A stretch of 64,000 nt of DNA from Acetobacter okinawensis (GTDB lineage: Bacteria; Pseudomonadota; Alphaproteobacteria; Acetobacterales; Acetobacteraceae). The translations under genes were made by a program, and so were the position numbers. Positions within the stretch are counted from its first letter, which is position 1, and every line of letters begins with the position of its first letter. Under the pieces are notes generated by a model. The model worked only from the letters and a program-made list of their open reading frames with translations. It was not told the origin of the DNA and searched no databases. Below, one piece after another: positions 1 to 64,000 of the stretch. Where the stretch lies: assembly GCF_002153655.1 (NCBI RefSeq), contig NZ_JOPJ01000001.1, positions 62,001-126,000 of the forward strand, read 5' to 3'.

Positions 1-78
1 CCCGCCGGGCTAGGCACACCCGAATATATCGTACAAGACCACTTCGCGGCATCCGTCATTCAGGATATAATCGCCCAC

Positions 79-1479
79 ATGCGCTACATTTCCACACGCG
101 GGAATGCTCCCGTTCTCTCGTTTTCCGATGTTCTGCTGACCGGCCTTGCCGAAGATGGCGGGCTGTACCTGCCGCAAACATGGCCCGAGTTCTCGCTGGC
201 GGACTGGCAGGCCATGCGCGCCCTGCCCTACCCGGAGCTGGCGGCACGTATTCTGGCCCGCTTTACCGGCTCCGACATTGATGAAGACACGCTCAAAACC
301 CTGTGTGCAAAAGCCTATGCAGGCTTTGACCACCCGGCCATTGTGCCGCTGACACAGGTTGAAGACGGGCTGTTTGTACAGGAGCTGTTCCACGGCCCGA
401 CCCTTGCCTTCAAGGACATGGCCATGCAGGTGCTTGGCCAGCTTTTTGAGCATGTGCTGACCCAGCGTGACGACCATGTGACCATTGTCGGTGCCACCTC
501 GGGCGATACGGGCTCCGCCGCTATTGAGGCCTGCCGTGGCCGCAAGCGCCTGTCCGTTATTATTCTGCACCCCAAGGGCCGCACATCCGAAGTGCAGCGC
601 AGGCAGATGACCACCGTGCGCGAGCCCAACGTGACCAACCTTGCGGTTGAAGGCACGTTTGATGACTGCCAGGATCTGGTCAAAAGCCTGTTCGCGGACC
701 TGCCCTTCCGGCGCGAGATGCACCTCTCCGCTGTCAACTCCATCAACTGGGCGCGTATTGCTGCGCAAATTCCCTATTATGTGCATGCAGCCCTTGCACT
801 GGGTGCGCCCGAGCGTGAGGTCTCCTTTGCCGTGCCTACGGGCAACTTCGGCAATATTCTGGCGGCATGGGCTGCACGCAAGATGGGCCTGCCCATCCGC
901 CAGCTTTGCGTGGGTTCCAACCGCAACGATATTCTGACCCGCTTCCTCAATGCCAATGACATGACCATCAAAGGGGTGGTGCCCAGCCTCTCCCCCTCCA
1001 TGGACATTCAGGTCTCCTCCAACTTCGAGCGGCTTCTGTTTGAACTGCTCGGGCGCGATGCCACCGCCTGTGCACGCATCATGACCGGCTTCCGCAGCAC
1101 GGGGCACATGGATGTGCCGCCAGAAGTGTGGGAGAACGCACGTACCCTCTTCTCCGGTCTGGCGCTGGATGACAGCCAGACCGAGGCCGAAATCCGCGCC
1201 CTGCACCAGCGCTCGGACTATATGGCCGACCCGCACTCCGCCATTGGTATTGCCGCTGGCCGCCGCTTCCGCCAGCCGGGCATACCCATGGTGGCCGAGG
1301 CCACGGCACACCCGGCCAAATTCCCCGACGCCATGGTGGCCGCCACGGGTATTCATCCCGCACTCCCCGTACATCTGGCCGACCTGTTCGAGCGTGAAGA
1401 GCGTTACCGCACGGTCCCCGCGACCGAAAACGCCATCAAGGACGCGGTGCGCGCAGCAGTCCTCTCCAACGCTGGCTAA
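79..1479 (+). CDS. thrC: Threonine synthase
   Basis: Pyridoxal-phosphate enzyme that converts O-phosphohomoserine to threonine, the last step of threonine synthesis, in the cytoplasm. The 466-residue protein has the usual length of the longer bacterial form. The PLP lysine lies in the GPTLAFKD motif (Lys112) and the phosphate-binding loop GATSGDTGSAA follows at about residues 138-148. The ATG at 79 begins the N-terminus MRYISTRG, which is typical of the family. The M16 peptidase gene follows after about 60 bases, an order common in alphaproteobacteria, where thrC often lies downstream of cytochrome oxidase and SURF1 genes. The 78 bases before it contain no complete gene. Confidence 0.97.
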   Translation: MRYISTRGNAPVLSFSDVLLTGLAEDGGLYLPQTWPEFSLADWQAMRALPYPELAARILARFTGSDIDEDTLKTLCAKAYAGFDHPAIVPLTQVEDGLFVQELFHGPTLAFKDMAMQVLGQLFEHVLTQRDDHVTIVGATSGDTGSAAIEACRGRKRLSVIILHPKGRTSEVQRRQMTTVREPNVTNLAVEGTFDDCQDLVKSLFADLPFRREMHLSAVNSINWARIAAQIPYYVHAALALGAPEREVSFAVPTGNFGNILAAWAARKMGLPIRQLCVGSNRNDILTRFLNANDMTIKGVVPSLSPSMDIQVSSNFERLLFELLGRDATACARIMTGFRSTGHMDVPPEVWENARTLFSGLALDDSQTEAEIRALHQRSDYMADPHSAIGIAAGRRFRQPGIPMVAEATAHPAKFPDAMVAATGIHPALPVHLADLFEREERYRTVPATENAIKDAVRAAVLSNAG

Positions 1480-1542
1480 CCAGCCCACTCCCCCAAGCGC
1501 AGGGCTACCCATGTGGTGGCCCTGCTGTTCCTCAGGACAAGA

Positions 1543-2808
1543 ATGACAGACCCCATCCAGCTGACCCGCCTGCCCTCCGGCCTGACCGTTGTGACCGAAC
1601 GCATGGACCGGGTGGAAACCGTTTCCTTCGGGGCCTATATTTCCGCTGGGACCCGCAATGAAACTGCGGCGGAAAATGGCGTATCCCATTTTCTGGAGCA
1701 CATGGCCTTCAAGGGCACCACCAGCCGCTCCGCCCTGCGTATTGCCGAAGAAATTGAGAACGTGGGCGGGCACATCAATGCCTATACCGCCCGCGAGCAG
1801 ACGGTGTTCTACGTCAAGCTTCTCAAGGAAAACCTTGATCTGGGGATCGACATTATTGGCGATATCCTGACCCACTCCACGTTTGACGCCGCCGAACTGG
1901 AACGCGAACGTGGCGTGATTTTGCAAGAAATCGGTCAGGCGAACGACACACCCGATGACGTGGTGTTTGACCATTTTCAGGAAACCGCATTCCCCAACCA
2001 GCCCATGGGCCGCCCCATTCTGGGTACGGAAAGCCTGATCCAGACCATGCAGCGTGAAACACTCATGTCCTACATGGGAACGCACTATAACCCGTCGAAC
2101 ATGATTGTCGCAGCCGCTGGCAATCTGGAGCATGCGGCGGTCGTCGCGCAGGTAGAACGCCATTTTGCCGACCTGCCCACCACAACAGCCCCGGCAATGG
2201 ACAACGCCCTTTACGCAGGGGGGGAGTTCCGTCAGGTCAAGGAGCTGGATCAGGCGCATATTGTGCTTGGCTTCCCCTCCACCGGCTACCATGACCCCGA
2301 CTATTACGCAGCACTCCTGCTTTCCACCCTGCTGGGCGGCGGCATGTCCTCACGTCTGTTTCAGGAAATCCGGGAAAAACGCGGGCTGGTCTATTCGGTT
2401 TACTCTTTCAATGCTCCGTATGAAGGCGGCGGCGTGTTCGGCATTTATGCTGGTACGGGGGAGAAAGAATGTGCCGAGCTTATTCCCGTCACTCTGGAAG
2501 AACTCCGCAAGGTCCAGCTTGGCGTTACATCGGACGAACTGGTCCGTGCGCGTGCACAGCTCAAATCTTCCCTGCTCATGTCGCTCGAAAGCACGGGCAG
2601 CCGGTGCGAGCAGATTGCCCGACAGCTCCAGATTTTTGGCCGCGTCATTCCCACACAGGAAACGGTGGACAAGATAGAAGCCGTCACGCGTGAGGATATC
2701 TGCCGTGCAGCGGCCCGCATTTTTGCAGGCGCTCCCACGCTTGCAGCCCTTGGCCCCATAGGCCACATTCCGTCCCTGCAAAGCATCAAGGAGACACTGG
2801 CAGCATGA
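1543..2808 (+). CDS. M16 family zinc peptidase (mitochondrial-processing-peptidase-like)
   Basis: Zinc metallopeptidase of the pitrilysin M16B group, related to the beta subunit of mitochondrial processing peptidase. The inverted zinc motif HFLEH is at residues 49-53 and the third-ligand region (ERGVILQEI) follows about 75 residues later. The C-terminal domain has the GGGMSSRLFQEIREKRGL substrate-binding signature. The 422-residue length is normal for a single-chain bacterial member. I chose the ATG at 1543 (MTDPIQLTRLPSG) over an in-frame GTG 30 bases upstream because family members begin close to the TRLPSG-type segment. The stop overlaps the pmbA start by four bases, so the two are probably translationally coupled. 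Confidence 0.94.
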   Translation: MTDPIQLTRLPSGLTVVTERMDRVETVSFGAYISAGTRNETAAENGVSHFLEHMAFKGTTSRSALRIAEEIENVGGHINAYTAREQTVFYVKLLKENLDLGIDIIGDILTHSTFDAAELERERGVILQEIGQANDTPDDVVFDHFQETAFPNQPMGRPILGTESLIQTMQRETLMSYMGTHYNPSNMIVAAAGNLEHAAVVAQVERHFADLPTTTAPAMDNALYAGGEFRQVKELDQAHIVLGFPSTGYHDPDYYAALLLSTLLGGGMSSRLFQEIREKRGLVYSVYSFNAPYEGGGVFGIYAGTGEKECAELIPVTLEELRKVQLGVTSDELVRARAQLKSSLLMSLESTGSRCEQIARQLQIFGRVIPTQETVDKIEAVTREDICRAAARIFAGAPTLAALGPIGHIPSLQSIKETLAA

Positions 2809-4145
2809 CGCAACAGCCCCTCGACCTTATTGCCGATCTGGTTGCCCAAGCCCGTGCCAGCGGGGCAGATGCAGCAGACGCCGTTTTTGTCAGCAGCACC
2901 GCCGTAGGTGCTGGTGTGCGCAATGGCGTAACCGAAGAGCTTGAACGCTCGGAAACGACAGATCTGGGGTTGAGGGTTTTTGTGGGCCGCAAAAACGCCA
3001 TTGTTTCCACCACCACCCCTGACCGGGCCAAGTTTGGCGCACTGGTGGAGCAGGCATTGGCCATGGCCCGCGTTCTGCCCGATGACCAGTACGCAGGCCT
3101 TGCCCCCGAGGCCATGCAGGGCACGTTCAGCACCAACACGCTGGAACTGGCAGACCCCGCCGAGCCTGACACCACGGCTCTGCTTGCACGCGCCAGAGCG
3201 GGGGAAGAAGCTGCTCTGGCCATAAAAGGTGTTACCAACAGCGCCGGCAGCAGCGCATCATGGGGGCGGACAGATATTACTCTGGCAACCTCCGCCGGAT
3301 TTGCTGGCACTTACAGCCGCACCAGCCATTCCAACTCGGTTTGCGTTCTTGCTGGCACGGGTGATGCCATGCAGCGCGATTATGACTACCACGGCACGGT
3401 CTGGCTCCGTGACCTCAAGGACGCGGCAGAACTTGGCCATAGCGCCGGGCAAAAAGCCGTGGCCCGCCTTAACCCCGGCCGCCCGGCAACCGGGCGCTAC
3501 CCTGTTGTGTTCGACCCAAGGGTTGCGGGGAGCTTTCTGGGCCATTTTGTAGGGGCTATCACGGGCACCTCCATTGCCCGTGGTACATCCTTCCTCAAGG
3601 ACAAAATGGGGCAGGCCATTTTTGCCAGCACCGTTGGCATTACCGATGACCCAACCCGCATAAAAGGCCTACGCTCCCGCCCGTTTGACGGGGAGGGCAT
3701 GGCTGTGGCCCCCCTCTCCCTCGTGCGGGACGGGGTTTTGCAATCATGGGTGCTCGACAGCCGCAGCGCACGCCAGCTTGGCCTGCAAAGCAACGCCCGC
3801 GCAGCCCGTGGCACTGCAAGCCCTCCCGGCCCATCTGCGAGCAACCTGTTTTTTGAACCCGGAACCCTCTCCCCCACCGCGTTGATGGCCGACATCAAAG
3901 AAGGGTTGTATATTACGGAGATGATGGGGTCCTCCATCAATGGTCTGACGGGGGATTACAGCCGGGGCGCCTCGGGCTTTATGATCCGTGACGGACAGAT
4001 TGCCGAACCCGTTGCAGGCTTTACCCTTGCGGGCAATCTGCTGGAAATTTTTGCTTCCATCACATTAGCGGACGATCTGGTATTCCGTTTTGGCACCGAT
4101 GCCCCCACATTACGGACAGATGCCCTGAACACCGCCGGGGCGTAA
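2805..4145 (+). CDS. pmbA: TldE/PmbA family metalloprotease subunit
   Basis: Member of the TldD/PmbA (TldE) family, cytoplasmic metalloprotease components that in enterobacteria mature microcin B17 and degrade the CcdA antitoxin. The 446-residue length fits PmbA. The C-terminal part carries the conserved segments SFLKDKMGQ, LFFEPGTLSP, and MMGSSINGLTGDYSRGASGF, typical of this fold. TldE normally lacks the zinc-binding HExxxH that sits in TldD, and none is seen here. No tldD lies in the window. The gene overlaps the upstream peptidase by four bases and is followed 24 bases later by the Tim44-like gene, so the three are probably co-transcribed. Confidence 0.92.
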   Translation: MTQQPLDLIADLVAQARASGADAADAVFVSSTAVGAGVRNGVTEELERSETTDLGLRVFVGRKNAIVSTTTPDRAKFGALVEQALAMARVLPDDQYAGLAPEAMQGTFSTNTLELADPAEPDTTALLARARAGEEAALAIKGVTNSAGSSASWGRTDITLATSAGFAGTYSRTSHSNSVCVLAGTGDAMQRDYDYHGTVWLRDLKDAAELGHSAGQKAVARLNPGRPATGRYPVVFDPRVAGSFLGHFVGAITGTSIARGTSFLKDKMGQAIFASTVGITDDPTRIKGLRSRPFDGEGMAVAPLSLVRDGVLQSWVLDSRSARQLGLQSNARAARGTASPPGPSASNLFFEPGTLSPTALMADIKEGLYITEMMGSSINGLTGDYSRGASGFMIRDGQIAEPVAGFTLAGNLLEIFASITLADDLVFRFGTDAPTLRTDALNTAGA

Positions 4146-4169
4146 CTGTTAGCCGGAGACCAAAATACA

Positions 4170-5126
4170 GTGAAACCACGTCTGCTGCGATCTGCCCTGA
4201 GTGCGTTTGTTGGCGCAAGTCTGCTGGTCGGGCCTATGGCCATGCAGGCCGATGCCCGCCCAGGTCAGGGAGGCTCCATGGGAAGCCGGGGCAGCCACAC
4301 ATGGAGTGCGCCACCTGTTACGCGCACAACGCCCTACAGCACCGCCCCCATGGACCGCTCCATAACACCACGCACAGCACCCACACCGGGTTTTGGCGCA
4401 CCGCAGATGGCGGCTCCCTTTGCCCGCCCCATGGGCTACCCCAACCGCCACCCGTTCCTGACCGGGCTTGCCGGGGGCTTTTTGGGCGCCGGACTGTTTG
4501 GCATGCTGAGTGGGCACGGTTTTATGGGCGGGATGCACGGCTTCTTCAGCCTGCTGGGTCTGCTGGTCCAGATCGGGCTGGTCGTCATGTTTGTCATGTG
4601 GCTGGTACGGCGCTTTAGGCGTGGAGCAGCCGGTGGCAACGGCTTTGGCATGGGTACTCCGCGCGGCAGCATGCCCGGAGCAGCCTCTTCCCCCACGGCC
4701 CCTGCTGGTGGTGGTACACCTGTCCAGATTACCACAGCGGATTACCAGTCCTTCCAGCAAACCCTGATGGATATTCAGACTGCGTGGAACCAGCAGAACA
4801 TTCCGGCCATGCAGCAGATGGCAACGCCGGAAATGGTCTCTTACTTCAACGAGCAGCTTGCTACGCTAGCCAGTCAGGGAGCGCGCAATGTTGTCTCCGA
4901 TGTACGCTTCCTTCAGGGTGATCTGGCCGAGGCATGGCGCGAAAATGGTATGGATTACGCCAGCGTAGCCATGCGCTACAGCCTGATCGACCTGACAACC
5001 AACGCAACCGGGCAGGTTGTGGATGGCAGTTCCACTACCCCTGTCACCATTACGGAAGTATGGACGTTTGTCCGGCCTTCTCGCGGTGGGCGCTGGCTGC
5101 TCTCCGCCATACAGCAGGCCCGCTGA
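4170..5126 (+). CDS. Tim44-like domain membrane protein
   Basis: A 318-residue envelope protein. An N-terminal signal sequence runs to about residue 30 (likely cut at ADA-RPG) and is followed by a Gly/Ser/Pro-rich, low-complexity stretch. A Gly-rich hydrophobic membrane segment lies at about 90-150, ending in WLVRRFRRG. The C-terminal 130 residues resemble the Tim44-like domain found in bacterial membrane proteins of unknown role (YSLIDLTTN, VTEVWTFVR-type strands). Translation starts at a GTG with no better ATG nearby. It is the last gene of the thrC-side run and ends at a strong hairpin terminator. In mitochondria Tim44 tethers the import motor, but the bacterial function is not established. 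Confidence 0.8.
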   Translation: MKPRLLRSALSAFVGASLLVGPMAMQADARPGQGGSMGSRGSHTWSAPPVTRTTPYSTAPMDRSITPRTAPTPGFGAPQMAAPFARPMGYPNRHPFLTGLAGGFLGAGLFGMLSGHGFMGGMHGFFSLLGLLVQIGLVVMFVMWLVRRFRRGAAGGNGFGMGTPRGSMPGAASSPTAPAGGGTPVQITTADYQSFQQTLMDIQTAWNQQNIPAMQQMATPEMVSYFNEQLATLASQGARNVVSDVRFLQGDLAEAWRENGMDYASVAMRYSLIDLTTNATGQVVDGSSTTPVTITEVWTFVRPSRGGRWLLSAIQQAR

Positions 5127-5158
5127 ACACCAACCGGGCAGCACCTCTGCTGCCCGCA

Positions 5159-5197
5159 AAAAAGCCCGCCATCCCATAGGACGGCGGGCTTTTTATT
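5159..5197. terminator. Bidirectional rho-independent terminator
   Basis: Hairpin with stem AAGCCCGCC / GGCGGGCTT flanked by A and T runs, so it can act from both sides. It lies between the converging Tim44-like gene and the CoxF-like/ctaB genes. Confidence 0.85.
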
Positions 5198-5259
5198 ATG
5201 CTCAGTAATCACGGGCAAACCCGTAACAAATATCACGGCAACATGGCGAAAATGCTGTC

Positions 5260-5397
5260 TTACGGGTGCAACAGCGCCAGACCAAACATAATGCCTGCCA
5301 GAACAAGCATAAACACAACCATACTACGGACCCGCAAGGCCTGACGCTTTTGCCGCTCAAGCTGCTCCGGGGTGTGGGGCATGGAAACTGTAGTCAT
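5260..5397 (-). CDS. CoxF-like small membrane protein
   Basis: A 45-codon gene directly behind ctaB: the ctaB stop (TGA) and this ATG are separated by two bases. The product begins MTTVSMPHTPEQLERQKRQA, a charged N-terminus, and ends in one hydrophobic segment of about 18 residues (SMVVFMLVLAGIMFGLAL). In many alphaproteobacteria a similarly small one-membrane-span gene, called coxF, follows ctaB in the cytochrome c oxidase operon. Charge pattern, position and size all match that family, but it is too short for firm sequence identification. Its function is unknown. Confidence 0.7.
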   Translation of the reverse strand: MTTVSMPHTPEQLERQKRQALRVRSMVVFMLVLAGIMFGLALLHP

Positions 5398-5399
5398 GC

Positions 5400-6359
5400 T
5401 CAGTGCATCCATATTTGTAAAAAATGATCGCCCAGCAGGCCGCAGAACAGAAAAAAGAGATACGCCAGAGAAAAACGGAAGGATATACGCGCAGCTTTAT
5501 CCCCCTTCTGGCTTGCGCCGTTCTCGTCCTGCGGCTCAAGCAATATGCGCACGGCGCAGGCAACAAAACCAAGCCCCAGCACCACCGCAGTTACTGTATA
5601 AAGCCAGCCACTAGCCCCGACAAAAGACGGAATAAGCGACACAGCAAGCAGGACCAGAGTGTAGAAAAATATCTGCCAGCGTGTATGCCGCACGCCGCGC
5701 ACAACCGGCAGCATGGGAATACCTGCACGCCCATAATCCTTGCAGGCATACAGCGCCAGGGACCAGAAGTGAGGCGGTGTCCAGAAGAACACAATGCCAA
5801 ACATGACCACCGGCATGACCGCCATGTGGCCCGTGGCTGCGGCCCAGCCGATCATGGGGGGAAAAGCCCCCGCAGCCCCGCCGATAACAATATTCTGCGG
5901 CGTGGAGCGCTTGAGCCACATGGTGTAGATGACAGAATAAAAGAAAATGGAAAAAGCCAAAATGGCAGCAGCCAGCGTGTTGGTGGCAATCCACATCAGG
6001 CAGACAGACAGGCAGGAGAGTCCAACGCCGTAAGCCAGTGCCTCGTTTTGCGGAATGCGGCCCGAGGGAACCGGGCGGGTAATGGTCCGCTGCATGATCG
6101 CGTCAATATCGCGGTCATACCACATGTTAATGGCCCCGGCCGCACCAGATGCCAGACAGATGCAGAAGATGGTCACCAGCCCGACAAACGGGTTCAGATG
6201 CCCCGGCGCCATGAACATTCCCGCAGCACCCGTAAAAACAACGAGCGAAATCACGCGGGGCTTGAGCAACGCCAGCCAGTCACGCGCCTGCGTACCAACC
6301 TGTTCTGTTTGAAAACGGGGGCGTCTGGGCTGCGGGGCGGAAAGACTGGCTTCGCTCAT
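5400..6359 (-). CDS. ctaB: Protoheme IX farnesyltransferase (heme O synthase)
   Basis: Integral-membrane prenyltransferase that adds a farnesyl group to heme B to make heme O, needed by bo3-type ubiquinol oxidases and as the precursor of heme A. The UbiA-family metal/diphosphate motif is NMWYDRDID, and the second conserved loop is DYGRAGIPMLPVVRG. The 319-residue length and nine or so hydrophobic segments fit the family. The ATG at 6359 overlaps the stop of the oxidase-I-like gene by four bases, and a CoxF-like gene follows at once. In this family of organisms the enzyme would still be required for a heme-O or heme-A quinol oxidase encoded elsewhere. Confidence 0.96.
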   Translation of the reverse strand: MSEASLSAPQPRRPRFQTEQVGTQARDWLALLKPRVISLVVFTGAAGMFMAPGHLNPFVGLVTIFCICLASGAAGAINMWYDRDIDAIMQRTITRPVPSGRIPQNEALAYGVGLSCLSVCLMWIATNTLAAAILAFSIFFYSVIYTMWLKRSTPQNIVIGGAAGAFPPMIGWAAATGHMAVMPVVMFGIVFFWTPPHFWSLALYACKDYGRAGIPMLPVVRGVRHTRWQIFFYTLVLLAVSLIPSFVGASGWLYTVTAVVLGLGFVACAVRILLEPQDENGASQKGDKAARISFRFSLAYLFFLFCGLLGDHFLQIWMH

Positions 6360-7624
6360 ACAACAGCACTCCCTGCCTTACTGGCCTCGGCCACGCCTAC
6401 ACGGCTATCCGGCACGGGAATAGCGCGCTGGAAGCTAATGGCCGCCGCCAGAACAAACACCACTGCCGCCACGCCAAACAGGGCACACCCCAGCACCTGC
6501 ATGCCAGAGCCAAACACGCAGAGTGTTGCGACCGCAGTCAGCGCAAAATGGAGCTTGGCCAGAGACTGCGGGTACCAAAAACCACAGGCCTCGCCCCGCC
6601 ACAGGTAAAAACCGCCACAAACTGCATAGAGCGCGCCAAGCTGCAAAGCGGGGTGCAGGCCGGTACCCTGCACAAGCTGTACCACCCAGCCACCAGCCAC
6701 GACTGCTAAAAATCCCATCCCCCACAACAGTGGGGTGTGGAGAGAAACACGCGCCCGCCACGTACCGGCAAGCCACAGCCCAGCAAGACACACAGCCGAC
6801 AGGGAACACAGCGCCAGACCAACATTGCCGATAAGCAGCGCGTTCTGGCTATCGCTCCCATGTGCAAGGCTGCTCTTGGCCCATGCCACCACACCAATGG
6901 CGGCGGTTGTGGCCATAATATAAGCAACAGGCCGTGTCTGTACCTGACCGATCCGCGCGGCCATCTCAAACACAATGCCAAACCCGGCGAGCAGCACAAT
7001 CAGGCCAACAGGCCCTGCAAAATACTCAGCCCCGACAACCGGGCTGATCGCAGGCCACAGCCACGTACGCAGCACAGCAGCCGCAAAAACAGGAGCGCAC
7101 AACAGCACAACCGTGGCGGAGAGCATTTCCCCCCAGACAAAGGGGGAGAAGGATGCCTGCGTCCGGCTATCCGCACAGCTATCAAAAATTGTGGCCAGCA
7201 GCACCATGGCGGACATAAGCGCACCCACCGACCATAATACATGCGCAAAGCGCGCATCGGCCAGTGTGCAGGTCAGCAGAAAAGACAACGCAAGAACAGC
7301 AACACCCGCCAGATTCAGCCGCCCCAGCACCATGTGCTCGCGCCCAAGAGCCCGAGGCAGCCAGAGCGTGCCAAAACCGCTGACCAGAGCAGGCACCACC
7401 ACATAAAGCAGCATCAGTGCCGGGTGTGCCTGCGTCAGCCTGCCGCACAGGTCTGTGGCGGGCAACATGCCCAGACCAGCCAGAACGGAAACCCCACCCC
7501 CAACAAGAGCCGCAAGGGCTGCAAGCAGCAGGTAGGCTGTTCCGGCGGCAGAATCCTGCCGCTGGCTGGGGGTTTTACCCACCGTGGCAGATTGCGGGAT
7601 AGGCTGGCTGTGCGCGGAGATCAT
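6356..7624 (-). CDS. Degenerate heme-copper oxidase subunit I-like protein (CuB and heme a3 ligands lost)
   Basis: A 422-residue polytopic membrane protein aligning by eye to cytochrome c oxidase subunit I (about 530 residues). Matching blocks are HPALMLLYVVVPALVSGFG (family HGxxMxxFxxxPAxxGGFG), PFVWGEMLSATVVLLCAPVFA, FAGPVGLIVLLAGFGI (FGHPEVYILILPGFGI), VAWAKSSLAHG (VVWAHHMYTVG), and GALYAVCGGFYLW plus SLAKLHFALT near the end. By this alignment His67 and His324 keep the two low-spin heme ligands. The CuB ligand of HPEVY is Gly204, its cross-linked Tyr is Leu208, the HH pair is Lys250-Ser251, and the high-spin heme His is Gly322. The WTVYPPL loop and about 14 residues before the HFH site are missing. 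The ATG at 7624 starts the globally alignable form; an in-frame upstream ATG exists at 7771. It heads an overlapping operon with ctaB. It cannot be a normal oxidase, but the reading frame is intact. Confidence 0.85.
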   Translation of the reverse strand: MISAHSQPIPQSATVGKTPSQRQDSAAGTAYLLLAALAALVGGGVSVLAGLGMLPATDLCGRLTQAHPALMLLYVVVPALVSGFGTLWLPRALGREHMVLGRLNLAGVAVLALSFLLTCTLADARFAHVLWSVGALMSAMVLLATIFDSCADSRTQASFSPFVWGEMLSATVVLLCAPVFAAAVLRTWLWPAISPVVGAEYFAGPVGLIVLLAGFGIVFEMAARIGQVQTRPVAYIMATTAAIGVVAWAKSSLAHGSDSQNALLIGNVGLALCSLSAVCLAGLWLAGTWRARVSLHTPLLWGMGFLAVVAGGWVVQLVQGTGLHPALQLGALYAVCGGFYLWRGEACGFWYPQSLAKLHFALTAVATLCVFGSGMQVLGCALFGVAAVVFVLAAAISFQRAIPVPDSRVGVAEASKAGSAVV

Positions 7625-7684
7625 GCTCCATGTTCCATATTCTGTGCAGGCTGATGATGGAGAACTGTGAATCCTGCTAGACAA

Positions 7685-7708
7685 AAAACGACCATATTTT
7701 ATCGTTTT
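7685..7708. promoter_or_regulatory. Inverted repeat upstream of the oxidase-I-like operon
   Basis: Seven-base arms AAAACGA and TCGTTTT separated by ten A/T-rich bases, about 60-85 bases upstream of the start at 7624. It could be an operator or part of the promoter region. It could also be a weak termination signal for the upstream methyltransferase gene. The sequence alone does not decide. Confidence 0.35.
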
Positions 7709-7775
7709 ATGGCATAAAAACGCCCTACCAAGCCACGCATGTCTAGCGCCCCTGCCAAAACAGGAGCGCACATGT

Positions 7776-8474
7776 TTACGTTTTTGGCAGGTTTTCCAGC
7801 GTTACCAGCGTAAACAGGCCAAACGGCCGCACAGGCTGGATGTAAGCCCGTGCAATATCCTCCTGCGGGAGCAGCGATTCCATTGCAAAATCCGGGTGCC
7901 AGCCCAGAGAGTGGGAGGCACGCGCCATGGCGTGTTCCACAGCACCACGGATGCCGCCGGGGGCCAGAAAGTGGTTGACGAACAGAATATACCCGCCCGG
8001 ACGGACAACCCGCTTGAGCTCACGCAGCAGCTTGCGCGGATGTGGCACCACAGATGCAACAAACATGGCAACCGCAATGTCGAAGGAGTTGTCCTCGAAC
8101 GTGGTTTCTTCCGCGTCCATTTCGAGCAGGGCGTTTACGTTTGTCAGGTTGTCATGCCGTGCGCGCTCGCGGGCTTTGGCCAGCATGTCGGTCGAGAGGT
8201 CAATACCGGTAATGGCCTTGGCCTTGGTATAATGGGGCAACGCCAGACCGGTACCCACCCCGACTTCGAGCACATTTGTGCCGGGCAGACCATTGACTGC
8301 GTCCACCGCCCGCAGGCGACCAAAGCGGGAAATACCACCAAAGGCCACGTCGTAAACATTGGCCCAACGCCGATAGGCCAGTTTGACCGCCTCCGCATCA
8401 AGCGCGGAACGCGAGGGAGGAGGTACGGGGCTTTCCCCTCCGCCGGAGGGGTATTCTTGGAGAACGTCACTCAT
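7776..8474 (-). CDS. pmtA: PmtA-type phospholipid (phosphatidylethanolamine) N-methyltransferase
   Basis: SAM-dependent methyltransferase of the Rhodobacter PmtA group, which methylates phosphatidylethanolamine toward phosphatidylcholine. The class I SAM motif is VLEVGVGTGLALPHY, followed by the acidic GIDLSTDML and the post-motif VRPGGYILFVNHFL, where the NH is shared with PmtA proteins. The N-terminal YRRWANVYD block also fits. With the ATG at 8474 (preceded by AGAGAG) the protein is 232 residues; two upstream in-frame ATGs (8501, 8576) would lengthen it. It lies downstream of gshB on the same strand. Phosphatidylcholine is a known major lipid of Acetobacter. Assignment to the exact substrate is from family resemblance. 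Confidence 0.8.
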   Translation of the reverse strand: MSDVLQEYPSGGGESPVPPPSRSALDAEAVKLAYRRWANVYDVAFGGISRFGRLRAVDAVNGLPGTNVLEVGVGTGLALPHYTKAKAITGIDLSTDMLAKARERARHDNLTNVNALLEMDAEETTFEDNSFDIAVAMFVASVVPHPRKLLRELKRVVRPGGYILFVNHFLAPGGIRGAVEHAMARASHSLGWHPDFAMESLLPQEDIARAYIQPVRPFGLFTLVTLENLPKT

Positions 8475-8618
8475 GTTGTCTCTCTGCCCGCTGACGGACA
8501 TTTCTTCAAGAGCCACTATACTCTCTTCCTTCCTGCTTGCAGCACACACCACCAAAGCGCCTTTGTGTGGCAGCATCGTTTTACCGGCATGGCACCACCC
8601 AACAGGGCCAGACGGCTC

Positions 8619-9614
8619 TTATCGGACAGACAGCTTGCGTTCAATACAATCCCATATGCTGGCGGCACCATTAATGCCGTCAAACCGCTCCAGTTCCTGC
8701 AAACCGGTAGGTGACGTCACGTTGATTTCCGTCAGATACTGACCAATAACATCAATGCCCACAAAAATCAGGCCATGTTCTTTAAGAAACGGCCCAATTG
8801 CATCACAAATCTCATGATCACGCGCACTCAGCTCCACTTTGCACGCAACACCACCCACATGCATGTTGGAGCGGTGGTCCTCCCCCGAGGGTACGCGGTT
8901 GATCGCACCAATCGGCTCGCCATCCACTAAAATAACGCGCTTGTCCCCCGCAGTCACCGCGGGTTCATACCGCTGGATCATAAGGGGTTCGCGGGAGCGG
9001 GCAAAATGCATTTCCAGCAGGGCATTCAGGTTCTGGTCATCCGCCTTGATCCTAAAAACGCCGCTGCCGCCATTACCAAACAGCGGTTTGACAATGATAT
9101 CTTTCCATTTGGCCCGGAACGCCCGAATCTGCTCCACATCCCATGTCACCAGTGTCGGGGGCATAAGCTGGGGAAAATGCGTGACCAGCAATTTTTCCGG
9201 GCAGTCACGCACCCACCGCGGGTCATTGACCACCAGAGCCTGATCAGGGCCAGTGCCATGAATATGGTCGAGCATATGCGTGGCGGTAATATAAGCCATG
9301 TCAAATGGTGGGTCCTGGCGCATGAGCACCACATCCATGGACCGCAGGGAACGCCGTACGGGTGCACCAAATGTAGCGTGCCGCCCTTTTTCCCGCCGGA
9401 CGGTTACCGGGCGCATCAGCGCGGTAACATCCGTGCGCGTGGGGCCCCCGGCTTCCACCGTGCCTTCATCAAGGGCCATGGAGTTTACTTCGTACACAAA
9501 CAGGCTGTGCCCGCGTGCCTGTGCCTCCAGCATCAGGGCAAAGGTTGAATCCCCATCAATATTGACATGCTCAAGTGGGTCCATCTGGACCGCCACAAGC
9601 CGTGGAGAGGCCAT
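8619..9614 (-). CDS. gshB: Glutathione synthetase
   Basis: ATP-grasp ligase that joins gamma-glutamylcysteine and glycine, the second step of glutathione synthesis, in the cytoplasm. The 331-residue length is close to the bacterial GshB norm. The N-terminus MASPRLVAVQMDPLEHVNIDGDSTFALMLEAQ-like pattern (D-P-hydrophobic, then DSTFALM) is diagnostic. DPPFDMAYI, NDPRWVRDCPEKL, VKPLFGNGGSGV and the metal-binding end EINVTSPTGLQELER follow in order. The partner gene gshA is 36 kb away in this window, so the pathway is present but unlinked. Confidence 0.96.
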   Translation of the reverse strand: MASPRLVAVQMDPLEHVNIDGDSTFALMLEAQARGHSLFVYEVNSMALDEGTVEAGGPTRTDVTALMRPVTVRREKGRHATFGAPVRRSLRSMDVVLMRQDPPFDMAYITATHMLDHIHGTGPDQALVVNDPRWVRDCPEKLLVTHFPQLMPPTLVTWDVEQIRAFRAKWKDIIVKPLFGNGGSGVFRIKADDQNLNALLEMHFARSREPLMIQRYEPAVTAGDKRVILVDGEPIGAINRVPSGEDHRSNMHVGGVACKVELSARDHEICDAIGPFLKEHGLIFVGIDVIGQYLTEINVTSPTGLQELERFDGINGAASIWDCIERKLSVR

Positions 9615-9696
9615 AAACTCGGGTTCCTGTTCTGCTGCTGGAGCGATTGTTGGGCTATCCTGCCTTTTTTCAGGTCAACACGCAAACACCCAGACC

Positions 9697-11214
9697 TTAA
9701 CGCCCCCGGCCGGGCAGAAGTGCCGCACCATAGACCTGCCCCGGAGCCGGGCAGCGCAGGCGTACATGGAAGAGCGCATAGGTGTCGGCCACAATACCGC
9801 CGCGCGTACGCGCCTGCTCCGGCAGTGTCTCAAGCACCTCAAACAGATGATCATCTGGCGGGCCTGCCCGCTTATGGCTCAGCACAAGATAGGCCAGTGT
9901 GCCACAGGCTGGATGCGGCAGACTGAACAGCCGCCAGCGGGGTTCGGCCCCCAGCACCACACGCTCAGGTGCGTAAAATGCCAATTCGGACGCAAGGCCG
10001 TATTCATCCGCAACCAAAGGCGCGCCTTCAGGCACACGGGCAGAAACAGAACGGGCAAAATCCGGCCAGCCCCCCATCTGCCGCAAGGTCATGTCCAGAT
10101 GCGGGGAGAGGCGCAGGGGCATGAACGCCGCCTGCACGCCAACCACACCCGCCAGCCCGATGCCGACAAAACCCGCACTCCGCCACCATGGCCACGCCAC
10201 CTGTGCTGCGGCCAAAGCCAGAATGGGGTACAGCACCACCGGCCAGTTGGCCTGCACCCGCGCGCCCAGCGCATGCTGCGCAAACACGGCGGCGGGCAGC
10301 GCAACCATGCACAGCAGCAGGGTGGCAAAACTGCTCCGCCGCTGCCACAACAACCAGACCGCACCGACAAAAAAAATAAACACCAAAGGGGACGCAAGAC
10401 CCACCTGCCCGCCCAGCAACTCCCCCATAAAAGCCAGAGCGTGCGCGGGATTCCAGTCCCCTACCCGGCCACCCTGCTTGGCAAAGCTGGCCCATGCATG
10501 CTCGGCGTTCCACCAGATCACGGGCACGGTGCACACGAGCGCAAGAACGGCGGCGCAGTAAGGCCACGGCGTGCGCAGCCACGACCGCCCTTCTTTGGTA
10601 GCAAGCAGCCATAGGCCCAGACCGGCCAGCGGCAAGAGCATGGTATATTTGCTGTCAAACCCCAATCCGGTAGCCAGACCGGCAAGCAGCCACATGCGCC
10701 GCTGCCCCCCAATGCAGGCACCCACCAGCCCCCACAGCAAAAGCGCCATAAAAAACAGCAATGGCGTATCCGGGGTCATGACCAGTGTGCCCAGACCAAC
10801 ACTCAGCGTGCCATTAAACAGCAGCCCTGCGCGCAGCCCCCCTGCACGCACCTGTTCCGGCGCTACCTGCCCGTGCAGCCAGCACCACGCGGACTGAACA
10901 ATCAGCATCGTGGCCAGACAGGTGGAAACAGGCCCCAGAAGGCGCACCCCCAGAGCGGTATCCCCTGCAAGGAGCATACCCACACGCGCCCACACCGCCA
11001 CCATGGGTGGATGATCAAGGTACCCACCAGCCGGAGCCAGCGCCCATATCCGGTAATAAGCCTCGTCCGGTGAGAGTGGGATACTGGCGGCCAGCACAAG
11101 GCGAACAAGGGTCAGGCAGGCAAGCCCCCACCACCAGTACGTGCAGGGTGCCAGAGCGGCCCGCAATGTTAGCGGGACCGCCAGATAATGGTGGAAGACA
11201 TGGTGTAATTCCAA
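9697..11214 (-). CDS. ArnT-like glycosyltransferase, GT39/GT83 family
   Basis: Polytopic membrane glycosyltransferase that would use a lipid-linked sugar donor on the periplasmic side. The first loop carries the catalytic acidic motif LSPDEAYYRIW followed by GGYLDHPPMVA, typical of ArnT/PMT-type enzymes. About ten hydrophobic segments follow, with a soluble C-terminal part. The 505-residue frame starts at an ATG inside the upstream gene (46-base overlap); a TTG at 11166, just past that gene's stop, is an alternative start. It is paired with a GT2-GtrA gene that could make its polyprenyl-phosphate sugar donor, a common arrangement for modifying lipid A, glycans or proteins. The sugar and acceptor cannot be read from the sequence. 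Confidence 0.82.
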   Translation of the reverse strand: MELHHVFHHYLAVPLTLRAALAPCTYWWWGLACLTLVRLVLAASIPLSPDEAYYRIWALAPAGGYLDHPPMVAVWARVGMLLAGDTALGVRLLGPVSTCLATMLIVQSAWCWLHGQVAPEQVRAGGLRAGLLFNGTLSVGLGTLVMTPDTPLLFFMALLLWGLVGACIGGQRRMWLLAGLATGLGFDSKYTMLLPLAGLGLWLLATKEGRSWLRTPWPYCAAVLALVCTVPVIWWNAEHAWASFAKQGGRVGDWNPAHALAFMGELLGGQVGLASPLVFIFFVGAVWLLWQRRSSFATLLLCMVALPAAVFAQHALGARVQANWPVVLYPILALAAAQVAWPWWRSAGFVGIGLAGVVGVQAAFMPLRLSPHLDMTLRQMGGWPDFARSVSARVPEGAPLVADEYGLASELAFYAPERVVLGAEPRWRLFSLPHPACGTLAYLVLSHKRAGPPDDHLFEVLETLPEQARTRGGIVADTYALFHVRLRCPAPGQVYGAALLPGRGR

Positions 11215-12293
11215 ACCACAGCCAGCACAGCGCCCGCCAGACTAGCCTCGTTAATCCGGTAACTCTGCGCATACATCATATGCGCCACACCCACATCCGC
11301 CAGCGCTCCAACTGAGCAGACCAGCATGAACACCAGCAGCCCCCACACGCAGCGCCGACCATGCAGGCGACGGTCCCTGTAGGTAAAATTGTTGTCCAGA
11401 TAAAAGTTCACACCCATTGCCGCTATGGTGCCGATGGCCTGCGCTGTTGAAAAACTGCCCCAGAACAGCCGCACCAGATGCATGACCCCCAGATTGGCCC
11501 CTACCCCGGCAAGGCCCACAAGGCAGAATGCCACAAAGCGCAGCGGCACCAGACCACGGGAGAATTTTTCCAAAAGAAGGGCCGCAAACTGAATCATCAC
11601 CAACGTGTCCAGTTTGCTCTCACCTGCCACGCGGGGACGGAAGCCACAGGCGATTTCCTGCACTTTGAGTGGCTGTTTTGAGGACAGCAGCAGGTCTAGC
11701 AAAATCTTGAACCCAGCCCCGGACAGGCGCGGCGCTATGGTCTCGAACGTCTGTTGCCGCAAGGCAAAAAAGCCGCTCATGGGGTCACTCAGCCTGACTG
11801 GCAGAAAACGCTGCGCCAGCCATATGCCCCCATCGGAGAGAGCATGCCGCCATGCGTTGGCTAGCCCCTCGTTACTCCCCCCCTCAACATGGCGACTGCC
11901 CACGGCAATGTCGCACGCACCACTGCCAACGGCGTCTATCAGCGCAATCAGGCGGCTTTCATCATGCTGGAGGTCACCATCCATGACCGCCACAATCTGC
12001 GCGGAGGAGGACAACGCCCCTTCAATAACCGCTGTGGACAGCCCTCTGCGGCCAATCCGGCAGATGCCACGCACATACGCCTTCTGCCGCGCCAGCGCAC
12101 GGACTGCATCTGTTGTTTTGTCAGGCGAATTGTCATCGACAAAAATAACCTCCCACCGCCTGCCTTCCAGTGCTTTTTCCAGCATGGCAACAAGTGGGGC
12201 TACATTGGCAACTTCGTTATAACACGGCACAATAATACTGATATCGGGGCCGCCTGCTGGCACATGACTCTCCAAAACATCTGAACCGGGCAT
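11169..12293 (-). CDS. GT2 polyprenyl-phosphate glycosyltransferase fused to a GtrA-like membrane domain
   Basis: N-terminal half is a GT2 (GT-A fold) domain of the dolichol-phosphate-mannose-synthase type: ISIIVPCYNE near residue 20, DDNSPD, VMDGDLQHD as the metal/nucleotide-sugar motif, then GFFALRQQ. The C-terminal about 125 residues form a four-helix GtrA-like domain (FCLVGLAGVGANLGVMHLVR, NFYLDNNFTYRDRR). Such fusions make polyprenyl-phosphate sugars at the inner membrane and may flip them to the periplasm. The 374-residue length is normal for the fusion. It overlaps the ArnT-like gene downstream and touches the Lrp gene upstream by one base. Confidence 0.86.
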   Translation of the reverse strand: MPGSDVLESHVPAGGPDISIIVPCYNEVANVAPLVAMLEKALEGRRWEVIFVDDNSPDKTTDAVRALARQKAYVRGICRIGRRGLSTAVIEGALSSSAQIVAVMDGDLQHDESRLIALIDAVGSGACDIAVGSRHVEGGSNEGLANAWRHALSDGGIWLAQRFLPVRLSDPMSGFFALRQQTFETIAPRLSGAGFKILLDLLLSSKQPLKVQEIACGFRPRVAGESKLDTLVMIQFAALLLEKFSRGLVPLRFVAFCLVGLAGVGANLGVMHLVRLFWGSFSTAQAIGTIAAMGVNFYLDNNFTYRDRRLHGRRCVWGLLVFMLVCSVGALADVGVAHMMYAQSYRINEASLAGAVLAVVWNYTMSSTIIWRSR

Positions 12294-12778
12294 TACTCCG
12301 GCGCCCCCTCCCTGATAACCGGCAACGGCACACCTTCACGTTCCAGACTGGTGCGGATGGTTTGCAGGGTCTGCACCCGGATAACGTGAGAGGCCTCGGT
12401 TAACTGCCGCGTCAGGGCATTTTCATGCGCCGCGTCACGCGCGATCAGGCGGACAAGAAAATCCCCACCGCCCCGGATCATGTGGCACTCACGCACCTCC
12501 GGCCATTCGGCAAGCTGGCGCTCAAAAGCCGAAAGGACTGTCTCTTTCTGGCTATCCAGCCCGATCAGGGCAAAAAATATGATCGGCCAGCCAAGGGCAG
12601 TCGCATCCGGCTGGGCATGATAGCCACGAATGATGCCCTCCTCCTCCAGCCGCCGCACGCGCCGAAGGCAGGGAGGGGCCGAAATGCCAACACGCCGGGC
12701 CAGTTCGACATTGGTCATACGACCATCATCCTGCAGCTCGGCTACGATACGAAGATCAACAGCGTCCAGATCCGTCAC
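12293..12778 (-). CDS. Lrp/AsnC family transcriptional regulator
   Basis: A 161-residue Lrp/AsnC regulator. The N-terminal winged helix begins VTDLDAVDLRIVAELQDDGR and continues with the recognition-helix region SAPPCLRRVRRLEEEGIIRGY. The C-terminal RAM ligand-binding domain follows (ECHMIRGGGDFLVRLIARD). No ATG is suitably placed, so I take the GTG at 12778, which gives the standard family length; the frame continues upstream without family similarity. It is divergent from trxB, an arrangement seen in several alphaproteobacteria, and the 204-base gap between them should hold both promoters. Confidence 0.88.
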   Translation of the reverse strand: MTDLDAVDLRIVAELQDDGRMTNVELARRVGISAPPCLRRVRRLEEEGIIRGYHAQPDATALGWPIIFFALIGLDSQKETVLSAFERQLAEWPEVRECHMIRGGGDFLVRLIARDAAHENALTRQLTEASHVIRVQTLQTIRTSLEREGVPLPVIREGAPE

Positions 12779-12982
12779 CTTATCCGACCCATCCTGTGCA
12801 AGATGCAACTCCCAGAAAAGAGTGGCGAGTATATGCCACGCTCCCCGCCATGCCGCAAACTCCTCTCTCAACACTTGCTCAACGCAAACGCACCCGTCAT
12901 ATCCTTTTGTCCAACGTAATCGGCGCCACGCCTGCGCGGCATAACTGCACCCGCACTTCTTGCTTTGGGGAACTCTTCTGGC

Positions 12983-13936
12983 ATGACTGAAACCATCACA
13001 ACCGACCTGCTTGTCATTGGCGCAGGCCCCGCAGGCTATACTGCCGCCATTTACGCGGCCCGCGCCAACCTCTCCCCCATTCTGGTAGCGGGGCTGCAAC
13101 CGGGTGGGCAGCTGACCATTACAACCGATGTGGAAAACTACCCCGGTTTTGCCAAGGCCGTGCAAGGCCCCTGGCTCATGGAGCAGATGGCCGAACAGGC
13201 GCAGAATGTCGGCACCCGTATTGAATACGACATTATTACCGAGGTGGATTTTGGCTCAGGCTCCCCCTTCCGTCTGGTGGGGGATTCCGGGACGACCTAC
13301 GTCGCGCGCGCCGTGATTATTGCCACAGGTGCACAGGCCCGCTGGCTTGGCCTGCCAAGTGAAAAGCGCCTTCAGGGTGGCGGCGTGTCCGCCTGCGCGA
13401 CATGCGATGGTTTTTTCTATCGTGGTAAAAAAGTTGCCGTGGTGGGCGGTGGCAATACAGCCGTGGAAGAAGCCCTGTATCTGACCCACCATGCCTCCCA
13501 CGTGACCCTGATCCACCGCCGCGACTCCCTGCGTGCGGAAAAAATCTTACAGGACCGCCTGTTCAACCACCCCAAAATTTCGGTCATATGGAACAGTGAG
13601 GTTGCCGACATTCTGGCCACAGGCACGCCAGAAGTGGTTTGCGGCGTACGCCTGCGCAACCTTGTGGACCAAAGCGAAACCACACTTGATATTGACGGTC
13701 TGTTCATTGCCATAGGCCACGCCCCGACCACAGGTATTTTCCGTGAGCAGATCACCCTCGATGCCGAAGGGTACATTCAAACCACCCCCGGAACGACCCG
13801 TACATCCGTACCCGGTGTTTTTGCCGCAGGCGATGTACAGGACAAAATATACCGTCAGGCTGTAACTGCTGCAGGCAGCGGGTGCATGGCAGCACTGGAC
13901 GCAGAGCGGTATCTGGCAGAATTGCCCAAAACGTAA
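12983..13936 (+). CDS. trxB: Thioredoxin-disulfide reductase
   Basis: FAD-dependent enzyme that uses NADPH to reduce thioredoxin in the cytoplasm. The FAD-binding GAGPAGYTAAIYAAR motif is near the N-terminus. The redox-active CATC pair is at Cys138/Cys141, and the NADPH site VVGGGNTAVEEALYL and the C-terminal GVFAAGDVQDK segment follow. The 317-residue length from the ATG at 12983 is standard. An in-frame TTG 18 bases upstream is less likely. The gene is divergent from the Lrp regulator and followed by a palindrome and a LysR gene on the same strand. Confidence 0.97.
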   Translation: MTETITTDLLVIGAGPAGYTAAIYAARANLSPILVAGLQPGGQLTITTDVENYPGFAKAVQGPWLMEQMAEQAQNVGTRIEYDIITEVDFGSGSPFRLVGDSGTTYVARAVIIATGAQARWLGLPSEKRLQGGGVSACATCDGFFYRGKKVAVVGGGNTAVEEALYLTHHASHVTLIHRRDSLRAEKILQDRLFNHPKISVIWNSEVADILATGTPEVVCGVRLRNLVDQSETTLDIDGLFIAIGHAPTTGIFREQITLDAEGYIQTTPGTTRTSVPGVFAAGDVQDKIYRQAVTAAGSGCMAALDAERYLAELPKT

Positions 13937-13955
13937 CTCTGCCCATACCTTGACC

Positions 13956-13977
13956 ACGTGCAGTAATTACTGCACGT
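13956..13977. promoter_or_regulatory. 22-bp perfect palindrome between trxB and the LysR gene
   Basis: A perfect inverted repeat without spacer; the central 18 bases read GTGCAGTAATTACTGCAC. It starts 20 bases after the trxB stop and ends about 60 bases before the LysR GTG start. It contains the T-N11-A pattern of LysR-type operators and has no T-run after it, so an operator is more likely than a terminator. Confidence 0.6.
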
Positions 13978-14039
13978 AGTAACGTCGAAAGCATGGTATT
14001 GTGCTTTTGTAATTTCAGTCAATTTAGCAGGAGGCGTGC

Positions 14040-14921
14040 GTGGACTGGGACAAACTCCGGGTTTTCCATGCCGTAGCGGAAGCCGGTTCCTTTACCCACG
14101 CGGGGGATGTGCTTAACCTAAGCCAGTCTGCCGTATCCAGACAGATTTCTGCGCTGGAAGATGTTCTTCAGGTACCCCTATTCCACCGCCATGCGCGTGG
14201 ATTGATCCTGACTGAGCAAGGGGAAACCTTGCATAAAACGGTTCGGGAAGTGTTCTCCAAACTGGAGATGACACAGACCTTGCTGACAGAAAGCAAGGAA
14301 AAAGCCGCAGGCCGCCTACGGGTTACAACCACAACCGGATTTGGTAACTGCTGGCTTATGCCACGACTCCATAAGTTTATGGAAGCCAACCCCGAAATTG
14401 ATATCTGCCTTATTCTGGAAGACAACGATCTGGATCTGGGCATGCGGGAGGCCGATGTGGCCGTGCGCATGCATGCCCCGCGCCAGCCGGACCTGATCCA
14501 GCGCCATCTGGCGGACTTCAATCTGCCAATTTTTGCAGCGCCCCAATATATTGAGCGCCATGGCATGCCATCCAGTCTGGAGGATATTAAAAACCACCAG
14601 CTGGTTCTGTTTGGCGAGCACCATCCGCCTGTAGCCCACATCAACTGGCTGGCCGAAGCAGGGCAGACCAGCAGCCACAGCCGCCCGGCACGGCTGGAGG
14701 TCAACAGCATGGCCGCCATGGCCTCCGCCATAGCAGCCGGTCTGGGCATTGGCTCCATTCCCTCTTATGCCGCCAGCAAATTTCCCGATCTGGTGCAAAT
14801 TCTGCCTGAAATTACGACACCTACGGTGGATGCCTATTTTGTCTACCCCGAGGAACTGCGTAGCTCCAAGCGGGTAGCCGTCTTCCGTGACTTCCTGATG
14901 AGCGAACTCGGCATTCGTTGA
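14040..14921 (+). CDS. LysR family transcriptional regulator
   Basis: A 293-residue LysR-type regulator. The N-terminal winged helix-turn-helix (residues about 1-60) has the signature FHAVAEAGSFTHAG...LSQSAVSRQISALE, followed by a linker helix and a periplasmic-binding-protein-like effector domain. Translation starts at a GTG with a good AGGAGG-type ribosome site about eight bases upstream. The gene lies 100 bases after trxB, with a 22-bp palindrome in the gap, and is closed by a strong terminator. The effector and targets cannot be told from sequence; autoregulation through the palindrome is plausible. Confidence 0.92.
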   Translation: MDWDKLRVFHAVAEAGSFTHAGDVLNLSQSAVSRQISALEDVLQVPLFHRHARGLILTEQGETLHKTVREVFSKLEMTQTLLTESKEKAAGRLRVTTTTGFGNCWLMPRLHKFMEANPEIDICLILEDNDLDLGMREADVAVRMHAPRQPDLIQRHLADFNLPIFAAPQYIERHGMPSSLEDIKNHQLVLFGEHHPPVAHINWLAEAGQTSSHSRPARLEVNSMAAMASAIAAGLGIGSIPSYAASKFPDLVQILPEITTPTVDAYFVYPEELRSSKRVAVFRDFLMSELGIR

Positions 14922-14942
14922 GTTTACTCTAACGGTATTTGA

Positions 14943-14989
14943 AAAACCCCGACATGTTCCATGCAGGAAACAAGTCGGGGTTTTCTTTT
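14943..14989 (+). terminator. Rho-independent terminator after the LysR gene
   Basis: Stem AAAACCCCGAC / GTCGGGGTTTT with a 20-base loop, followed by a T-rich tract (TTTTCTTTT). Confidence 0.88.
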
Positions 14990-15407
14990 GTTATGCACTA
15001 TACTGTAAAAGCGCACCTGACATACCCAGAATACAGTTCTGGAGAATAACAGAATATCCTGAAAAATCAGCCGTCTATTCCAATACGGCCTTGAATTCTT
15101 CTCAACGCTGGATTGCAATCATCACAATATTATCAACAAATTGTTATAACCAGAGAAGACACCATCTCAGAATATGCCACCATTTGTGGGCATGGATACT
15201 CTTTTGCACAATGATCGTATATTATTAACTAGATATTACGAATAATTTATACAATTTCATCTCAATATTGAAAAAATCGACAGATCATTACGGCATTTTA
15301 TACCACTCCAGCCTTATTTTTGATTTTTTGTATATTGGCAGTTCACAACGATTAAATAATTGAGTATGGTTCTTATTATTCACACTGAATTTTTAATTAG
15401 GCCTGCC
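14990..15407. other. AT-rich gene-free region upstream of mucR
   Basis: About 420 bases without a convincing gene. The part from about 15120 to 15360 is far richer in A and T than its surroundings, with many TATT/AATT steps. It presumably contains the mucR promoter. MucR/Ros proteins are known to bind AT-rich DNA and repress their own genes, so this may be the autoregulatory target. A short open frame on the minus strand (14924-15118) overlaps the terminator and shows no protein-like composition. Confidence 0.6.
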
Positions 15408-15872
15408 ATGAGTGAGATCCAGAACTATTCGCCTCTCCTAGATCTTGTATCCGAGATCGTGTCTGCACACGTCTCCAACAACCAGACGGACCCTGCTACT
15501 ATTCCGGCTCTGATCAAGGACGTTTTCCAGGCTCTTAAAACGGCTGACCAGCCGCAGAGCGAGCCCGAAAAGCTCCAGCCGGCCGTGCCCGTCAAGCGTT
15601 CGGTTTTCCCGGACTATATCGTCTGCCTTGAAGACGGTAAAAAGCTGAAGATGCTCAAGCGGCACCTCCAGAGCGCTTACGGCATGTCCCCCGAGCAGTA
15701 CCGCGAACGCTGGAACCTGCCTGCAGATTACCCCATGGTTGCCCCCAACTATGCGGAGCGTCGTTCCACCCTTGCGCGTGAAATCGGTCTTGGCCGTAAA
15801 ATCCACGCCGCTGGTGATGAAGACGATACGTCCGGCCGCGCAAAGCGTGGTAAAAAGGCAGCCCCAGTCTAA
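15408..15872 (+). CDS. MucR/Ros family zinc-finger transcriptional regulator
   Basis: A 154-residue regulator of the alphaproteobacterial MucR/Ros family, H-NS-like repressors with one unusual zinc finger. The core C-x-E-D-G-K-x-x-KMLKRHL...YGMSPEQYRERW...PADYPMVAPNYAERRSTLAREIGLGRK is fully recognisable in the C-terminal two thirds. The N-terminal segment (IVSAHVSNNQ) is the oligomerisation region, and the tail is basic. I take the ATG at 15408 (MSEIQNYSPLLDLVSEIV), which matches family starts; an upstream in-frame start at 15360 adds a non-family extension. A hairpin terminator follows. Confidence 0.93.
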   Translation: MSEIQNYSPLLDLVSEIVSAHVSNNQTDPATIPALIKDVFQALKTADQPQSEPEKLQPAVPVKRSVFPDYIVCLEDGKKLKMLKRHLQSAYGMSPEQYRERWNLPADYPMVAPNYAERRSTLAREIGLGRKIHAAGDEDDTSGRAKRGKKAAPV

Positions 15873-15884
15873 GATAATATCCCA

Positions 15885-15929
15885 TGCTCTGATGTGTCTG
15901 GTGTTCGCACCAGACTGTCAGGCATTTTT
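15885..15929 (+). terminator. Rho-independent terminator after mucR-like gene
   Basis: Perfect eight-base stem GTCTGGTG / CACCAGAC around a TTCG tetraloop, extended by a lower stem (TGCTCTGA / TCAGGCA with one bulge) and followed by five T residues. Confidence 0.82.
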
Positions 15930-16025
15930 ATCTTGACGCCCTGCCGTGGAGCGCGGAATGCTTGCATCTGTCTGGTACAGATTCAGCCAGACCATCTATC
16001 TCTACCCTAATCGGCAGGGGGCTCC

Positions 16026-16316
16026 ATGACGCGGTCTGAACTTATTGCCATTCTGATAGAAAAAAACCCGCACCTTCAGCTTAGAGAGGCTACGCTGTTG
16101 GTGAATACGGTCTTTGGCGGCATAACAAGCAGCCTGGCAGCAGGGAACCGCGTTGAATTACGAGGGTTTGGTGCTTTTTCCGTCAAGGAACGGGAACCAC
16201 GTCTTGGCCGAAACCCCAAAACAGGGGAACAGGTGCAGGTCAGTAAAAAACTGGTCCCGTTTTTTAAAACCGGAAAAGAGCTTCACCAGCGCCTTAACAA
16301 GGCGGGCTTGGCCTAG
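16026..16316 (+). CDS. ihfB: Integration host factor subunit beta
   Basis: Small DNA-bending protein of the HU/IHF fold that pairs with IHF-alpha. The 96-residue sequence has the beta-subunit signature: [23 protein letters not shown], then [18 protein letters not shown] at the C-terminus (VPFFK and KELRxRLN are the features that separate beta from alpha). The proline that intercalates between base pairs lies in the RNPKTG arm. The gene for the alpha subunit is only 5 kb away (21306-21623). The stop codon sits inside the stem-loop of the shared convergent terminator. Confidence 0.93.
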
Positions 16317-16329
16317 CCCGCCTTTATTC
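16301..16329. terminator. Terminator at the ihfB/udgX convergence
   Basis: Stem GGCGGGCT / AGCCCGCC with a six-base loop, then TTTATTCTT. The ihfB stop codon lies in the hairpin, and the udgX stop begins two bases beyond it. Confidence 0.75.
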
Positions 16330-17607
16330 TTCTGTGGCACATGGGTCTGCCTGACCAACATAATGTGCTGCCAGACGTAAATCCTCTACAAACCGTGCAT
16401 ATTCTCTCTGCCGACTTGCCTCATCTGGCAAACGCAGCAAGTAAGATGGATGCACAGTCACCAATCCTTGCGTCTCCCCTTCCAGATGGAACAGACGCGA
16501 GCGGGTGGCGGAAATTGTAACCGGTTTTTGCAGAACGCTCTGGGCGGCCGTTGCCCCCAGCATAACCAGCAATGCGGGCCGGACCAGACGGCGCTCCGCA
16601 TCCAGCCATACACGGCAGGCGGCTACATGCTCTGCCTGTGGCTTCTGGTGCAGACGGCGACTCCCTTTCCATATAAAATGGAAATGCTTGACTGCATTGG
16701 TGACGTAAACCTGATGGCGCTGTAACCCGGCCTCACACAGCGCCTTGTCCAGCACCTGCCCGGCAGGCCCTACAAACGGTCGCCCCTGCTGGTCCTCCTG
16801 ATCACCCGGCTGCTCCCCCACCAACATCAATTTAGCGTTTTGTGGTCCCTCGCCAAAAACCGTGCGCGATGCAGGCTCCCACAAGGCGCAGGCCCGGCAA
16901 TCCACGGCCTCCGCACCAAGCAAGGCCAGATTGGGTGCTTCGGCTACATCCTTGCGTTGGGGCTGCATGACACTCAGCGCATAGCCGAGCCAGATACCAG
17001 CCCCATCGGCCTGCCATTGCACAGCGGCCTCATCTGGCACGGCGTCTGTCCCCGCAGCAAAGCGCAGCGCGTTGCCTGTCCACTCCATACGTCGGTAGGG
17101 TGTTACAACCTGCCACGGCCGCGCATTGCGCTGTGTGCAATAGCGTGCGTTAGCCTCCAGAATATAATGCTCAGGAGTATTCTGCAAAATTGCAGGAGTC
17201 TGTTGTTGCATGCTGAAGGCGGAAAAAGCCTCCCTGAACCGCACTGTATCAGCCCGAACCGCCACCATGGACTGCCTCAACCACATCAGGTCAGGGTCGT
17301 GCAGATCGGTCAGTTCCAGCCCGTCATGCACCAGACGGTACATAATGCGGTAAAGCCGCGCAAACCGGGCTGGATCGTGCAATTGCAATGCCAGCCCCAG
17401 CGCTACGGCAAAGCGGCGGGAGAGAGTCAGAACCGGAGGAGGCGCCGGATAGGTCTGGGCTGTTCCCGCGCCGTATTGTTCCTCCGCCCCTATGGGGGCC
17501 ACCGTCCAGTGCAGCGCCTCTGGCACAGTGCCCAAATGAACAAAATACCGGCTTGCGCTATGCCATGTGGCAAAATCAACCTGATGCGCAAGAACAACCT
17601 CAGGCAT
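16324..17607 (-). CDS. DUF4130-UdgX fusion (uracil-DNA-binding family 4-like glycosylase)
   Basis: A 427-residue two-domain protein. Residues 1 to about 220 match the DUF4130 (SAM-enzyme-partner, DNA repair) type, beginning MPEVVLAHQVDFATWHSASR. From about 225 on it is a UdgX-type uracil-DNA glycosylase: likely Fe-S ligands Cys237 and Cys240, GEQPGDQED (264-272), FVGPAG, YVTNAVKHFHF (301-311), the UdgX-specific SRRLH loop with His320, LGATAA and the late VHPSYLLR. In Mycobacterium smegmatis UdgX the equivalent histidine bonds covalently to the abasic site after uracil removal. The DUF4130 part usually works with a radical-SAM repair protein, which is not present nearby. It follows murJ by 14 bases on the same strand. 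Confidence 0.9.
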   Translation of the reverse strand: MPEVVLAHQVDFATWHSASRYFVHLGTVPEALHWTVAPIGAEEQYGAGTAQTYPAPPPVLTLSRRFAVALGLALQLHDPARFARLYRIMYRLVHDGLELTDLHDPDLMWLRQSMVAVRADTVRFREAFSAFSMQQQTPAILQNTPEHYILEANARYCTQRNARPWQVVTPYRRMEWTGNALRFAAGTDAVPDEAAVQWQADGAGIWLGYALSVMQPQRKDVAEAPNLALLGAEAVDCRACALWEPASRTVFGEGPQNAKLMLVGEQPGDQEDQQGRPFVGPAGQVLDKALCEAGLQRHQVYVTNAVKHFHFIWKGSRRLHQKPQAEHVAACRVWLDAERRLVRPALLVMLGATAAQSVLQKPVTISATRSRLFHLEGETQGLVTVHPSYLLRLPDEASRQREYARFVEDLRLAAHYVGQADPCATEE

Positions 17608-17621
17608 GCGTCTTCCCTACT

Positions 17622-19172
17622 TTATCCCGCCCTGCGGCGCAGTCGCCCCCGAATACGGGCAAGCATATCCGGCAGGTCCGCTACGCCAAAAACATGCAGA
17701 AGTACCGCGTAAAAGACTGCGCCCCCCATAACCATACCTGTCAGCCAGACAGCTCTGGTCACAAAAATGGCTGGGAGCGTTACCATGCACCCCACACCCC
17801 AAAGACCCAGCCCCATAACAACAGCCGCAAGGCACACCCGCCCCATGTGTGACAGGGTTGTCCCATACACAACCAGTGCATTTTTGCGCAGTAGCAGTAC
17901 AACCAGCAACGCTACGTTGACGCATGCCGTAATACTGCTGGCCAAAGGTGGCCCCACATGCGCCAAAGGCTTCATAAACAGCAGATTGAGCACAAAGTTC
18001 AACACAAGCACGCCTATGCCTACGTACACCGGGGTCCGTGTATCTCCACGCGCAAAAAATGCGGGGGAAAGCACCTTGACCAGAATGAACGCAGGCAAGC
18101 CCACAGCATAAGCCCGCAAGGACTGAGCAGACAAAAGCGCGTCATGCTCGGTAAAAGACCCGTGCCCGAACAGCACGATCATGATTGGGCCTGCAAGGAC
18201 CAGCAACCCGGCAACCGCTGGCAGGGTCAGCAGGATAACATATTCCACCGAGCGGTTCTGCGCTCTGTGCGCACCTTGTATATCGCCAGCACTCAGATGC
18301 CTTGTCAGCACCGGCAGAAGAGTTGTACCCGCAGCCGCCCCCAGTACGCCAAGCGGCAACTGGTTAATCCGATCAGCAAAATACATGAGCGAAACACTTC
18401 CCGCAGGCAGCAAGGTGCCAATAATGGTGTCCACGGTCAGGTTGATCTGGCCAACGCCACTCCCGATAAGGCCGGGTACCATACGGCGCAACAGCAGACG
18501 GATGCGCGGCGTCAGGCTGGGCCATAAAGGCATAAGGCCGAACTCCGCCTTCTCACACGCCCAGGCCAGCAGCCCCAGTTGCACAACGCCCGAAACCGTA
18601 ACCCCCCATGCCGCTGCATACGCCACAGTCGGGAAGAAGGGAGACGCACCAACAATGGCAAGAATACCCACCACATTGAAGGCCAGATAGGCAGCGGATG
18701 CCATGCCAAATCTGTGCAGGCCATTCAGCACCCCTGCCAGCAGAGCCGCCGCACAGATCATCACCAGATAGGGGAAGGTAATACGGCTCAGGCTGACCGC
18801 CATGGCATAACGATCGCCATGTTGTAAAAACCCCGGTGCAATCACCCGCAGAACCTGCGGCATGAACACCTCGCCCAGCACACACAAAAACACCAGCCAT
18901 GCCAGCATGACCCCGAGTGTACGGCGCGCGAACAGCCGTGCTTCATCGCGCCCCTCCTGCACCATAACGGTGGAGAACATAGGGACAAAAGCAGCGTTAA
19001 ATGCGCCCTCGCCGAACAGACGACGAAACATGTTGGGCAGGCGGAAGGCGACCTGATACGCATCCTGCAAGGGGCCAGCGCCCATAAAGGCGGCCAGAAG
19101 CTGGTCGCGTACCAGTCCAAGAATACGGCTGAGCATGGTCCAGCCGCCGACTGTCAGAAAATTTCTGAGCAT
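17622..19172 (-). CDS. murJ: Lipid II flippase MurJ
   Basis: Inner-membrane flippase of the MOP exporter superfamily that moves lipid II across the membrane for peptidoglycan synthesis. The 516-residue length and 13-14 hydrophobic segments fit. Diagnostic segments are the N-terminal MLRNFLTVGGWTMLSRILGLVRDQLLA, the FRRLFGEGAFNAAFVP block with the essential Arg/Glu pattern, and LLPVLTRHLSAGD. The start at ATG 19172 gives the standard N-terminus. It is followed by the DUF4130-UdgX gene and probably shares its transcript. Confidence 0.96.
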   Translation of the reverse strand: MLRNFLTVGGWTMLSRILGLVRDQLLAAFMGAGPLQDAYQVAFRLPNMFRRLFGEGAFNAAFVPMFSTVMVQEGRDEARLFARRTLGVMLAWLVFLCVLGEVFMPQVLRVIAPGFLQHGDRYAMAVSLSRITFPYLVMICAAALLAGVLNGLHRFGMASAAYLAFNVVGILAIVGASPFFPTVAYAAAWGVTVSGVVQLGLLAWACEKAEFGLMPLWPSLTPRIRLLLRRMVPGLIGSGVGQINLTVDTIIGTLLPAGSVSLMYFADRINQLPLGVLGAAAGTTLLPVLTRHLSAGDIQGAHRAQNRSVEYVILLTLPAVAGLLVLAGPIMIVLFGHGSFTEHDALLSAQSLRAYAVGLPAFILVKVLSPAFFARGDTRTPVYVGIGVLVLNFVLNLLFMKPLAHVGPPLASSITACVNVALLVVLLLRKNALVVYGTTLSHMGRVCLAAVVMGLGLWGVGCMVTLPAIFVTRAVWLTGMVMGGAVFYAVLLHVFGVADLPDMLARIRGRLRRRAG

Positions 19173-19379
19173 GGGGTATCCGCTTTGAATGTGCAGGCAA
19201 GCAGCGGAACACTAGAGATAAATCTGGAAAAAGATACTGCCAATTACCCACTCACCCTTTGTCCCGCATATGGGGGTGTATCGGATACGCTATATTATTC
19301 ACCCACAACACAGTATGCTGCCCCCAGAACATAAAGAGCGGTCTGCACAAAACAGAACCATTGGAAAGACACATCGCGC

Positions 19380-20498
19380 ATGCCCAATACGCCCCCATCT
19401 TCATTAGTGCCTGCTCACCAGCGTTGTGGCCTTATAAAGGCCAGCCAACGCTCCAAGCGGGGGCAGGAAATGGCGCGCAGTCTCTTGGCTCTTTTTATTG
19501 TGGGTATGGCCCTATACACCATACAGGGCTTTTTGCCCGCTCTGGCATGGGGCGGCGTTTTTGCCATTGCCACATGGCCCCTTTACAGCGGCGCGTGCCG
19601 TATGTGGCCTAATGCGGCCCGCGGCACTTTGCTGCCACTCCTGTTTACAGCGGTTATGGCCCTTCTGTTTGTCATACCCCTGACCCTGTTCACGCTTGAA
19701 GCCATTGGAGAGGCACAGAGTGCTCTGGAATGGCTGGACCATGCCCGTAAATTCGGCCTCCCGGTTCCAGAGGTTCTTCAGCAATTACCTGTGGGGGCCA
19801 CAACCGTTACACATCTGTGGGAGACGCACCTGTCCAACCCGCGTGATGTCTCGGGCCTGCTGGGGGCGCTGGATAACAAGGGCGTTATGGTCACCCGCGC
19901 GTTAGGGAGCCAGATTGCGCACCGGGGTACGCTGTTCTGCTTTTCTATCCTCACCCTGTTTTTCCTCTACAAGGATGGTGTTTCGGTTATTCGGCAATGC
20001 CGCGTTGCTTCAAGCCGGGCCTTTGGCCGTAGGGGGGAAAGCATAGCCCGCCAGATTGTGGCTTCCATCCATGGTTCTGTGCAGGGGCTGGTTCTGGTCG
20101 GCATTGGCGAAGGTGTGCTGATGGGCCTTGTCTATCTTTTTGCCCATGCGCCACACCCTGCCCTGTTTGGCGTCATGACTGCTGTAGCCGCCATGATCCC
20201 TTTTTGCGCCATGATCGCGATTAGTCTTGTGTCCCTGCTTATTCTGGTTTCTGGCGCATCTGTTGCAGCCATTGTGACATTCTGTATTGGTGCAACGGTT
20301 ATTTTTGTCGCTGACCACTTTGTCCGCCCCACCTTGATTGGCGGCACAACCAAGCTGCCTTTCCTGTGGGTGCTGCTTGGTATTCTGGGGGGTGCAGAAA
20401 TGTGGGGGCTGATCGGCCTGTTTATTGGCCCCGCTGCCATGGCCGCCCTCAACCTGATCTGGCGGCGCTGGACATACGGAAACAATGCAGAAGTCTGA
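19380..20498 (+). CDS. AI-2E/PerM family permease
   Basis: A 372-residue inner-membrane protein of the AI-2E/PerM (UPF0118) family with about seven or eight hydrophobic segments. Typical features are a paired N-terminal membrane segment, a long polar central region (QSALEWLDHARKFGLPVPEVLQQLP), and the C-terminal motif FVRPTLIGGTTKLPFLWVLLGILGG, where family members have xxRPxLIGxxxxLPxLxVLxGxxGG. Transport substrates differ between members and cannot be assigned here. A start at the internal ATG about 90 bases further (MARSLLAL) is possible. The gene stands alone between murJ (divergent) and the tRNA. Confidence 0.87.
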   Translation: MPNTPPSSLVPAHQRCGLIKASQRSKRGQEMARSLLALFIVGMALYTIQGFLPALAWGGVFAIATWPLYSGACRMWPNAARGTLLPLLFTAVMALLFVIPLTLFTLEAIGEAQSALEWLDHARKFGLPVPEVLQQLPVGATTVTHLWETHLSNPRDVSGLLGALDNKGVMVTRALGSQIAHRGTLFCFSILTLFFLYKDGVSVIRQCRVASSRAFGRRGESIARQIVASIHGSVQGLVLVGIGEGVLMGLVYLFAHAPHPALFGVMTAVAAMIPFCAMIAISLVSLLILVSGASVAAIVTFCIGATVIFVADHFVRPTLIGGTTKLPFLWVLLGILGGAEMWGLIGLFIGPAAMAALNLIWRRWTYGNNAEV

Positions 20499-20561
20499 AA
20501 AGACTTTTGCATTTCCTCCCCCAAGAGGGGTTATTTAGCATTCACATTTTCGGAAAAAATA

Positions 20562-20635
20562 TCGGGCAGGCGGGATTCGAACCCACGACCCCCAGTCCCC
20601 CAGACTGATGCGCTACCAGACTGCGCTACTGCCCG
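20562..20635 (-). tRNA. tRNA-Pro (anticodon GGG)
   Basis: Read on the minus strand it starts CGGGCAG and ends CTGCCCG plus discriminator A, forming a seven-pair acceptor stem. The T arm contains GTTCGAATC, and the D arm AGCGCAGTCTGGTAGCGC. The anticodon loop is CTGGGGG, giving GGG. The 3' CCA is not encoded and a T-run follows. Confidence 0.95.
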
Positions 20636-20713
20636 TTAAGTGTGAGGGGTATGTAGCAGCCCCTTGGGCAGGGAGCAACCCACTCAAACTGTTTTTTTTG
20701 CCTTTTTTATCAA

Positions 20714-21316
20714 TCAGGCCAAAATCTTGCGGCGCATGGCCTCAAGCTCGACCAGCACATCGGCAAGGTCGGCGCGCAAACGGATGTTCTGCCCCATAAC
20801 CGCAACAAGCGCCTCTTCCAGACCAGCCTCAATAGCCGCTGGCAATTCGGCAGCCACAGCCTCGACCTGTTGGTAATCCCCAACTATCGAGTCTTCGGTC
20901 ACGGAGTGTTCCACCGGAGTGTGCACCACCAGCGCAGAGGAGTCCTGCTCCACCGCACCGTCCGCAACTCCGGGTGACGGCACACTGACCAAAGCTCCTT
21001 CGCGCAGCAGGCGCTGCACACCTTTAACGGTGTAACCCTGATTATAGAGCAAGTCAGCAATACGGCCGAGCAGCACCACATCATCGGGCCTGTAATACCG
21101 CCGTCCGCCCCCTCTCTTCAGGGGGCGTACCTGCTGGAACTGCGTCTCCCACAAACGCAGGGTATGTTGGGGAACATGCAGCTCATCCGCGACTTCACTA
21201 ATGGTCCGGAATGCGTGGGGGCCTTTTTCCAGCCCACCCGACTCCAGAACATCCGTGCCAGCATCTGGCACGTCATGCTCATCGTCATGGGGGATGGATG
21301 TGCCATCAATCGTCAT
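20714..21316 (-). CDS. MerR family transcriptional regulator
   Basis: A 200-residue MerR-type regulator. The helix-turn-helix is FRTISEVADELHVPQHTLRLWETQF, followed by the wing region GGRRYYRPDDVVLLGRIADLLYNQGYTVKGVQRLL. The C-terminal part is acidic and helical with no effector cysteines, so it is not a metal-sensing type. The ATG at 21316 has a GGGAG site; the longer frame from 21343 lacks one. It overlaps the end of ihfA by 11 bases, and a MerR gene directly after ihfA is a conserved arrangement in alphaproteobacteria. Its target is unknown. Confidence 0.86.
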   Translation of the reverse strand: MTIDGTSIPHDDEHDVPDAGTDVLESGGLEKGPHAFRTISEVADELHVPQHTLRLWETQFQQVRPLKRGGGRRYYRPDDVVLLGRIADLLYNQGYTVKGVQRLLREGALVSVPSPGVADGAVEQDSSALVVHTPVEHSVTEDSIVGDYQQVEAVAAELPAAIEAGLEEALVAVMGQNIRLRADLADVLVELEAMRRKILA

Positions 21317-21623
21317 ACTCGACTCCCGGCTCTGTCTCCTCATGGTTGACTTCGCCTCTTAGCAACTGGCTGGAGCGAAACACCAGAACGGAGCGGGGAA
21401 GAATAGGCACTTCTTCCCCTGTTTTGGGGTTGCGCCCGCAGCGCTGCCCCTTTTTACGGACTGAGAACGTGCCAAAACCGCTGATTTTGACACTTTCGCC
21501 CCGCTCAAGCGCCTGCATGACTGTCTCCAGAACATCTTCTAGGAGCACAGACGACTCTTTACGAGACAACCCTACCTGCTGATAGATCTGCTCTATCAAA
21601 GATGCACGTGTGACAGTTTCCAT
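21306..21623 (-). CDS. ihfA: Integration host factor subunit alpha
   Basis: DNA-bending subunit paired with IhfB. The 105-residue protein begins METVTRASLIEQIYQQVGLSR, then has the alpha-type segment [29 protein letters not shown] and FRSSQLLRGEVN at the end. The intercalating proline is in RNPKTG. It follows fabH and precedes the merR-like gene, the order found in many alphaproteobacteria (plsX-fabH-ihfA-merR). The beta subunit gene lies 5 kb upstream in the window. Confidence 0.94.
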   Translation of the reverse strand: METVTRASLIEQIYQQVGLSRKESSVLLEDVLETVMQALERGESVKISGFGTFSVRKKGQRCGRNPKTGEEVPILPRSVLVFRSSQLLRGEVNHEETEPGVEYDD

Positions 21624-21696
21624 GTGAAGAAAGGTAACACGCCTGTGCGGCGCGTCAATTCATTCACAATGATGTCACCTGTCTGTTATCAGCTGG

Positions 21697-22665
21697 TTAC
21701 AGGCGTACCAGCACTGAGCCCCAGGTCAAACCGCCCCCCAGAGCCTCCATCAGCACCAGTTCGCCTTTCTGAATCCGGCCATCACGCACGGCTTCATCCA
21801 GCGCAAGAGGAATGGAAGCGGCTGAGGTATTGGCGTGCCGGTCAACGGTCACAACCACACGCTCGGCAGGCAGGCCCAGCTTTTTGCCCACACCTTCAAT
21901 AATCCGGATATTGGCCTGATGCGGCACAAGCCAGTCCACATCCGCGTAGCTCAGCCCTTCTGCCTGAAGGGCTTCGTCCACAGAGGAGGACAGTTTGGCA
22001 ACGGCATGGCGGAACACATCGCGCCCGCTCATTTTCAGGTGTCCACTTTTGTCTGGCTGGCCCACTGCGCCGTCCACGTACAACAGGTCACCCGTTGTAC
22101 CATCGGAATGCAGATGGGTGGATAAAATGCCCCGCGTACCGGATTCGTCATCAGAGGCAGAGACAACAACCGCCCCTGCCCCATCACCGAACAGGACGCA
22201 GGTGCCCCTGTCCTGCCAGTCCACAATGCGCGAATACACCTCGCTACCAATAACCAGCGCGTTGCGCACCTGCCCGGAGCGGATGAAGGAATTTGCTGTT
22301 GCCAGTGCAAAAATAAAACCCGAACAGGCAGCCGCAATATCAAACCCAAACCCGTGGGTCATGCCCAGAGCAGCCTGAATACGAACCGCTGTTGCGGGAA
22401 AAGCCTGATCGGGCGTGGATGTGGCCACAAGCACCACATCAATATCATCAGCACTCAGCCCGGCGTAGTCGAGCGCCCGGCGTGCAGCCTCGGCCCCCAT
22501 GCTTGTTGCACTGTCATCTGGGCCAGCCAGATGGCGGCGGGTAATGCCGGTGCGGGTTTTGATCCACTCATCCGATGTGGCCAGCCGGGTTGCCAGCTCT
22601 TCGTTCGTGACAACTCTTTCTGGCAGAAATCCACCAAAACCCACCAGAAGCGAACGTTTCGCCAT
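21697..22665 (-). CDS. fabH: 3-oxoacyl-ACP synthase III
   Basis: Condenses acetyl-CoA with malonyl-ACP to start fatty acid synthesis. The catalytic triad is visible: Cys114 in DIAAACSGFIFAL, His in the WLVPHQANIRI motif and Asn in HANTSAASIPLAL. GGGLTWGSVLVRL closes the C-terminus. With the ATG at 22665 (MAKRSLLVGFGGFLPERVVTN) the protein has 322 residues, the family norm; an upstream in-frame start at 22719 adds 18 residues without similarity. It is between plsX and ihfA on the same strand, 73 bases from each. Confidence 0.96.
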   Translation of the reverse strand: MAKRSLLVGFGGFLPERVVTNEELATRLATSDEWIKTRTGITRRHLAGPDDSATSMGAEAARRALDYAGLSADDIDVVLVATSTPDQAFPATAVRIQAALGMTHGFGFDIAAACSGFIFALATANSFIRSGQVRNALVIGSEVYSRIVDWQDRGTCVLFGDGAGAVVVSASDDESGTRGILSTHLHSDGTTGDLLYVDGAVGQPDKSGHLKMSGRDVFRHAVAKLSSSVDEALQAEGLSYADVDWLVPHQANIRIIEGVGKKLGLPAERVVVTVDRHANTSAASIPLALDEAVRDGRIQKGELVLMEALGGGLTWGSVLVRL

Positions 22666-22737
22666 GACCGTTCTTTCATTATCCGCCAGCACAAACCGCC
22701 TTGCAGCCTGCGCACGCAATACATTCGTTCCGTCTAT

Positions 22738-23844
22738 TCAGGAAACCGGGAGGGCTGGTGCGCAGTCTTCCTCCACCTGCGGGCGCATCAGCAACGCCCC
22801 CATATGGGCAAGGCGCTCACGAATGCTTTCGTTAAAACCATGCGTGACCATATCCATGGCCACATCGACCGCAGCGGCAAAGCCCTCGGCATCCGTGCCG
22901 CCATGGGATTTGACCACCACACCATTCAGGCCCACAAAAACGGCACCGTTGTAACGGCGTGGGTCCAGCCATTCCTTCATCCGCTCCAGTCCGGGGCGGA
23001 CGAGCAGATAACCAAGGCGGGAAATAATCCCGTGCTGGAACACCCGGCGCAAAAGGGTTGTGGCCATTTTAAGCACACCCTCGCCGGTTTTCAGCGCAAC
23101 ATTCCCTGTAAATCCGTCAGTGACCACAACGTCTGTGGTGCCTGCGGTAATATCATGCCCCTCCACAAAACCGTGGTACTGCGAGGCAAGAGGACTTTCG
23201 CGCAGGATTTCAGCCGCCACGCGCAGCCTTTCATCACCCTTGAGTTCTTCTGCGCCAATATTGAGCAGACCTATGGTTGGCGCAGGCAGCCCCAGTACGG
23301 ACTTGGCAAATGCCTCGCCCATAACCGCGAATTCCACCAGATTGCGCCAGTCACAGGCCACATTGGCCCCGAGGTCGAGCATGACAACATCACCCTTGAT
23401 GGTCGGGCTGATGGCGGCCATGGCCGGGCGGGAAATACCGGGTAATGTTTTGATAACAATTTTGGCCAAGGCCAGCATGGCGCCACTGTTGCCTGCGGAC
23501 ACAACCCCTTGGGCGCGCCCACTGGCCACGGCGTCCATGGCAAGTCGCATGGAGGACTGACGCATCCGCAATGCGGATGTTGGCTTCATGTCCATGGAGA
23601 CGGACACATCCGTATGCCACACCGTGCATATGGACGCAGCCTTGGGATACTTCGCCAGCAAAGGTAGCAGGCGCGCTTCATCCCCGATCAGAAGCACCTT
23701 GATATTGCGGTGCCGTTCGGCGGCAACGGCAAGCCCGGCAACAACCACTTCCGGAGCCCCATCACCCCCCATCCCATCCACAGCAAGGTTGAATACCTCG
23801 TTCGGATCGGAAGGAAAATTTTCTGGAATCTCGGTCTTGCTCAT
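22738..23844 (-). CDS. plsX: Phosphate acyltransferase PlsX
   Basis: Makes acyl-phosphate from acyl-ACP, the acyl donor for PlsY in phospholipid synthesis; peripheral membrane enzyme. The family start VDGMGGDGAPEVVVAGL is intact. LLIGDEARL, GVVSAGNSGAMLALA and VVTDGFTGNVALKTGEG follow at the usual positions. The ATG at 23844 has an AGAGAAG ribosome site and gives 368 residues. It belongs to the yceD-rpmF-plsX-fabH run, which links lipid synthesis to ribosome assembly genes in many bacteria. Confidence 0.96.
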   Translation of the reverse strand: MSKTEIPENFPSDPNEVFNLAVDGMGGDGAPEVVVAGLAVAAERHRNIKVLLIGDEARLLPLLAKYPKAASICTVWHTDVSVSMDMKPTSALRMRQSSMRLAMDAVASGRAQGVVSAGNSGAMLALAKIVIKTLPGISRPAMAAISPTIKGDVVMLDLGANVACDWRNLVEFAVMGEAFAKSVLGLPAPTIGLLNIGAEELKGDERLRVAAEILRESPLASQYHGFVEGHDITAGTTDVVVTDGFTGNVALKTGEGVLKMATTLLRRVFQHGIISRLGYLLVRPGLERMKEWLDPRRYNGAVFVGLNGVVVKSHGGTDAEGFAAAVDVAMDMVTHGFNESIRERLAHMGALLMRPQVEEDCAPALPVS

Positions 23845-23931
23845 GCCTGCTTCTCTGCCATGCCGCAGATGCCTTACCCCCATTACCCCGCGTGCTACGG
23901 ATGCAGCACGCGTTAACTCACGCCTGAAAAA

Positions 23932-24135
23932 TCAGGCGCGAACGGCGACCTTGAGTGCCTTGCCTGCTGCAATCACTTCACGCCCGTCATAATGACCGCA
24001 GTGACTGCAAACATTGTGGGGGCGCTTCAGTTCGCCACAGTTGGAACATTCAGCATGAGCTTCTGCGCGCAGAGCTTCATGGCTGCGACGCATGCCACGA
24101 CGTGAAGGCGAGGTTTTCTTTTTGGGTACAGCCAT
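23932..24135 (-). CDS. rpmF: 50S ribosomal protein L32
   Basis: Small protein of the large ribosomal subunit. The start [19 protein letters not shown] is characteristic, and two zinc-type cysteine pairs (CSNC and CSHC) are present, so this is the zinc-binding form. The 67-residue length is normal. It sits between yceD and plsX, its conserved location. Confidence 0.97.
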
Positions 24136-24305
24136 AAGCCCAGCCCCTTCTCATAAAAATGGTTTGAACAACACGCCTGACCACGCATTCACGCACCCAG
24201 ACGACATAACAGGTTTAACACCAGCACTGAGCCGCGGCCTCTAGCAGACAGCAAGCGTTTTCGCAAGCAATCCTAAAAGAAAACCCCACAGACGCGCATG
24301 GGCAG

Positions 24306-24860
24306 TTATGCGTTTCCGCCCCGCCAGCGCGCCAGACCGGCAAACGGACTGGCCTTTTTCTCGGCCTCTTCCGCAAGACCAAGACGGTCTGCCTCCTCCT
24401 CATCCATGATCAGACCGGGGGGGAGAGCAACATCCGGCGCATGAGGATAAGGCTCCAGATCAAGGGCAAACTGCTCAACAACAGCCTCCCCCAGATCAAT
24501 GTCCTGCCCGTCATACGGAATTTCATCAATCGCGTCCATATCAGGCACGTCGGGCTCCACAAACTGTGCTGCGGGCACAAAGCGGACAACAAACGATCCG
24601 GCCATCATGTCCTCAAACGCTTCCATGCTGACAACGCAGGTCTGCGTAAAACGGACGGCCATTGCCCCTTCGGCCGTCACAACGCCCCGACCATCATCTT
24701 TAAGCCGGTAGCGGCAGCGGAGCATGGCCACGTCCTGCAACCCCAGCCGCCGGGCCACTTTGCCACATTCATCCGGCGTGGCTTCCACAGTCATATCCGT
24801 ACCCAGCATTCCGATTCGGCGCACGGCCAGAGGGCGAAAAAATTCTGGTTTTTCGGTCAT
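24306..24860 (-). CDS. yceD: YceD/DUF177 family protein
   Basis: A 184-residue member of the DUF177 family. In E. coli YceD affects 23S rRNA accumulation, and in plants a homologue is needed for 23S processing. The recognisable core is the acidic C-terminal region DEIPYDGQDIDLGEAVVEQFALDLEPYP, containing the family signature G-x-x-hydrophobic-D-LGE-x-hydrophobic-x-EQ-x-x-L. The ATG at 24860 has a GGAG site directly upstream; the open frame before it has no similarity. It is the first gene of the yceD-rpmF-plsX-fabH-ihfA-merR series. Confidence 0.88.
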   Translation of the reverse strand: MTEKPEFFRPLAVRRIGMLGTDMTVEATPDECGKVARRLGLQDVAMLRCRYRLKDDGRGVVTAEGAMAVRFTQTCVVSMEAFEDMMAGSFVVRFVPAAQFVEPDVPDMDAIDEIPYDGQDIDLGEAVVEQFALDLEPYPHAPDVALPPGLIMDEEEADRLGLAEEAEKKASPFAGLARWRGGNA

Positions 24861-25115
24861 GGAAGTCTCCTGATGTAACGCTGAAACACGCAGACGGGGC
24901 ACACTCGGGACAAAGTGCCTGCTCACCGTGCGCACAATCTACCACACAAGCGTGACTTTATGGAGTAAGGACTGATAGATGGAGCCAACAAAGCCCGTAT
25001 TTTTGCCATTCAGCAATTGACGCCTCGCAAGCGTTGGGGCATCGGACAGAAATGGCCGTTGCCAGTTGGATGACGATCATGGATCACAATCTTACGTTTG
25101 GGACACCCTGACCAG

Positions 25116-25676
25116 ATGACGCCGCCACGCACGAACAAGATGACGCGCCTTAAAAGTGCCTGTGGGGCGCTCGCCACCGTTCTTGTGCTTTCTGGCTGTC
25201 AGGTTTTTGGCCCCACCCCAACGCCGCGTGGCTCCATTCTTGAGCCGGAAGAATACGGCCAGCTTGAACCCGGCACCAGCACCCGCGCTGACGCGCTGGA
25301 CGTTATGGGCTCCCCCACCACCAAAGGCGCGTTTGACGATAACACGTGGATTTATATTTCCATGACCACCCATCTGGTACCCATGGATTTTCCCGGCGTT
25401 ATCAAACAGGACCTTGTTGTCCTCAAGTTCAACAATGCCGGAACGCTGGAAAGCATGCGCACGCTCAACCGCAAGGACGCCAAGCATGTTGCCATGATCC
25501 AGCAGATCACCCCCACACCGGGGACCAAAATTAACGCACTCCAGCAGATTCTGGGCAATGTCGGCCGCTACAACCCGATGCAGAATATGATGGGTTCAGG
25601 TGCTGCCGGTGGGCAGGGTGGTATGTTCAACAGCAACTCCGGCCCCGGTCACTTTGGTTCGGGCAACTCGCTCTAA
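25116..25676 (+). CDS. bamE: Outer membrane assembly lipoprotein BamE
   Basis: Lipoprotein of the BAM complex that folds outer-membrane beta-barrels. The signal sequence ends in a lipobox with the acylated Cys in VLVLSGCQVFG. The SmpA/OmlA domain follows: LEPGTSTRADALDVMGSPTTKGAFDDNTWIYI and LVVLKFNNAGTL. The C-terminal Gly/Asn-rich tail of about 50 residues (MGSGAAGGQGGMFNSNSG) is longer than in E. coli. Two starts are possible, 25116 and 25140; both keep the signal peptide. The gene is convergent with the sensor kinase gene. Confidence 0.9.
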   Translation: MTPPRTNKMTRLKSACGALATVLVLSGCQVFGPTPTPRGSILEPEEYGQLEPGTSTRADALDVMGSPTTKGAFDDNTWIYISMTTHLVPMDFPGVIKQDLVVLKFNNAGTLESMRTLNRKDAKHVAMIQQITPTPGTKINALQQILGNVGRYNPMQNMMGSGAAGGQGGMFNSNSGPGHFGSGNSL

Positions 25677-25703
25677 CATACAGCCGCAGGCTGGCATGAC
25701 CGA

Positions 25704-27089
25704 CTAGTCCGGCAGGTACAGCCTGACCCGCAGCCCGCCTTCGGGCGCACTTTCCAGCTCCATTTCCCCCCCATGCGCACGCACAATATCGCGCGCAATG
25801 GTCAAGCCCAGACCTGTGCCGCCACCGTGCCCGCTTTCAAACGCACGCAGCACCTTTGCCCGCCGCTCCGGTGGAATACCCGGCCCGTTATCATCCACCA
25901 CAATGCTCACCCCACCCGCCACAGCGCGTGCGCTCAGCACAACACTGGCGCCATGCCTGCGGGCATTGTCGAACAGGTTCCCCAGCGCACGGCGCATGGC
26001 ATCCGGGCGCATGTGCGCAAAGAGCCCCGGCTCCACCACCACGGCGCGCACATGCACATTGGCACGGCGCGCGGCGGACACCACATCTTCCAGAAAAGGC
26101 TGCACCTCAACGCGCTGCACACTCTCCGACCCCTCTCCACGGGCAAAGGCGAGGTAGCTGTCAATCATATGTTCCATTTCGGCAATATCGCCGATCATCT
26201 CATTCAGGTCCTGGGTCATGACTTCGGCACAGACCGCTCCTTCCCGCGGCATCATGGCCAGAGAGAGCCTCAAGCGGGTCAGCGGGGTACGCAGATCGTG
26301 CGAAACACCCGCCAGAACGCCCGTACGTTGCCCGACAAAGCGGGTAATCCTGTCCTGCATGCGGTTAAAGGCCACAGCGGCTTTACGCACCTCCTGCGCG
26401 CCTGCGGGGCGTATGGGGCCAATGTCGCGCCCCATACCAAACTGCTCCGCCGCCAGAGCCAACTGCCGGATGGCCCGCACCTGATTGCGCATGAACAGCC
26501 CTGCAATGGTAAACAGCAACAGGGTACTGCCCACGGTCCATGCGACAAACAGCCATATCTGCCCCATATCCAGCCGTTTACGCGGTGTATCAATCTCCAG
26601 CACCCCATCGGGTAACTGAATGTAAATGCGCACCGTGTGGTGGAAATGCCGCCAGCTGATAAAAAACGGGTAGCTGATTGCCTGACTAAGGGAGCGCACG
26701 AGGTCATCATCCATCGGGCCCAGAACATGCGTGGACCCTACGCGGGAGAGTTTTTCCCCCGGCCGCCATATCTCTATGAGTTGCAACTGTTCACGCGCCT
26801 GCGCGACAAACCATTCCTTGTCCGCCGGATTTTTCAACCGTTCCAGCGCGTTAAGGGAGAGTACGATTTCTGCCGTAACCGAACTGGTCAACCGCCGGGA
26901 CACAACCCTGAGAAAATTACCGTAATACAGCTCAAGCGCTATGCCCTGCGTGATCAGCAGCGGAAAAAGAACAATCAGCAAAGACCGTCCCAGCAGAGAG
27001 CGCGGCAGCACACGCCTGACCGATTTTTCCACCCGGAGCGCACGCCACCGCTCCCGCGGAAAAAGGCGGAACCCCCTGCGCTTGCCCAT
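25704..27089 (-). CDS. EnvZ-type sensor histidine kinase
   Basis: A 461-residue inner-membrane sensor kinase. It has two membrane segments (about 33-53 and 178-199) enclosing a periplasmic domain of about 120 residues. A HAMP region follows (about 200-252), then the H-box GVSHDLRTPLTRLRLSLAMMP with phosphorylated His264. The ATP-binding domain has NLFDNARRHG, DNGPGIPP and GGTGLGLTIARDIVRAHGG. It follows the response-regulator gene by six bases and is the last gene of the def-coq9-petP-petR operon. The periplasmic signal it senses is unknown. Confidence 0.93.
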   Translation of the reverse strand: MGKRRGFRLFPRERWRALRVEKSVRRVLPRSLLGRSLLIVLFPLLITQGIALELYYGNFLRVVSRRLTSSVTAEIVLSLNALERLKNPADKEWFVAQAREQLQLIEIWRPGEKLSRVGSTHVLGPMDDDLVRSLSQAISYPFFISWRHFHHTVRIYIQLPDGVLEIDTPRKRLDMGQIWLFVAWTVGSTLLLFTIAGLFMRNQVRAIRQLALAAEQFGMGRDIGPIRPAGAQEVRKAAVAFNRMQDRITRFVGQRTGVLAGVSHDLRTPLTRLRLSLAMMPREGAVCAEVMTQDLNEMIGDIAEMEHMIDSYLAFARGEGSESVQRVEVQPFLEDVVSAARRANVHVRAVVVEPGLFAHMRPDAMRRALGNLFDNARRHGASVVLSARAVAGGVSIVVDDNGPGIPPERRAKVLRAFESGHGGGTGLGLTIARDIVRAHGGEMELESAPEGGLRVRLYLPD

Positions 27090-27095
27090 ACTGGC

Positions 27096-27818
27096 CTAAA
27101 GCCCCGGCTTGAGCACGTAACCCCGCCCACGCACCGTATGCAAAAAACGCGGCTCACGCGGGTCGGGTTCTATGCAGCGGCGCAGGCGCGTAACCTGCAC
27201 ATCTACCGCGCGCTCGCCAATTTCGGTCATATCCAAAGCTTTGGCTATGTCTTCACGCGTGAAGGTTTCGTTCGGTTTGCGTGCCAGCACACACAGCAGA
27301 GCCGCCTCTCCACCAGTCAGGTGGATATTGCCCGCAGGCCCACTAAGCAGCAGCCTTACGGGGTCAAATTCCTTGTCACCCAGCCGGACAATACGCAGGT
27401 TATCCGTCGGCGGCGGGGGCTGGTGCCGCCTAAGGTGCGCCTTGAGCCGCAACAAAAGCTCCCGTGGCTCAAACGGCTTGCCCAGATAATCATCCGCGCC
27501 CGCCTCCAGCCCGGTAATCCGGTCCTCTGGCTCGCCCCGTGCGGTCAGGAGCAAAATGGGCAGGTCCTGCCCGGACTCGCGCAGCGCACGGGTCAGCTCC
27601 AGCCCGTTCTCCCCGGGCATGGTTACATCCAGCACAAGGGCATCGGGCTGAATCCCCTCCAGCGTATGCCGCGCCTCGGTCGCATTGGCCGCAACACTGA
27701 CCCGGAACCCATGCTCGAACAGATAGCGCTGGAGCAGGCGGCGCAGGCGCGGATCATCATCCACCACCATGACGTGGGATGCGACCTCAGCCTCGGTGCC
27801 GGTTACGTGCTCAGACAT
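27096..27818 (-). CDS. OmpR-type response regulator (PetR-like)
   Basis: A 240-residue two-domain response regulator. The receiver has an acidic pocket at Asp20-22, phosphoacceptor Asp64 (VLDVTMPGENG), Thr92 and Lys114 (YLGKPFEPRELLLRLKAHLRR). The winged-helix DNA-binding domain ends VQVTRLRRCIEPDPREPRFLHTVRGRGYVL. The ATG at 27818 lies one base after the stop of the MarR-family gene (TGATATG), so translation is likely coupled. The MarR-OmpR pairing matches petP-petR of Rhodobacter capsulatus, which affects cytochrome bc1 genes there. Its cognate kinase is the next gene. Confidence 0.92.
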   Translation of the reverse strand: MSEHVTGTEAEVASHVMVVDDDPRLRRLLQRYLFEHGFRVSVAANATEARHTLEGIQPDALVLDVTMPGENGLELTRALRESGQDLPILLLTARGEPEDRITGLEAGADDYLGKPFEPRELLLRLKAHLRRHQPPPPTDNLRIVRLGDKEFDPVRLLLSGPAGNIHLTGGEAALLCVLARKPNETFTREDIAKALDMTEIGERAVDVQVTRLRRCIEPDPREPRFLHTVRGRGYVLKPGL

Positions 27819-27819
27819 A

Positions 27820-28338
27820 TCAACGCCCTTCCCTTCGTCCTGCGCCCTCTTCACTCAGCAGTTCCCTGCTGTGCTCGGACAACATACCACCTATAACACG
27901 CCGGAACCCTTCCACCGCAGCGCCTCCTGCCTCCCGGTAGGCAGCGACCAGTCTGTGGCGGATAACGGCAAACAGCCGGGCTTCGGCCGCCTTGCCCTCG
28001 GGGCTCAAGCACAGAAGCTTCTGCCGCCTGTCCTGCCGCCCCACGCTGCTCTGGAGGTAGGCTCGCGCGTCCAGCTCCTGCAATGTGCGGCCAAGACTCT
28101 GCTTGGTCACACCCAGAATGTCCTGCAAACGGCTGACCGGAATACCCGGGCTAAAAGCCAGCACCTGCAACACACGGTAATGCGCGCGGCCCAGACCGTC
28201 CTCCTCCAGCACCGGGGCTACAGCTTCCGCCATATCCCGCGTGGCCAGAAACATGAGCGTTTGCGCCAGTCTCAGGCTTTCTTCGCGCAGAAAAAGCAGG
28301 TCCGTGCCTGCCCGTTCATGAGATGAGGGCATGGCCAT
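27820..28338 (-). CDS. MarR family regulator (PetP-like)
   Basis: A 172-residue MarR-type winged-helix regulator. The DNA-binding part is GRAHYRVLQVLAFSPGIPVSRLQDILGVTKQSLGRTLQEL, then the wing YLQSSVGRQDRRQKLLCLSPEGKA. Its position in front of an OmpR-type regulator and its sequence pattern (GVTKQSLGRTLxxL) are those of PetP. It starts nine bases before coq9 ends upstream and touches petR downstream. The ligand is unknown; it may act with the neighbouring two-component pair. Confidence 0.88.
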   Translation of the reverse strand: MAMPSSHERAGTDLLFLREESLRLAQTLMFLATRDMAEAVAPVLEEDGLGRAHYRVLQVLAFSPGIPVSRLQDILGVTKQSLGRTLQELDARAYLQSSVGRQDRRQKLLCLSPEGKAAEARLFAVIRHRLVAAYREAGGAAVEGFRRVIGGMLSEHSRELLSEEGAGRREGR

Positions 28339-28346
28339 GACGGTGT

Positions 28347-29012
28347 CTATCCTGCCACGGATTCTGGTTTTGCAGCCGCCCCGCCAAAACGGGCCTTAAG
28401 CCGCCCGATGCGCAGCACATCGGCCAGCCGCCTGTCCACAAATGCTTCCAAACCGGCAGAATCACTCCCCCGGCTCAGCCAGTACAGAAAAACCGAGGCA
28501 TACAGGCCACCCAACGTCAGCCTTTTGCTCACATAGGTCAGGCCCGTCGAATCATCCTGAGCGGCCTGCCATATGGCGTTGACCGTACGCACCCATGACC
28601 GGCGAAAAGCCTTTTGCCCCCGTATGGACATGAACACCGCCATACCCCGCTGCGCGGCAAGCCGCCGCTGCTCATCTGGGGGAAGGCGCAGCAGAATGGC
28701 CTGCCGGACCCTCTGGCTCAGTCTGGGCTCAAATGTGTCCTGCATGGCTTCAAGCATGGTGCGGTCACACAGGTCGGACCATGCCTCCACCACTTCCACC
28801 ACCCCTGCGGGGAACAGAAGGTCTGCATTCGGCCCGGCTACGGACCGGAGTGTGTGCATACTCCACCCGCACTCCCCCGCAACGGCCGCAAGCTTGCGCA
28901 ACGCCTGGTCGCGTTCTGCATCCCGCTCCATGGGGGTGGGCATAACGCCCACAGCCAGTGTGGCCACCGCCAGAGAAAGTGTCTGTTCCAGTTTTCCCGG
29001 CAGTGCGCTCAT
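28347..29012 (-). CDS. COQ9 family protein
   Basis: A 221-residue COQ9-type protein. In mitochondria COQ9 binds lipid and presents substrate to the ubiquinone hydroxylase COQ7. Typical blocks are [20 protein letters not shown] near the N-terminus and the central [13 protein letters not shown]. The C-terminal [32 protein letters not shown] segment is the best-conserved part of the family. Its start overlaps the def stop by four bases. A coq9 gene near and divergent from rpsU is a recurrent alphaproteobacterial arrangement. It likely supports ubiquinone synthesis, as does ubiA elsewhere in the window. Confidence 0.9.
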
Positions 29013-29539
29013 GCTTTTACCCCATACCGTGTGATTTCCGCCTCAAAACCAAAGCGGGCCATATCCGTCATACGCATGGGATAGAGGATTCCGTCCAGAT
29101 GATCCATTTCATGCTGCATGACATTGGCGCAAAAGCCGGAAGCCACACCTTCCACCCGCGCGCCATGCTCATCCCACCCGCTATAGCGCACACGGCGGTA
29201 ACGCGGGACCTCCCCCCTAAAACCGGGAATGGACAGGCATCCCTCCAGCCGTGGCATCATCTCCGTGCCATCGGGCGCGATCGTGGGGTTTATCAGCACC
29301 TGTACGGGGCGGGGCGGGTCATCCTCCCCCTCACTGCGCGCTGGTGGAACCGAGTAGAGGAATATCCGCAAAGGCACATAGACCTGCGGGGCGGCAAGCC
29401 CCACACCCCCGCTCTGGGTCAGGGTTTCGCGCATGTTCTGCAACAGATCCCTGATCTGCGGTGTGTTCATATCTTCCACCTCAGCCGCGCGCTGCAACAG
29501 AACCGGATGGCCCATACGGGCAATGGCAAGAACCGACAT
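29009..29539 (-). CDS. def: Peptide deformylase
   Basis: Metal-dependent enzyme that removes the formyl group from nascent proteins. All three motifs are present: GVGLAAPQ (45-52), EGCLS with metal ligand Cys101, and QHEMDHLDG with ligands His143 and His147 and catalytic Glu144. The ATG at 29539 gives 176 residues and the family start [14 protein letters not shown]; a longer in-frame start at 29584 adds residues without similarity. It is the first gene of the operon with coq9 and the PetP/PetR/kinase genes. There is no neighbouring fmt. Confidence 0.95.
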
Positions 29540-29755
29540 GCTGTTTGTTGTCCTGTTTTTATGCACAACCACAATAAAACACACGGAAGTGCGGTTCTGA
29601 TACGCAAGAACGAATTGTATCTTGTCTTAAGGCCGTGTTATAGAAACCGCCAACAGTGGAATCGGCAGCCCGGAAGGGTAACGCGGATCTCCTTCCATAA
29701 TGGCTTCCCAAAAACCGGGTTACCGGATTTTTTTGAAACAGGGGTTAGTGACCAA

Positions 29756-29959
29756 GTGCACGTTCTAGTCCGTGACAACAATGTCGATCAGGCTCTTAAA
29801 GCGCTCAAGAAAAAAATGCAGCGCGAAGGCATCTTCCGTGAAATGAAACTGCGTCGGCACTTTGAAAAGCCGTCCGAACGCAAAGCGCGTGAAGCGGCTG
29901 AAGCCGTGCGTCGCGCACGCAAAATGGAACGGAAGCGTCTGGAACGCGAAGGCTTCTAA
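29756..29959 (+). CDS. rpsU: 30S ribosomal protein S21
   Basis: Small basic protein of the 30S subunit involved in initiation. The 67-residue sequence has the family core [20 protein letters not shown] and a basic tail ending KRLEREGF. The start is a GTG at 29756, the only codon that gives the standard S21 N-terminus; no suitable ATG exists. The gene is divergent from def, with about 215 bases between them, and ends at a terminator. Confidence 0.95.
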
Positions 29960-29985
29960 TTCAGCCTCCTCCTGTTTTGCAGACA

Positions 29986-30023
29986 TAAAAGGTCGGTCGC
30001 CCGCTGGGTACCGGCCTTTTTGT
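29986..30023 (+). terminator. Rho-independent terminator after rpsU
   Basis: Stem AAGGTCGGT / ACCGGCCTT with one G-T pair, followed by TTTTTG. Confidence 0.8.
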
Positions 30024-30068
30024 TTGCCCATACCTCCCCTGCCCCACAGCTTTTGTTGCAGCAAGCAT

Positions 30069-30108
30069 TAAAAAAGCCGCCACACAATGCTGTGGGCGAC
30101 TTTTTTGG
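30069..30108 (-). terminator. Terminator after leuB
   Basis: Hairpin with GC core (GCCGCCACA / TGTGGGCGAC, one mismatch) flanked by A6 and T6 runs, about 20 bases beyond the leuB stop on the minus strand. It can also work toward the plus side. Confidence 0.78.
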
Positions 30109-30126
30109 AACAGTATTTTACCCGTT

Positions 30127-31251
30127 CTAGCTGGCCTGAAGTTTGTCCAGCTCACGCACAATGGCTTCGCCCATAACGGACGTGCCAACGCGGGCCATCC
30201 CTTCGGCCATAATGTCTGCCGTACGCAGGCCACTGGCCAGCACGTTGGAGACGGCCTGCTCGATCATATCCGCCTCGGCCTGCATGTTCAGCGAATAACG
30301 CAGCAGCATGGCAAAGGAGAGAATCTGCGCAATCGGGTTGGCAATGCCTTGGCCTGCAATATCTGGCGCACTGCCATGGATTGGCTCATACAGCGCCGGG
30401 CGGCGACCATCGGCCTGCTCTGCCCCCAGTGTGGCGGAAGGCAGCATGCCAAGGCTACCTGTGAGCATGGAGGCAAGGTCGGACAGAATGTCCCCAAACA
30501 GGTTGCCCGTTACCAGCACGTCAAACTGGCGCGGGTTGCGCACCAGCTGCATGGCGCAATTGTCGGCCAGCATGTGGGAGAGTTCCACATCGGCGAACTC
30601 GCGGGCGTGCACATCGGTCACGACCTCTTTCCACAGCAGCCCGCTTTCCATCACGTTGCATTTTTCTACCGAGCAGACGCGGTTGTCGCGCTTGCGGGCC
30701 AGATCGAATGCAACGCGGGCAACGCGCTGGATTTCCGAGGTGGTGTATACTTCGGTATTGATGCCACGCTTGGAACCATCGGGCAGGGTTTCAATCCCAC
30801 GCGGGTTGCCAAAGTAGATGCCCCCTACCGTCTCACGCACGATCATAATGTCCAGACCGCGCACAACATCGGGCTTGAGCGTGCTGCTGTCCACCAGTGC
30901 GTCAAACACCTTGGCGGGGCGCAGGTTGGCAAACAGCCCCAGTTCCTGCCGCAGTTTGAGAATGGCCACCTCGGGGCGCTTGTCAAAACCGACATGCCCC
31001 CATTTGGGGTCCCCCACCGAGCCAAACAGCACGGCGTCTGCCGCCCATGCTTTTTCAATCACTTCATCACGGATAGGCACGCCGTATTCGGCCAGAGACG
31101 CACCGCCCACCAGATCTTCGGTCAGTTCAAACGTCAGGCCACGATTTTTTTCCAGCCATGCAATAATCCGGCCGACTTCGCGCACAACTTCGGGGCCGAT
31201 GCCGTCTCCGGGCAGGACAAGAAGTTTAACGGGCTGCTTGGGGTCTGTCAT
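30127..31251 (-). CDS. leuB: 3-isopropylmalate dehydrogenase
   Basis: NAD-dependent oxidative decarboxylation of 3-isopropylmalate in leucine synthesis. Visible features are [17 protein letters not shown] at the start, [16 protein letters not shown], the [13 protein letters not shown] region and the dehydrogenase signature [24 protein letters not shown]. The 374-residue length is the bacterial norm. It is third in the leuC-leuD-leuB run (23 bases after leuD), so the last two leucine-specific conversions are encoded together; leuA is not in the window. Confidence 0.97.
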
Positions 31252-31274
31252 AGCGGTGCTCCGTATGGGTCTGT

Positions 31275-31898
31275 TCAGTCAAAATGAATGGTCGGCAGCC
31301 AGGACTTGTCCTGATCGAGCCGTTTTTCAAACGTCGCAATACTGGCTTCATGGTTCAGGGTCTGGCCAATATCATCCAGCCCTTCGAGCAGCAGGTGCTT
31401 GCGGAAGGCGTCAATCTCAAACGGGACTTCCTCCCCATCCGGGCGAATGACCACCTGACGCGGCAGGTCCACCGTAAGGCGCGCGTTGCTGCCCATCTGG
31501 GCATCGCCCATCAGCTCATCGCAGACCTCCCGCGGGAGACGAATGGGCAGGATGCCGTTCTTGAAGCAGTTGTTAAAGAAAATATCGGCAAAAGACGGCG
31601 CAATCACGCAGCGGATGCCAAAATCAAGCAACGCCCACGGCGCATGCTCGCGCGAGGAGCCACACCCCAGATTGTCGTACGTGACCAGAATCTCGGCTTT
31701 GCGCCAAGGCTGCTGGTTGAGCACAAAGTCCGGGTTTTCCGTGCCATCGGGCAGGTAGCGCATGGCGTCAAACGCATGCTTGCCAAGGCCCGTGCGCTGG
31801 GTGGTTTTTAAAAACCGGGCAGGAATAATCTTGTCCGTATCAATATTGGCTTCCGGCAGAGCCGCAGCAACAGCAGACAGCGTGACAAACTTTTCCAT
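31275..31898 (-). CDS. leuD: 3-isopropylmalate dehydratase small subunit
   Basis: Small subunit (swivel domain) of isopropylmalate isomerase. The 207-residue protein from the ATG at 31898 begins [29 protein letters not shown], including the conserved NIDTDxIIPxxF motif, then the substrate-loop [13 protein letters not shown]. An in-frame ATG 30 bases upstream lies inside leuC and is not needed. The start overlaps the leuC stop (TAATG). Confidence 0.97.
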
Positions 31899-33301
31899 TA
31901 TGCCAACTCCCTCACATCGGTCAGGCAACCCGTGACTGCGGCAGCCGCAGCCATGGCGGGGGAGAGCAGATGCGTGCGTCCACCCGGCCCCTGCCGCCCT
32001 TCAAAATTACGGTTGGAGGTGGATGCGCAACGCTGGCCGGGGGTCAGGCGGTCAGGGTTCATGCCAAGGCACATGGAGCACCCGGCCTCCCGCCATTCAA
32101 ACCCCGCATCCAGAAAAATACGGTCCAGCCCTTCTTCCTCGGCCTGACGTTTGACGTTGCCCGAACCGGGAACGATCATGGCGCGCACACCCGGAGCAAC
32201 CTTGCGCCCTGCGGCAATCTGGGCCGCCATGCGCAGGTCTTCTATCCGGCTGTTGGTGCAGGAACCGATGAACACCACATCCACAGGGGTGCCAGCAATT
32301 TTTTGCCCGGCCTTAAGCCCCATGTAGTCAAGCATGCGCTGCATCTGGGCTTTTACAGCCTCGTCCGTTTCCTGCGCAGGGTCGGGCACAGTATCGGTAA
32401 TGGCCAGAACCGTCTCGGGGCTGGTGCCCCATGTCAGGGTTGGGCCAATGTCTTCTGCCCGCAGGGTCACTTCACGGTCAAAATGCGCGCCCTCGTCAGA
32501 TGCAAGGGTCTTCCAGTATGCCACAGCCTGATCAAAGGCCTCGCCCTTGGGGGCGAAGGGGCGGTTGCGCACGTATTCAAACGTGGTCTCATCCGGGGCC
32601 ACCAGACCTGCGCGGGCTCCGGCCTCGATCGCCATGTTGCAGATGGTCATGCGGCCTGCCATGTCCAGCCCGCGAATGGCCGAACCGGCAAATTCTATAA
32701 CGTGGCCCGTGCCACCAGCCGTGCCAATATGGCCGATAATGGCCAGCATGATGTCCTTGGCCGAAACGCCTGCACCGGGCGTGCCTTCCACGTTTACGCG
32801 CATGTTCTTGGCCGGGCGTTGCAGAATGGTCTGCGTTGCCATGACATGCTCGACCTCGGACGTGCCGATGCCAAATGCCAAAGACCCAAGTGCGCCATGC
32901 GTGGAGGTATGCGAGTCACCGCACACAATGGTCATCCCCGGCAGGGAAATGCCCTGCTCCGGCCCAACCACATGCACAATGCCCTGATTGGAAGACAGGA
33001 GCGGAAAATAAGGAACACCAAATTCCTTCACATTGCGTTCGAGCGTTTCGATCTGGTTGCGGCTTTCCGCTTCCTCAATCGGCTGGCTCCGGTCGGATGT
33101 GGGCACGTTATGGTCCACAACGGCCACGGTCCGCTCCGGGTGACGCAGTTTGCGCCCGGCCAGACGCAGGCCCTCAAACGCCTGTGGGCTGGTGACCTCA
33201 TGGACAAGGTGCCGGTCGATATAAAGAATGGAGGTGCCGTCCGGAAGGGTTTCCACGACATGATCGTCCCAGATCTTGTCGAACAACGTACGCGCAGCCA
33301 T
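31898..33301 (-). CDS. leuC: 3-isopropylmalate dehydratase large subunit
   Basis: Aconitase-type large subunit with a [4Fe-4S] cluster; isomerises 2- to 3-isopropylmalate with LeuD. Cluster cysteines lie in [13 protein letters not shown] and in [43 protein letters not shown] is the aconitase signature. The ATG at 33301 has a strong GGAGG ribosome site and gives 467 residues; a longer frame from 33355 is unlikely. It is the first gene of leuCDB, 70 bases past a terminator that separates it from rplS. Confidence 0.97.
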
Positions 33302-33376
33302 GCGCATCCTCCTTACCTTTATATCTGTGTCAACAGCACGGAATAGCTGCTGCACACACCCTGTTTTATCACAAAG

Positions 33377-33403
33377 ACCCGACTGGCCACAGACCAGTCG
33401 GGT
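33377..33403 (-). terminator. Hairpin terminator between rplS and leuC
   Basis: Perfect ten-base stem ACCCGACTGG / CCAGTCGGGT with a seven-base loop. On the minus strand it is followed by CTTTGT, a modest T tract. A smaller stem (AAAAGCC / GGCTTTT, 33433-33450) overlaps the rplS stop codon and may add to termination. Confidence 0.65.
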
Positions 33404-33448
33404 TCACACAAGCCATGCCTGGCATCGTGCCCAAAAGCCTTGTGGCTT

Positions 33449-33835
33449 TTAGCCTGCTGCTGCCGGAGCAGCAACGTCACGCGGACGTTCTGCAATACGG
33501 GCAGACTTGCCGCTACGGCCACGCAGGTAGTACAGCTTTGCGCGACGCACTTTACCACGACGCACAACCTTGATTTCGGCCACGGTCGGGGCATACAGCG
33601 GGAACACGCGTTCCACACCTTCGCCGTTGGAAATCTTGCGCACCGTAAAGTTGCTGTTCAGGCCCTTGTTGGAGCGGGCGATCACAACGCCTTCGAATGC
33701 CTGAAGACGAACGCGCTCGCCTTCCTTGACCTGCACGGAAACACGCACGGTGTCACCTGCATCAAAAACGGGCACTGCGCGTGCGGCTGTCAGACGTTCA
33801 ATTTCTGCAGCTTCGTACTGCTGGATAATGTTCAT
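33449..33835 (-). CDS. rplS: 50S ribosomal protein L19
   Basis: Large-subunit ribosomal protein at the 30S/50S interface. The 128-residue protein has [30 protein letters not shown] and the hallmark [23 protein letters not shown]. It is the last gene of the ffh-rpsP-rimM-trmD-rplS operon, 13 bases after trmD. Confidence 0.98.
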
Positions 33836-33848
33836 ATCGGTATCCTTC

Positions 33849-34598
33849 TCAAACCCCTAGGTCTGCCTGTGTGGCCCCGCCCACAGCTTCAGTCCTGTTT
33901 CCATTCTTGCGAGCCAGCCAGGCAGACCACAGATCCGGCCTTCTTTCCCGCGTTGTCTCTTCAGCCTGCGCCTGCCGCCACCGTGCTATGGCGGCATGGT
34001 TGCCCGAAAGCAGAACTTCCGGCACCTCATGCCCATCCCATACGGCCGGACGGGTATAATGTGGGTACTCAAGCAGCCCGTCGGAAAAACTTTCCTCAAC
34101 GCCGCTCTGTTCACTCCCCATTACACCGGGGAGCAGACGCACACACGCATCCAGCAGAACCAGAGCCGCAGTTTCTCCACCCGAGAGGACATAATCCCCG
34201 ATGGAAACCTGCTCGACACCCCGCGCCTGCAAAAAGCGCTCGTCCACTCCTTCAAACCGGCCACACAGCAGCATGACACCCGGCCCTGCCGCATAACGCC
34301 GCACATCGGCCTGCGCTAATGGGCGCCCCCGTGGCGTAAGATATACACGCGGAATGTTGGCACCGGCCTGTGTTGCCGCAAGAGCAGCATCCGCCACATC
34401 CGGGCGAATTACCATACCTGCACCACCACCAAACGGCGTATCATCCACAGCGCGATGGCGGCCCAGACCATGCTCACGCAGGTCTTCGGTACGGCATGAC
34501 CACACCCCGTTCTCCAGCGCACGCCCCGCAAGGGACTGCCCCAAAGGCCCCGGAAACATGTCCGGGAAGAGTGTGACAACGGTTGCCTGCCAACTCAT
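33849..34598 (-). CDS. trmD: tRNA (guanine-N1)-methyltransferase TrmD
   Basis: SPOUT-class enzyme that uses SAM to methylate N1 of G37 in tRNA, preventing +1 frameshifts. Knot motifs [14 protein letters not shown] and [19 protein letters not shown] are present, as is [12 protein letters not shown]. The 249-residue length is typical. The start overlaps the rimM stop by four bases. The host tRNA-Pro(GGG) in this window is one of the usual TrmD substrates. Confidence 0.97.
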
Positions 34599-35134
34599 GC
34601 TGGCACCCCCGTCTGCCGCTTGCCAACGCCACGCCCTTCTTCCCCCGCAATTTCCTCGGGACGAACAATCACAACGCTCCGCTCATCCAGCCGCACTTCC
34701 GGCACGCAGGCCTTGGTGAAGGGGATAAGGGAACCATCGCTCAGTTCAAGGCTGGCACCGGCACCGTAATCATGCACCATGATGACACGCCCCAGAGAAA
34801 GACCTTTTTCGAACGCTTCCATACCGATCAGATCGGCGTGGTAGAATTCTTCTTCCTCTGGCTCAGGCAGGCTGGAGCGCGGCACATACAGGCGGGTATT
34901 CACCAACGCCTGCGCCGCAGTCCGGTCCGCCAGCGGCTTACCATCCGCGTCTTTTATCTCGGCAACGCCATCCGCGCCGCACCAGCGCAGCGACCATGTA
35001 CGACCCTGCGTATCCTGCAGAACCGCATAATCCTCCAGCGCCGCAGCGTCTGCCGCGTAGGAATGCACGCGCACAAGGCCGCGCACTCCATGCGGTTTAC
35101 CTACAACACCAATCAGGATCAGGTCAGGCTGCAT
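34595..35134 (-). CDS. rimM: Ribosome maturation factor RimM
   Basis: Assembly factor of the 30S head that binds S19. The N-terminal RimM domain starts [22 protein letters not shown], and the C-terminal PRC-barrel contains [12 protein letters not shown]...[17 protein letters not shown] and [14 protein letters not shown]. 179 residues. It lies between rpsP and trmD in the standard order. Confidence 0.96.
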
Positions 35135-35151
35135 GGCTGATTCGGTTCAGC

Positions 35152-35502
35152 TCAGGCTGCGGCTTCTGCTGCTTTAGCGGCAGCGGCTGCACGTTCCTGT
35201 GCCTTCTTCTTCGGAGCAGACTGCTTGGGCTGCTCGTTGTAGCTCGGCTTGGCGATCAGGCCAGCGTTACCAAGGAAGCGGGCAACACGATCGGTCGGCT
35301 GCGCACCCTGGGAGAGCCAGTGCGTGATCCGCTCGCTGACCAGACGCACGCGTTCAGCATGGTCGGACGGCAGCATCGGGTTGTATGCACCCACTTTTTC
35401 AATAAAGCGGCCATCGCGCGGGCTGTGGCTGTCGGCCACAACAATGTGGTAGTAAGGACGCTTCTTGGCACCAGCGCGGGCAAGACGAATTTTAACACTC
35501 AT
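35152..35502 (-). CDS. rpsP: 30S ribosomal protein S16
   Basis: Small-subunit ribosomal protein. The ATG at 35502 begins [31 protein letters not shown] sequence, the invariant S16 start. The C-terminus is extended by an Ala/Lys-rich tail ([21 protein letters not shown]), common in alphaproteobacteria. 116 residues. The longer frame upstream (to 35604) has no similarity. Confidence 0.97.
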
Positions 35503-35560
35503 TCGGAATACTCCAGACCGAAAAACAAAACCCGGAAAACTTAGGCAGAAACAGGCCGCA

Positions 35561-36961
35561 TCAGCGGAAGGGAGAACCACCGGGACCACCCGGAGGACCT
35601 CCACCCATTCCCTTAGGCATGAGCGCAGACATTCCCTGGCGCATGAGACCTTTCACGCCCAGTTTGTTAAAACGCTTCATCATGGTGGACATCATGTCGA
35701 ACTGCTTGAGCAGCTTGTTGACGTCCTGAACTGTTGTTCCCGACCCTGCGGCAATACGCTTTTTGCGCGATGCCTTGATGATCCCCGGCGCGCGGCGCTC
35801 ACCACGGGTCATGGAACCGATAATGGCCAGATGCGTCTTGAGGACGGACGTATCAAGGTCCTTGTCCCCCAGCGCTTCCTTGACCTTACCCATACCCGGC
35901 AACATTCCCAGAATACCGGAAATGGAACCAAGCTTGTTGATCTGACGGATCTGGGATGCGTAGTCATCCAGATCAAACTTGCCAGCCATCATGCGCTGGG
36001 CCAGACGCTCGCCTTCCTCGTGGTCCAGCGTATCGGCCGCTTTTTCCACAAGACCGGCAATATCGCCCAGACCCAGAATACGGCCAGCCACACGCTCGGG
36101 ATGGAACTCATCCAGCGCGTCCAGCTTTTCGCCCGAACCGGTCAGCTTGATGGGCGCGCCGGTAATAGCCTTCATGGACAGGGCCGCGCCACCGCGCGCA
36201 TCACCATCCATACGGGTCATGACAACACCGGTCACGCCCACGGCCTCGTTAAACGCTTTGGCGGTGTTTACCGCGTCCTGCCCGGTCATGGCGTCCACAA
36301 CCAGCAGGGTTTCTGCCGGGTGTGTTACATCCCTGATCTGGCGGACTTCCTCCATTAACGCTTCGTCAATGGACAGACGACCCGCCGTATCAAGGATAAC
36401 GACGTCATACCCTTCCTTACGCCCGACATCGAGCGCGCGCAGGGCGATTTCCACCGGCGTCTGCCCTGCGATAATGGGCAGGGAAGTAACACCCGCCTGC
36501 TGCGCAAGCTGGGCAAGCTGCAACTGGGCGGCGGGGCGCTGGGTATCGAGCGAGGCCAGAAGCACCTTTTTACGCTCACGCGTAGAAAGGCGCAGGGCCA
36601 GCTTGCCCGAAGTTGTGGTCTTACCAGAACCCTGAAGCCCGACCATAAGCACAGGCACGGGCGGAATGGCGCTCAGGTTGAGCGGGGCAACGCCCGCACC
36701 ACCGAGCGCATCGATCAGGGCATCGTTAACAATCTTGGCGACCGCCTGACCGGGGGAAATGCTTTCCAGCACCTCATGGCCGACTGCGCGCTCTTTAACC
36801 TTGTTAACGAAATCCTTGACAACAGGCAGCGCGACGTCCGCATCCAGCATGGCCAGACGGACTTCGCGCATGGCCTCCATCACATCGGCTTCAGACAGCG
36901 CGCCACGTTTGGCGAGACCATCAAAAACCCCGGAAAGCTTGCCTGATAGAGCTTCGAACAA
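35561..36961 (-). CDS. ffh: Signal recognition particle protein Ffh
   Basis: GTPase that binds 4.5S RNA and delivers membrane proteins to FtsY. NG domain: P-loop [41 protein letters not shown]. The Met-rich M domain follows ([42 protein letters not shown]). No ATG fits the family start; the TTG at 36961 gives [19 protein letters not shown], aligning with usual MFE-x-LS-x-RL starts, with GGGGTG about eight bases before it. A GTG at 36970 and an ATG at 37003 in frame are alternatives. First gene of the ribosomal/tRNA operon. Confidence 0.95.
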
Positions 36962-37077
36962 GAGCAACACACCCCATAACAAGACGCGCCACTGCGCGAA
37001 CACTCGCGGAGTGGCGGGCCTGATTTGTTGCAGGGCTTACGGCACAACCGCGCCCTGAGTCAAGGAACTTCTGGTTT

Positions 37078-37596
37078 TTACTTCTTCTGCGTATCGGAAG
37101 AAATCTGCTGGGCGGGATGCTGCAACGCATTCAACTCCCCAAGCAGCGCATGGATGCGCTTCTGCCGGTCGCGCATCTGGGCAAGCTGGTCCGGGGTCAG
37201 CACATCATGAATCCGGCTTGCTGTCTGGAGGTGCCGTGCCTCACGCTCCGCCCGCAGGGCGGCCATCTGCTGCTGCACCTGCGCAATTTTGTCCTGATCC
37301 AGCGGGCCGGGTGCGCTCAGCAGATCCTCTATCTGGGCATGCAGGTTTTCAAACTGCTCCTGCGTGTCCTGCGCCTGATCCTGATCGTGCGCTTCCTTGA
37401 GGATGGTTGCGATCTGGTTGCGCTGCTTGCGGGTCAGGTCCAGCCCGTCCAGCGCATTCCCACCCGGACCACCAAACGTGGAGCCGACACCCATGCCGCC
37501 CCCCATACCCCCCGGCCCTGCCGCATGAGCCGACAGACCAGTGAGAGAAAGCCCCGCGACCAGTGCCGCAGCCAGTACACCATTGCTGATCTTCAT
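37078..37596 (-). CDS. Periplasmic Spy/CpxP-like (LTXXQ) protein
   Basis: A 172-residue secreted protein. The signal peptide (MKISNGVLAAALVAGLSLTGLSAHA) is likely cut at about residue 25, followed by a Gly/Met-rich spacer. The rest is alpha-helical and charged, with LTRKQRNQIATILKE and LTPDQLAQMRDRQKRI, two LTxxQ-type motifs as in Spy, CpxP and CnrX relatives. Such proteins are envelope chaperones or stress/metal sensors. An ATG at 37665 in the same frame would hide the signal peptide. It lies alone between ATP12 and ffh. Confidence 0.78.
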   Translation of the reverse strand: MKISNGVLAAALVAGLSLTGLSAHAAGPGGMGGGMGVGSTFGGPGGNALDGLDLTRKQRNQIATILKEAHDQDQAQDTQEQFENLHAQIEDLLSAPGPLDQDKIAQVQQQMAALRAEREARHLQTASRIHDVLTPDQLAQMRDRQKRIHALLGELNALQHPAQQISSDTQKK

Positions 37597-37716
37597 GACC
37601 TGATTACTCTCCTGCAAAAACAGATGCCGTTCCCTGATGTGACCAGAAAAACAGCAATGCGCCAAGTGCGCGCAACACGACCCACCCCCTGCACACAGGC
37701 ATTGGTGGGCCAGCGC

Positions 37717-38469
37717 TTACGCCTGGCGTGTTAACGCATCAAACCGTGCTGCTGTTTCCAGCTCCATCTGCATACTGGCAATGCGGTCCGTGACCTCGGT
37801 ATCCTGCCCCCATATGGCTATCTGGTGGCGTTCATCCACCGTGGCGCAGGCAACCAGTTCTTCCACCGCAGCGCCCCCCAGCAGGGCCAGCCCCAGCACC
37901 AGACTGCCCAGCGCAGGCACAGCCACCCCCAGCACAGCCAGTTGGGCATCTGTCATGCTCTGCATAGCCGCGCCAAGCGCCTGCAGGTCCTGCCCGGACT
38001 GGCGGATGGGCATAACCCCGTGCGTCGTGTGGAAGGCAACCCCATAGGTTTTGCCAAGCCATGCCAGCCACGGGTCCCACAATGCTGCCTGCTGGGCTGC
38101 CAGCTTGCCCTGCGCACCGTCGCGGTAGCAGACCAGATCGCTGTTGGCGTAAGCCAGCAGACTCTCCAGCACACCATCCCGCGCCTGCGGAATACGCTCG
38201 AGCATGGACCCTGCAATACCGGTCAAAGGCAGGTCATCCGGGGTAAAGTAGCCTCCCCCCTCCTGCCCGGCCGCCTGCCATTCGGCCACAAGAGCCTCTG
38301 CCAGCGCGCGGGAGGGAACACACAGGGCCGTTTTGCCGGGCAGGCGTACGCAGCGCCCATCCAGCTCCACAGCATAAGCCCCGTCCTGCGGAACTAGCTG
38401 GGCCTGCTTCCAGAATCGTTTGCGCCCCGCTGGCGCACGGGCAGGCATACCGGTCGTGCCCCCGCTCAC
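37717..38469 (-). CDS. ATP12 family F1-ATPase assembly chaperone
   Basis: A 250-residue homologue of mitochondrial Atp12, which helps fold the F1 alpha subunit. The family start RFWKQAQLVPQDGAYAVELDGRCVRLPGKTALCVPSRALAEALVAEWQA is clear. The middle has the helical SLLAYANSDLVCYRD and WDPWLAWLGKTYGV blocks, and the end DERHQIAIWGQDTEV. It overlaps the AsmA-type gene upstream by four bases. Restricted to alphaproteobacteria and eukaryotic organelles, it supports the taxonomic placement. Confidence 0.93.
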   Translation of the reverse strand: MSGGTTGMPARAPAGRKRFWKQAQLVPQDGAYAVELDGRCVRLPGKTALCVPSRALAEALVAEWQAAGQEGGGYFTPDDLPLTGIAGSMLERIPQARDGVLESLLAYANSDLVCYRDGAQGKLAAQQAALWDPWLAWLGKTYGVAFHTTHGVMPIRQSGQDLQALGAAMQSMTDAQLAVLGVAVPALGSLVLGLALLGGAAVEELVACATVDERHQIAIWGQDTEVTDRIASMQMELETAARFDALTRQA

Positions 38470-40625
38470 CGGAACAGCCCCAGACCGTGCAGCATATTCA
38501 TGATTTTTTCCTCCCTGCTGGCTTTTTTGGCCACCGTAGTCGGGGTCGGGCCATCCGCCCCTTCCCGCGCAGCCGCAAGAAGTGCTGTGCAGGACGTGGC
38601 ATCATCCCCGCCACCACCGCCAATGGTAATGCCGAAGCGCCCGTCTCCTGCCGCGGCCATACTGACCTGCGGGTTATTCCATACCCCGGTCACATGCAGG
38701 GAGGACGATGCAGACGCCCCACCCAGCAACACCTGTGGGGCCAGTTGCATGTTCAGCTCATGCGTGGCCAACGTCACCGTACCCTGCCCCCGCAGGTGCA
38801 GAAAATCACTCTCCAGCCCCAGCTGGTCAATATGGGCAACACCATTGGCAAACTGGGTATGCAGACCAAAGCAGCGGATGGGCATCTGCCCCTTGACGGG
38901 CACCTGTGGCCCCAGCATCCGGCGCAGCAATGTGCTGCCCACGCTGCCATCCACCACAGATGCGCCAAGGTGGCCTGTCAGAGTGTTACTGCGCTGCTGC
39001 GCATTTTCGCCCTGAGCCGAAAGCGCCCCCACAAGCTGCACCGTGCCGTGCATGTCGGGTGCAACATGCATCCACGCCTGCACCACAGCCAGTGGCAGGA
39101 ATACGGAGCGGGCAGATGCCTCCACCACAGGCTGCGAGCCAGAAATATCATACACAAGGCGGGCCACCTGCTGCTGGCCATTCCCTACGGCATGGATCGG
39201 GTCCAGCGCCAGACGGCCATTGCCCAGCACCACATGGGTCTGCACCTGCGACCACGCAACGCCCTGCCAGTTCATGGCCTGCACCTGCACGTCCCCCGTC
39301 AGGGCGAGGGCGTTCAGCACATCGGCCAACCCATGGTTTTTGTAAAGAAACTGCGTTTTTCCGCTTTCTACATGACCGGTCACGGCAAGCCCTGTGGCGT
39401 CTGGCCACTGCTGGCCAAAACTCAGGTGCTCCAGCCGCCCCTGCACATCCAGCGCGGAGTGGGTCGTGCTCAGCACCCCCTTGACCTGCATGGACGAGCC
39501 ACCCTGCGTTAACGCCAGATCCACCGGAGCTTCGGCCTGTGGCTGCATGGGCACAAGCTGCGCCAGAGTGCCTGCTGTTCCGTTTATGCCAATGGGCTGG
39601 TCACCCAGTTGCCCCTCCACATGTACGCTCAGCGGGTCTGTGGGGGCTGGGGCGTCCACGACCACGCGCGCCAGAGCGGCCTGTGGGAGCCAACGCCCCA
39701 CATCCACCCGGCCCGCGCGCACATGCAGGCTTTGCAGTTGCGGTGCATCCCCACTGCCACCCACACTCAGATCAACCGAAAGGTTCTGCCCATCCGGCAG
39801 GCTGGCATGCGGGAAAAAAGCGTTCAAATCCTGTATCTGGCCCACAGAGCCACCCAGATGCAGGGCATACACCCGCTCGGCCCCGGGGGCATTGATAACC
39901 CCGTCCAGATGAGCAAGCCCGATGGAGTGCCCACCATTGTTCAAACTCAGGCGCAGTTGCAGGGGCAATTGTGCGCCCAGCGGCCAGAGTGGGCCTGTCT
40001 GCCCGCTAAGGGTAAAGCTCGCGCCCCCCTTCTGCCCCTGTATGTCCATGTCGGGGGTAGTGCCATCCAGCCCGCGTATTGTTGCACGGTTCAGGGCAAA
40101 CGTGCCGGAGTGGTGGGTCTGCGCGTCCTCCCACGTCACCTGTGCCTGACTGATGCTCAGGTCCGTCACGCCCACATTCCAGTGCATATGCACCGGACCG
40201 GAGGGAGTGCTTGCGCCCGCCTGCTCGGGCGGAGATGGCGGCGTAAGCAGCCAGTCTGCCCGCCCATCGGCCAGACGGCGCAGGGTCAGTTGTGGGCCAA
40301 CCACGCTCACATCACGCAACGCAATACGGTGGGAGAACAGCGGCATAAGGGCAAGCCGCGCCCGCACCTGCCGAACCACCAGCGCATCCGGCCCCGCGTT
40401 ATCCACCCCGGACAGGCGCACATCCTGCGCCTCCACCCAAGGGAAAGGCAGAACCCAGACATGCAGCGCACCAATGCTCAGGTGCCGCCCCGTACCCTGC
40501 TCCACAGCATCACACAGCCGGGTTTTGAGCCATGTTGCGTCCTGCGTTGCGGAAAAAATTGTCCCGCCCCCGACAGCAACAGCCACAACACCCGCGAGCA
40601 GGCCGATTTTCCATTTAAGACGCAT
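38466..40625 (-). CDS. AsmA family protein
   Basis: A 719-residue envelope protein with an N-terminal membrane anchor (residues about 5-25) and a long, beta-rich periplasmic part. AsmA traits are the early TWLKTRLCDAVEQGTGRHLSIGALHVW, a central repeat-like pattern of strands, and the C-terminal LLRRMLGPQVPVKGQMPIRCFG plus FASNGVAHIDQ-like block. AsmA proteins are thought to carry phospholipids to the outer membrane. The start at 40625 has GGGAG nine bases upstream; the open frame continues upstream but without similarity. It is between the pseudouridine synthase and ATP12 genes. Confidence 0.86.
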   Translation of the reverse strand: MRLKWKIGLLAGVVAVAVGGGTIFSATQDATWLKTRLCDAVEQGTGRHLSIGALHVWVLPFPWVEAQDVRLSGVDNAGPDALVVRQVRARLALMPLFSHRIALRDVSVVGPQLTLRRLADGRADWLLTPPSPPEQAGASTPSGPVHMHWNVGVTDLSISQAQVTWEDAQTHHSGTFALNRATIRGLDGTTPDMDIQGQKGGASFTLSGQTGPLWPLGAQLPLQLRLSLNNGGHSIGLAHLDGVINAPGAERVYALHLGGSVGQIQDLNAFFPHASLPDGQNLSVDLSVGGSGDAPQLQSLHVRAGRVDVGRWLPQAALARVVVDAPAPTDPLSVHVEGQLGDQPIGINGTAGTLAQLVPMQPQAEAPVDLALTQGGSSMQVKGVLSTTHSALDVQGRLEHLSFGQQWPDATGLAVTGHVESGKTQFLYKNHGLADVLNALALTGDVQVQAMNWQGVAWSQVQTHVVLGNGRLALDPIHAVGNGQQQVARLVYDISGSQPVVEASARSVFLPLAVVQAWMHVAPDMHGTVQLVGALSAQGENAQQRSNTLTGHLGASVVDGSVGSTLLRRMLGPQVPVKGQMPIRCFGLHTQFANGVAHIDQLGLESDFLHLRGQGTVTLATHELNMQLAPQVLLGGASASSSLHVTGVWNNPQVSMAAAGDGRFGITIGGGGGDDATSCTALLAAAREGADGPTPTTVAKKASREEKIMNMLHGLGLFR

Positions 40626-40659
40626 GTCTGGTTTTCTCCCGCGCAGGTTTTGTTGCCGC

Positions 40660-41643
40660 TCAGCCGCCCTTGCGCGCAGGGGGGGGCGTTGTGCCGGGTG
40701 TAAAGCCCAGAGCGCGGAAGGTCTCGCGCATATGGGGGGGGAGTTCCGCGCTGACAACCAGCCTGCCGCCAGCAGGGTGTGGCATATCCAGCTCACGCGC
40801 ATGCAGGTGCAACTGGTCGGTAAAGCCCGAAGGATGCGCCGTAGCGCCACCATATTTGGGATCACCCAGAATGGGGGTTCCCAAAGACTCGCAATGCACG
40901 CGCAACTGGTGCGTGCGCCCCGTAAGCGGGGAAAGCCCGAGCCATGAGAACTTGCGGGCTGCCGAATCCAGTACCTCGTACACCGTGCGGGCGGACTGTG
41001 CGTCCTCATCCTTACGGTCGGCGGCTACTGTAATGGCTCCCGGGCCTGCGCCAAGGCGGGCCAGAGGCTGGTCAATCTCGCCCGAAAGGGGGTCAGGCCT
41101 GCCAACAACAACTGCCCAGTATGTTTTTTTAACATCCCGCCCACGGAAGGCCGCAGCCAGCTTGGCAGCAACACCGGGGGTTCTGGCCAACAGCAGCAGA
41201 CCGGACGTGTCCCGGTCGATCCGGTGGACAAGCCTTGGGCGCGGGTCCTCGGGGTTTTCACGCAGGCCATCAAGCATCATGTCCACATGGCGGGTAATGC
41301 CCGGACCACCCTGCACGGCAAGGCCGGAGGGTTTATTGAGCACGATCAGGTGCTTGTCCTGATAGACGACCATGCGCTGGATTTCGCGCACCAGCTTGTC
41401 ATCCAGCGGGCGTGGCACATCACGCGCGGGCTTGGCGGCCATGGGAATGGGGGGAACGCGCACGCTCTGCCCCGGCTCCAGCCGGGTGGAGGCATCCACC
41501 CGCTTGCCCTCGACGCGAATCTGGCCCGTACGGCACAGTTTTTGCAGCGCGCCCTGGGTCAGGTGCGGGTAATGACGGCGGAAATAACGGTCGAGGCGGA
41601 TACCGGCCTCGTCCTCGCTCACGGTAAGATTGACAACACTCAT
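40660..41643 (-). CDS. RluC/RluD-type 23S rRNA pseudouridine synthase
   Basis: A 327-residue enzyme. The N-terminal S4 RNA-binding domain (IRLDRYFRRHYPHLTQGALQKLCRTGQIRV) is followed by the catalytic RluA-type domain. The catalytic Asp lies in LVHRIDRDTSGLLLLA, and later motifs are GRTHQLRVHCESLGTPILGDPKYG. RluC versus RluD cannot be settled by eye; single-copy alphaproteobacterial forms are often called RluC. The ATG at 41643 is chosen since the longer frame lacks similarity. It begins ten bases after rarA. Confidence 0.9.
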   Translation of the reverse strand: MSVVNLTVSEDEAGIRLDRYFRRHYPHLTQGALQKLCRTGQIRVEGKRVDASTRLEPGQSVRVPPIPMAAKPARDVPRPLDDKLVREIQRMVVYQDKHLIVLNKPSGLAVQGGPGITRHVDMMLDGLRENPEDPRPRLVHRIDRDTSGLLLLARTPGVAAKLAAAFRGRDVKKTYWAVVVGRPDPLSGEIDQPLARLGAGPGAITVAADRKDEDAQSARTVYEVLDSAARKFSWLGLSPLTGRTHQLRVHCESLGTPILGDPKYGGATAHPSGFTDQLHLHARELDMPHPAGGRLVVSAELPPHMRETFRALGFTPGTTPPPARKGG

Positions 41644-41653
41644 GCGCTGATAT

Positions 41654-42997
41654 TCACGACTGGCGCCGTTCCCGCAAGCGGGACCATGTTTCCAGCCTGT
41701 GTTTAACCTCCCGTTCGTAGCCTCTACCCGTTGGATTATAAAAGGTCTGGCGGCGCATACCATCGGGGAAATAATTCTGCCCCGAGAACCCTTCCTCCGC
41801 ATCGTGGTCGTATTCATACCCCTTGCCGTAGCCAATATCCTGCATCAGCCGGGTGGGGGCGTTGAGAATATGGGCGGGGGGAATAAGGCTACCCGTCGCC
41901 TTGGCCGCACGCCGCGCTGCGCCATACGCCTTATAAGCCGCATTGGATTTGGGGGCGGTGGCAAGGTGCACCACAAGCTGGGCCAGAGCCAGCTCGCCCT
42001 CGGGGGAGCCGAGCCGCTCGTACGTCTCCCACGCAGCCACGGCCAGCGGGAGCGCGTTGGGGTCGGCCATCCCCACATCCTCAGTTGCAAACCGGGTCAG
42101 CCTGCGGGCCAGATAACGCGGGTCCTCCCCACCTTCGAGCATACGGGCAAACCAGTACAGGGCTGCATCGGGGTCCGACCCGCGGAGTGATTTATGCAGG
42201 GCGGAAATAAGGTTGTAATGCTCCTCGCGGTCCCGGTCATACAGAATGGCCCTTTTGGCCAGCAACCGGGCCAGCGCCTGCGCATCCAGCGGTTTTGTGT
42301 TCTTCAGGCTCAGCACCTGCTCCACCATGTTCAGCAGGTAGCGACCATCCCCATCCGCCATGGCGCGCAGGGTCGCGCGGCCGTCCTCCGTAAGGGGCAG
42401 GGGGTGGCCTGTCTCCTCCTCCGCACGCGCAAGCAGGGCCTCAAGTGCCGGGTCATCCAGCCGGTTCAGCACCATGACCTGACAGCGTGAGAGCAAAGCC
42501 GAGTTGAGCGCAAAGGAGGGGTTTTCTGTCGTGGCTCCCACCAGCACAACGGTGCCATCCTCCACCACGGGCAGAAATCCGTCCTGCTGCGCGCGGTTGA
42601 AGCGGTGGATCTCATCCACAAACAAAAGCGTGCCAATCCCGCCCTGAGCGAGCTTGCGCGCCGCATCGAACGCTTTTTTAAGATCCGCAACACCCGAAAA
42701 CACGGCCGAAATCTGCATGAACCGCAACCCTGCCGCCTGTGCCAGCAGGCGGGCAATGGTGGTCTTGCCGACCCCCGGCCCACCCCACAGGATCAGGCTG
42801 GGCAGGGTGCCGCGCTCAAGCATAAGGGTCAGTGTGCCCTCCGGCCCCAGCAGGTGCCCCTGCCCCACCACATCAGCCAGACAGGCCGGGCGCAGGCGGT
42901 CCGCCAGCGGCTGGGTCGGGGTGTGTCTGCCACCGGCACGCGCGGGAGTATCCTCCTGCGGTGGCGGTGCAGCGCCAAACAGGTCCTCCCCCGTCAT
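41654..42997 (-). CDS. rarA: Replication-associated recombination protein RarA (MgsA)
   Basis: AAA+ ATPase of the clamp-loader family that acts at stalled forks with SSB. Features: PLADRLRPACLADVVGQGHLLG start, Walker A WGGPGVGKTTIARLLA, Walker B LFVDEIHRFNRAQQD, sensor 1 GATTENPSFALNSALLSR. The C-terminal tetramerisation domain follows (LYWFARMLEGGEDPRYLARRLTRFA and NDAYKAY-type SNAAYKAYGAA). 447 residues, full length. First gene of a four-gene run with the pseudouridine synthase, AsmA and ATP12. Confidence 0.95.
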   Translation of the reverse strand: MTGEDLFGAAPPPQEDTPARAGGRHTPTQPLADRLRPACLADVVGQGHLLGPEGTLTLMLERGTLPSLILWGGPGVGKTTIARLLAQAAGLRFMQISAVFSGVADLKKAFDAARKLAQGGIGTLLFVDEIHRFNRAQQDGFLPVVEDGTVVLVGATTENPSFALNSALLSRCQVMVLNRLDDPALEALLARAEEETGHPLPLTEDGRATLRAMADGDGRYLLNMVEQVLSLKNTKPLDAQALARLLAKRAILYDRDREEHYNLISALHKSLRGSDPDAALYWFARMLEGGEDPRYLARRLTRFATEDVGMADPNALPLAVAAWETYERLGSPEGELALAQLVVHLATAPKSNAAYKAYGAARRAAKATGSLIPPAHILNAPTRLMQDIGYGKGYEYDHDAEEGFSGQNYFPDGMRRQTFYNPTGRGYEREVKHRLETWSRLRERRQS

Positions 42998-43137
42998 ACT
43001 CTTCTGTGCCGTGTGGTCATGGCGTTCATCCCCCCACTATCCCCCAATCCATCGTGCTGGCCTTTATATCGCCATGCGGCCCCTGTTTTTCCAGTGGGTC
43101 TGTTTGCAGCAGGCGCCGCCATGCCTGCCCCCAAGCG

Positions 43138-43806
43138 TCAGTCTTCCGGCTGGGCAGGCAGGTCAAACAGGCTTGCGGGAATATCCGCCCCCGGATGCAC
43201 GTCTGACAGGGTCACGCGGGTCTCGCGCCCCTGTGCGTCCACCACGCTCCATGACCGCAGGGCCAGCGGGTTTTCATAAAAAACCAGCGTCAGGCTGCCA
43301 TCCCCCGGCTGGGCAGCCCGCACCAGCTTGACCGCAACCAGCCCGCCTTCGTGGCGGAACGCAGTCACGACCACCCCATCGGACAGGCTGACATGCTGGG
43401 CCAGCAGCAGCCCAAGCGGTGTGCGGTCCATGGGAATGACCGAAGTCTGGTCCAGCTGATTATCGCGGAACACGACCTTGCCCTGACTGGCAACCAGCAG
43501 CAGAGGCGATGGCGGGTCATAGGCAAGGCGCATCTGTCCGGGGCGCTTCATCCAGACCGTGCCGGTTGTGCGTTTGCCTTCGGCATCTATCTGCTGGATA
43601 TGCGCCTCAAACGTGAGCGAACGGTTGAGTGCCTGCTCGATTTTGGCCACCCATGCCCGATCGGAGGTGGAAAGACGTGCAGGCACAACAGCAGATGCCG
43701 CAAGGCCCTGCCCCTCTGCCCCACCCGCATCCTGTGCATGGGCAACCCCTGCAAACAGGGCCAGACTGGCGCACAATGGCGCAACCGCGCGGAAAATAGT
43801 CTTCAT
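43138..43806 (-). CDS. lolA: Outer-membrane lipoprotein carrier LolA
   Basis: Periplasmic chaperone that ferries lipoproteins from LolCDE to the outer membrane. A signal peptide ending AHA (about residue 24) is followed by a disordered linker and then the LolA fold: ALNRSLTFEAHIQQID, GTVWMKRPGQMRLAYDPPSPLLLVASQGKVVFRDNQ, and the late VDAQGRETRVTLSDV. 222 residues. Downstream of ubiA on the same strand. Its clients probably include BamB and BamE encoded in this window. Confidence 0.9.
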   Translation of the reverse strand: MKTIFRAVAPLCASLALFAGVAHAQDAGGAEGQGLAASAVVPARLSTSDRAWVAKIEQALNRSLTFEAHIQQIDAEGKRTTGTVWMKRPGQMRLAYDPPSPLLLVASQGKVVFRDNQLDQTSVIPMDRTPLGLLLAQHVSLSDGVVVTAFRHEGGLVAVKLVRAAQPGDGSLTLVFYENPLALRSWSVVDAQGRETRVTLSDVHPGADIPASLFDLPAQPED

Positions 43807-43864
43807 GATCGTGGCATCTCACCTTGACTGCCAGCCTTTGGTGCCAGCAAAAAACGCAACAACA

Positions 43865-44782
43865 TCAAACAGCCAGCAACCCAAGTGCGAGCGCCAGCGC
43901 AATGGTCAGTCCGATTTCGCGGTTGGCCCGGAACTGCGCAAGGCACAAAGCCGGTTTGGCCGGGTTAACCGCCACCACCTGCCGCCAGAACAAAATAGCG
44001 GGCAGCAACAGAGCGGGCCAGAACAGCACACCAGCCCCCGCCAGCAGGCCAGCACCTGCCAGCAGCACAACCGTCAGCCCGTAACACACCCCTATAAAGG
44101 AGCGTGCCCGCCCCGCCATAAGGCGCGATGTGGATTTAACGCCTATCCGCGCGTCATCTTCCATATCCTGAAAGCCGTAGATCGTATCAAACCCAAGCTG
44201 CCAGACAATCGTGGCAGCATAAAGGGCGGCCTGCGCCCATGCCAGTTGCCCTGCCGCAGCCGCATACCCCATGGGGGCGCCAAAACCGAAGGTAAACCCC
44301 ATGACAAGCTGCGGCCACCACGTAAACCGTTTGGCCAGCGGGTAAAGGCCCACAAGCACCAGAGAGGACACACCCAGCACCCACGACAGGGCATTAAGCT
44401 GCACCAGCACGCCCAGCCCCATGGCCAGCAGCAGGAGCAAAAAGCCCGCAGCCTGCCCCATGCTCAACGCCCCGGAGGCCAGTGGCCGCCCCGCCGTGCG
44501 CGCGACCTGACGGTCAATATCACGGTCCCACATGTCATTCACAACACAGCCAGCAGAGCGCATGACCAGACTGCCAATGCCAAACAGGGCAATCAGGCGC
44601 AGCCGCTCCATGGGAGCAACCCCCTGTGGCAACAGAATACCCCACATACCGGGAAGCCACAAAAGCCACGTCCCCACAGGCCGGTCCAGCCGCGCCAGCA
44701 ATGCATAGCCTTGCAGGGAAGGAGGAAGGCGGGCGATCCATCCCGTAACCCGGATGTCGGTATGGCTGGGGGAAGCAGACAC
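43865..44782 (-). CDS. ubiA: 4-hydroxybenzoate octaprenyltransferase
   Basis: Membrane prenyltransferase of ubiquinone synthesis. The Asp-rich motif is VVNDMWDRDIDRQVARTAGRPLASG, with the second Asp site in DTIYGFQDMEDDARIGVKST. About eight hydrophobic segments. The start is uncertain: the open frame extends to an ATG at 44962 that overlaps divergent rsmE, but similarity begins near TGWIARLPPSLQGYALLARLDRPVGTWLL. I give the GTG at 44782, which makes 305 residues, the family norm. Together with coq9 it serves ubiquinone formation. Confidence 0.93.
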   Translation of the reverse strand: MSASPSHTDIRVTGWIARLPPSLQGYALLARLDRPVGTWLLWLPGMWGILLPQGVAPMERLRLIALFGIGSLVMRSAGCVVNDMWDRDIDRQVARTAGRPLASGALSMGQAAGFLLLLLAMGLGVLVQLNALSWVLGVSSLVLVGLYPLAKRFTWWPQLVMGFTFGFGAPMGYAAAAGQLAWAQAALYAATIVWQLGFDTIYGFQDMEDDARIGVKSTSRLMAGRARSFIGVCYGLTVVLLAGAGLLAGAGVLFWPALLLPAILFWRQVVAVNPAKPALCLAQFRANREIGLTIALALALGLLAV

Positions 44783-44951
44783 GATTCTGATAAAGCCTCT
44801 GGTCAGGGACAACACACACCATGGTGCGCAGCCCCCTATGCCACAAACCGGCGCGCACCATAACCTCCCCACCACGCCTGCCTTTGCAAAACCGGGTGTT
44901 TCGTGCGTAAACCGGGCCTGTTCTTCCGTTACGTGAGCAGATGCAGGATAA

Positions 44952-45725
44952 ATGACCGGCATGAATGGCCTCTCCCGCCTCCCCCGCCTGTATGTGGACC
45001 CAGCCCTTGTGCCGGTGCCAAACGCAGGTGCTACCTGCCCGATCCCGCCCGAGCAGGCCCGCTACCTTGGCACCGTCCTGCGCAGGAAAGCTGGCGATCA
45101 GGTGCGTGTCTTCCACGCTGGTATGGGCGAGTGGCTGGCCAGCATTGCCGACATTCGCAAAGACCGGGGCAGTCTGGCCCTTGAGCGCCAGATCCGCCCG
45201 CCCCAGCCCTGCCCGCCGCTGCAACTGGCCTTTGCCCTACTCAAGCGCGACGCTACTGATCTGGTCATCCGCATGGGTACGGAGCTGGGGGTCAGCACGT
45301 TTCTCCCCCTTGTGAGCGAGCGCACCAACACGCACCGCGTCAACCCCGAACGGCTGCACGCCATAGCGGTGGAAGCCGCCGAACAATGCGAGCGGCTGGA
45401 CATACCCACCATAGCCCCGGTGCAGACCCTGCCCACCCTGCTGGGGCAGTGGCCGCAGACCAGCACCCTGTTTGCCGCCATTGAGCGGCTGGGCGAGCGC
45501 ACGGCGGAACCCACCCACACGCCCCCGCAGGTACGCGCAGGCGACGGACTCCTGATCGGACCTGAAGGCGGGCTGAGTGAGGCCGAATGCCAGACCCTGC
45601 TCCAGCGCCCCTTTGTTGCCCCGTTTTCCCTTGGTTCGCTGGTGTTACGGGCCGATACAGCCGTGGTGGCGGGGCTGGCCCTGCTGGGCAATGGCTTGCG
45701 CTCTGCCCCCGTTTCATCACAATAA
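44952..45725 (+). CDS. rsmE: 16S rRNA m3U1498 methyltransferase
   Basis: SPOUT methyltransferase that methylates U1498 of 16S rRNA. N-terminal PUA-like part: PRLYVDPALVP, then LGTVLRRKAGDQVRVFHAGMGEW. The knot region shows ELGVSTFLPLVSERTNT, AIEAAEQCERLDIP-type AVEAAEQCERLDIPT and the SAM-binding LLIGPEGGLSEAECQ followed by LGSLVLRADTAVVAGLALL. 257 residues. Divergent from ubiA and about 60 bases before gshA. Confidence 0.95.
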   Translation: MTGMNGLSRLPRLYVDPALVPVPNAGATCPIPPEQARYLGTVLRRKAGDQVRVFHAGMGEWLASIADIRKDRGSLALERQIRPPQPCPPLQLAFALLKRDATDLVIRMGTELGVSTFLPLVSERTNTHRVNPERLHAIAVEAAEQCERLDIPTIAPVQTLPTLLGQWPQTSTLFAAIERLGERTAEPTHTPPQVRAGDGLLIGPEGGLSEAECQTLLQRPFVAPFSLGSLVLRADTAVVAGLALLGNGLRSAPVSSQ

Positions 45726-45786
45726 GGTAATTGCTCCTGTCTTGCCCCACGACCGCAAGGCTGTTTTTTGGGATACAGAAAACCTC

Positions 45787-47217
45787 ATGTCCAACCCCGG
45801 CGCCTCAGACACAACGCCCATCCATTCCATTGCACAGCTTGTCGACGTGCTGGCACAGGGCTGCAAACCGCGTGATGCGTGGCGCATAGGCACAGAACAC
45901 GAAAAATTCGGCTTTATCCGCCCCGAAGCCATAGCGGGCGACAATGCCCCGCAGGCAGGTGGCACGGCCTACGCCACCCCGCCCTATGCCCCACAGGGCA
46001 TTGAAACCCTGCTCCGCAACCTCCACAAATCCGAACCCGATGACTGGACCTCCGTGCTGGATGAGGGGAACATCATCGGGCTTAAAGGTCAGGGGGAGGC
46101 CGCAGGAGCCGCCATATCGCTCGAACCTGCGGGGCAGTTCGAACTCTCGGGCGCACCGCTGCGCACCCTGCATGACACGGCGGAAGAGCTGAGCAACCAT
46201 TTTGATTCCGTACGCCCGCTGGCGCGCAAACTTGGGCTAGGCTTTGCCCCTCTGGGCTTCCACCCCACCGCCACCCGTGCCGCACAGCCATGGATGCCCA
46301 AAACCCGCTACGGCATTATGCGTGACTACATGCCCAAGGTTGGCACCATGGGGCTGGACATGATGCAGCGCACCTGTACCGTGCAGGTCAATCTGGACTT
46401 CGGCTCCGAACAGGACATGGTGCGCAAGATGCAGGTCTCCATGGCACTGCAACCTGTGGCCACCGCCCTGTTTGCCAACTCTCCCTTTGTGGAGGGTAAA
46501 CCCAACAACTTCCTCTCCAACCGCGCACGGGTCTGGACCGATACGGACAACGCCCGCTCCGGCATGCCGCCCTGCGTGTTTGAAAAAGACTTTGGCTTTG
46601 AACGCTACGTGGAGTGGGCGCTGGACGTTCCCATGTACTTTATCATGCGTGAAGGCCGGATGCGTAATGTGGCGGGCCGCTCCTTCCGCGCATGGATGAA
46701 CGGGGAACGTCAGGACGGGCTGGAGGACGTAACCCCCACGCTGGGCGATTTTGAGGACCACCTGACAACCGCCTTCCCCGATGTGCGGCTCAAGCAGTTC
46801 CTGGAAATGCGCGGGGCCGATGCCGGATCGCCCGAAATGATGATGGCCCTGCCCGCCCTGTGGACCGGCCTGCTGTATGATGATGCAGCCCTTGAGGCCG
46901 CATGGGAACTGGTGCGCGCCCGCCCGTGGGAAGACTACGTCAAACTGCGCGAGCTTGTCCCCATGATGGGGCTGGACACACCATGGGGCGAAGGCACGGT
47001 GCGCGATCTGGCGGCCCATATGCTCTCCATCTCCATGGACGGTCTGCAAAACCGCGATATGGTGGACGAGCAGAGCCAGACGAGCGAATGGGTATACCTT
47101 GCCCCCCTGACCGCCCTTGCCGCAGGTGCGCCCACACAGGCCGAACACTGGCTGGAGCGCTATTACGGCCCGTGGATGGGCGATGCCTCGCGCATTTTCC
47201 TTGAAAGCGAAATCTGA
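45787..47217 (+). CDS. gshA: Glutamate-cysteine ligase, class II (plant/alphaproteobacterial type)
   Basis: ATP-dependent ligation of glutamate and cysteine, the first and regulated step of glutathione synthesis. The motif WRIGTEHEKFGF marks the GCS2/plant-type ligase, as do DEGNIIGLKGQGEAAGAAISLEPAGQFELSGAPL, MRDYMPKVGTMGLDMM and MQRTCTVQVNLDF. 476 residues from ATG 45787; the longer open frame overlaps rsmE and is not used. Convergent with the GT4 gene, the two stops being adjacent. gshB is at 8619-9614. Confidence 0.96.
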   Translation: MSNPGASDTTPIHSIAQLVDVLAQGCKPRDAWRIGTEHEKFGFIRPEAIAGDNAPQAGGTAYATPPYAPQGIETLLRNLHKSEPDDWTSVLDEGNIIGLKGQGEAAGAAISLEPAGQFELSGAPLRTLHDTAEELSNHFDSVRPLARKLGLGFAPLGFHPTATRAAQPWMPKTRYGIMRDYMPKVGTMGLDMMQRTCTVQVNLDFGSEQDMVRKMQVSMALQPVATALFANSPFVEGKPNNFLSNRARVWTDTDNARSGMPPCVFEKDFGFERYVEWALDVPMYFIMREGRMRNVAGRSFRAWMNGERQDGLEDVTPTLGDFEDHLTTAFPDVRLKQFLEMRGADAGSPEMMMALPALWTGLLYDDAALEAAWELVRARPWEDYVKLRELVPMMGLDTPWGEGTVRDLAAHMLSISMDGLQNRDMVDEQSQTSEWVYLAPLTALAAGAPTQAEHWLERYYGPWMGDASRIFLESEI

Positions 47218-48309
47218 TTACAGCACGGACAAAAGGCGCTGCTCCAGCCGTGCGGACTGGACAGACGCCCTAAGCCGCTCGCGCGCAACCCTGCGCGCCG
47301 CCTGCCCCATGCCTGCACGCACCCCCATGTGCAGCACATGGGCAAGGGCATCGGCCAGTGCCTGCGCATTCCCCGCAGGCACCACCATGCCCCCACCATC
47401 CAGCATGCCGTCATCCAGCCCGGCCTCAGCCGAGGCCACAACTGGCACACCGCACATCAAAGCCTCCGCCGCCACACTGGGCAGCCCTTCCTGATCGCCC
47501 CCTGCGGCGCGCACGCTCGGCACAACAAGGGCTATGGCATGCTCAAGCTGCTGGCGTAGCTGCGCGGCGGCCAGCCAGCCTGTAAAACGGACATGCTCCA
47601 ACCCCTGCGCAGACTGCTCCATGGCCGCACGCATGGGCCCATTCCCCGCCAGCACCACCTGTGGGGTCAGCCCCTGTGCCGCCAGAAGACGCAGGGCGTC
47701 CAGCAGAACGGGCAGCCCTTTTTTTTCCACAAACCGTCCGGCAAACACCAGCCGGTCGAATGGCCCACGCGCTGGGGGCACATCTTCCGTACCAATGTTG
47801 AGCACGTCCAGCTTATGGTCTGGCACACCACGCTCCGCCAGCTTATCCCGCACCCCATCAGAGACACAGATAAACACGGAGCTATACGCCACCAGCGCCT
47901 GCCACCGGCGCTGGAAAATGGGGGGAGGAAAACTGTTGGTGTAATGCCGCTCCTTAAAAGCGTCCCCACCATGGAACGTTACAACCAGCGGCAGCCCCAG
48001 TTGCTGGGCAATGGGGAGCGCCAAAGCGCCACCCCGGCCAAACTGGGCATGCACCACAACAGGCGCCAGGTCCGCCACGGCAGACCCTGCGCCCCACCCC
48101 ATCTGCCGGAACGCCAGCCGCCGCACCCCGCCCAGCACATGCCCCTCACCAATAATACGTAAGGTACTGGCCAGATCGGCCGGAGGGTTGTCGCGGTGAC
48201 ACCCAACCCAGAAGGGTTTGAGACGGCTAAAGGCCATATACTGCCTGCGCATGAACGCATGCTCGGACGCGGGCAAAATCCTGTCACGGTAAACAAGGCA
48301 TGTTTTCAC
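47218..48309 (-). CDS. Glycosyltransferase family 4 protein
   Basis: A 363-residue GT-B glycosyltransferase. The N-terminal acceptor domain begins KTCLVYRDRILPASEHAFMRRQYMAF; the C-terminal donor domain has FDRLVFAGRFVEKKGLPVLLDALRLLA, VLAGNGPMR and the nucleotide-sugar EX7E-type region GGDQEGLPSVAAEALMCGVPVVAS. HVxFHGGDAF (VVTFHGGDAF) is in the first domain. A GTG at 48309 is the likely start; no ATG fits. Directly behind the MFS gene on the same strand (19 bases). The glycan made is unknown; GT4 members here usually build exopolysaccharide or lipopolysaccharide. Confidence 0.85.
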   Translation of the reverse strand: MKTCLVYRDRILPASEHAFMRRQYMAFSRLKPFWVGCHRDNPPADLASTLRIIGEGHVLGGVRRLAFRQMGWGAGSAVADLAPVVVHAQFGRGGALALPIAQQLGLPLVVTFHGGDAFKERHYTNSFPPPIFQRRWQALVAYSSVFICVSDGVRDKLAERGVPDHKLDVLNIGTEDVPPARGPFDRLVFAGRFVEKKGLPVLLDALRLLAAQGLTPQVVLAGNGPMRAAMEQSAQGLEHVRFTGWLAAAQLRQQLEHAIALVVPSVRAAGGDQEGLPSVAAEALMCGVPVVASAEAGLDDGMLDGGGMVVPAGNAQALADALAHVLHMGVRAGMGQAARRVARERLRASVQSARLEQRLLSVL

Positions 48310-48328
48310 CCCAGATGACTCCGGCACA

Positions 48329-49723
48329 CTATGCCGCCCGCCCCACCAGCAGGCGGCTGGCACTCAGCAGTGCCGCAAACAGGGCAACACACCCCGCCAC
48401 CAACAGGCACTCACGGTTAGCGCCACTGGCCCAGAAGGTAAAAAAGGCGGCCACACCCATGGCCCCCACCGTCTGCCCGGCCTGACGGGCCACCTGCACC
48501 ATGCCACTGGCCCCACCAGCCCTGTGCAGGGGGGCGGCAACCATCATCGCTCTGTTGTTGGGGGGCTGAAAACACCCAAATCCCCACCCGGCAAGAGCGG
48601 TACGCCATGCAATATCCCACAATGCAGGGTGGGCTGGCAGTTGCCAGAGCAGAAAAAAGCCCGAAGCCGTAAGCCCAAGCCCAATGGAGGACAGAACCCC
48701 GGCCGAAATCCGGTCCGCCACCCGGCGGATAACTGGAGCCGAAAGGATAATGCCAATAGGCCACGGCGTAATGAGCAGCCCGGTCTGGGCCGAGCTAAGG
48801 CCCAATGCGTCATGCAAGGTAAAGGGCATGGACACGATGTAGAAATTGGAGGCAACAAACCCGCAGAACCCGGTCAGGAACGCCACAGCAAAATCGGGCC
48901 GCCGCAAAAGGTCCACCGGCATAATGGGCTGCGCCAGATGCGCCTCGCGCCGTACCAGCCACGCACCCGCCATAAGCCCACAGGCCAGCAGAAGCAGCGC
49001 GCTCACCCAGTTCTGGGCATGGGCCAGACCATCGCCCCCCATAACGCAGGCTCCAAAAGCCACCACGCACAGCACGCTGCCGGTTATGTCGGGCATATGG
49101 GCAGCACGGGGCGTGTTGGGCAGGGCATAAAACGCCATGCCAAGTGCAACCGCCCCCAAAGGCAGATTGATCCAGAACAGCCACGGCCATGAGGCAAAGG
49201 TAAGTATACCCGCAGCAGCCGTTGGCCCAAGTGCTACGCCTAACGCCACAACCAGACCATTCAGCGCCATGCCGCGCCCGATTTCCGCCTGCGGGTAGAT
49301 AAACCGTACCAGAGCGATGTTCACACTCATGATGCAAGCGCCACCAATGCCCTGCAACACCCGTGCTCCGGCAAGCACGGGCAGGCTGGTAGCCGTGGCA
49401 CACAGGAGTGACGCCACCATAAAGAGCAGAATCCCCGCCCGGCACAGCCGCGCAAACCCTACCCGGCTCCCAAGGGCCGCCAGTGGCAACAGCGAAACCA
49501 GACTGGCCATCTGATACGCATTGACAATCCATATGGACGAGGAGGAGGAGGCCCTGAGGTCACGCGCAATGTCGGGCAGGGCCACATTGGCAATGGCGTA
49601 GTCCAGCAGCGCCAGAAAAACCGAGAGCGATACCGCCAGCATGGCCCAGTTTCTGGCCGGGCCATGCAGACCATTGGGCTGGTCTGGCTGGCGGGTCGGG
49701 GGCTGTGGCTGCGGGGGCGTCAT
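48329..49723 (-). CDS. DHA2 family multidrug efflux MFS transporter
   Basis: A 464-residue major facilitator protein, DHA2 (14-TM, EmrB/QacA-like) group. The first segment has LLDYAIANVALPDIARDL (with the membrane-embedded Asp typical of the family), then the motif C-type region GVALGPTAAAGILTFASWPWLFWINLPLG. About 14 hydrophobic segments are visible. No partner membrane fusion protein lies nearby, so it probably acts in the inner membrane alone. Substrate unknown. It shares a strand and likely a transcript with the downstream GT4 gene. Confidence 0.87.
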   Translation of the reverse strand: MTPPQPQPPTRQPDQPNGLHGPARNWAMLAVSLSVFLALLDYAIANVALPDIARDLRASSSSSIWIVNAYQMASLVSLLPLAALGSRVGFARLCRAGILLFMVASLLCATATSLPVLAGARVLQGIGGACIMSVNIALVRFIYPQAEIGRGMALNGLVVALGVALGPTAAAGILTFASWPWLFWINLPLGAVALGMAFYALPNTPRAAHMPDITGSVLCVVAFGACVMGGDGLAHAQNWVSALLLLACGLMAGAWLVRREAHLAQPIMPVDLLRRPDFAVAFLTGFCGFVASNFYIVSMPFTLHDALGLSSAQTGLLITPWPIGIILSAPVIRRVADRISAGVLSSIGLGLTASGFFLLWQLPAHPALWDIAWRTALAGWGFGCFQPPNNRAMMVAAPLHRAGGASGMVQVARQAGQTVGAMGVAAFFTFWASGANRECLLVAGCVALFAALLSASRLLVGRAA

Positions 49724-49831
49724 GCTCGGCTCTGGCTCCTTGTTGGGGCGCCATACTGCCTGCGGCAGACCTGCCAGCCCATGACAAAGCCGCAGCAGAC
49801 GCCCTTTTGTGCAAATCCTGACCTGTTGGGG

Positions 49832-51268
49832 TCAGGTGTTCGCATACGGGTTTTTGGTGCCACGCGTTTGCAGGCGAATGGGCACACCCGGCAGGTCAAA
49901 CGCCTCACGCAGGCCATTGACCAGATACCGCTTATAGTCATCAGGCATCTGCTCGGCGCGTGTGCCAAACACCACAAAGGTTGGTGGGCGGGACTTGACC
50001 TGCGTCATGTAGCGCAGCTTGAGCCGCCTGCCATCGACCAGAGGCGGCTGGTGGCGTTCAAGCATTTCCTCAAACCAGCGGTTCAGCGCGCCGGTGGGGA
50101 CGCGGGCGTTCCACACGGTCCATGCTTCCCGCACGGCAGGGAGCAGCTTTTGCACGGCAGAGCCGGTCAGAGCCGAGAAGGTGACAACCGGCACACCCCG
50201 CATCTGGGCAAGCGAGATGCTCAACCTGTCCAGAATGGCCTTGCGCGTGGCTGTGCGGTCTTCCACCGCGTCCCACTTGTTCAGCGCGAGTACGCAGGCA
50301 CGCCCTTCACGCTCGATCAGGCGCGCAATCTGGAGGTCCTGCTCATGCACACCCAGTGTTGCATCCAGCACCAGCACGGCGACTTCCGCCATTTTGAGCG
50401 CCTCGATCGAAGCAGAGACCGACATTTTTTCCAGCGCTTCGTCAATACGGGCCTTTTTACGCAGGCCAGCCGTATCAACAATTTCAAACGTATCGTCCCC
50501 GTCATGGAGCGTTACGGCAATGGAATCGCGCGTAAGGCCGGGCTCGGGGCCGGTAATCATACGTTCTTCACCCAAAAGGGTGTTCAGCAGCGTGGACTTG
50601 CCCGCATTGGGGCGACCGACAATGGCAACCTTGAGCGGACCGGTCGGGCGGACTTCCTCCTCATCCGTCAGTTCCGGTTCGGGGGCCCATTCGTCCTCCT
50701 CTTCCTCGGGACCGAGCTTGTCAGCGGGCAGGCGCTCGGCAATTTCCCACATCAGGTCGGTCACGCCATCACCATGCTCGGCGGACAGGCCGAGCGGATC
50801 CCCCAGACCAAGTCTGTAAGCCTCCAGCGCAGCAGCAGTGCCCTGCCGCCCCTCCGCCTTGTTGGCAATCAGCAGCACAGGGCGGTTCTGGCGGCGGACC
50901 CACTGGGCAAAATGCTCATCCGTTGGGGTCACACCGGCACGTGCATCAATACAGAACAGAATAAGGTCCGCTTCCTGCACCGCACTTTCGGAAGATGCGC
51001 GCATGCGACCAAACAGGCTGTCGGGGGCGGCTTCTTCCAGCCCGGCTGTATCAATCAGCCGGATATGGCGGCCACGTACCAGAGCAACCCCTTCCTTGCG
51101 GTCGCGGGTTACGCCGGGTGTATCGGCCACCAATGCCTGCCTACGCCCAACCAGACGGTTGAACAGGGTGGATTTACCCACATTTGGGCGCCCGGCAATA
51201 ACAACAACCGGAAGGTCCCCCGTTGGTATGGGCGGGAGGGGGCGCATGGACTTGCGACGTTCAACCAT
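49832..51268 (-). CDS. der: Ribosome-associated GTPase Der (EngA)
   Basis: Double-GTPase protein needed for 50S assembly. Both G domains are complete: first VVIAGRPNVGKSTLFNRL with DTPGVTRDRKEG and DTAGLEE, second KVAIVGRPNAGKSTLLNTLLGEERMITGPEPGLTRDSI with DTAGLRKKARI and NKWDAVE. The C-terminal KH-like domain ends KNPYANT. 478 residues. Overlaps bamB by eight bases; bamB-der linkage is conserved from gamma- to alphaproteobacteria. Confidence 0.97.
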   Translation of the reverse strand: MVERRKSMRPLPPIPTGDLPVVVIAGRPNVGKSTLFNRLVGRRQALVADTPGVTRDRKEGVALVRGRHIRLIDTAGLEEAAPDSLFGRMRASSESAVQEADLILFCIDARAGVTPTDEHFAQWVRRQNRPVLLIANKAEGRQGTAAALEAYRLGLGDPLGLSAEHGDGVTDLMWEIAERLPADKLGPEEEEDEWAPEPELTDEEEVRPTGPLKVAIVGRPNAGKSTLLNTLLGEERMITGPEPGLTRDSIAVTLHDGDDTFEIVDTAGLRKKARIDEALEKMSVSASIEALKMAEVAVLVLDATLGVHEQDLQIARLIEREGRACVLALNKWDAVEDRTATRKAILDRLSISLAQMRGVPVVTFSALTGSAVQKLLPAVREAWTVWNARVPTGALNRWFEEMLERHQPPLVDGRRLKLRYMTQVKSRPPTFVVFGTRAEQMPDDYKRYLVNGLREAFDLPGVPIRLQTRGTKNPYANT

Positions 51269-52658
51269 AGGAGATCAGGTTTCCGTCATTTGTTACGATA
51301 AGCATCTGGTTGTCCACAACAATGGGAGGCACGAAGGAGACCGCCTCCATGGCATCAATAGAAATAATTGCGCCGGTCTGCGGGTTGATACGCACCATCC
51401 CGTTTTCTGGCAGGGTGCTCAGGCACACAATCTGGCCAGCCGCCATAATGGGGCCGAACCATGTGACAATGTCCTTGCTTTCCTTGATCTTGCGGAAGCG
51501 GCGGAGCTGGGTAATCCAGCGCACATGGCCCGAAAGACGGTCAATACAGGCGACCTGCTGGTCAAGGGAGACAATATACAGCCAGTCCCCCACACACAGG
51601 ATGCTGTCCTGGCTGGCAACGGAGCGCTCCCACACACGGCGGCCGGTACGGATATCCACCGCAGCCAGCACCTGCGCCATGCTGATGGCGTAAACCACGC
51701 TCCCCACAATAACCGGCAGGCCACGCACGCAGTTCAGGTTAAGAGTGCTGGCCTGTGCGCCAACATTGCCGAGCATTTCGCTCCACACGACCTCACCACT
51801 TTCGGCGCGGAAGGCAATCAGGTCCCCCCCACCAAAACCTGCCACCACAACACCGTTGGCATAGGCGGGCGCCGCCTGACCAAACACCGTGGTTTCAGCC
51901 GCCGTGGCTGCATATGTCCATATCTGGCGACCGGTCGCGGCATCAAGCGCAAAGAACCGCTCATCAATGGTGCCAAAATAAACCCGGCCTTCAGCAATGG
52001 TCGGGGCGGAGCGGCCGGGGGTGCCCACATCGGTCCGCCATTTGACCTTGCCCGTTGCGGCATAAACGGCGATGGCCTGCGAAATGCCATCCACAATATA
52101 CAGCACGTCCCCATCAACCCCGATGCCGCCGCCGGTGTTGCTGGAGTGGGATTTTTTGGGCCGGGGGTTAAAGGTCCATACATGCCGCATGGCAGGCCAC
52201 GTAAAGGCCCGCACCACGCCCTGTGCGTCCAGCACAAACAGCCGCCCGTTATGCACGACCGGCACGCAGGCCAACATGCCGCGCCCAAGCGAGCCAAGGG
52301 CCGCCCATGCCATAAGGTCCGGCTCGGAAATACCAGCGCCAATGCTGTGCTTCCAGCGCCGTTTAAGCCCGCCCCACGCGTAGTTGCTCCCGGTATGGGC
52401 TGGCACCCGGCCACTGATCGGCCATTCGGAGACCGTAATCGGGGCTGGCAGGGTTATGGGGGTATGGTCTTCCTTGTCCACCATAAGCCCCGCGCCAGAA
52501 GACAGCACGTCGGTACGATGCCCGGCCAGCAGGGGTTTTTTGTCGTCGTCATCACCACCGCAAGCGGCCAGCGTGGGGGCCAGAGCGGCACCGGCCAGCA
52601 GGCTCCTGCGGGTCATGCCGGACAGGGGGGCGGCGCCAGTATGTGTGTTGCTGCTCAT
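51261..52658 (-). CDS. bamB: BamB-like PQQ-repeat lipoprotein of the BAM complex
   Basis: Beta-propeller protein with PQQ-like repeats, a scaffold of the outer-membrane assembly machine. 465 residues. The N-terminus carries TRRSLLAG (Arg17-Arg18) and then a lipobox ending in Cys33 (TLAAC), so it looks like a twin-arginine-type lipoprotein signal. Repeats include VYAATGKVKWRTDVG, ALDAATGRQIWTYAAT and AVDIRTGRRVWERSV. Residue +2 after the Cys is Gly, so it should be sorted to the outer membrane. The gene sits between the YfgM-like gene and der, as in many proteobacteria. Confidence 0.88.
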   Translation of the reverse strand: MSSNTHTGAAPLSGMTRRSLLAGAALAPTLAACGGDDDDKKPLLAGHRTDVLSSGAGLMVDKEDHTPITLPAPITVSEWPISGRVPAHTGSNYAWGGLKRRWKHSIGAGISEPDLMAWAALGSLGRGMLACVPVVHNGRLFVLDAQGVVRAFTWPAMRHVWTFNPRPKKSHSSNTGGGIGVDGDVLYIVDGISQAIAVYAATGKVKWRTDVGTPGRSAPTIAEGRVYFGTIDERFFALDAATGRQIWTYAATAAETTVFGQAAPAYANGVVVAGFGGGDLIAFRAESGEVVWSEMLGNVGAQASTLNLNCVRGLPVIVGSVVYAISMAQVLAAVDIRTGRRVWERSVASQDSILCVGDWLYIVSLDQQVACIDRLSGHVRWITQLRRFRKIKESKDIVTWFGPIMAAGQIVCLSTLPENGMVRINPQTGAIISIDAMEAVSFVPPIVVDNQMLIVTNDGNLISYG

Positions 52659-52662
52659 GGTT

Positions 52663-53358
52663 TTATCCTGCTGACGGATCAAGCGCCTGCATCATGCCCT
52701 GCGCCCTGTTGCGTACCCCTGCGGGTGTTTCGGCCGAGTCCACAAGAGCAGACAGTTTTTTGCGGGCTTCGTCCGCATGCCCTTCACGCACGTCCAGCAC
52801 AGCCAGTGCCTCCTGCGCAAGGCCGTTCCATGCTCCACCCTGCCCGCTCAGCAGGGACAGGCGTGAACGCAGGGTAGGAATATCGCCCGTATCAAGCTGG
52901 TGCTGGCACCACAGCAAAGTGGCAATGTGCCGCAAGGCAGGGTCTGCTGCGGGGTCATCCTGCACGGCGTTCCACGCAGCCAGAGCGGCTTTTGCATCGC
53001 CCCGCGCAGCCTGCACTGCGGCTTCTTGCATACGGGCCAGTGTGGCAACACCCCGATCACCCGAGGCAACCAGAGCCTGTAGGGAATCCAGACCACTCAG
53101 CGCCTTGCCTGTCAGGGGGACCGTGGCACCCCCGACCTGATCTGGCAGATGGTCGGTCTGGCGTAACGCGGCCAAATATGTGCCTGTCGCCACCTGATCC
53201 TGAGCCTTGTGCCGCGCCAGTTGCCATGACCACAGGCCCGCGCCAGCCACAATGACCACCACAGCCGCAACGGCCACACCGGCATAACGCCGGGCCACCG
53301 CACGCATGCGTTCAGCCTTGAGCTCTTCGTCAACTTCCCGGTAAATATCCTCTGCCAC
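52663..53358 (-). CDS. YfgM-like TPR membrane protein
   Basis: A 231-residue protein with a short cytoplasmic N-terminus (EDIYREVDEELKAERMRAVARRY), one membrane segment (AGVAVAAVVVIVAGAGLW) and a helical periplasmic part resembling tetratricopeptide repeats (AALAAWNAVQDDPAADPALRHIA). This matches YfgM/DUF2133-type proteins found before bamB, which work with periplasmic chaperones and the Sec translocon in E. coli. The GTG at 53358 is the likely start; the frame upstream has no similarity. Four bases separate it from bamB. Confidence 0.82.
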   Translation of the reverse strand: MAEDIYREVDEELKAERMRAVARRYAGVAVAAVVVIVAGAGLWSWQLARHKAQDQVATGTYLAALRQTDHLPDQVGGATVPLTGKALSGLDSLQALVASGDRGVATLARMQEAAVQAARGDAKAALAAWNAVQDDPAADPALRHIATLLWCQHQLDTGDIPTLRSRLSLLSGQGGAWNGLAQEALAVLDVREGHADEARKKLSALVDSAETPAGVRNRAQGMMQALDPSAG

Positions 53359-53516
53359 GATCCGGCCCGTTCCTGTTCCTGCCAATGCATGCCTGTCCGT
53401 TATTATGGCATATCTGCCCCAGCCGGACGCATCAGGCAAGGCGCAGCGTGTCTGTTGCGTGCCTGTTATACCGCCTTGCGGGCCAACAGGCAGCACTCAA
53501 AACCCCAAAATACGAC

Positions 53517-53906
53517 TTAATGGGCTGCTTTTTGCAGCTTTGCGCCCCCGGCCTTGAGCGCGGTGGTCAACTGCGTAAAATTGGCACCAATACGCTGCTG
53601 CACGGCTGTGCTGCCTTCATGAATATACGCAATTTTTTCCCGCGCTTCATTGCTGATCGCGGTTTCATCCTTCAGGGCGGTTTTGGACACGCAGGCATTG
53701 TAGGTGCGGGCCGCTTTTTCGTACGCGCTGACCTTGTCCACGCTGGCATTATATTTTTCCACGCTGGACACATCAACCGTGGGGGCTGTGGGCTCCGTAC
53801 CGCAGGATGCCGGCAGCCAGGACCGTTCCGCCGCGTGGGCAGGCGCACACACAACCACAGCTAACAGCCCCCCGATGGAAGCCAGCAAAAAACCTTTCCG
53901 CACCAT
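53517..53906 (-). CDS. Small secreted protein of unknown function
   Basis: A 129-residue protein with a signal peptide (MVRKGFLLASIGGLLAVVVCAPAHA), probably cut at about residue 25. The mature part of about 100 residues is helical and charged, and contains two cysteines (SCGTEP and YNACVSK) that could form a disulfide bond. I do not recognise a family. It lies about 150 bases upstream of the YfgM-like gene and about 165 bases before the divergent GT9 gene, so it may be a single unit. The ATG at 53906 is the only start that leaves the signal sequence at the N-terminus. Confidence 0.65.
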   Translation of the reverse strand: MVRKGFLLASIGGLLAVVVCAPAHAAERSWLPASCGTEPTAPTVDVSSVEKYNASVDKVSAYEKAARTYNACVSKTALKDETAISNEAREKIAYIHEGSTAVQQRIGANFTQLTTALKAGGAKLQKAAH

Positions 53907-54071
53907 TGCCAAAATACCCTTACTGCCTGAACAGCGAACCAAGGTGCCGCCCCGCTCCATGCGGGTCCATGCACCTTGCACCGCAACGGCTCATCTTCTG
54001 GCATACGCGGCGCAAAAGTCCATATCTGCCTCGCTTGGAAAAGACACAAAGAGACAGTATAGCCTGTTGGC

Positions 54072-54986
54072 ATGCGCATTCTTTTCATTACGGCCACACG
54101 TCTGGGGGATGCGGTGCTCTCCACCGGCATTCTCAACACCCTGATCCAGCAATGGCCCGATGCGCGCATAACCGTTGCCTGCGGGCCGGTTGCCGCCGGG
54201 CTGTTCAGCCATATGCCCGGACTCGAGCGCGTTCTGGTCATGCGCAAGCGCCCTTATGACCTGCACTGGCTGGACCTGTGGAAAGCCTGCGTGCCCACCC
54301 GCTGGGACATGACCGTGGACCTACGCGGATCGGTCATCAGTTTTGTCCTGCGCTCGGGGCGGCGGTTTGTCATGCGTGGCGGGCGCAGGCCCGGCCGCCG
54401 GGTTGGCCATCTGGGCGCACTGCTTGGCCTGTCCCCCGCCCCGCACCCTACGGTCTGGCTGAATGACGCGGACAGGCTGACCGCAGCACAGACCATTCCA
54501 GCCCCCTCCCCCGGCGCTCCGGTCATAGCCCTTGGCCCCACCGCCAACTGGCATGGCAAGGTCTGGCCTACAGAAAATTACCTGCCACTGTGGCAACAGA
54601 TAACCGCAGACTACCCCCATGCCCGGGCAGCCATATTCTATGGCCCCGGCACGCAGGAGGCCGAACTGGCCCAGCCCGTGCTCCATGCCCTACCCGACGC
54701 CGTGGACGCAGGGGGCCGATTTAGCCTGACCCAGACCGCCGCCATGCTGGCAAGCTGCGCACTCTATATTGGCAATGATTCCGGGTTGATGCATCTGGCT
54801 GCCGCAGCAGGCACCCCCACACTGGGGCTGTTTGGCCCGTCCCGCGCATCGGAATATGCACCCACAGGGGCGCTGACACGTTGGGTAGAGGCACCGGGGC
54901 CGGAAGGCCAGGCCCCCATTGCCGGATTAAGCGTTGAATGCGTGGCCAATGCGGCGCTCGCACTCCTGCACCAGACACAGGCGTGA
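54072..54986 (+). CDS. GT9 family (heptosyltransferase-like) glycosyltransferase
   Basis: A 304-residue GT-B transferase of the ADP-heptose:LPS family. The start MRILFITATRLGDAVLSTGIL is typical, with the GDAxLxTP-like loop. The donor half has VIALGPTANWHGKVWPTENY and the YIGNDSGLMHLAAAAGTPTLGLFGPS motif with the catalytic Asp/Glu region. It probably adds a core sugar to lipopolysaccharide; heptose itself is an assumption because related members use other sugars. It stands before ygfZ with about 97 bases between. Confidence 0.88.
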   Translation: MRILFITATRLGDAVLSTGILNTLIQQWPDARITVACGPVAAGLFSHMPGLERVLVMRKRPYDLHWLDLWKACVPTRWDMTVDLRGSVISFVLRSGRRFVMRGGRRPGRRVGHLGALLGLSPAPHPTVWLNDADRLTAAQTIPAPSPGAPVIALGPTANWHGKVWPTENYLPLWQQITADYPHARAAIFYGPGTQEAELAQPVLHALPDAVDAGGRFSLTQTAAMLASCALYIGNDSGLMHLAAAAGTPTLGLFGPSRASEYAPTGALTRWVEAPGPEGQAPIAGLSVECVANAALALLHQTQA

Positions 54987-55083
54987 ACACGGACCCTCTG
55001 GCCCCCATGCACGCTCCGGTCTAGGGTTTGCCATTATGGCCTGTCCGTGCAGCCAGCGCCGCGCTCACAAGGAAAACCATACC

Positions 55084-55956
55084 ATGTCCATGCCAGCCCC
55101 ATCCCACATGACCCGGCTAGAGGGCCGGACCATTATCAAGCTTTCCGGTGCAGACCGCGTCAAGTTCCTTCAGGGACTGGTCACGGCGGATATTGCCAGT
55201 GTGCAGCCCGGGCAGGCGGTATGGGCTGCATGCCTGACCCCACAGGGCCGCTGGCAGGCAGATTTTTTTGCCATTTCCGACCCCGATGACACCTGCCTGC
55301 TGCTGGACTGTGCGACCGAACAGGCCGAAGCCCTGCGGACGCAGCTCATGCGCTTCAGGCTACGTTCGGATGTGCAGATGGAACTGACCGCGCTCTCCAC
55401 CTACGCCGCGTGGGGCAACAGGCCAGATGCCGCAGTGCTTGAAAACGCCATATGCGTTGCAGACCCCAGACTGCCCAATGCCGGATGGCGGCTGATAGAC
55501 CCAGCACCCGGCACCGAGCAGAATGCAACCGAGCGCGACTATGACCTGCACAGGCTGGCCCTTGGCCTGCCCGACGGTATGCAGGACTGCGAGCCCGGCC
55601 GCACACTGGCCGCAGAGGCCAACATGGACCTGCTCGGTGGCATTGCATGGAAAAAAGGATGTTACATGGGGCAGGAAGTCACGGCCCGCATGCACTACCG
55701 CACCCTGCTCAAACGCCGCCTTATGCCCATTGCCAGCACGGCACCACTCCCCGTGCCCGGCGCGCCCATTCTGCACGGCACGCAGGAGGTTGGCATCCTG
55801 CGCTCCTCGCGCGATCATATCGGGCTGGCGCTGCTCAAGGTGGACATGGCAGACAAGACCCTGACATGCCTTGGCCATAACGTGGTTGCCCGCCCACCCG
55901 CGTGGCTGCTACCTGCCCTTGGCACCCCACCAGAACCCACCACCACACCGGACTGA
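55084..55956 (+). CDS. ygfZ: YgfZ/GcvT-like folate-binding protein (Fe-S assembly)
   Basis: A 290-residue tetrahydrofolate-dependent protein that supports maturation of certain [4Fe-4S] enzymes. The family signature with the essential Cys is KKGCYMGQEVTARM at about residue 192. The N-terminal RLEGRTIIKLSGADRVKFLQGLVTADI and LTPQGRWQADF are also typical. The ATG at 55084 has a start close to the family norm; an earlier in-frame ATG at 54934 overlaps the GT9 gene and is not used. hisI follows after three bases. Confidence 0.93.
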   Translation: MSMPAPSHMTRLEGRTIIKLSGADRVKFLQGLVTADIASVQPGQAVWAACLTPQGRWQADFFAISDPDDTCLLLDCATEQAEALRTQLMRFRLRSDVQMELTALSTYAAWGNRPDAAVLENAICVADPRLPNAGWRLIDPAPGTEQNATERDYDLHRLALGLPDGMQDCEPGRTLAAEANMDLLGGIAWKKGCYMGQEVTARMHYRTLLKRRLMPIASTAPLPVPGAPILHGTQEVGILRSSRDHIGLALLKVDMADKTLTCLGHNVVARPPAWLLPALGTPPEPTTTPD

Positions 55957-55959
55957 ACC

Positions 55960-56379
55960 ATGACCTACACCGCCCCCGATGCCGCAACGCTTGATGCCAT
56001 GCTCAGCACGGTCAAATACGACGCCTCCGGCCTGATTGCCGCCATTGCCCAGCAGCACGACACGGGCGAAGTGTTGATGATTGCATGGATGAACGCCGAG
56101 GCCCTGCGGGAAACACTGGAAAACGGGCGTGTCTGTTACTATTCACGCAGCCGCAAAAAGCTCTGGCGCAAGGGCGAAACATCCGGCCAGATCCAGCACC
56201 TGAAGGAAGCACGGCTGGATTGCGATGCCGATGCCGTTCTACTGCTGGTCGAGCAGATTGGCGTTGCCTGCCACACCGGCCGCAGGAGCTGTTTTTACCG
56301 CGCCTTTACCCCCACCGGCCTTGTTGAACTGACAAAGCCCGAAATTGACCCCGCCAAACTCTACCACACCCACGGCTAG
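55960..56379 (+). CDS. hisI: Phosphoribosyl-AMP cyclohydrolase
   Basis: Opens the purine ring of PR-AMP in histidine synthesis. The 139-residue stand-alone form (no fused HisE) has MIAWMNAEALRETLENGRVCYYSRSRKKLWRKGETSG, the metal-binding DCDADAVLLLVEQ and ACHTGRRSCFYR. It starts three bases after ygfZ and its end overlaps the convergent lpxB by four bases. No other his genes are in the window. Confidence 0.96.
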   Translation: MTYTAPDAATLDAMLSTVKYDASGLIAAIAQQHDTGEVLMIAWMNAEALRETLENGRVCYYSRSRKKLWRKGETSGQIQHLKEARLDCDADAVLLLVEQIGVACHTGRRSCFYRAFTPTGLVELTKPEIDPAKLYHTHG

Positions 56380-57566
56380 GGAGCGGGCCGAGCGCTCCCC
56401 TGCGCTGCCAGCAGGTCCAGCACGGCACTGGCCGCAGCATCTGCTGGCAAAACACCCCCCGGCCCTTCCAGCCCATGCAGGACCGAAGCAAAGGCCGTAC
56501 GCTGGGCCTGTGCTGCTGCGGGGTTATCAAACAGTCTGCGCACTTCACACGCCAGCACGTCTGGTGCGCAGTTTTCTTGCAATAATTCAGGAACAACCTT
56601 GCGCCCCGCCAGCAGGTTGACCATGGCCACATAAGGCACACGGATAAGCCTGCGTGCCATAAACGCCGTAATCGGATTAACCCTGTAGGTCACGGCCATG
56701 GGTACGCCCGCCAGCGCCAGTTCCAGCGTGGAGGTGCCCGACTTGGTCAAGGCGGCCCCCGCAGCGGCAAACGCATCGTGCTTGTCCTGCACATCGGTCA
56801 CAATAACCGGGCGTACAGGCCAGTCCTGTACCGCCCGCTCCACAGTAGCCGCCACTACGGGGGAGACGGGCACAACCGGCACCACATCGGGCATACTGGC
56901 GCGCAGCAGGGCCAGCATACGCCCGAACACCGGCAGCAGGCGCGGCACCTCCGAGCGGCGGCTGCCGGGCATAAGCACCAGCACACGAGCCCCCTCCGCC
57001 ACCCCGTGGCGCGCCCTGAACCGGGCTGCATCCCCCTCCTGCGCACCCGATTGCAGGACCGGGTGGCCCACAAAGCGGGTTTTTAGCCCATGTGCGCCAA
57101 AAAACTTTTCCTCAAACGGCAGCAGGCACAGCAGCTCATCCCATAGTCCGGGGAATTTGCGCACGCGCTTCTGCCGCCATGCCCAGACCTGCGGCGCCAC
57201 ATAATGCACCCGCAAAACGCCCATGCCCGCAATCCGCCGTAACAGGCGCAGGGCAAAGCCGGGGCTATCTATGGTTATGACCAGATCGGGCTTGTGGGCG
57301 GCAATGTCCGCCACCGCCTGATCGAGCCTGCGCGCAAGCTGGCGCACACGCGGCAGAATTTCCACCAGCCCCATGACCGCAAGGTCACGCATGGGAAAGA
57401 GGCTCTCAAACCCCACCTCCACCATGCGCGGACCACCCACCCCCGCAAAGCGGATATGCGGGTTACGCGCACGCAGGGCGAGCATAAGACGCGCGCCCAG
57501 CACGTCTCCACTCGCCTCTCCGGCCAGTATCCATATCAGGGGGGATGAGGGAGAAAGACCAACCAT
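56376..57566 (-). CDS. lpxB: Lipid-A-disaccharide synthase
   Basis: Joins UDP-diacylglucosamine and lipid X to form the lipid A disaccharide, at the inner membrane. Family motifs: ILAGEASGDVLGARLM at the N-terminus, AGVGGPRMVEVGFESLFPM, ITIDSPGFALRLLRRI, HYVAPQVWAWRQKRVRKF and the C-terminal LTKSGTSTLELALAGVPMAVTYR. 396 residues. Other lpx genes are not present here, so lpxB is separated from the usual lpxD-fabZ-lpxA cluster. Confidence 0.96.
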   Translation of the reverse strand: MVGLSPSSPLIWILAGEASGDVLGARLMLALRARNPHIRFAGVGGPRMVEVGFESLFPMRDLAVMGLVEILPRVRQLARRLDQAVADIAAHKPDLVITIDSPGFALRLLRRIAGMGVLRVHYVAPQVWAWRQKRVRKFPGLWDELLCLLPFEEKFFGAHGLKTRFVGHPVLQSGAQEGDAARFRARHGVAEGARVLVLMPGSRRSEVPRLLPVFGRMLALLRASMPDVVPVVPVSPVVAATVERAVQDWPVRPVIVTDVQDKHDAFAAAGAALTKSGTSTLELALAGVPMAVTYRVNPITAFMARRLIRVPYVAMVNLLAGRKVVPELLQENCAPDVLACEVRRLFDNPAAAQAQRTAFASVLHGLEGPGGVLPADAAASAVLDLLAAQGSARPAP

Positions 57567-57679
57567 AATCCGTGCACCTAGAACACAACGCCCGCACCAC
57601 CATTCCGGCCAGGGAGGGGATGCGCAAGCCGTGATGCGAAAAGAAAAACCTTTCCGCCCATAAAAAGTCCGGTTTATGC

Positions 57680-59185
57680 GTGGAGCACCAGACCCTAAAC
57701 CCCATCATACAGGATATTGTCCGCCTCGTGAGTGTTCAGCAGTATATGCGTGAGTGGACGGAACAGCCCGTCCGCAACGTTCTGGCCGGCATGGTCGGCA
57801 CTTTTGCCCTTATTCCCGAAGTCATTGCTTTTTCCTACGCTGCGGGAGTCGCGCCAGAAGTGGGGCTTTTTGCCTCGTTTGTCATCAGCATTGCCATTGC
57901 CATAACCGGGGGCAGGCCGGGCATGATCTCGGGGGCGGCGGGCTCGGTTGCACTGGTTGCGGCAGATCTGGTGCATGGGCACGGCTTGCAATACCTGCTG
58001 CTGGCTACTCTGCTGGCGGGAGCTTTTCAGGTCCTGTTTGGCCTGCTGCGGCTCCAGAGCATGATGCGCTTTGTCTCGCGCGAGGTGGAGACGGGGTTTG
58101 TCAACGCGCTGGCTATCCTGATTTTTTCTGCCCAGATTCCACAGATGCTGCACGTCACATGGCACACCTACGCCCTGATCGCCCTTGGTCTGGCCATTGT
58201 CTACCTGCTGCCACGCCTGACCACGGCCATTCCCTCCCCCCTGATCTGCATTGTGGTGCTGACGGGGGTCAGTTTGGCCGTACCCATGCCCATCCATGTT
58301 GTGGCTGACCTTGGCGCACTGCCCACCGGCCTGCCAAGCCTGAGCCTGCCCCACCTCCCCCTGACATGGAACACCCTACAGATTGTGCTGCCCTACGCCT
58401 TTGCCATGGCCATGGTCGGCCTGCTGGAGTCACTCATGACCGCAGCAGTTGTAGATGAGCTGACAGACACCCACTCCAACAAGCGCATGGAGTGCACGGG
58501 ACTTGGTATTTCCAACATTCTTGTTGGCCTGTTTGGCGGCATGGCAGGCTGCGGCATGATCGGCCAGACCGTGGGCAACCTGCGCTATGGTGGGCGCGGT
58601 CGGCTGTCCACCTTTACGGCGGGGGCCTTTTTGCTGTTGCTGCTGGTGGTCCTGCACCGCTTTGTTGCACAGGTGCCTGTGGCAGCCCTTGTGGCTATTA
58701 TGATTATGGTGTCCGTCAGCACGTTCTCCTGGTCCTCCGTGCGTGAGGTCGTGCGCCACCCCAAGCTGGCCTCCACGGTCATGCTGGCAACCGTTGTTGT
58801 GGTGGTGCTCACGCATGATCTGGCGGCGGGCGTGGCCTGTGGTGTGCTGCTCAACGGGCTGTTCTTCTCGTTTCAGGTCATGGCGCTGGTGCAGGTCAGC
58901 ACGCAGGATGCACCCGATGGCACCACCCGCACCTATGGCGTGCATGGCCAGCTCTTTTTTGCCTCAACCAGTGTGCTGACAGATAGCGTGGATTTTCAGG
59001 CCCCGGCCACACACGTGGTGATTGATCTGGCCGACGCCCATCTGTGGGACATCAGCGCGGCCAGCACTCTTGAAAAAACCGTGACACGGCTTGAAAAACG
59101 CGGAAAAACCGTCAGCATCATCAATGCAGATGCCCGCGCGGCAAAACTGCTGGCAACGCTTGGCCACCCCGGCCTGCTGGCCTGA
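57680..59185 (+). CDS. SulP family anion transporter with STAS domain
   Basis: A 501-residue SLC26/SulP transporter. The membrane part has the early block [39 protein letters not shown] and the family-typical [40 protein letters not shown] short C-terminal STAS domain follows ([38 protein letters not shown]). Sulfate, bicarbonate or another anion is possible. The open frame starts at a GTG at 57680; the first Met is at 57746 (MREWTEQPV), so the start is uncertain. Divergent from lpxB. Confidence 0.86.
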
Positions 59186-59284
59186 ACGGGCAAGGCCTGC
59201 AACAAAAAAACGGTCTTAACCTTGCCATAGCATCGGGCATTCTATTCATTACGATACAAAAACAGACTAGGAGATTCCGGAACC

Positions 59285-60160
59285 ATGAGCACAGCACAGA
59301 CAATCGGTTTTATCGGTTTTGGCGCAATGGCCAGCCGCATGGCCATCAACCTGAAAAAAGCCGGGTTTGCGACCGTAGCCTACACACCCTCCGGCAAAGG
59401 GGGAGATGACCATACCGCCTTTTTGCCCAGCCCGGCGGATGTGGCCAAAACAGCGGATATTGTTCTTGTCTGCGTTCCTGATGACGCAGCCCTGTCCGCC
59501 AGCATGTATGGGCCGCAGGGCGCACTTGCAGGCATGCCCGAAGGCGGGCTGCTGCTGAACACAAGTTCCATCTCCCCCGAAGCCGCACAGACACTGCTTG
59601 ATGCGGGTGAAAAGCAGAAGATCAGCGTTGTGGACTGTCCCGTCTCAGGCAGCACACCCGAGGCAGACAGCGCTAATCTGGTTGTGCTCGCAGGTGGCAG
59701 TGAGGAAGAGATGGCCCGCGCCAAACCCGTGTTTGACGCCATTGGCCGCCTGACCATCCATGCTGGTCCCGCAGGCTCTGGCGCGCGGCTCAAGCTGGTG
59801 ATCAACGGCATTATGGGGGCTGGGCTGGCTGCTGTGGCCGAGGGCATTGCCTATGGGCTGGCCGCAGGGCTGGACCGCTCCATGCTGTTTGACGCACTGG
59901 ACGAAATGGCCGTGATCTCCCCCCACCACAAGCGCAAGATCAAAATGGCCAAAGCGGGTGATTTTTCACCCCAGTTCCCCACCCGGCTGATGCAAAAGGA
60001 TATGCGCCTGCTTATGAATGCCTGTGCGCGTCTGGCAGTCCCCACCCCCACCATGGCGGCCGTCACGCAGCAGCTCTCCCTGACCCGCCGCGCCGCAGCA
60101 GATGCCGATTATTCGGCCCTGATCGGGGTGATGGAAAACATTGTCGCCAACGATCCGTAA
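59285..60160 (+). CDS. NAD(P)-dependent beta-hydroxyacid dehydrogenase
   Basis: A 291-residue member of the 3-hydroxyisobutyrate/tartronate-semialdehyde reductase family. Rossmann motif GFIGFGAMASRMAINLKKAGF, substrate-site VDCPVSGSTPEADSANLVVLAGG, and the catalytic Lys region GSGARLKLVINGIMGA. The substrate (hydroxyisobutyrate, tartronate semialdehyde, gamma-hydroxybutyrate type) is not fixed by sequence. It has an AGGAGA ribosome site before the ATG and stands alone, convergent with the squalene-synthase-like gene. Confidence 0.9.
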   Translation: MSTAQTIGFIGFGAMASRMAINLKKAGFATVAYTPSGKGGDDHTAFLPSPADVAKTADIVLVCVPDDAALSASMYGPQGALAGMPEGGLLLNTSSISPEAAQTLLDAGEKQKISVVDCPVSGSTPEADSANLVVLAGGSEEEMARAKPVFDAIGRLTIHAGPAGSGARLKLVINGIMGAGLAAVAEGIAYGLAAGLDRSMLFDALDEMAVISPHHKRKIKMAKAGDFSPQFPTRLMQKDMRLLMNACARLAVPTPTMAAVTQQLSLTRRAAADADYSALIGVMENIVANDP

Positions 60161-60180
60161 GGGCTGGCCCTTCTTACGGT

Positions 60181-60951
60181 TCAGCCCCGCTCAAAGGCGC
60201 GCAGGGCCATCAGCCCGTGCCACATGACCCTTGCCCTGTCGCCCAGCCCTCTGGGTTGGGCGGCCTGTGTGCTCCCACGCAGCAGGTCCCGCCGCGCCAG
60301 TACAGCAGGCAGGGCTGCAAGCCGCGGGGCTGGGGGCAGCCCTGACCAGTCCAGCGCTGCAAGCCATGCCTGCCCATGCTGCCTGAGCGCCTCCCCCCCC
60401 TGTGGGCAGACAAAGCGGCCTGACTGCTGGAGTGCTGGCCAGTGCCGCAGCATGGCGCCCGCACCATAGGCCATGCCGCATGCCTCCAGCCTGAGCAGGA
60501 TTGCTGCGTCTTCCACCCCCAGCAGTTCGCCCACTGCGCGTTGCAGCGCACCGGCTCCATCACGCATCATGCTCTGCCATGCGACGGGGTCACGCGGGCC
60601 ACTCAACTCGCTCTCGCAAGAGTGAACAAGGCGGAGCAGCGTATTCTGCCGGGCCTGCCCGCACGCCACCATATCCAGCAAAAAAGGTGCCAGAACATGC
60701 TCTGGCGGGCGTGTCTGCTCCAGCACCTCGCGCCACCATTGCAGGCGGATCAGCCCGGCCATTGGCCCGGCAACCGCAGCCGAGCGGGCCGGGGCCAGCG
60801 CGCGAATCAGCTCATTATGGAACGCCAGCAGCACCAGCCCCCCGCTCTGGGCGGAAGCAGGCAGAAAACGCATACAGAGCAGCCTGTCCACGTCCCCTTC
60901 CGCCAGCCGCACCAATGCCTGCATATCACTGGGGGAGAGGGGAATGTTCAT
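60181..60951 (-). CDS. Squalene/phytoene synthase family protein (NDUFAF6-like)
   Basis: A 256-residue protein with the all-helical squalene/phytoene synthase fold pattern. Where true synthases have the first Asp-rich motif (DxxxD) it has FHNELIRA, and no second DxxxD is seen near AGALQRAVGELLG. The LIRLQWWREVLEQ segment is shared with NDUFAF6, a complex I assembly factor, and its bacterial relatives. So it is probably not a terpenoid synthase. ATG 60951 (MNIPLSPSDMQALVRLAEG) is chosen; an ATG at 61005 is possible. It is divergent from sodB. Confidence 0.75.
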   Translation of the reverse strand: MNIPLSPSDMQALVRLAEGDVDRLLCMRFLPASAQSGGLVLLAFHNELIRALAPARSAAVAGPMAGLIRLQWWREVLEQTRPPEHVLAPFLLDMVACGQARQNTLLRLVHSCESELSGPRDPVAWQSMMRDGAGALQRAVGELLGVEDAAILLRLEACGMAYGAGAMLRHWPALQQSGRFVCPQGGEALRQHGQAWLAALDWSGLPPAPRLAALPAVLARRDLLRGSTQAAQPRGLGDRARVMWHGLMALRAFERG

Positions 60952-61192
60952 GGCTGTATCCTGTTGCTCTGGCCGGGGGCATGTTGCAAATTCATGCCGT
61001 TTCATGCGTAATGCACATATAGCTTTCCTTACGGACTGCCGCGCCACCCCACCCCCACCAGCAGGGCAAGTTTCCGTGAGCAAGGGAAAGAGACAGCGGC
61101 CCAAACCGTTGCCTTTGTGCCATATGGCGCACCCATAGCTCTGGACAGGCGCGTTTTTTAACACGCCCTGCTTTATATGACGGAGTTATGTC

Positions 61193-61801
61193 ATGGCTTT
61201 TGAACTGCCAACCCTCCCCTACGCACCCAATGCTCTGGCCGCCCGTGGCATGTGCCAGGAAACACTCGAGTTCCACCACGGCAAGCACCATCTGGCCTAC
61301 GTCAACACCCTGAACACGCTGCTTGAAGGCAAGCCTGAGCTTGCTGGCAAGTCCCTTGAAGAGATCATTCTCGCAGCCCACGGCAAGGCTGATCTGACCG
61401 GCCTGTTCAACAACGCTGGCCAGCATTGGAACCACTCGTTCTTCTGGAACAGCCTGTCCACCTCCGGTGGTGCCATGCCCGAAAAACTGGGCGCAAAAAT
61501 TACCGCCGACTTCGGCAGCATCGACACCTTCAAGGACGAATTCCGCAAGGCCGCCATCTCCCAGTTCGGGTCTGGCTGGGCATGGCTGGTTCTGGGCAAG
61601 GATGGCAAGCTGGCCATTACCAAAACCCCCAACGGCACCAACCCGCTGGCCGAAGGTCAGGGTACGGCCCTGCTGACCGCCGACGTGTGGGAACACTCCT
61701 ACTATCTGGACTTCCGCAACCGTCGTCCCGACTACATCACCAACTTCCTCGACAAGCTGGCAAACTACGAATTTGCAGAAGCCCAGTTGAACGCGGCCTG
61801 A
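61193..61801 (+). CDS. sodB: Superoxide dismutase (iron type)
   Basis: Converts superoxide to oxygen and peroxide. The 202-residue enzyme has metal ligands His28 (EFHHGKHH), His81 (GQHWNHSFFW), Asp164 and His168 (DVWEHSYYLDFRN). Gln77 in NNAGQHW is at the position found in iron-type enzymes, so iron is the probable metal. No signal peptide, therefore cytoplasmic. A GGAG-type ribosome site precedes the ATG and a strong terminator follows. Confidence 0.95.
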   Translation: MAFELPTLPYAPNALAARGMCQETLEFHHGKHHLAYVNTLNTLLEGKPELAGKSLEEIILAAHGKADLTGLFNNAGQHWNHSFFWNSLSTSGGAMPEKLGAKITADFGSIDTFKDEFRKAAISQFGSGWAWLVLGKDGKLAITKTPNGTNPLAEGQGTALLTADVWEHSYYLDFRNRRPDYITNFLDKLANYEFAEAQLNAA

Positions 61802-61835
61802 GTGTAAAGCCCGGCCAACCCGGCCCGGCGCGGAC

Positions 61836-61870
61836 AAAGGCGAAGCTCCCTTGCGGGCTTCGCCTTTTTT
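61836..61870 (+). terminator. Rho-independent terminator after sodB
   Basis: Stem AAGGCGAAGC / GCTTCGCCTT with a ten-base loop, followed by T6. Confidence 0.9.
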
Positions 61871-61913
61871 CATATCCGCCATTCCGCACAGTGTGCGGCT
61901 TATGCACACACCC

Positions 61914-61946
61914 CCCCTTGACTGTGCTCCGGGGCCTTCCAATCTT
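61914..61946 (+). promoter_or_regulatory. Possible RpoH-type (heat-shock) promoter of clpB
   Basis: CCCTTGACT at the -35 position and CTTCCAATCTT at the -10 position, separated by about 14 bases and about 100 bases before the clpB start. It resembles the alphaproteobacterial sigma-32 pattern (CTTG, then C/T-rich TATNT), but the -10 match is partial. Confidence 0.4.
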
Positions 61947-62042
61947 AGAACTGTCAACACGACAGACCCTGCCCTCCGTTGCCGCAAAGCGGGACGGGGC
62001 TCGGCCTTCAGTCGCCTACCATAAAGGGACAAGAGGGATATT

Positions 62043-64000
62043 ATGGATATTACAAAATTTACCGAACGCTCACGCGGTTTTCTGCAGGCGGCACAGACCA
62101 TTGCCCTGCGTGACTTTAACCAGCAGCTTACCCCCGAACACCTGCTTAAAGCCCTGCTTGATGATGAGGAAGGTGCCGCATCGGCCCTGATCCGCGCAGC
62201 CGGCGGCAACCCCGATGGCGTGCGCGCCGCAAACGAGCAGGCTTTGGCCAAACTGCCCAAAGTGCAGGGCGGCGGCGCAGGCCAGCCCGCGGCAACCCCC
62301 GACCTGGTGCGGGCTCTGGATTCCGCTGAGCAGATCGCACAAAAAGCGGGGGACAGCTTTGTTGCTCAGGACCGCCTGCTGGCAGCCTTGGCCGCAACCG
62401 ACAGCCCGGCTGGTCAGGCGCTCAAAAACAATGGCGCCACCCCGGACGCGCTGGACAAGGCCATTACCACCATCCGCAAAGGGCGCACTGTGACCAGTGA
62501 AAACGCTGAGGCCAATTTTGATGCGCTCAAAAAATACGCACGGGATGTGACCGAGGTCGCCCAGCAGGGCAAGCTCGACCCGGTCATTGGCCGGGATGAG
62601 GAAATCCGCCGCGCCATTCAGGTTCTGGCACGGCGCAGCAAGAACAACCCCGTGCTTATTGGCGAACCCGGTGTGGGCAAAACCGCCATTGTGGAAGGAC
62701 TGGCCCAGCGTATTGTCAATGGTGACGTGCCTGAAGCGCTCAAGAACAAAAAGCTCCTCTCGCTCGACATGGGCGCACTGGTGGCTGGCGCCAAATACCG
62801 TGGCGAGTTTGAAGAACGCTTAAAAGCCGTGCTCAAGGAAATTGAGACCGCCGAAGGTCAGGTGATCCTGTTTATTGATGAAATGCACACGCTGGTTGGC
62901 GCAGGCCGAACCGATGGTGCAATGGATGCCTCCAACCTGATCAAACCTGAACTGGCCCGTGGCACGCTGCACTGCATTGGTGCGACCACGCTGGACGAAT
63001 ACCGCAAGTATATTGAAAAAGATGCGGCTCTCGCCCGGCGTTTCCAGCCCGTTTATGTGGGCGAGCCCTCAGTGCCCGACACAATTTCCATCCTGCGCGG
63101 GATCAAGGAAAAATACGAACTCCATCACGGTGTGCGTATTACCGATGGCGCACTTGTGGCCGCTGCCACCCTGTCCAACCGCTACATTACCGACCGCTTC
63201 CTGCCCGATAAGGCCATTGACCTGATTGACGAAGCCGCAAGTCGGCTGCGCATGCAGATCGACAGCAAGCCCGAAGAGCTGGACGAACTGGACCGGCGCA
63301 TTATCCAGCTCAAGATCGAGCGTGAAGCCCTGCGCAAGGAAGATGACACCGCAAGCAAGGACAGGCTGGAATCTGTTGAGGTTGAACTGGCTGATCTGGA
63401 GGAAAAATCCAACACGCTCAGCGCAACATGGCATGCAGAAAAAGACCGTGTGCATGCCGTGCAGAAGTTGCAGGAGCAGCTTGATCAGGCCCGCTCCGAT
63501 GTGGAGGTGGCCCAGCGTAAGGGCGACCTGCAACGCGCATCCGAGTTGATGTACGGTGTGATCCCCAACCTGCAAAGCCAGATTGCCGCAGCCCAGCAGA
63601 CGGAAGAAAAAGAAGCCAAAAACGCCAGCCTCGTCTCCGAAGCGGTGACGGATCAGGGCATTGCCTCCGTTGTCTCCCGCTGGACGGGCGTGCCGGTGGA
63701 CCGGATGCTGGAGGGTGAACGCGCCAAGCTCCTGCGCATGGAGGACGAACTGCGCAAGTCGGTTGTGGGGCAGGAGCCTGCCCTGCGCGCCGTGGCCAAT
63801 GCAGTGCGCCGTGCCCGCGCAGGTTTGCAGGACCCCAACCGCCCGATTGGGTCGTTCCTGTTCCTTGGCCCCACGGGCGTTGGCAAAACGGAGCTGACCA
63901 AAGCACTGGCCCGCTTCCTGTTTGATGATGACAAGGCCCTGCTGCGGATTGACATGAGCGAGTTCATGGAAAAACACGCAGTGGCACGTCTGATTGGCGC
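62043..64000 (+). CDS. clpB: Disaggregase ClpB (5' part, cut by window end)
   Basis: Hsp100 ATPase that with DnaK rescues aggregated proteins. The first about 652 of the usual about 860 residues are present. The N-domain starts [24 protein letters not shown]1 has Walker A GEPGVGKT near residue 206 and Walker [10 protein letters not shown]; the coiled-coil M domain is at about 400-520. NBD2 starts with Walker A GPTGVGKT near residue 609. The reading frame is open to the last base (ending HAVARLIGA). ATG 62043; a heat-shock-like promoter is upstream. Confidence 0.96.

Follow-up and report, generated by a model that had tools for sequence, protein, structure and literature searches.

The window analysed in this work (i.e., the whole stretch of 64,000 nucleotides from Acetobacter okinawensis) holds, immediately upstream of the heme O synthase gene ctaB and on the same strand, a gene for a homologue of heme-copper oxidase subunit I (CtaD/COX1) without an oxygen site. 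The genes and codons concerned are as follows.

4170..5126, plus strand: Tim44-like protein, convergent neighbour of ctaB (profile matches)
5400..6359, minus strand: ctaB/cyoE, heme O synthase (343.3 bits against the NCBIfam heme o synthase profile, whose cut-off is 246)
6356..7624, minus strand: subunit I homologue derived from CtaD, 422 aa, oxygen site lost (ORF, profiles, alignment, predicted fold)
6655..6653, minus strand: codon of His324, counted from the start at 7624
7426..7424, minus strand: codon of His67, counted from the start at 7624
7776..8576, minus strand: PmtA-like methyltransferase, upstream neighbour of the CtaD-derived gene (profile matches)

The CtaD-derived frame runs from an ATG at 7624 to a stop at 6356 with no internal stop and has four bases in common with ctaB, the gene being as intact, and as closely joined to its neighbour, as a preliminary description of the locus had stated. 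That description had also aligned the protein block by block with oxidase subunit I and had called for a profile search and a structural prediction, both of which bear the alignment out. The protein matches Pfam COX1 (PF00115) with an E value of 3.6e-13 and 49.6 bits, above the cut-off of 34.8, and so belongs by descent to heme-copper oxidase subunit I; COX1 is the sole Pfam match in the 422 aa, no unrelated family being found. Its score against the curated NCBIfam CtaD equivalog (TIGR02891), 53.5 bits, falls far under the cut-off of 670.75. An AlphaFold model built from 22 Acetobacter sequences, of middling confidence (pLDDT 73, pTM 0.76) and with heme absent from it, has 12 helices of at least 19 residues and one short low-confidence helix, i.e., the 12-helix COX1 fold in a predicted rather than a solved structure, with His67 lying in helix 2 and His324 where helix 10 begins. 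When this fold is compared with the PDB, cytochrome c oxidase chains come first (Z 34), and the titles of the best 50 rows name terminal oxidases, respiratory supercomplexes or a nitric oxide reductase; the best Foldseek matches are also cytochrome c oxidase chains. The product of 6356..7624 is thus, by profile and predicted fold, a real subunit I homologue. Chance similarity and misalignment are ruled out by the separate alignments (phmmer, two MAFFT sets and a later set) together with the predicted fold.

What the protein has kept and lost of its ancestor was read from two kinds of alignment. In phmmer alignments with COX1 chains of solved structure from plant and Rhodobacter, His67 aligns with the first heme a His, GPVGL (204-208) with HPEVY, KS (250-251) with the HH pair and GLH (322-324) with HFH. 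The same correspondence holds when 83 short forms from Acetobacteraceae (18 genus codes; copies chosen by open frame, a split-frame copy of A. papayae being left out before counting) are aligned with 5, and then with 25, full-length CtaD, and every assignment proposed earlier (Gly204, Leu208, Lys250-Ser251, Gly322, His67 and His324) stands. At the positions of the CuB His, its Tyr and the HH pair the window has G204, L208, K250 and S251; among the 83 short forms neither the His nor the Tyr of HPEVY is retained (0% each), the HH pair has its first His in 30% and its second in 2%, and the high-spin heme His, G322 in the window, is likewise found in 2%. The loop with WTVYPPL, which had been described as absent, was measured at its W and Y columns, both of which are gaps in 83 of 83 short forms. 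The set of residues that a functional oxygen reductase needs, i.e., three CuB His with the cross-linked Tyr, and the high-spin heme His, is therefore lacking in the window and in the short forms; the two low-spin heme His, H67 and H324, are present in all 83.

This retention stands out from the general decay of the sequence. Only four columns are invariant in the 83 short forms (His67, Trp164, Trp248 and His324), and the same four are again invariant in a subset of 41 rows whose mean column identity is 29%. The 232 columns conserved at 96% or more in the 25 CtaD have a median retention of 0.19 in the short forms; four of them are kept at 1.00, two being the heme a ligands, and among the 14 columns in which CtaD conserves a His these two alone reach 1.00, the next standing at 0.70 and 0.30. 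Part of the conservation is structural, since the two Trp are as invariant as the two His, and five more columns (Y340, P205, G216, P78 and W342) are retained in 96-99% of the short forms. In addition, the pocket is not the standard heme a pocket, as the two Arg that bind the heme propionates in COX1 are deleted in 81 of 83 short forms, and the helix-1 Arg, which lies near heme a, is retained in 11%. A Trp at residue 131 has been gained in 78 of 83 short forms and in 44 of 44 copies collected later, where the 25 CtaD have Ala (22) or Ser (3), and may fill the vacated space. Compared with CtaD/COX1 (PF00115, TIGR02891), the remnant thus has the same fold, helix number, position before ctaB, low-spin heme His and several structural Trp, Pro and Gly, and differs in lacking the CuB site, the Tyr, the high-spin heme His, the propionate Arg pair and the WTVYPPL-loop columns.

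The preliminary description had further asked for a survey of relatives, in which both His turned out to be present in 127 of 129 copies (20 genus codes; the 129 copies cover 21), the gene lying upstream of ctaB in all 83 aligned loci. The two exceptions are a copy with a broken frame (L184) and one cut by a contig end (L188). Among these copies are 44 later ones outside the alignment, selected because a profile of the 83 gave them a higher score than a CtaD profile did, and mostly close relatives from genera already used (new genus codes g61, g70 and g34); His67 is found in 43 of them, His324 in 43 and both in 42. Two genomes without a match in the search of 299 genomes (G116 and G217) have very divergent copies 5′ of ctaB with both His present. 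The first His of the HH pair, at residue 250, is present in 25 of 83 short forms and in 23 of the 44 later copies. Frames are broken in L026/L053 (A. papayae) and in L184 (genome G382), all from draft genomes, where sequencing error is possible. The matches in G090, G139 and G240 were reported with one internal stop each, and the open frames used for these genomes cover window residues 17-422, 1-413 and 1-408, respectively.

As to distribution, a search with the protein gave matches in 35 of 37 Acetobacter genomes, the window's own included, and in 272 of 299 genomes of Acetobacteraceae, the matches being a mixture of full-length CtaD, whose frames mostly span 530-580 aa and sometimes more, and short forms, for which 400-480 aa is usual. 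All 22 named loci are from Acetobacter, in a scan reaching close relatives only; from that genus and the literature we infer that it is acetic acid bacteria at large that carry the short forms. No match was obtained in 27 of the 299 genomes, 20 of which were tested, together with G016 and G000, for ctaB and COX1-family genes. A profile search gave no match in 16 of 397 genomes, of which the ctaB test covered those other than G257, G316, G328, G337, G339 and G389; ctaB scored above its cut-off in G067, G110, G124 and G249. Two reduced Acetobacter genomes of 1.5-1.7 Mb (G012 and G016) are without the remnant and have no ctaB above cut-off, no COX1-family match and no ctaA, i.e., the heme-copper oxidase pathway looks to have been lost there as a whole.

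The gene is under purifying selection, as the preliminary description had supposed, and this selection is weaker than that on ctaB in every pair compared. In 26 pairs within one genus (shared loci, first 55 codons left out, several pairs with dS >1), dN/dS is 0.055-0.183 for the CtaD-derived gene and 0.004-0.052 for ctaB, the former exceeding the latter in 26 of 26 pairs by 1.6-fold to more than 20-fold. The seven pairs with dS <0.6 give 0.055-0.124 for the CtaD-derived gene.

In all 83 loci the CtaD-derived gene lies on the same strand as the ctaB that follows it. A four-base overlap is seen in 63 of 83 when the nearest ATG or GTG in the ctaB frame is taken as its start, a choice favouring short distances, and a possible start lies within 30 bases in 81 of 83 (none in L062 and L073); the distance from the ctaD stop to the closest candidate ctaB start is 4 to 133 bases in four full-length loci. 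A methyltransferase homologue directly precedes the remnant on the same strand in 81 of 83 loci. Of the five full-length loci, three have the order methyltransferase, CuA-motif ORF (ctaC), ctaD, ctaB. The same pattern that finds a CuA-motif ORF of at least 150 aa in 4 of 5 full-length loci finds none in the 83 fetched stretches. Since the methyltransferase stands before the remnant as it does before ctaC-ctaD-ctaB, ctaC, absent from this order in the window, must have been lost from between, and the window-type locus is the ancestral locus minus subunit II. A Tim44-like homologue is found in 43 of the 83 stretches, whose lengths differ.

In a FastTree reconstruction with the ligand columns included, the remnants group together as one clade, separate from the 25 CtaD; in the ctaB tree, 128 ctaB genes linked to a remnant form one clade with support 0.999. 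The latter set (with A. papayae and its split copy included, and L022, where ctaB is cut short, omitted) was gathered by remnant presence, and so shows one clade rather than the rate of absence within it. Outside this clade fall five ctaB genes from genomes where no remnant was found (G061, G238, G137, G113 and G091, the last starting at a contig end with its upstream gene out of view). Other Acetobacteraceae thus have ctaB without the CtaD-derived gene, which makes the remnant no obligatory partner of CtaB in general.

The genome of the window has one other COX1-family gene, encoding a CyoB/CyaA-type subunit I of ubiquinol oxidase, which shares its superfamily with the remnant and differs from it in being full-length, with HPEVY, HH and HFH in place and 481 bits against PF00115. 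The sole COX2-family match of the genome directly precedes this gene. No cytochrome c oxidase subunit II partner (CuA) was found in this genome or in the 83 fetched stretches, and neither SURF1 nor CtaG had a match in the genome, in which respects it differs from CtaD/COX1 systems. The gene for heme A synthase, ctaA, was found in 14 and not found in 16 of 30 remnant-bearing genomes, which we chose from 33 (the other three, G012, G016 and G130, having neither the remnant nor a ctaA match). Heme A is accordingly disfavoured as the common cofactor, and heme b or o is to be expected.

The gene itself is not new. The preliminary description knew of no such protein, and in this it was mistaken: according to the available part of PMC10715153, Acetobacter has retained next to ctaB a COX1-like gene described as deranged and said to have lost all metal-binding residues. 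The available part of PMC5158111 has ctaB (APT_01774) and ctaD (APT_01775) adjacent in A. pasteurianus, this ctaD being by position the gene described here, and ctaA and ctaB are called still functional remnants of the cytochrome c oxidase cluster in what is accessible of PMC6915089. The position next to ctaB is thus shared with the printed gene; the difference is that here the low-spin ligands stand in 127 of 129 copies, and the alignment corrects the printed statement, as given in that part of the paper, that all metal ligands are lacking. A statement that the protein keeps its low-spin heme ligands was not found in the literature searched, in which Matsutani 2014 figured through the accessible part of PMC10715153. 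The gene and its link to CtaB are therefore already on record; that the low-spin heme site is retained and invariant, and that selection acts on it, was not found in print within that literature.

How could a subunit I without its oxygen site be of use? The best explanation, towards which we incline on balance, is that a retired CtaD found new use in the membrane as a partner of CtaB with one heme. The ancestral cytochrome c oxidase would have been lost, with CtaD left beside ctaB as a vertical descendant; its catalytic half (CuB, high-spin heme and cross-linked Tyr) would then have eroded, and selection would have held the descendant for a new job. Such a protein would carry, beside CtaB in the membrane, one heme (b or o) with two His as its ligands; it would receive or hold heme and support CtaB as a heme-O-handling partner, and would likewise help to load the bo3/ba3 ubiquinol oxidase, for which this genome offers neither SURF1 nor CtaG. 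The one-heme partner of CtaB is favoured because the remnant goes with ctaB, SURF1 and CtaG have no match, and the COX2 match lies beside the ubiquinol oxidase. From the kept ligands, that the protein binds heme seems to us quite probable; that it has a role with CtaB and the ubiquinol oxidase beyond heme binding is nearly evenly balanced, with a slight tilt in its favour. The whole chain, in which subunit I turned once, in the ancestor of Acetobacter and its relatives, into a one-heme, heme-O-handling CtaB partner serving the ubiquinol oxidase, is put forward tentatively, as something short of probable. Of the roles first suggested for the protein, that of heme-handling protein or CtaB partner is the best supported, and that of electron carrier is rated lower.

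Another reading is a one-heme membrane electron carrier, passing electrons, e.g., between a periplasmic cytochrome c or quinol and another partner. In cytochrome c oxidase, it is through the low-spin heme that electrons enter subunit I. Bombella, moreover, has bc1 and cytochrome c genes and no cytochrome c oxidase genes (PMC5112900, in the part available). However, the gene is coupled to ctaB and not to a redox partner, the CuA-motif ORF of the full-length loci is missing from all 83 stretches, and the only COX2-family match of the genome adjoins the gene for ubiquinol oxidase subunit I; we consider such a carrier distinctly unlikely. Unlikely too, if less markedly so, is a structural scaffold without heme, in which the remnant only stabilises CtaB in the membrane and the two His serve for packing. 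This role was proposed as probable in the available part of PMC10715153, and it fits the tight ctaB linkage, two Trp as invariant as the His, and the deleted propionate Arg pair. The printed view was, however, paired with the loss of all metal ligands, which the alignment contradicts, and the only two His kept in full, out of 14, make up the axial ligand pair for a single heme, where the median CtaD-conserved column is retained at 19%.

Erosion might also have gone to its end, the gene being a decaying pseudogene or a frame open only through translational coupling to ctaB. Fast evolution and the few broken copies (L026/L053 of A. papayae, L184 of G382) point that way, and Matsutani 2014 is said to have attributed the loss of ctaD function to accumulated mutations. 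Against this, dN/dS stays at 0.055-0.183, the frames are open over both His in 83 of 83 copies of 18 genus codes (themselves taken by open frame), and the heme a ligands are exactly among the invariant residues; coupling to ctaB would keep the frame, not His67 and His324, and so does not alone explain the residues. This reading is disfavoured, and we give it hardly any credence. Barely more credible is a heme-based sensor, or a part played elsewhere, e.g., in phospholipid methylation alongside the PmtA-like gene upstream: the methyltransferase does lie directly upstream in 81 of 83 loci, but it also precedes full-length ctaC-ctaD in 3 of 5, which makes it ancestral synteny and no new link, and Pfam gives COX1 alone in the 422 aa.

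The loss of the oxygen site together with the unaltered pair of heme-ligand residues suggests that the stripped-down copy took on a new job in heme handling. The proposed role, that of a heme-holding membrane partner in oxidase assembly, is all that it would share with the heme chaperone SURF1 (PMC9145763, in the part available), which is of another protein family and has no match in the window's genome. If heme is present, we would have a natural dissection of cytochrome oxidase, with the low-spin site kept and the oxygen-reducing half discarded, in a lineage of industrial importance. If the proposed role is true, a heme-copper oxidase fold lives on with only its low-spin heme, and offers a handle on a poorly understood step, the transfer of heme O from CtaB into the oxidase. 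A last trace of the ancestor may lie further along the window, where ORFs at 79..2808, near ctaB, resemble thrC and an M16 peptidase when read by eye. Alphaproteobacterial cox operons end in surf1-thrC-M16, so that the window may hold the eroded site of an ancestral cox operon.
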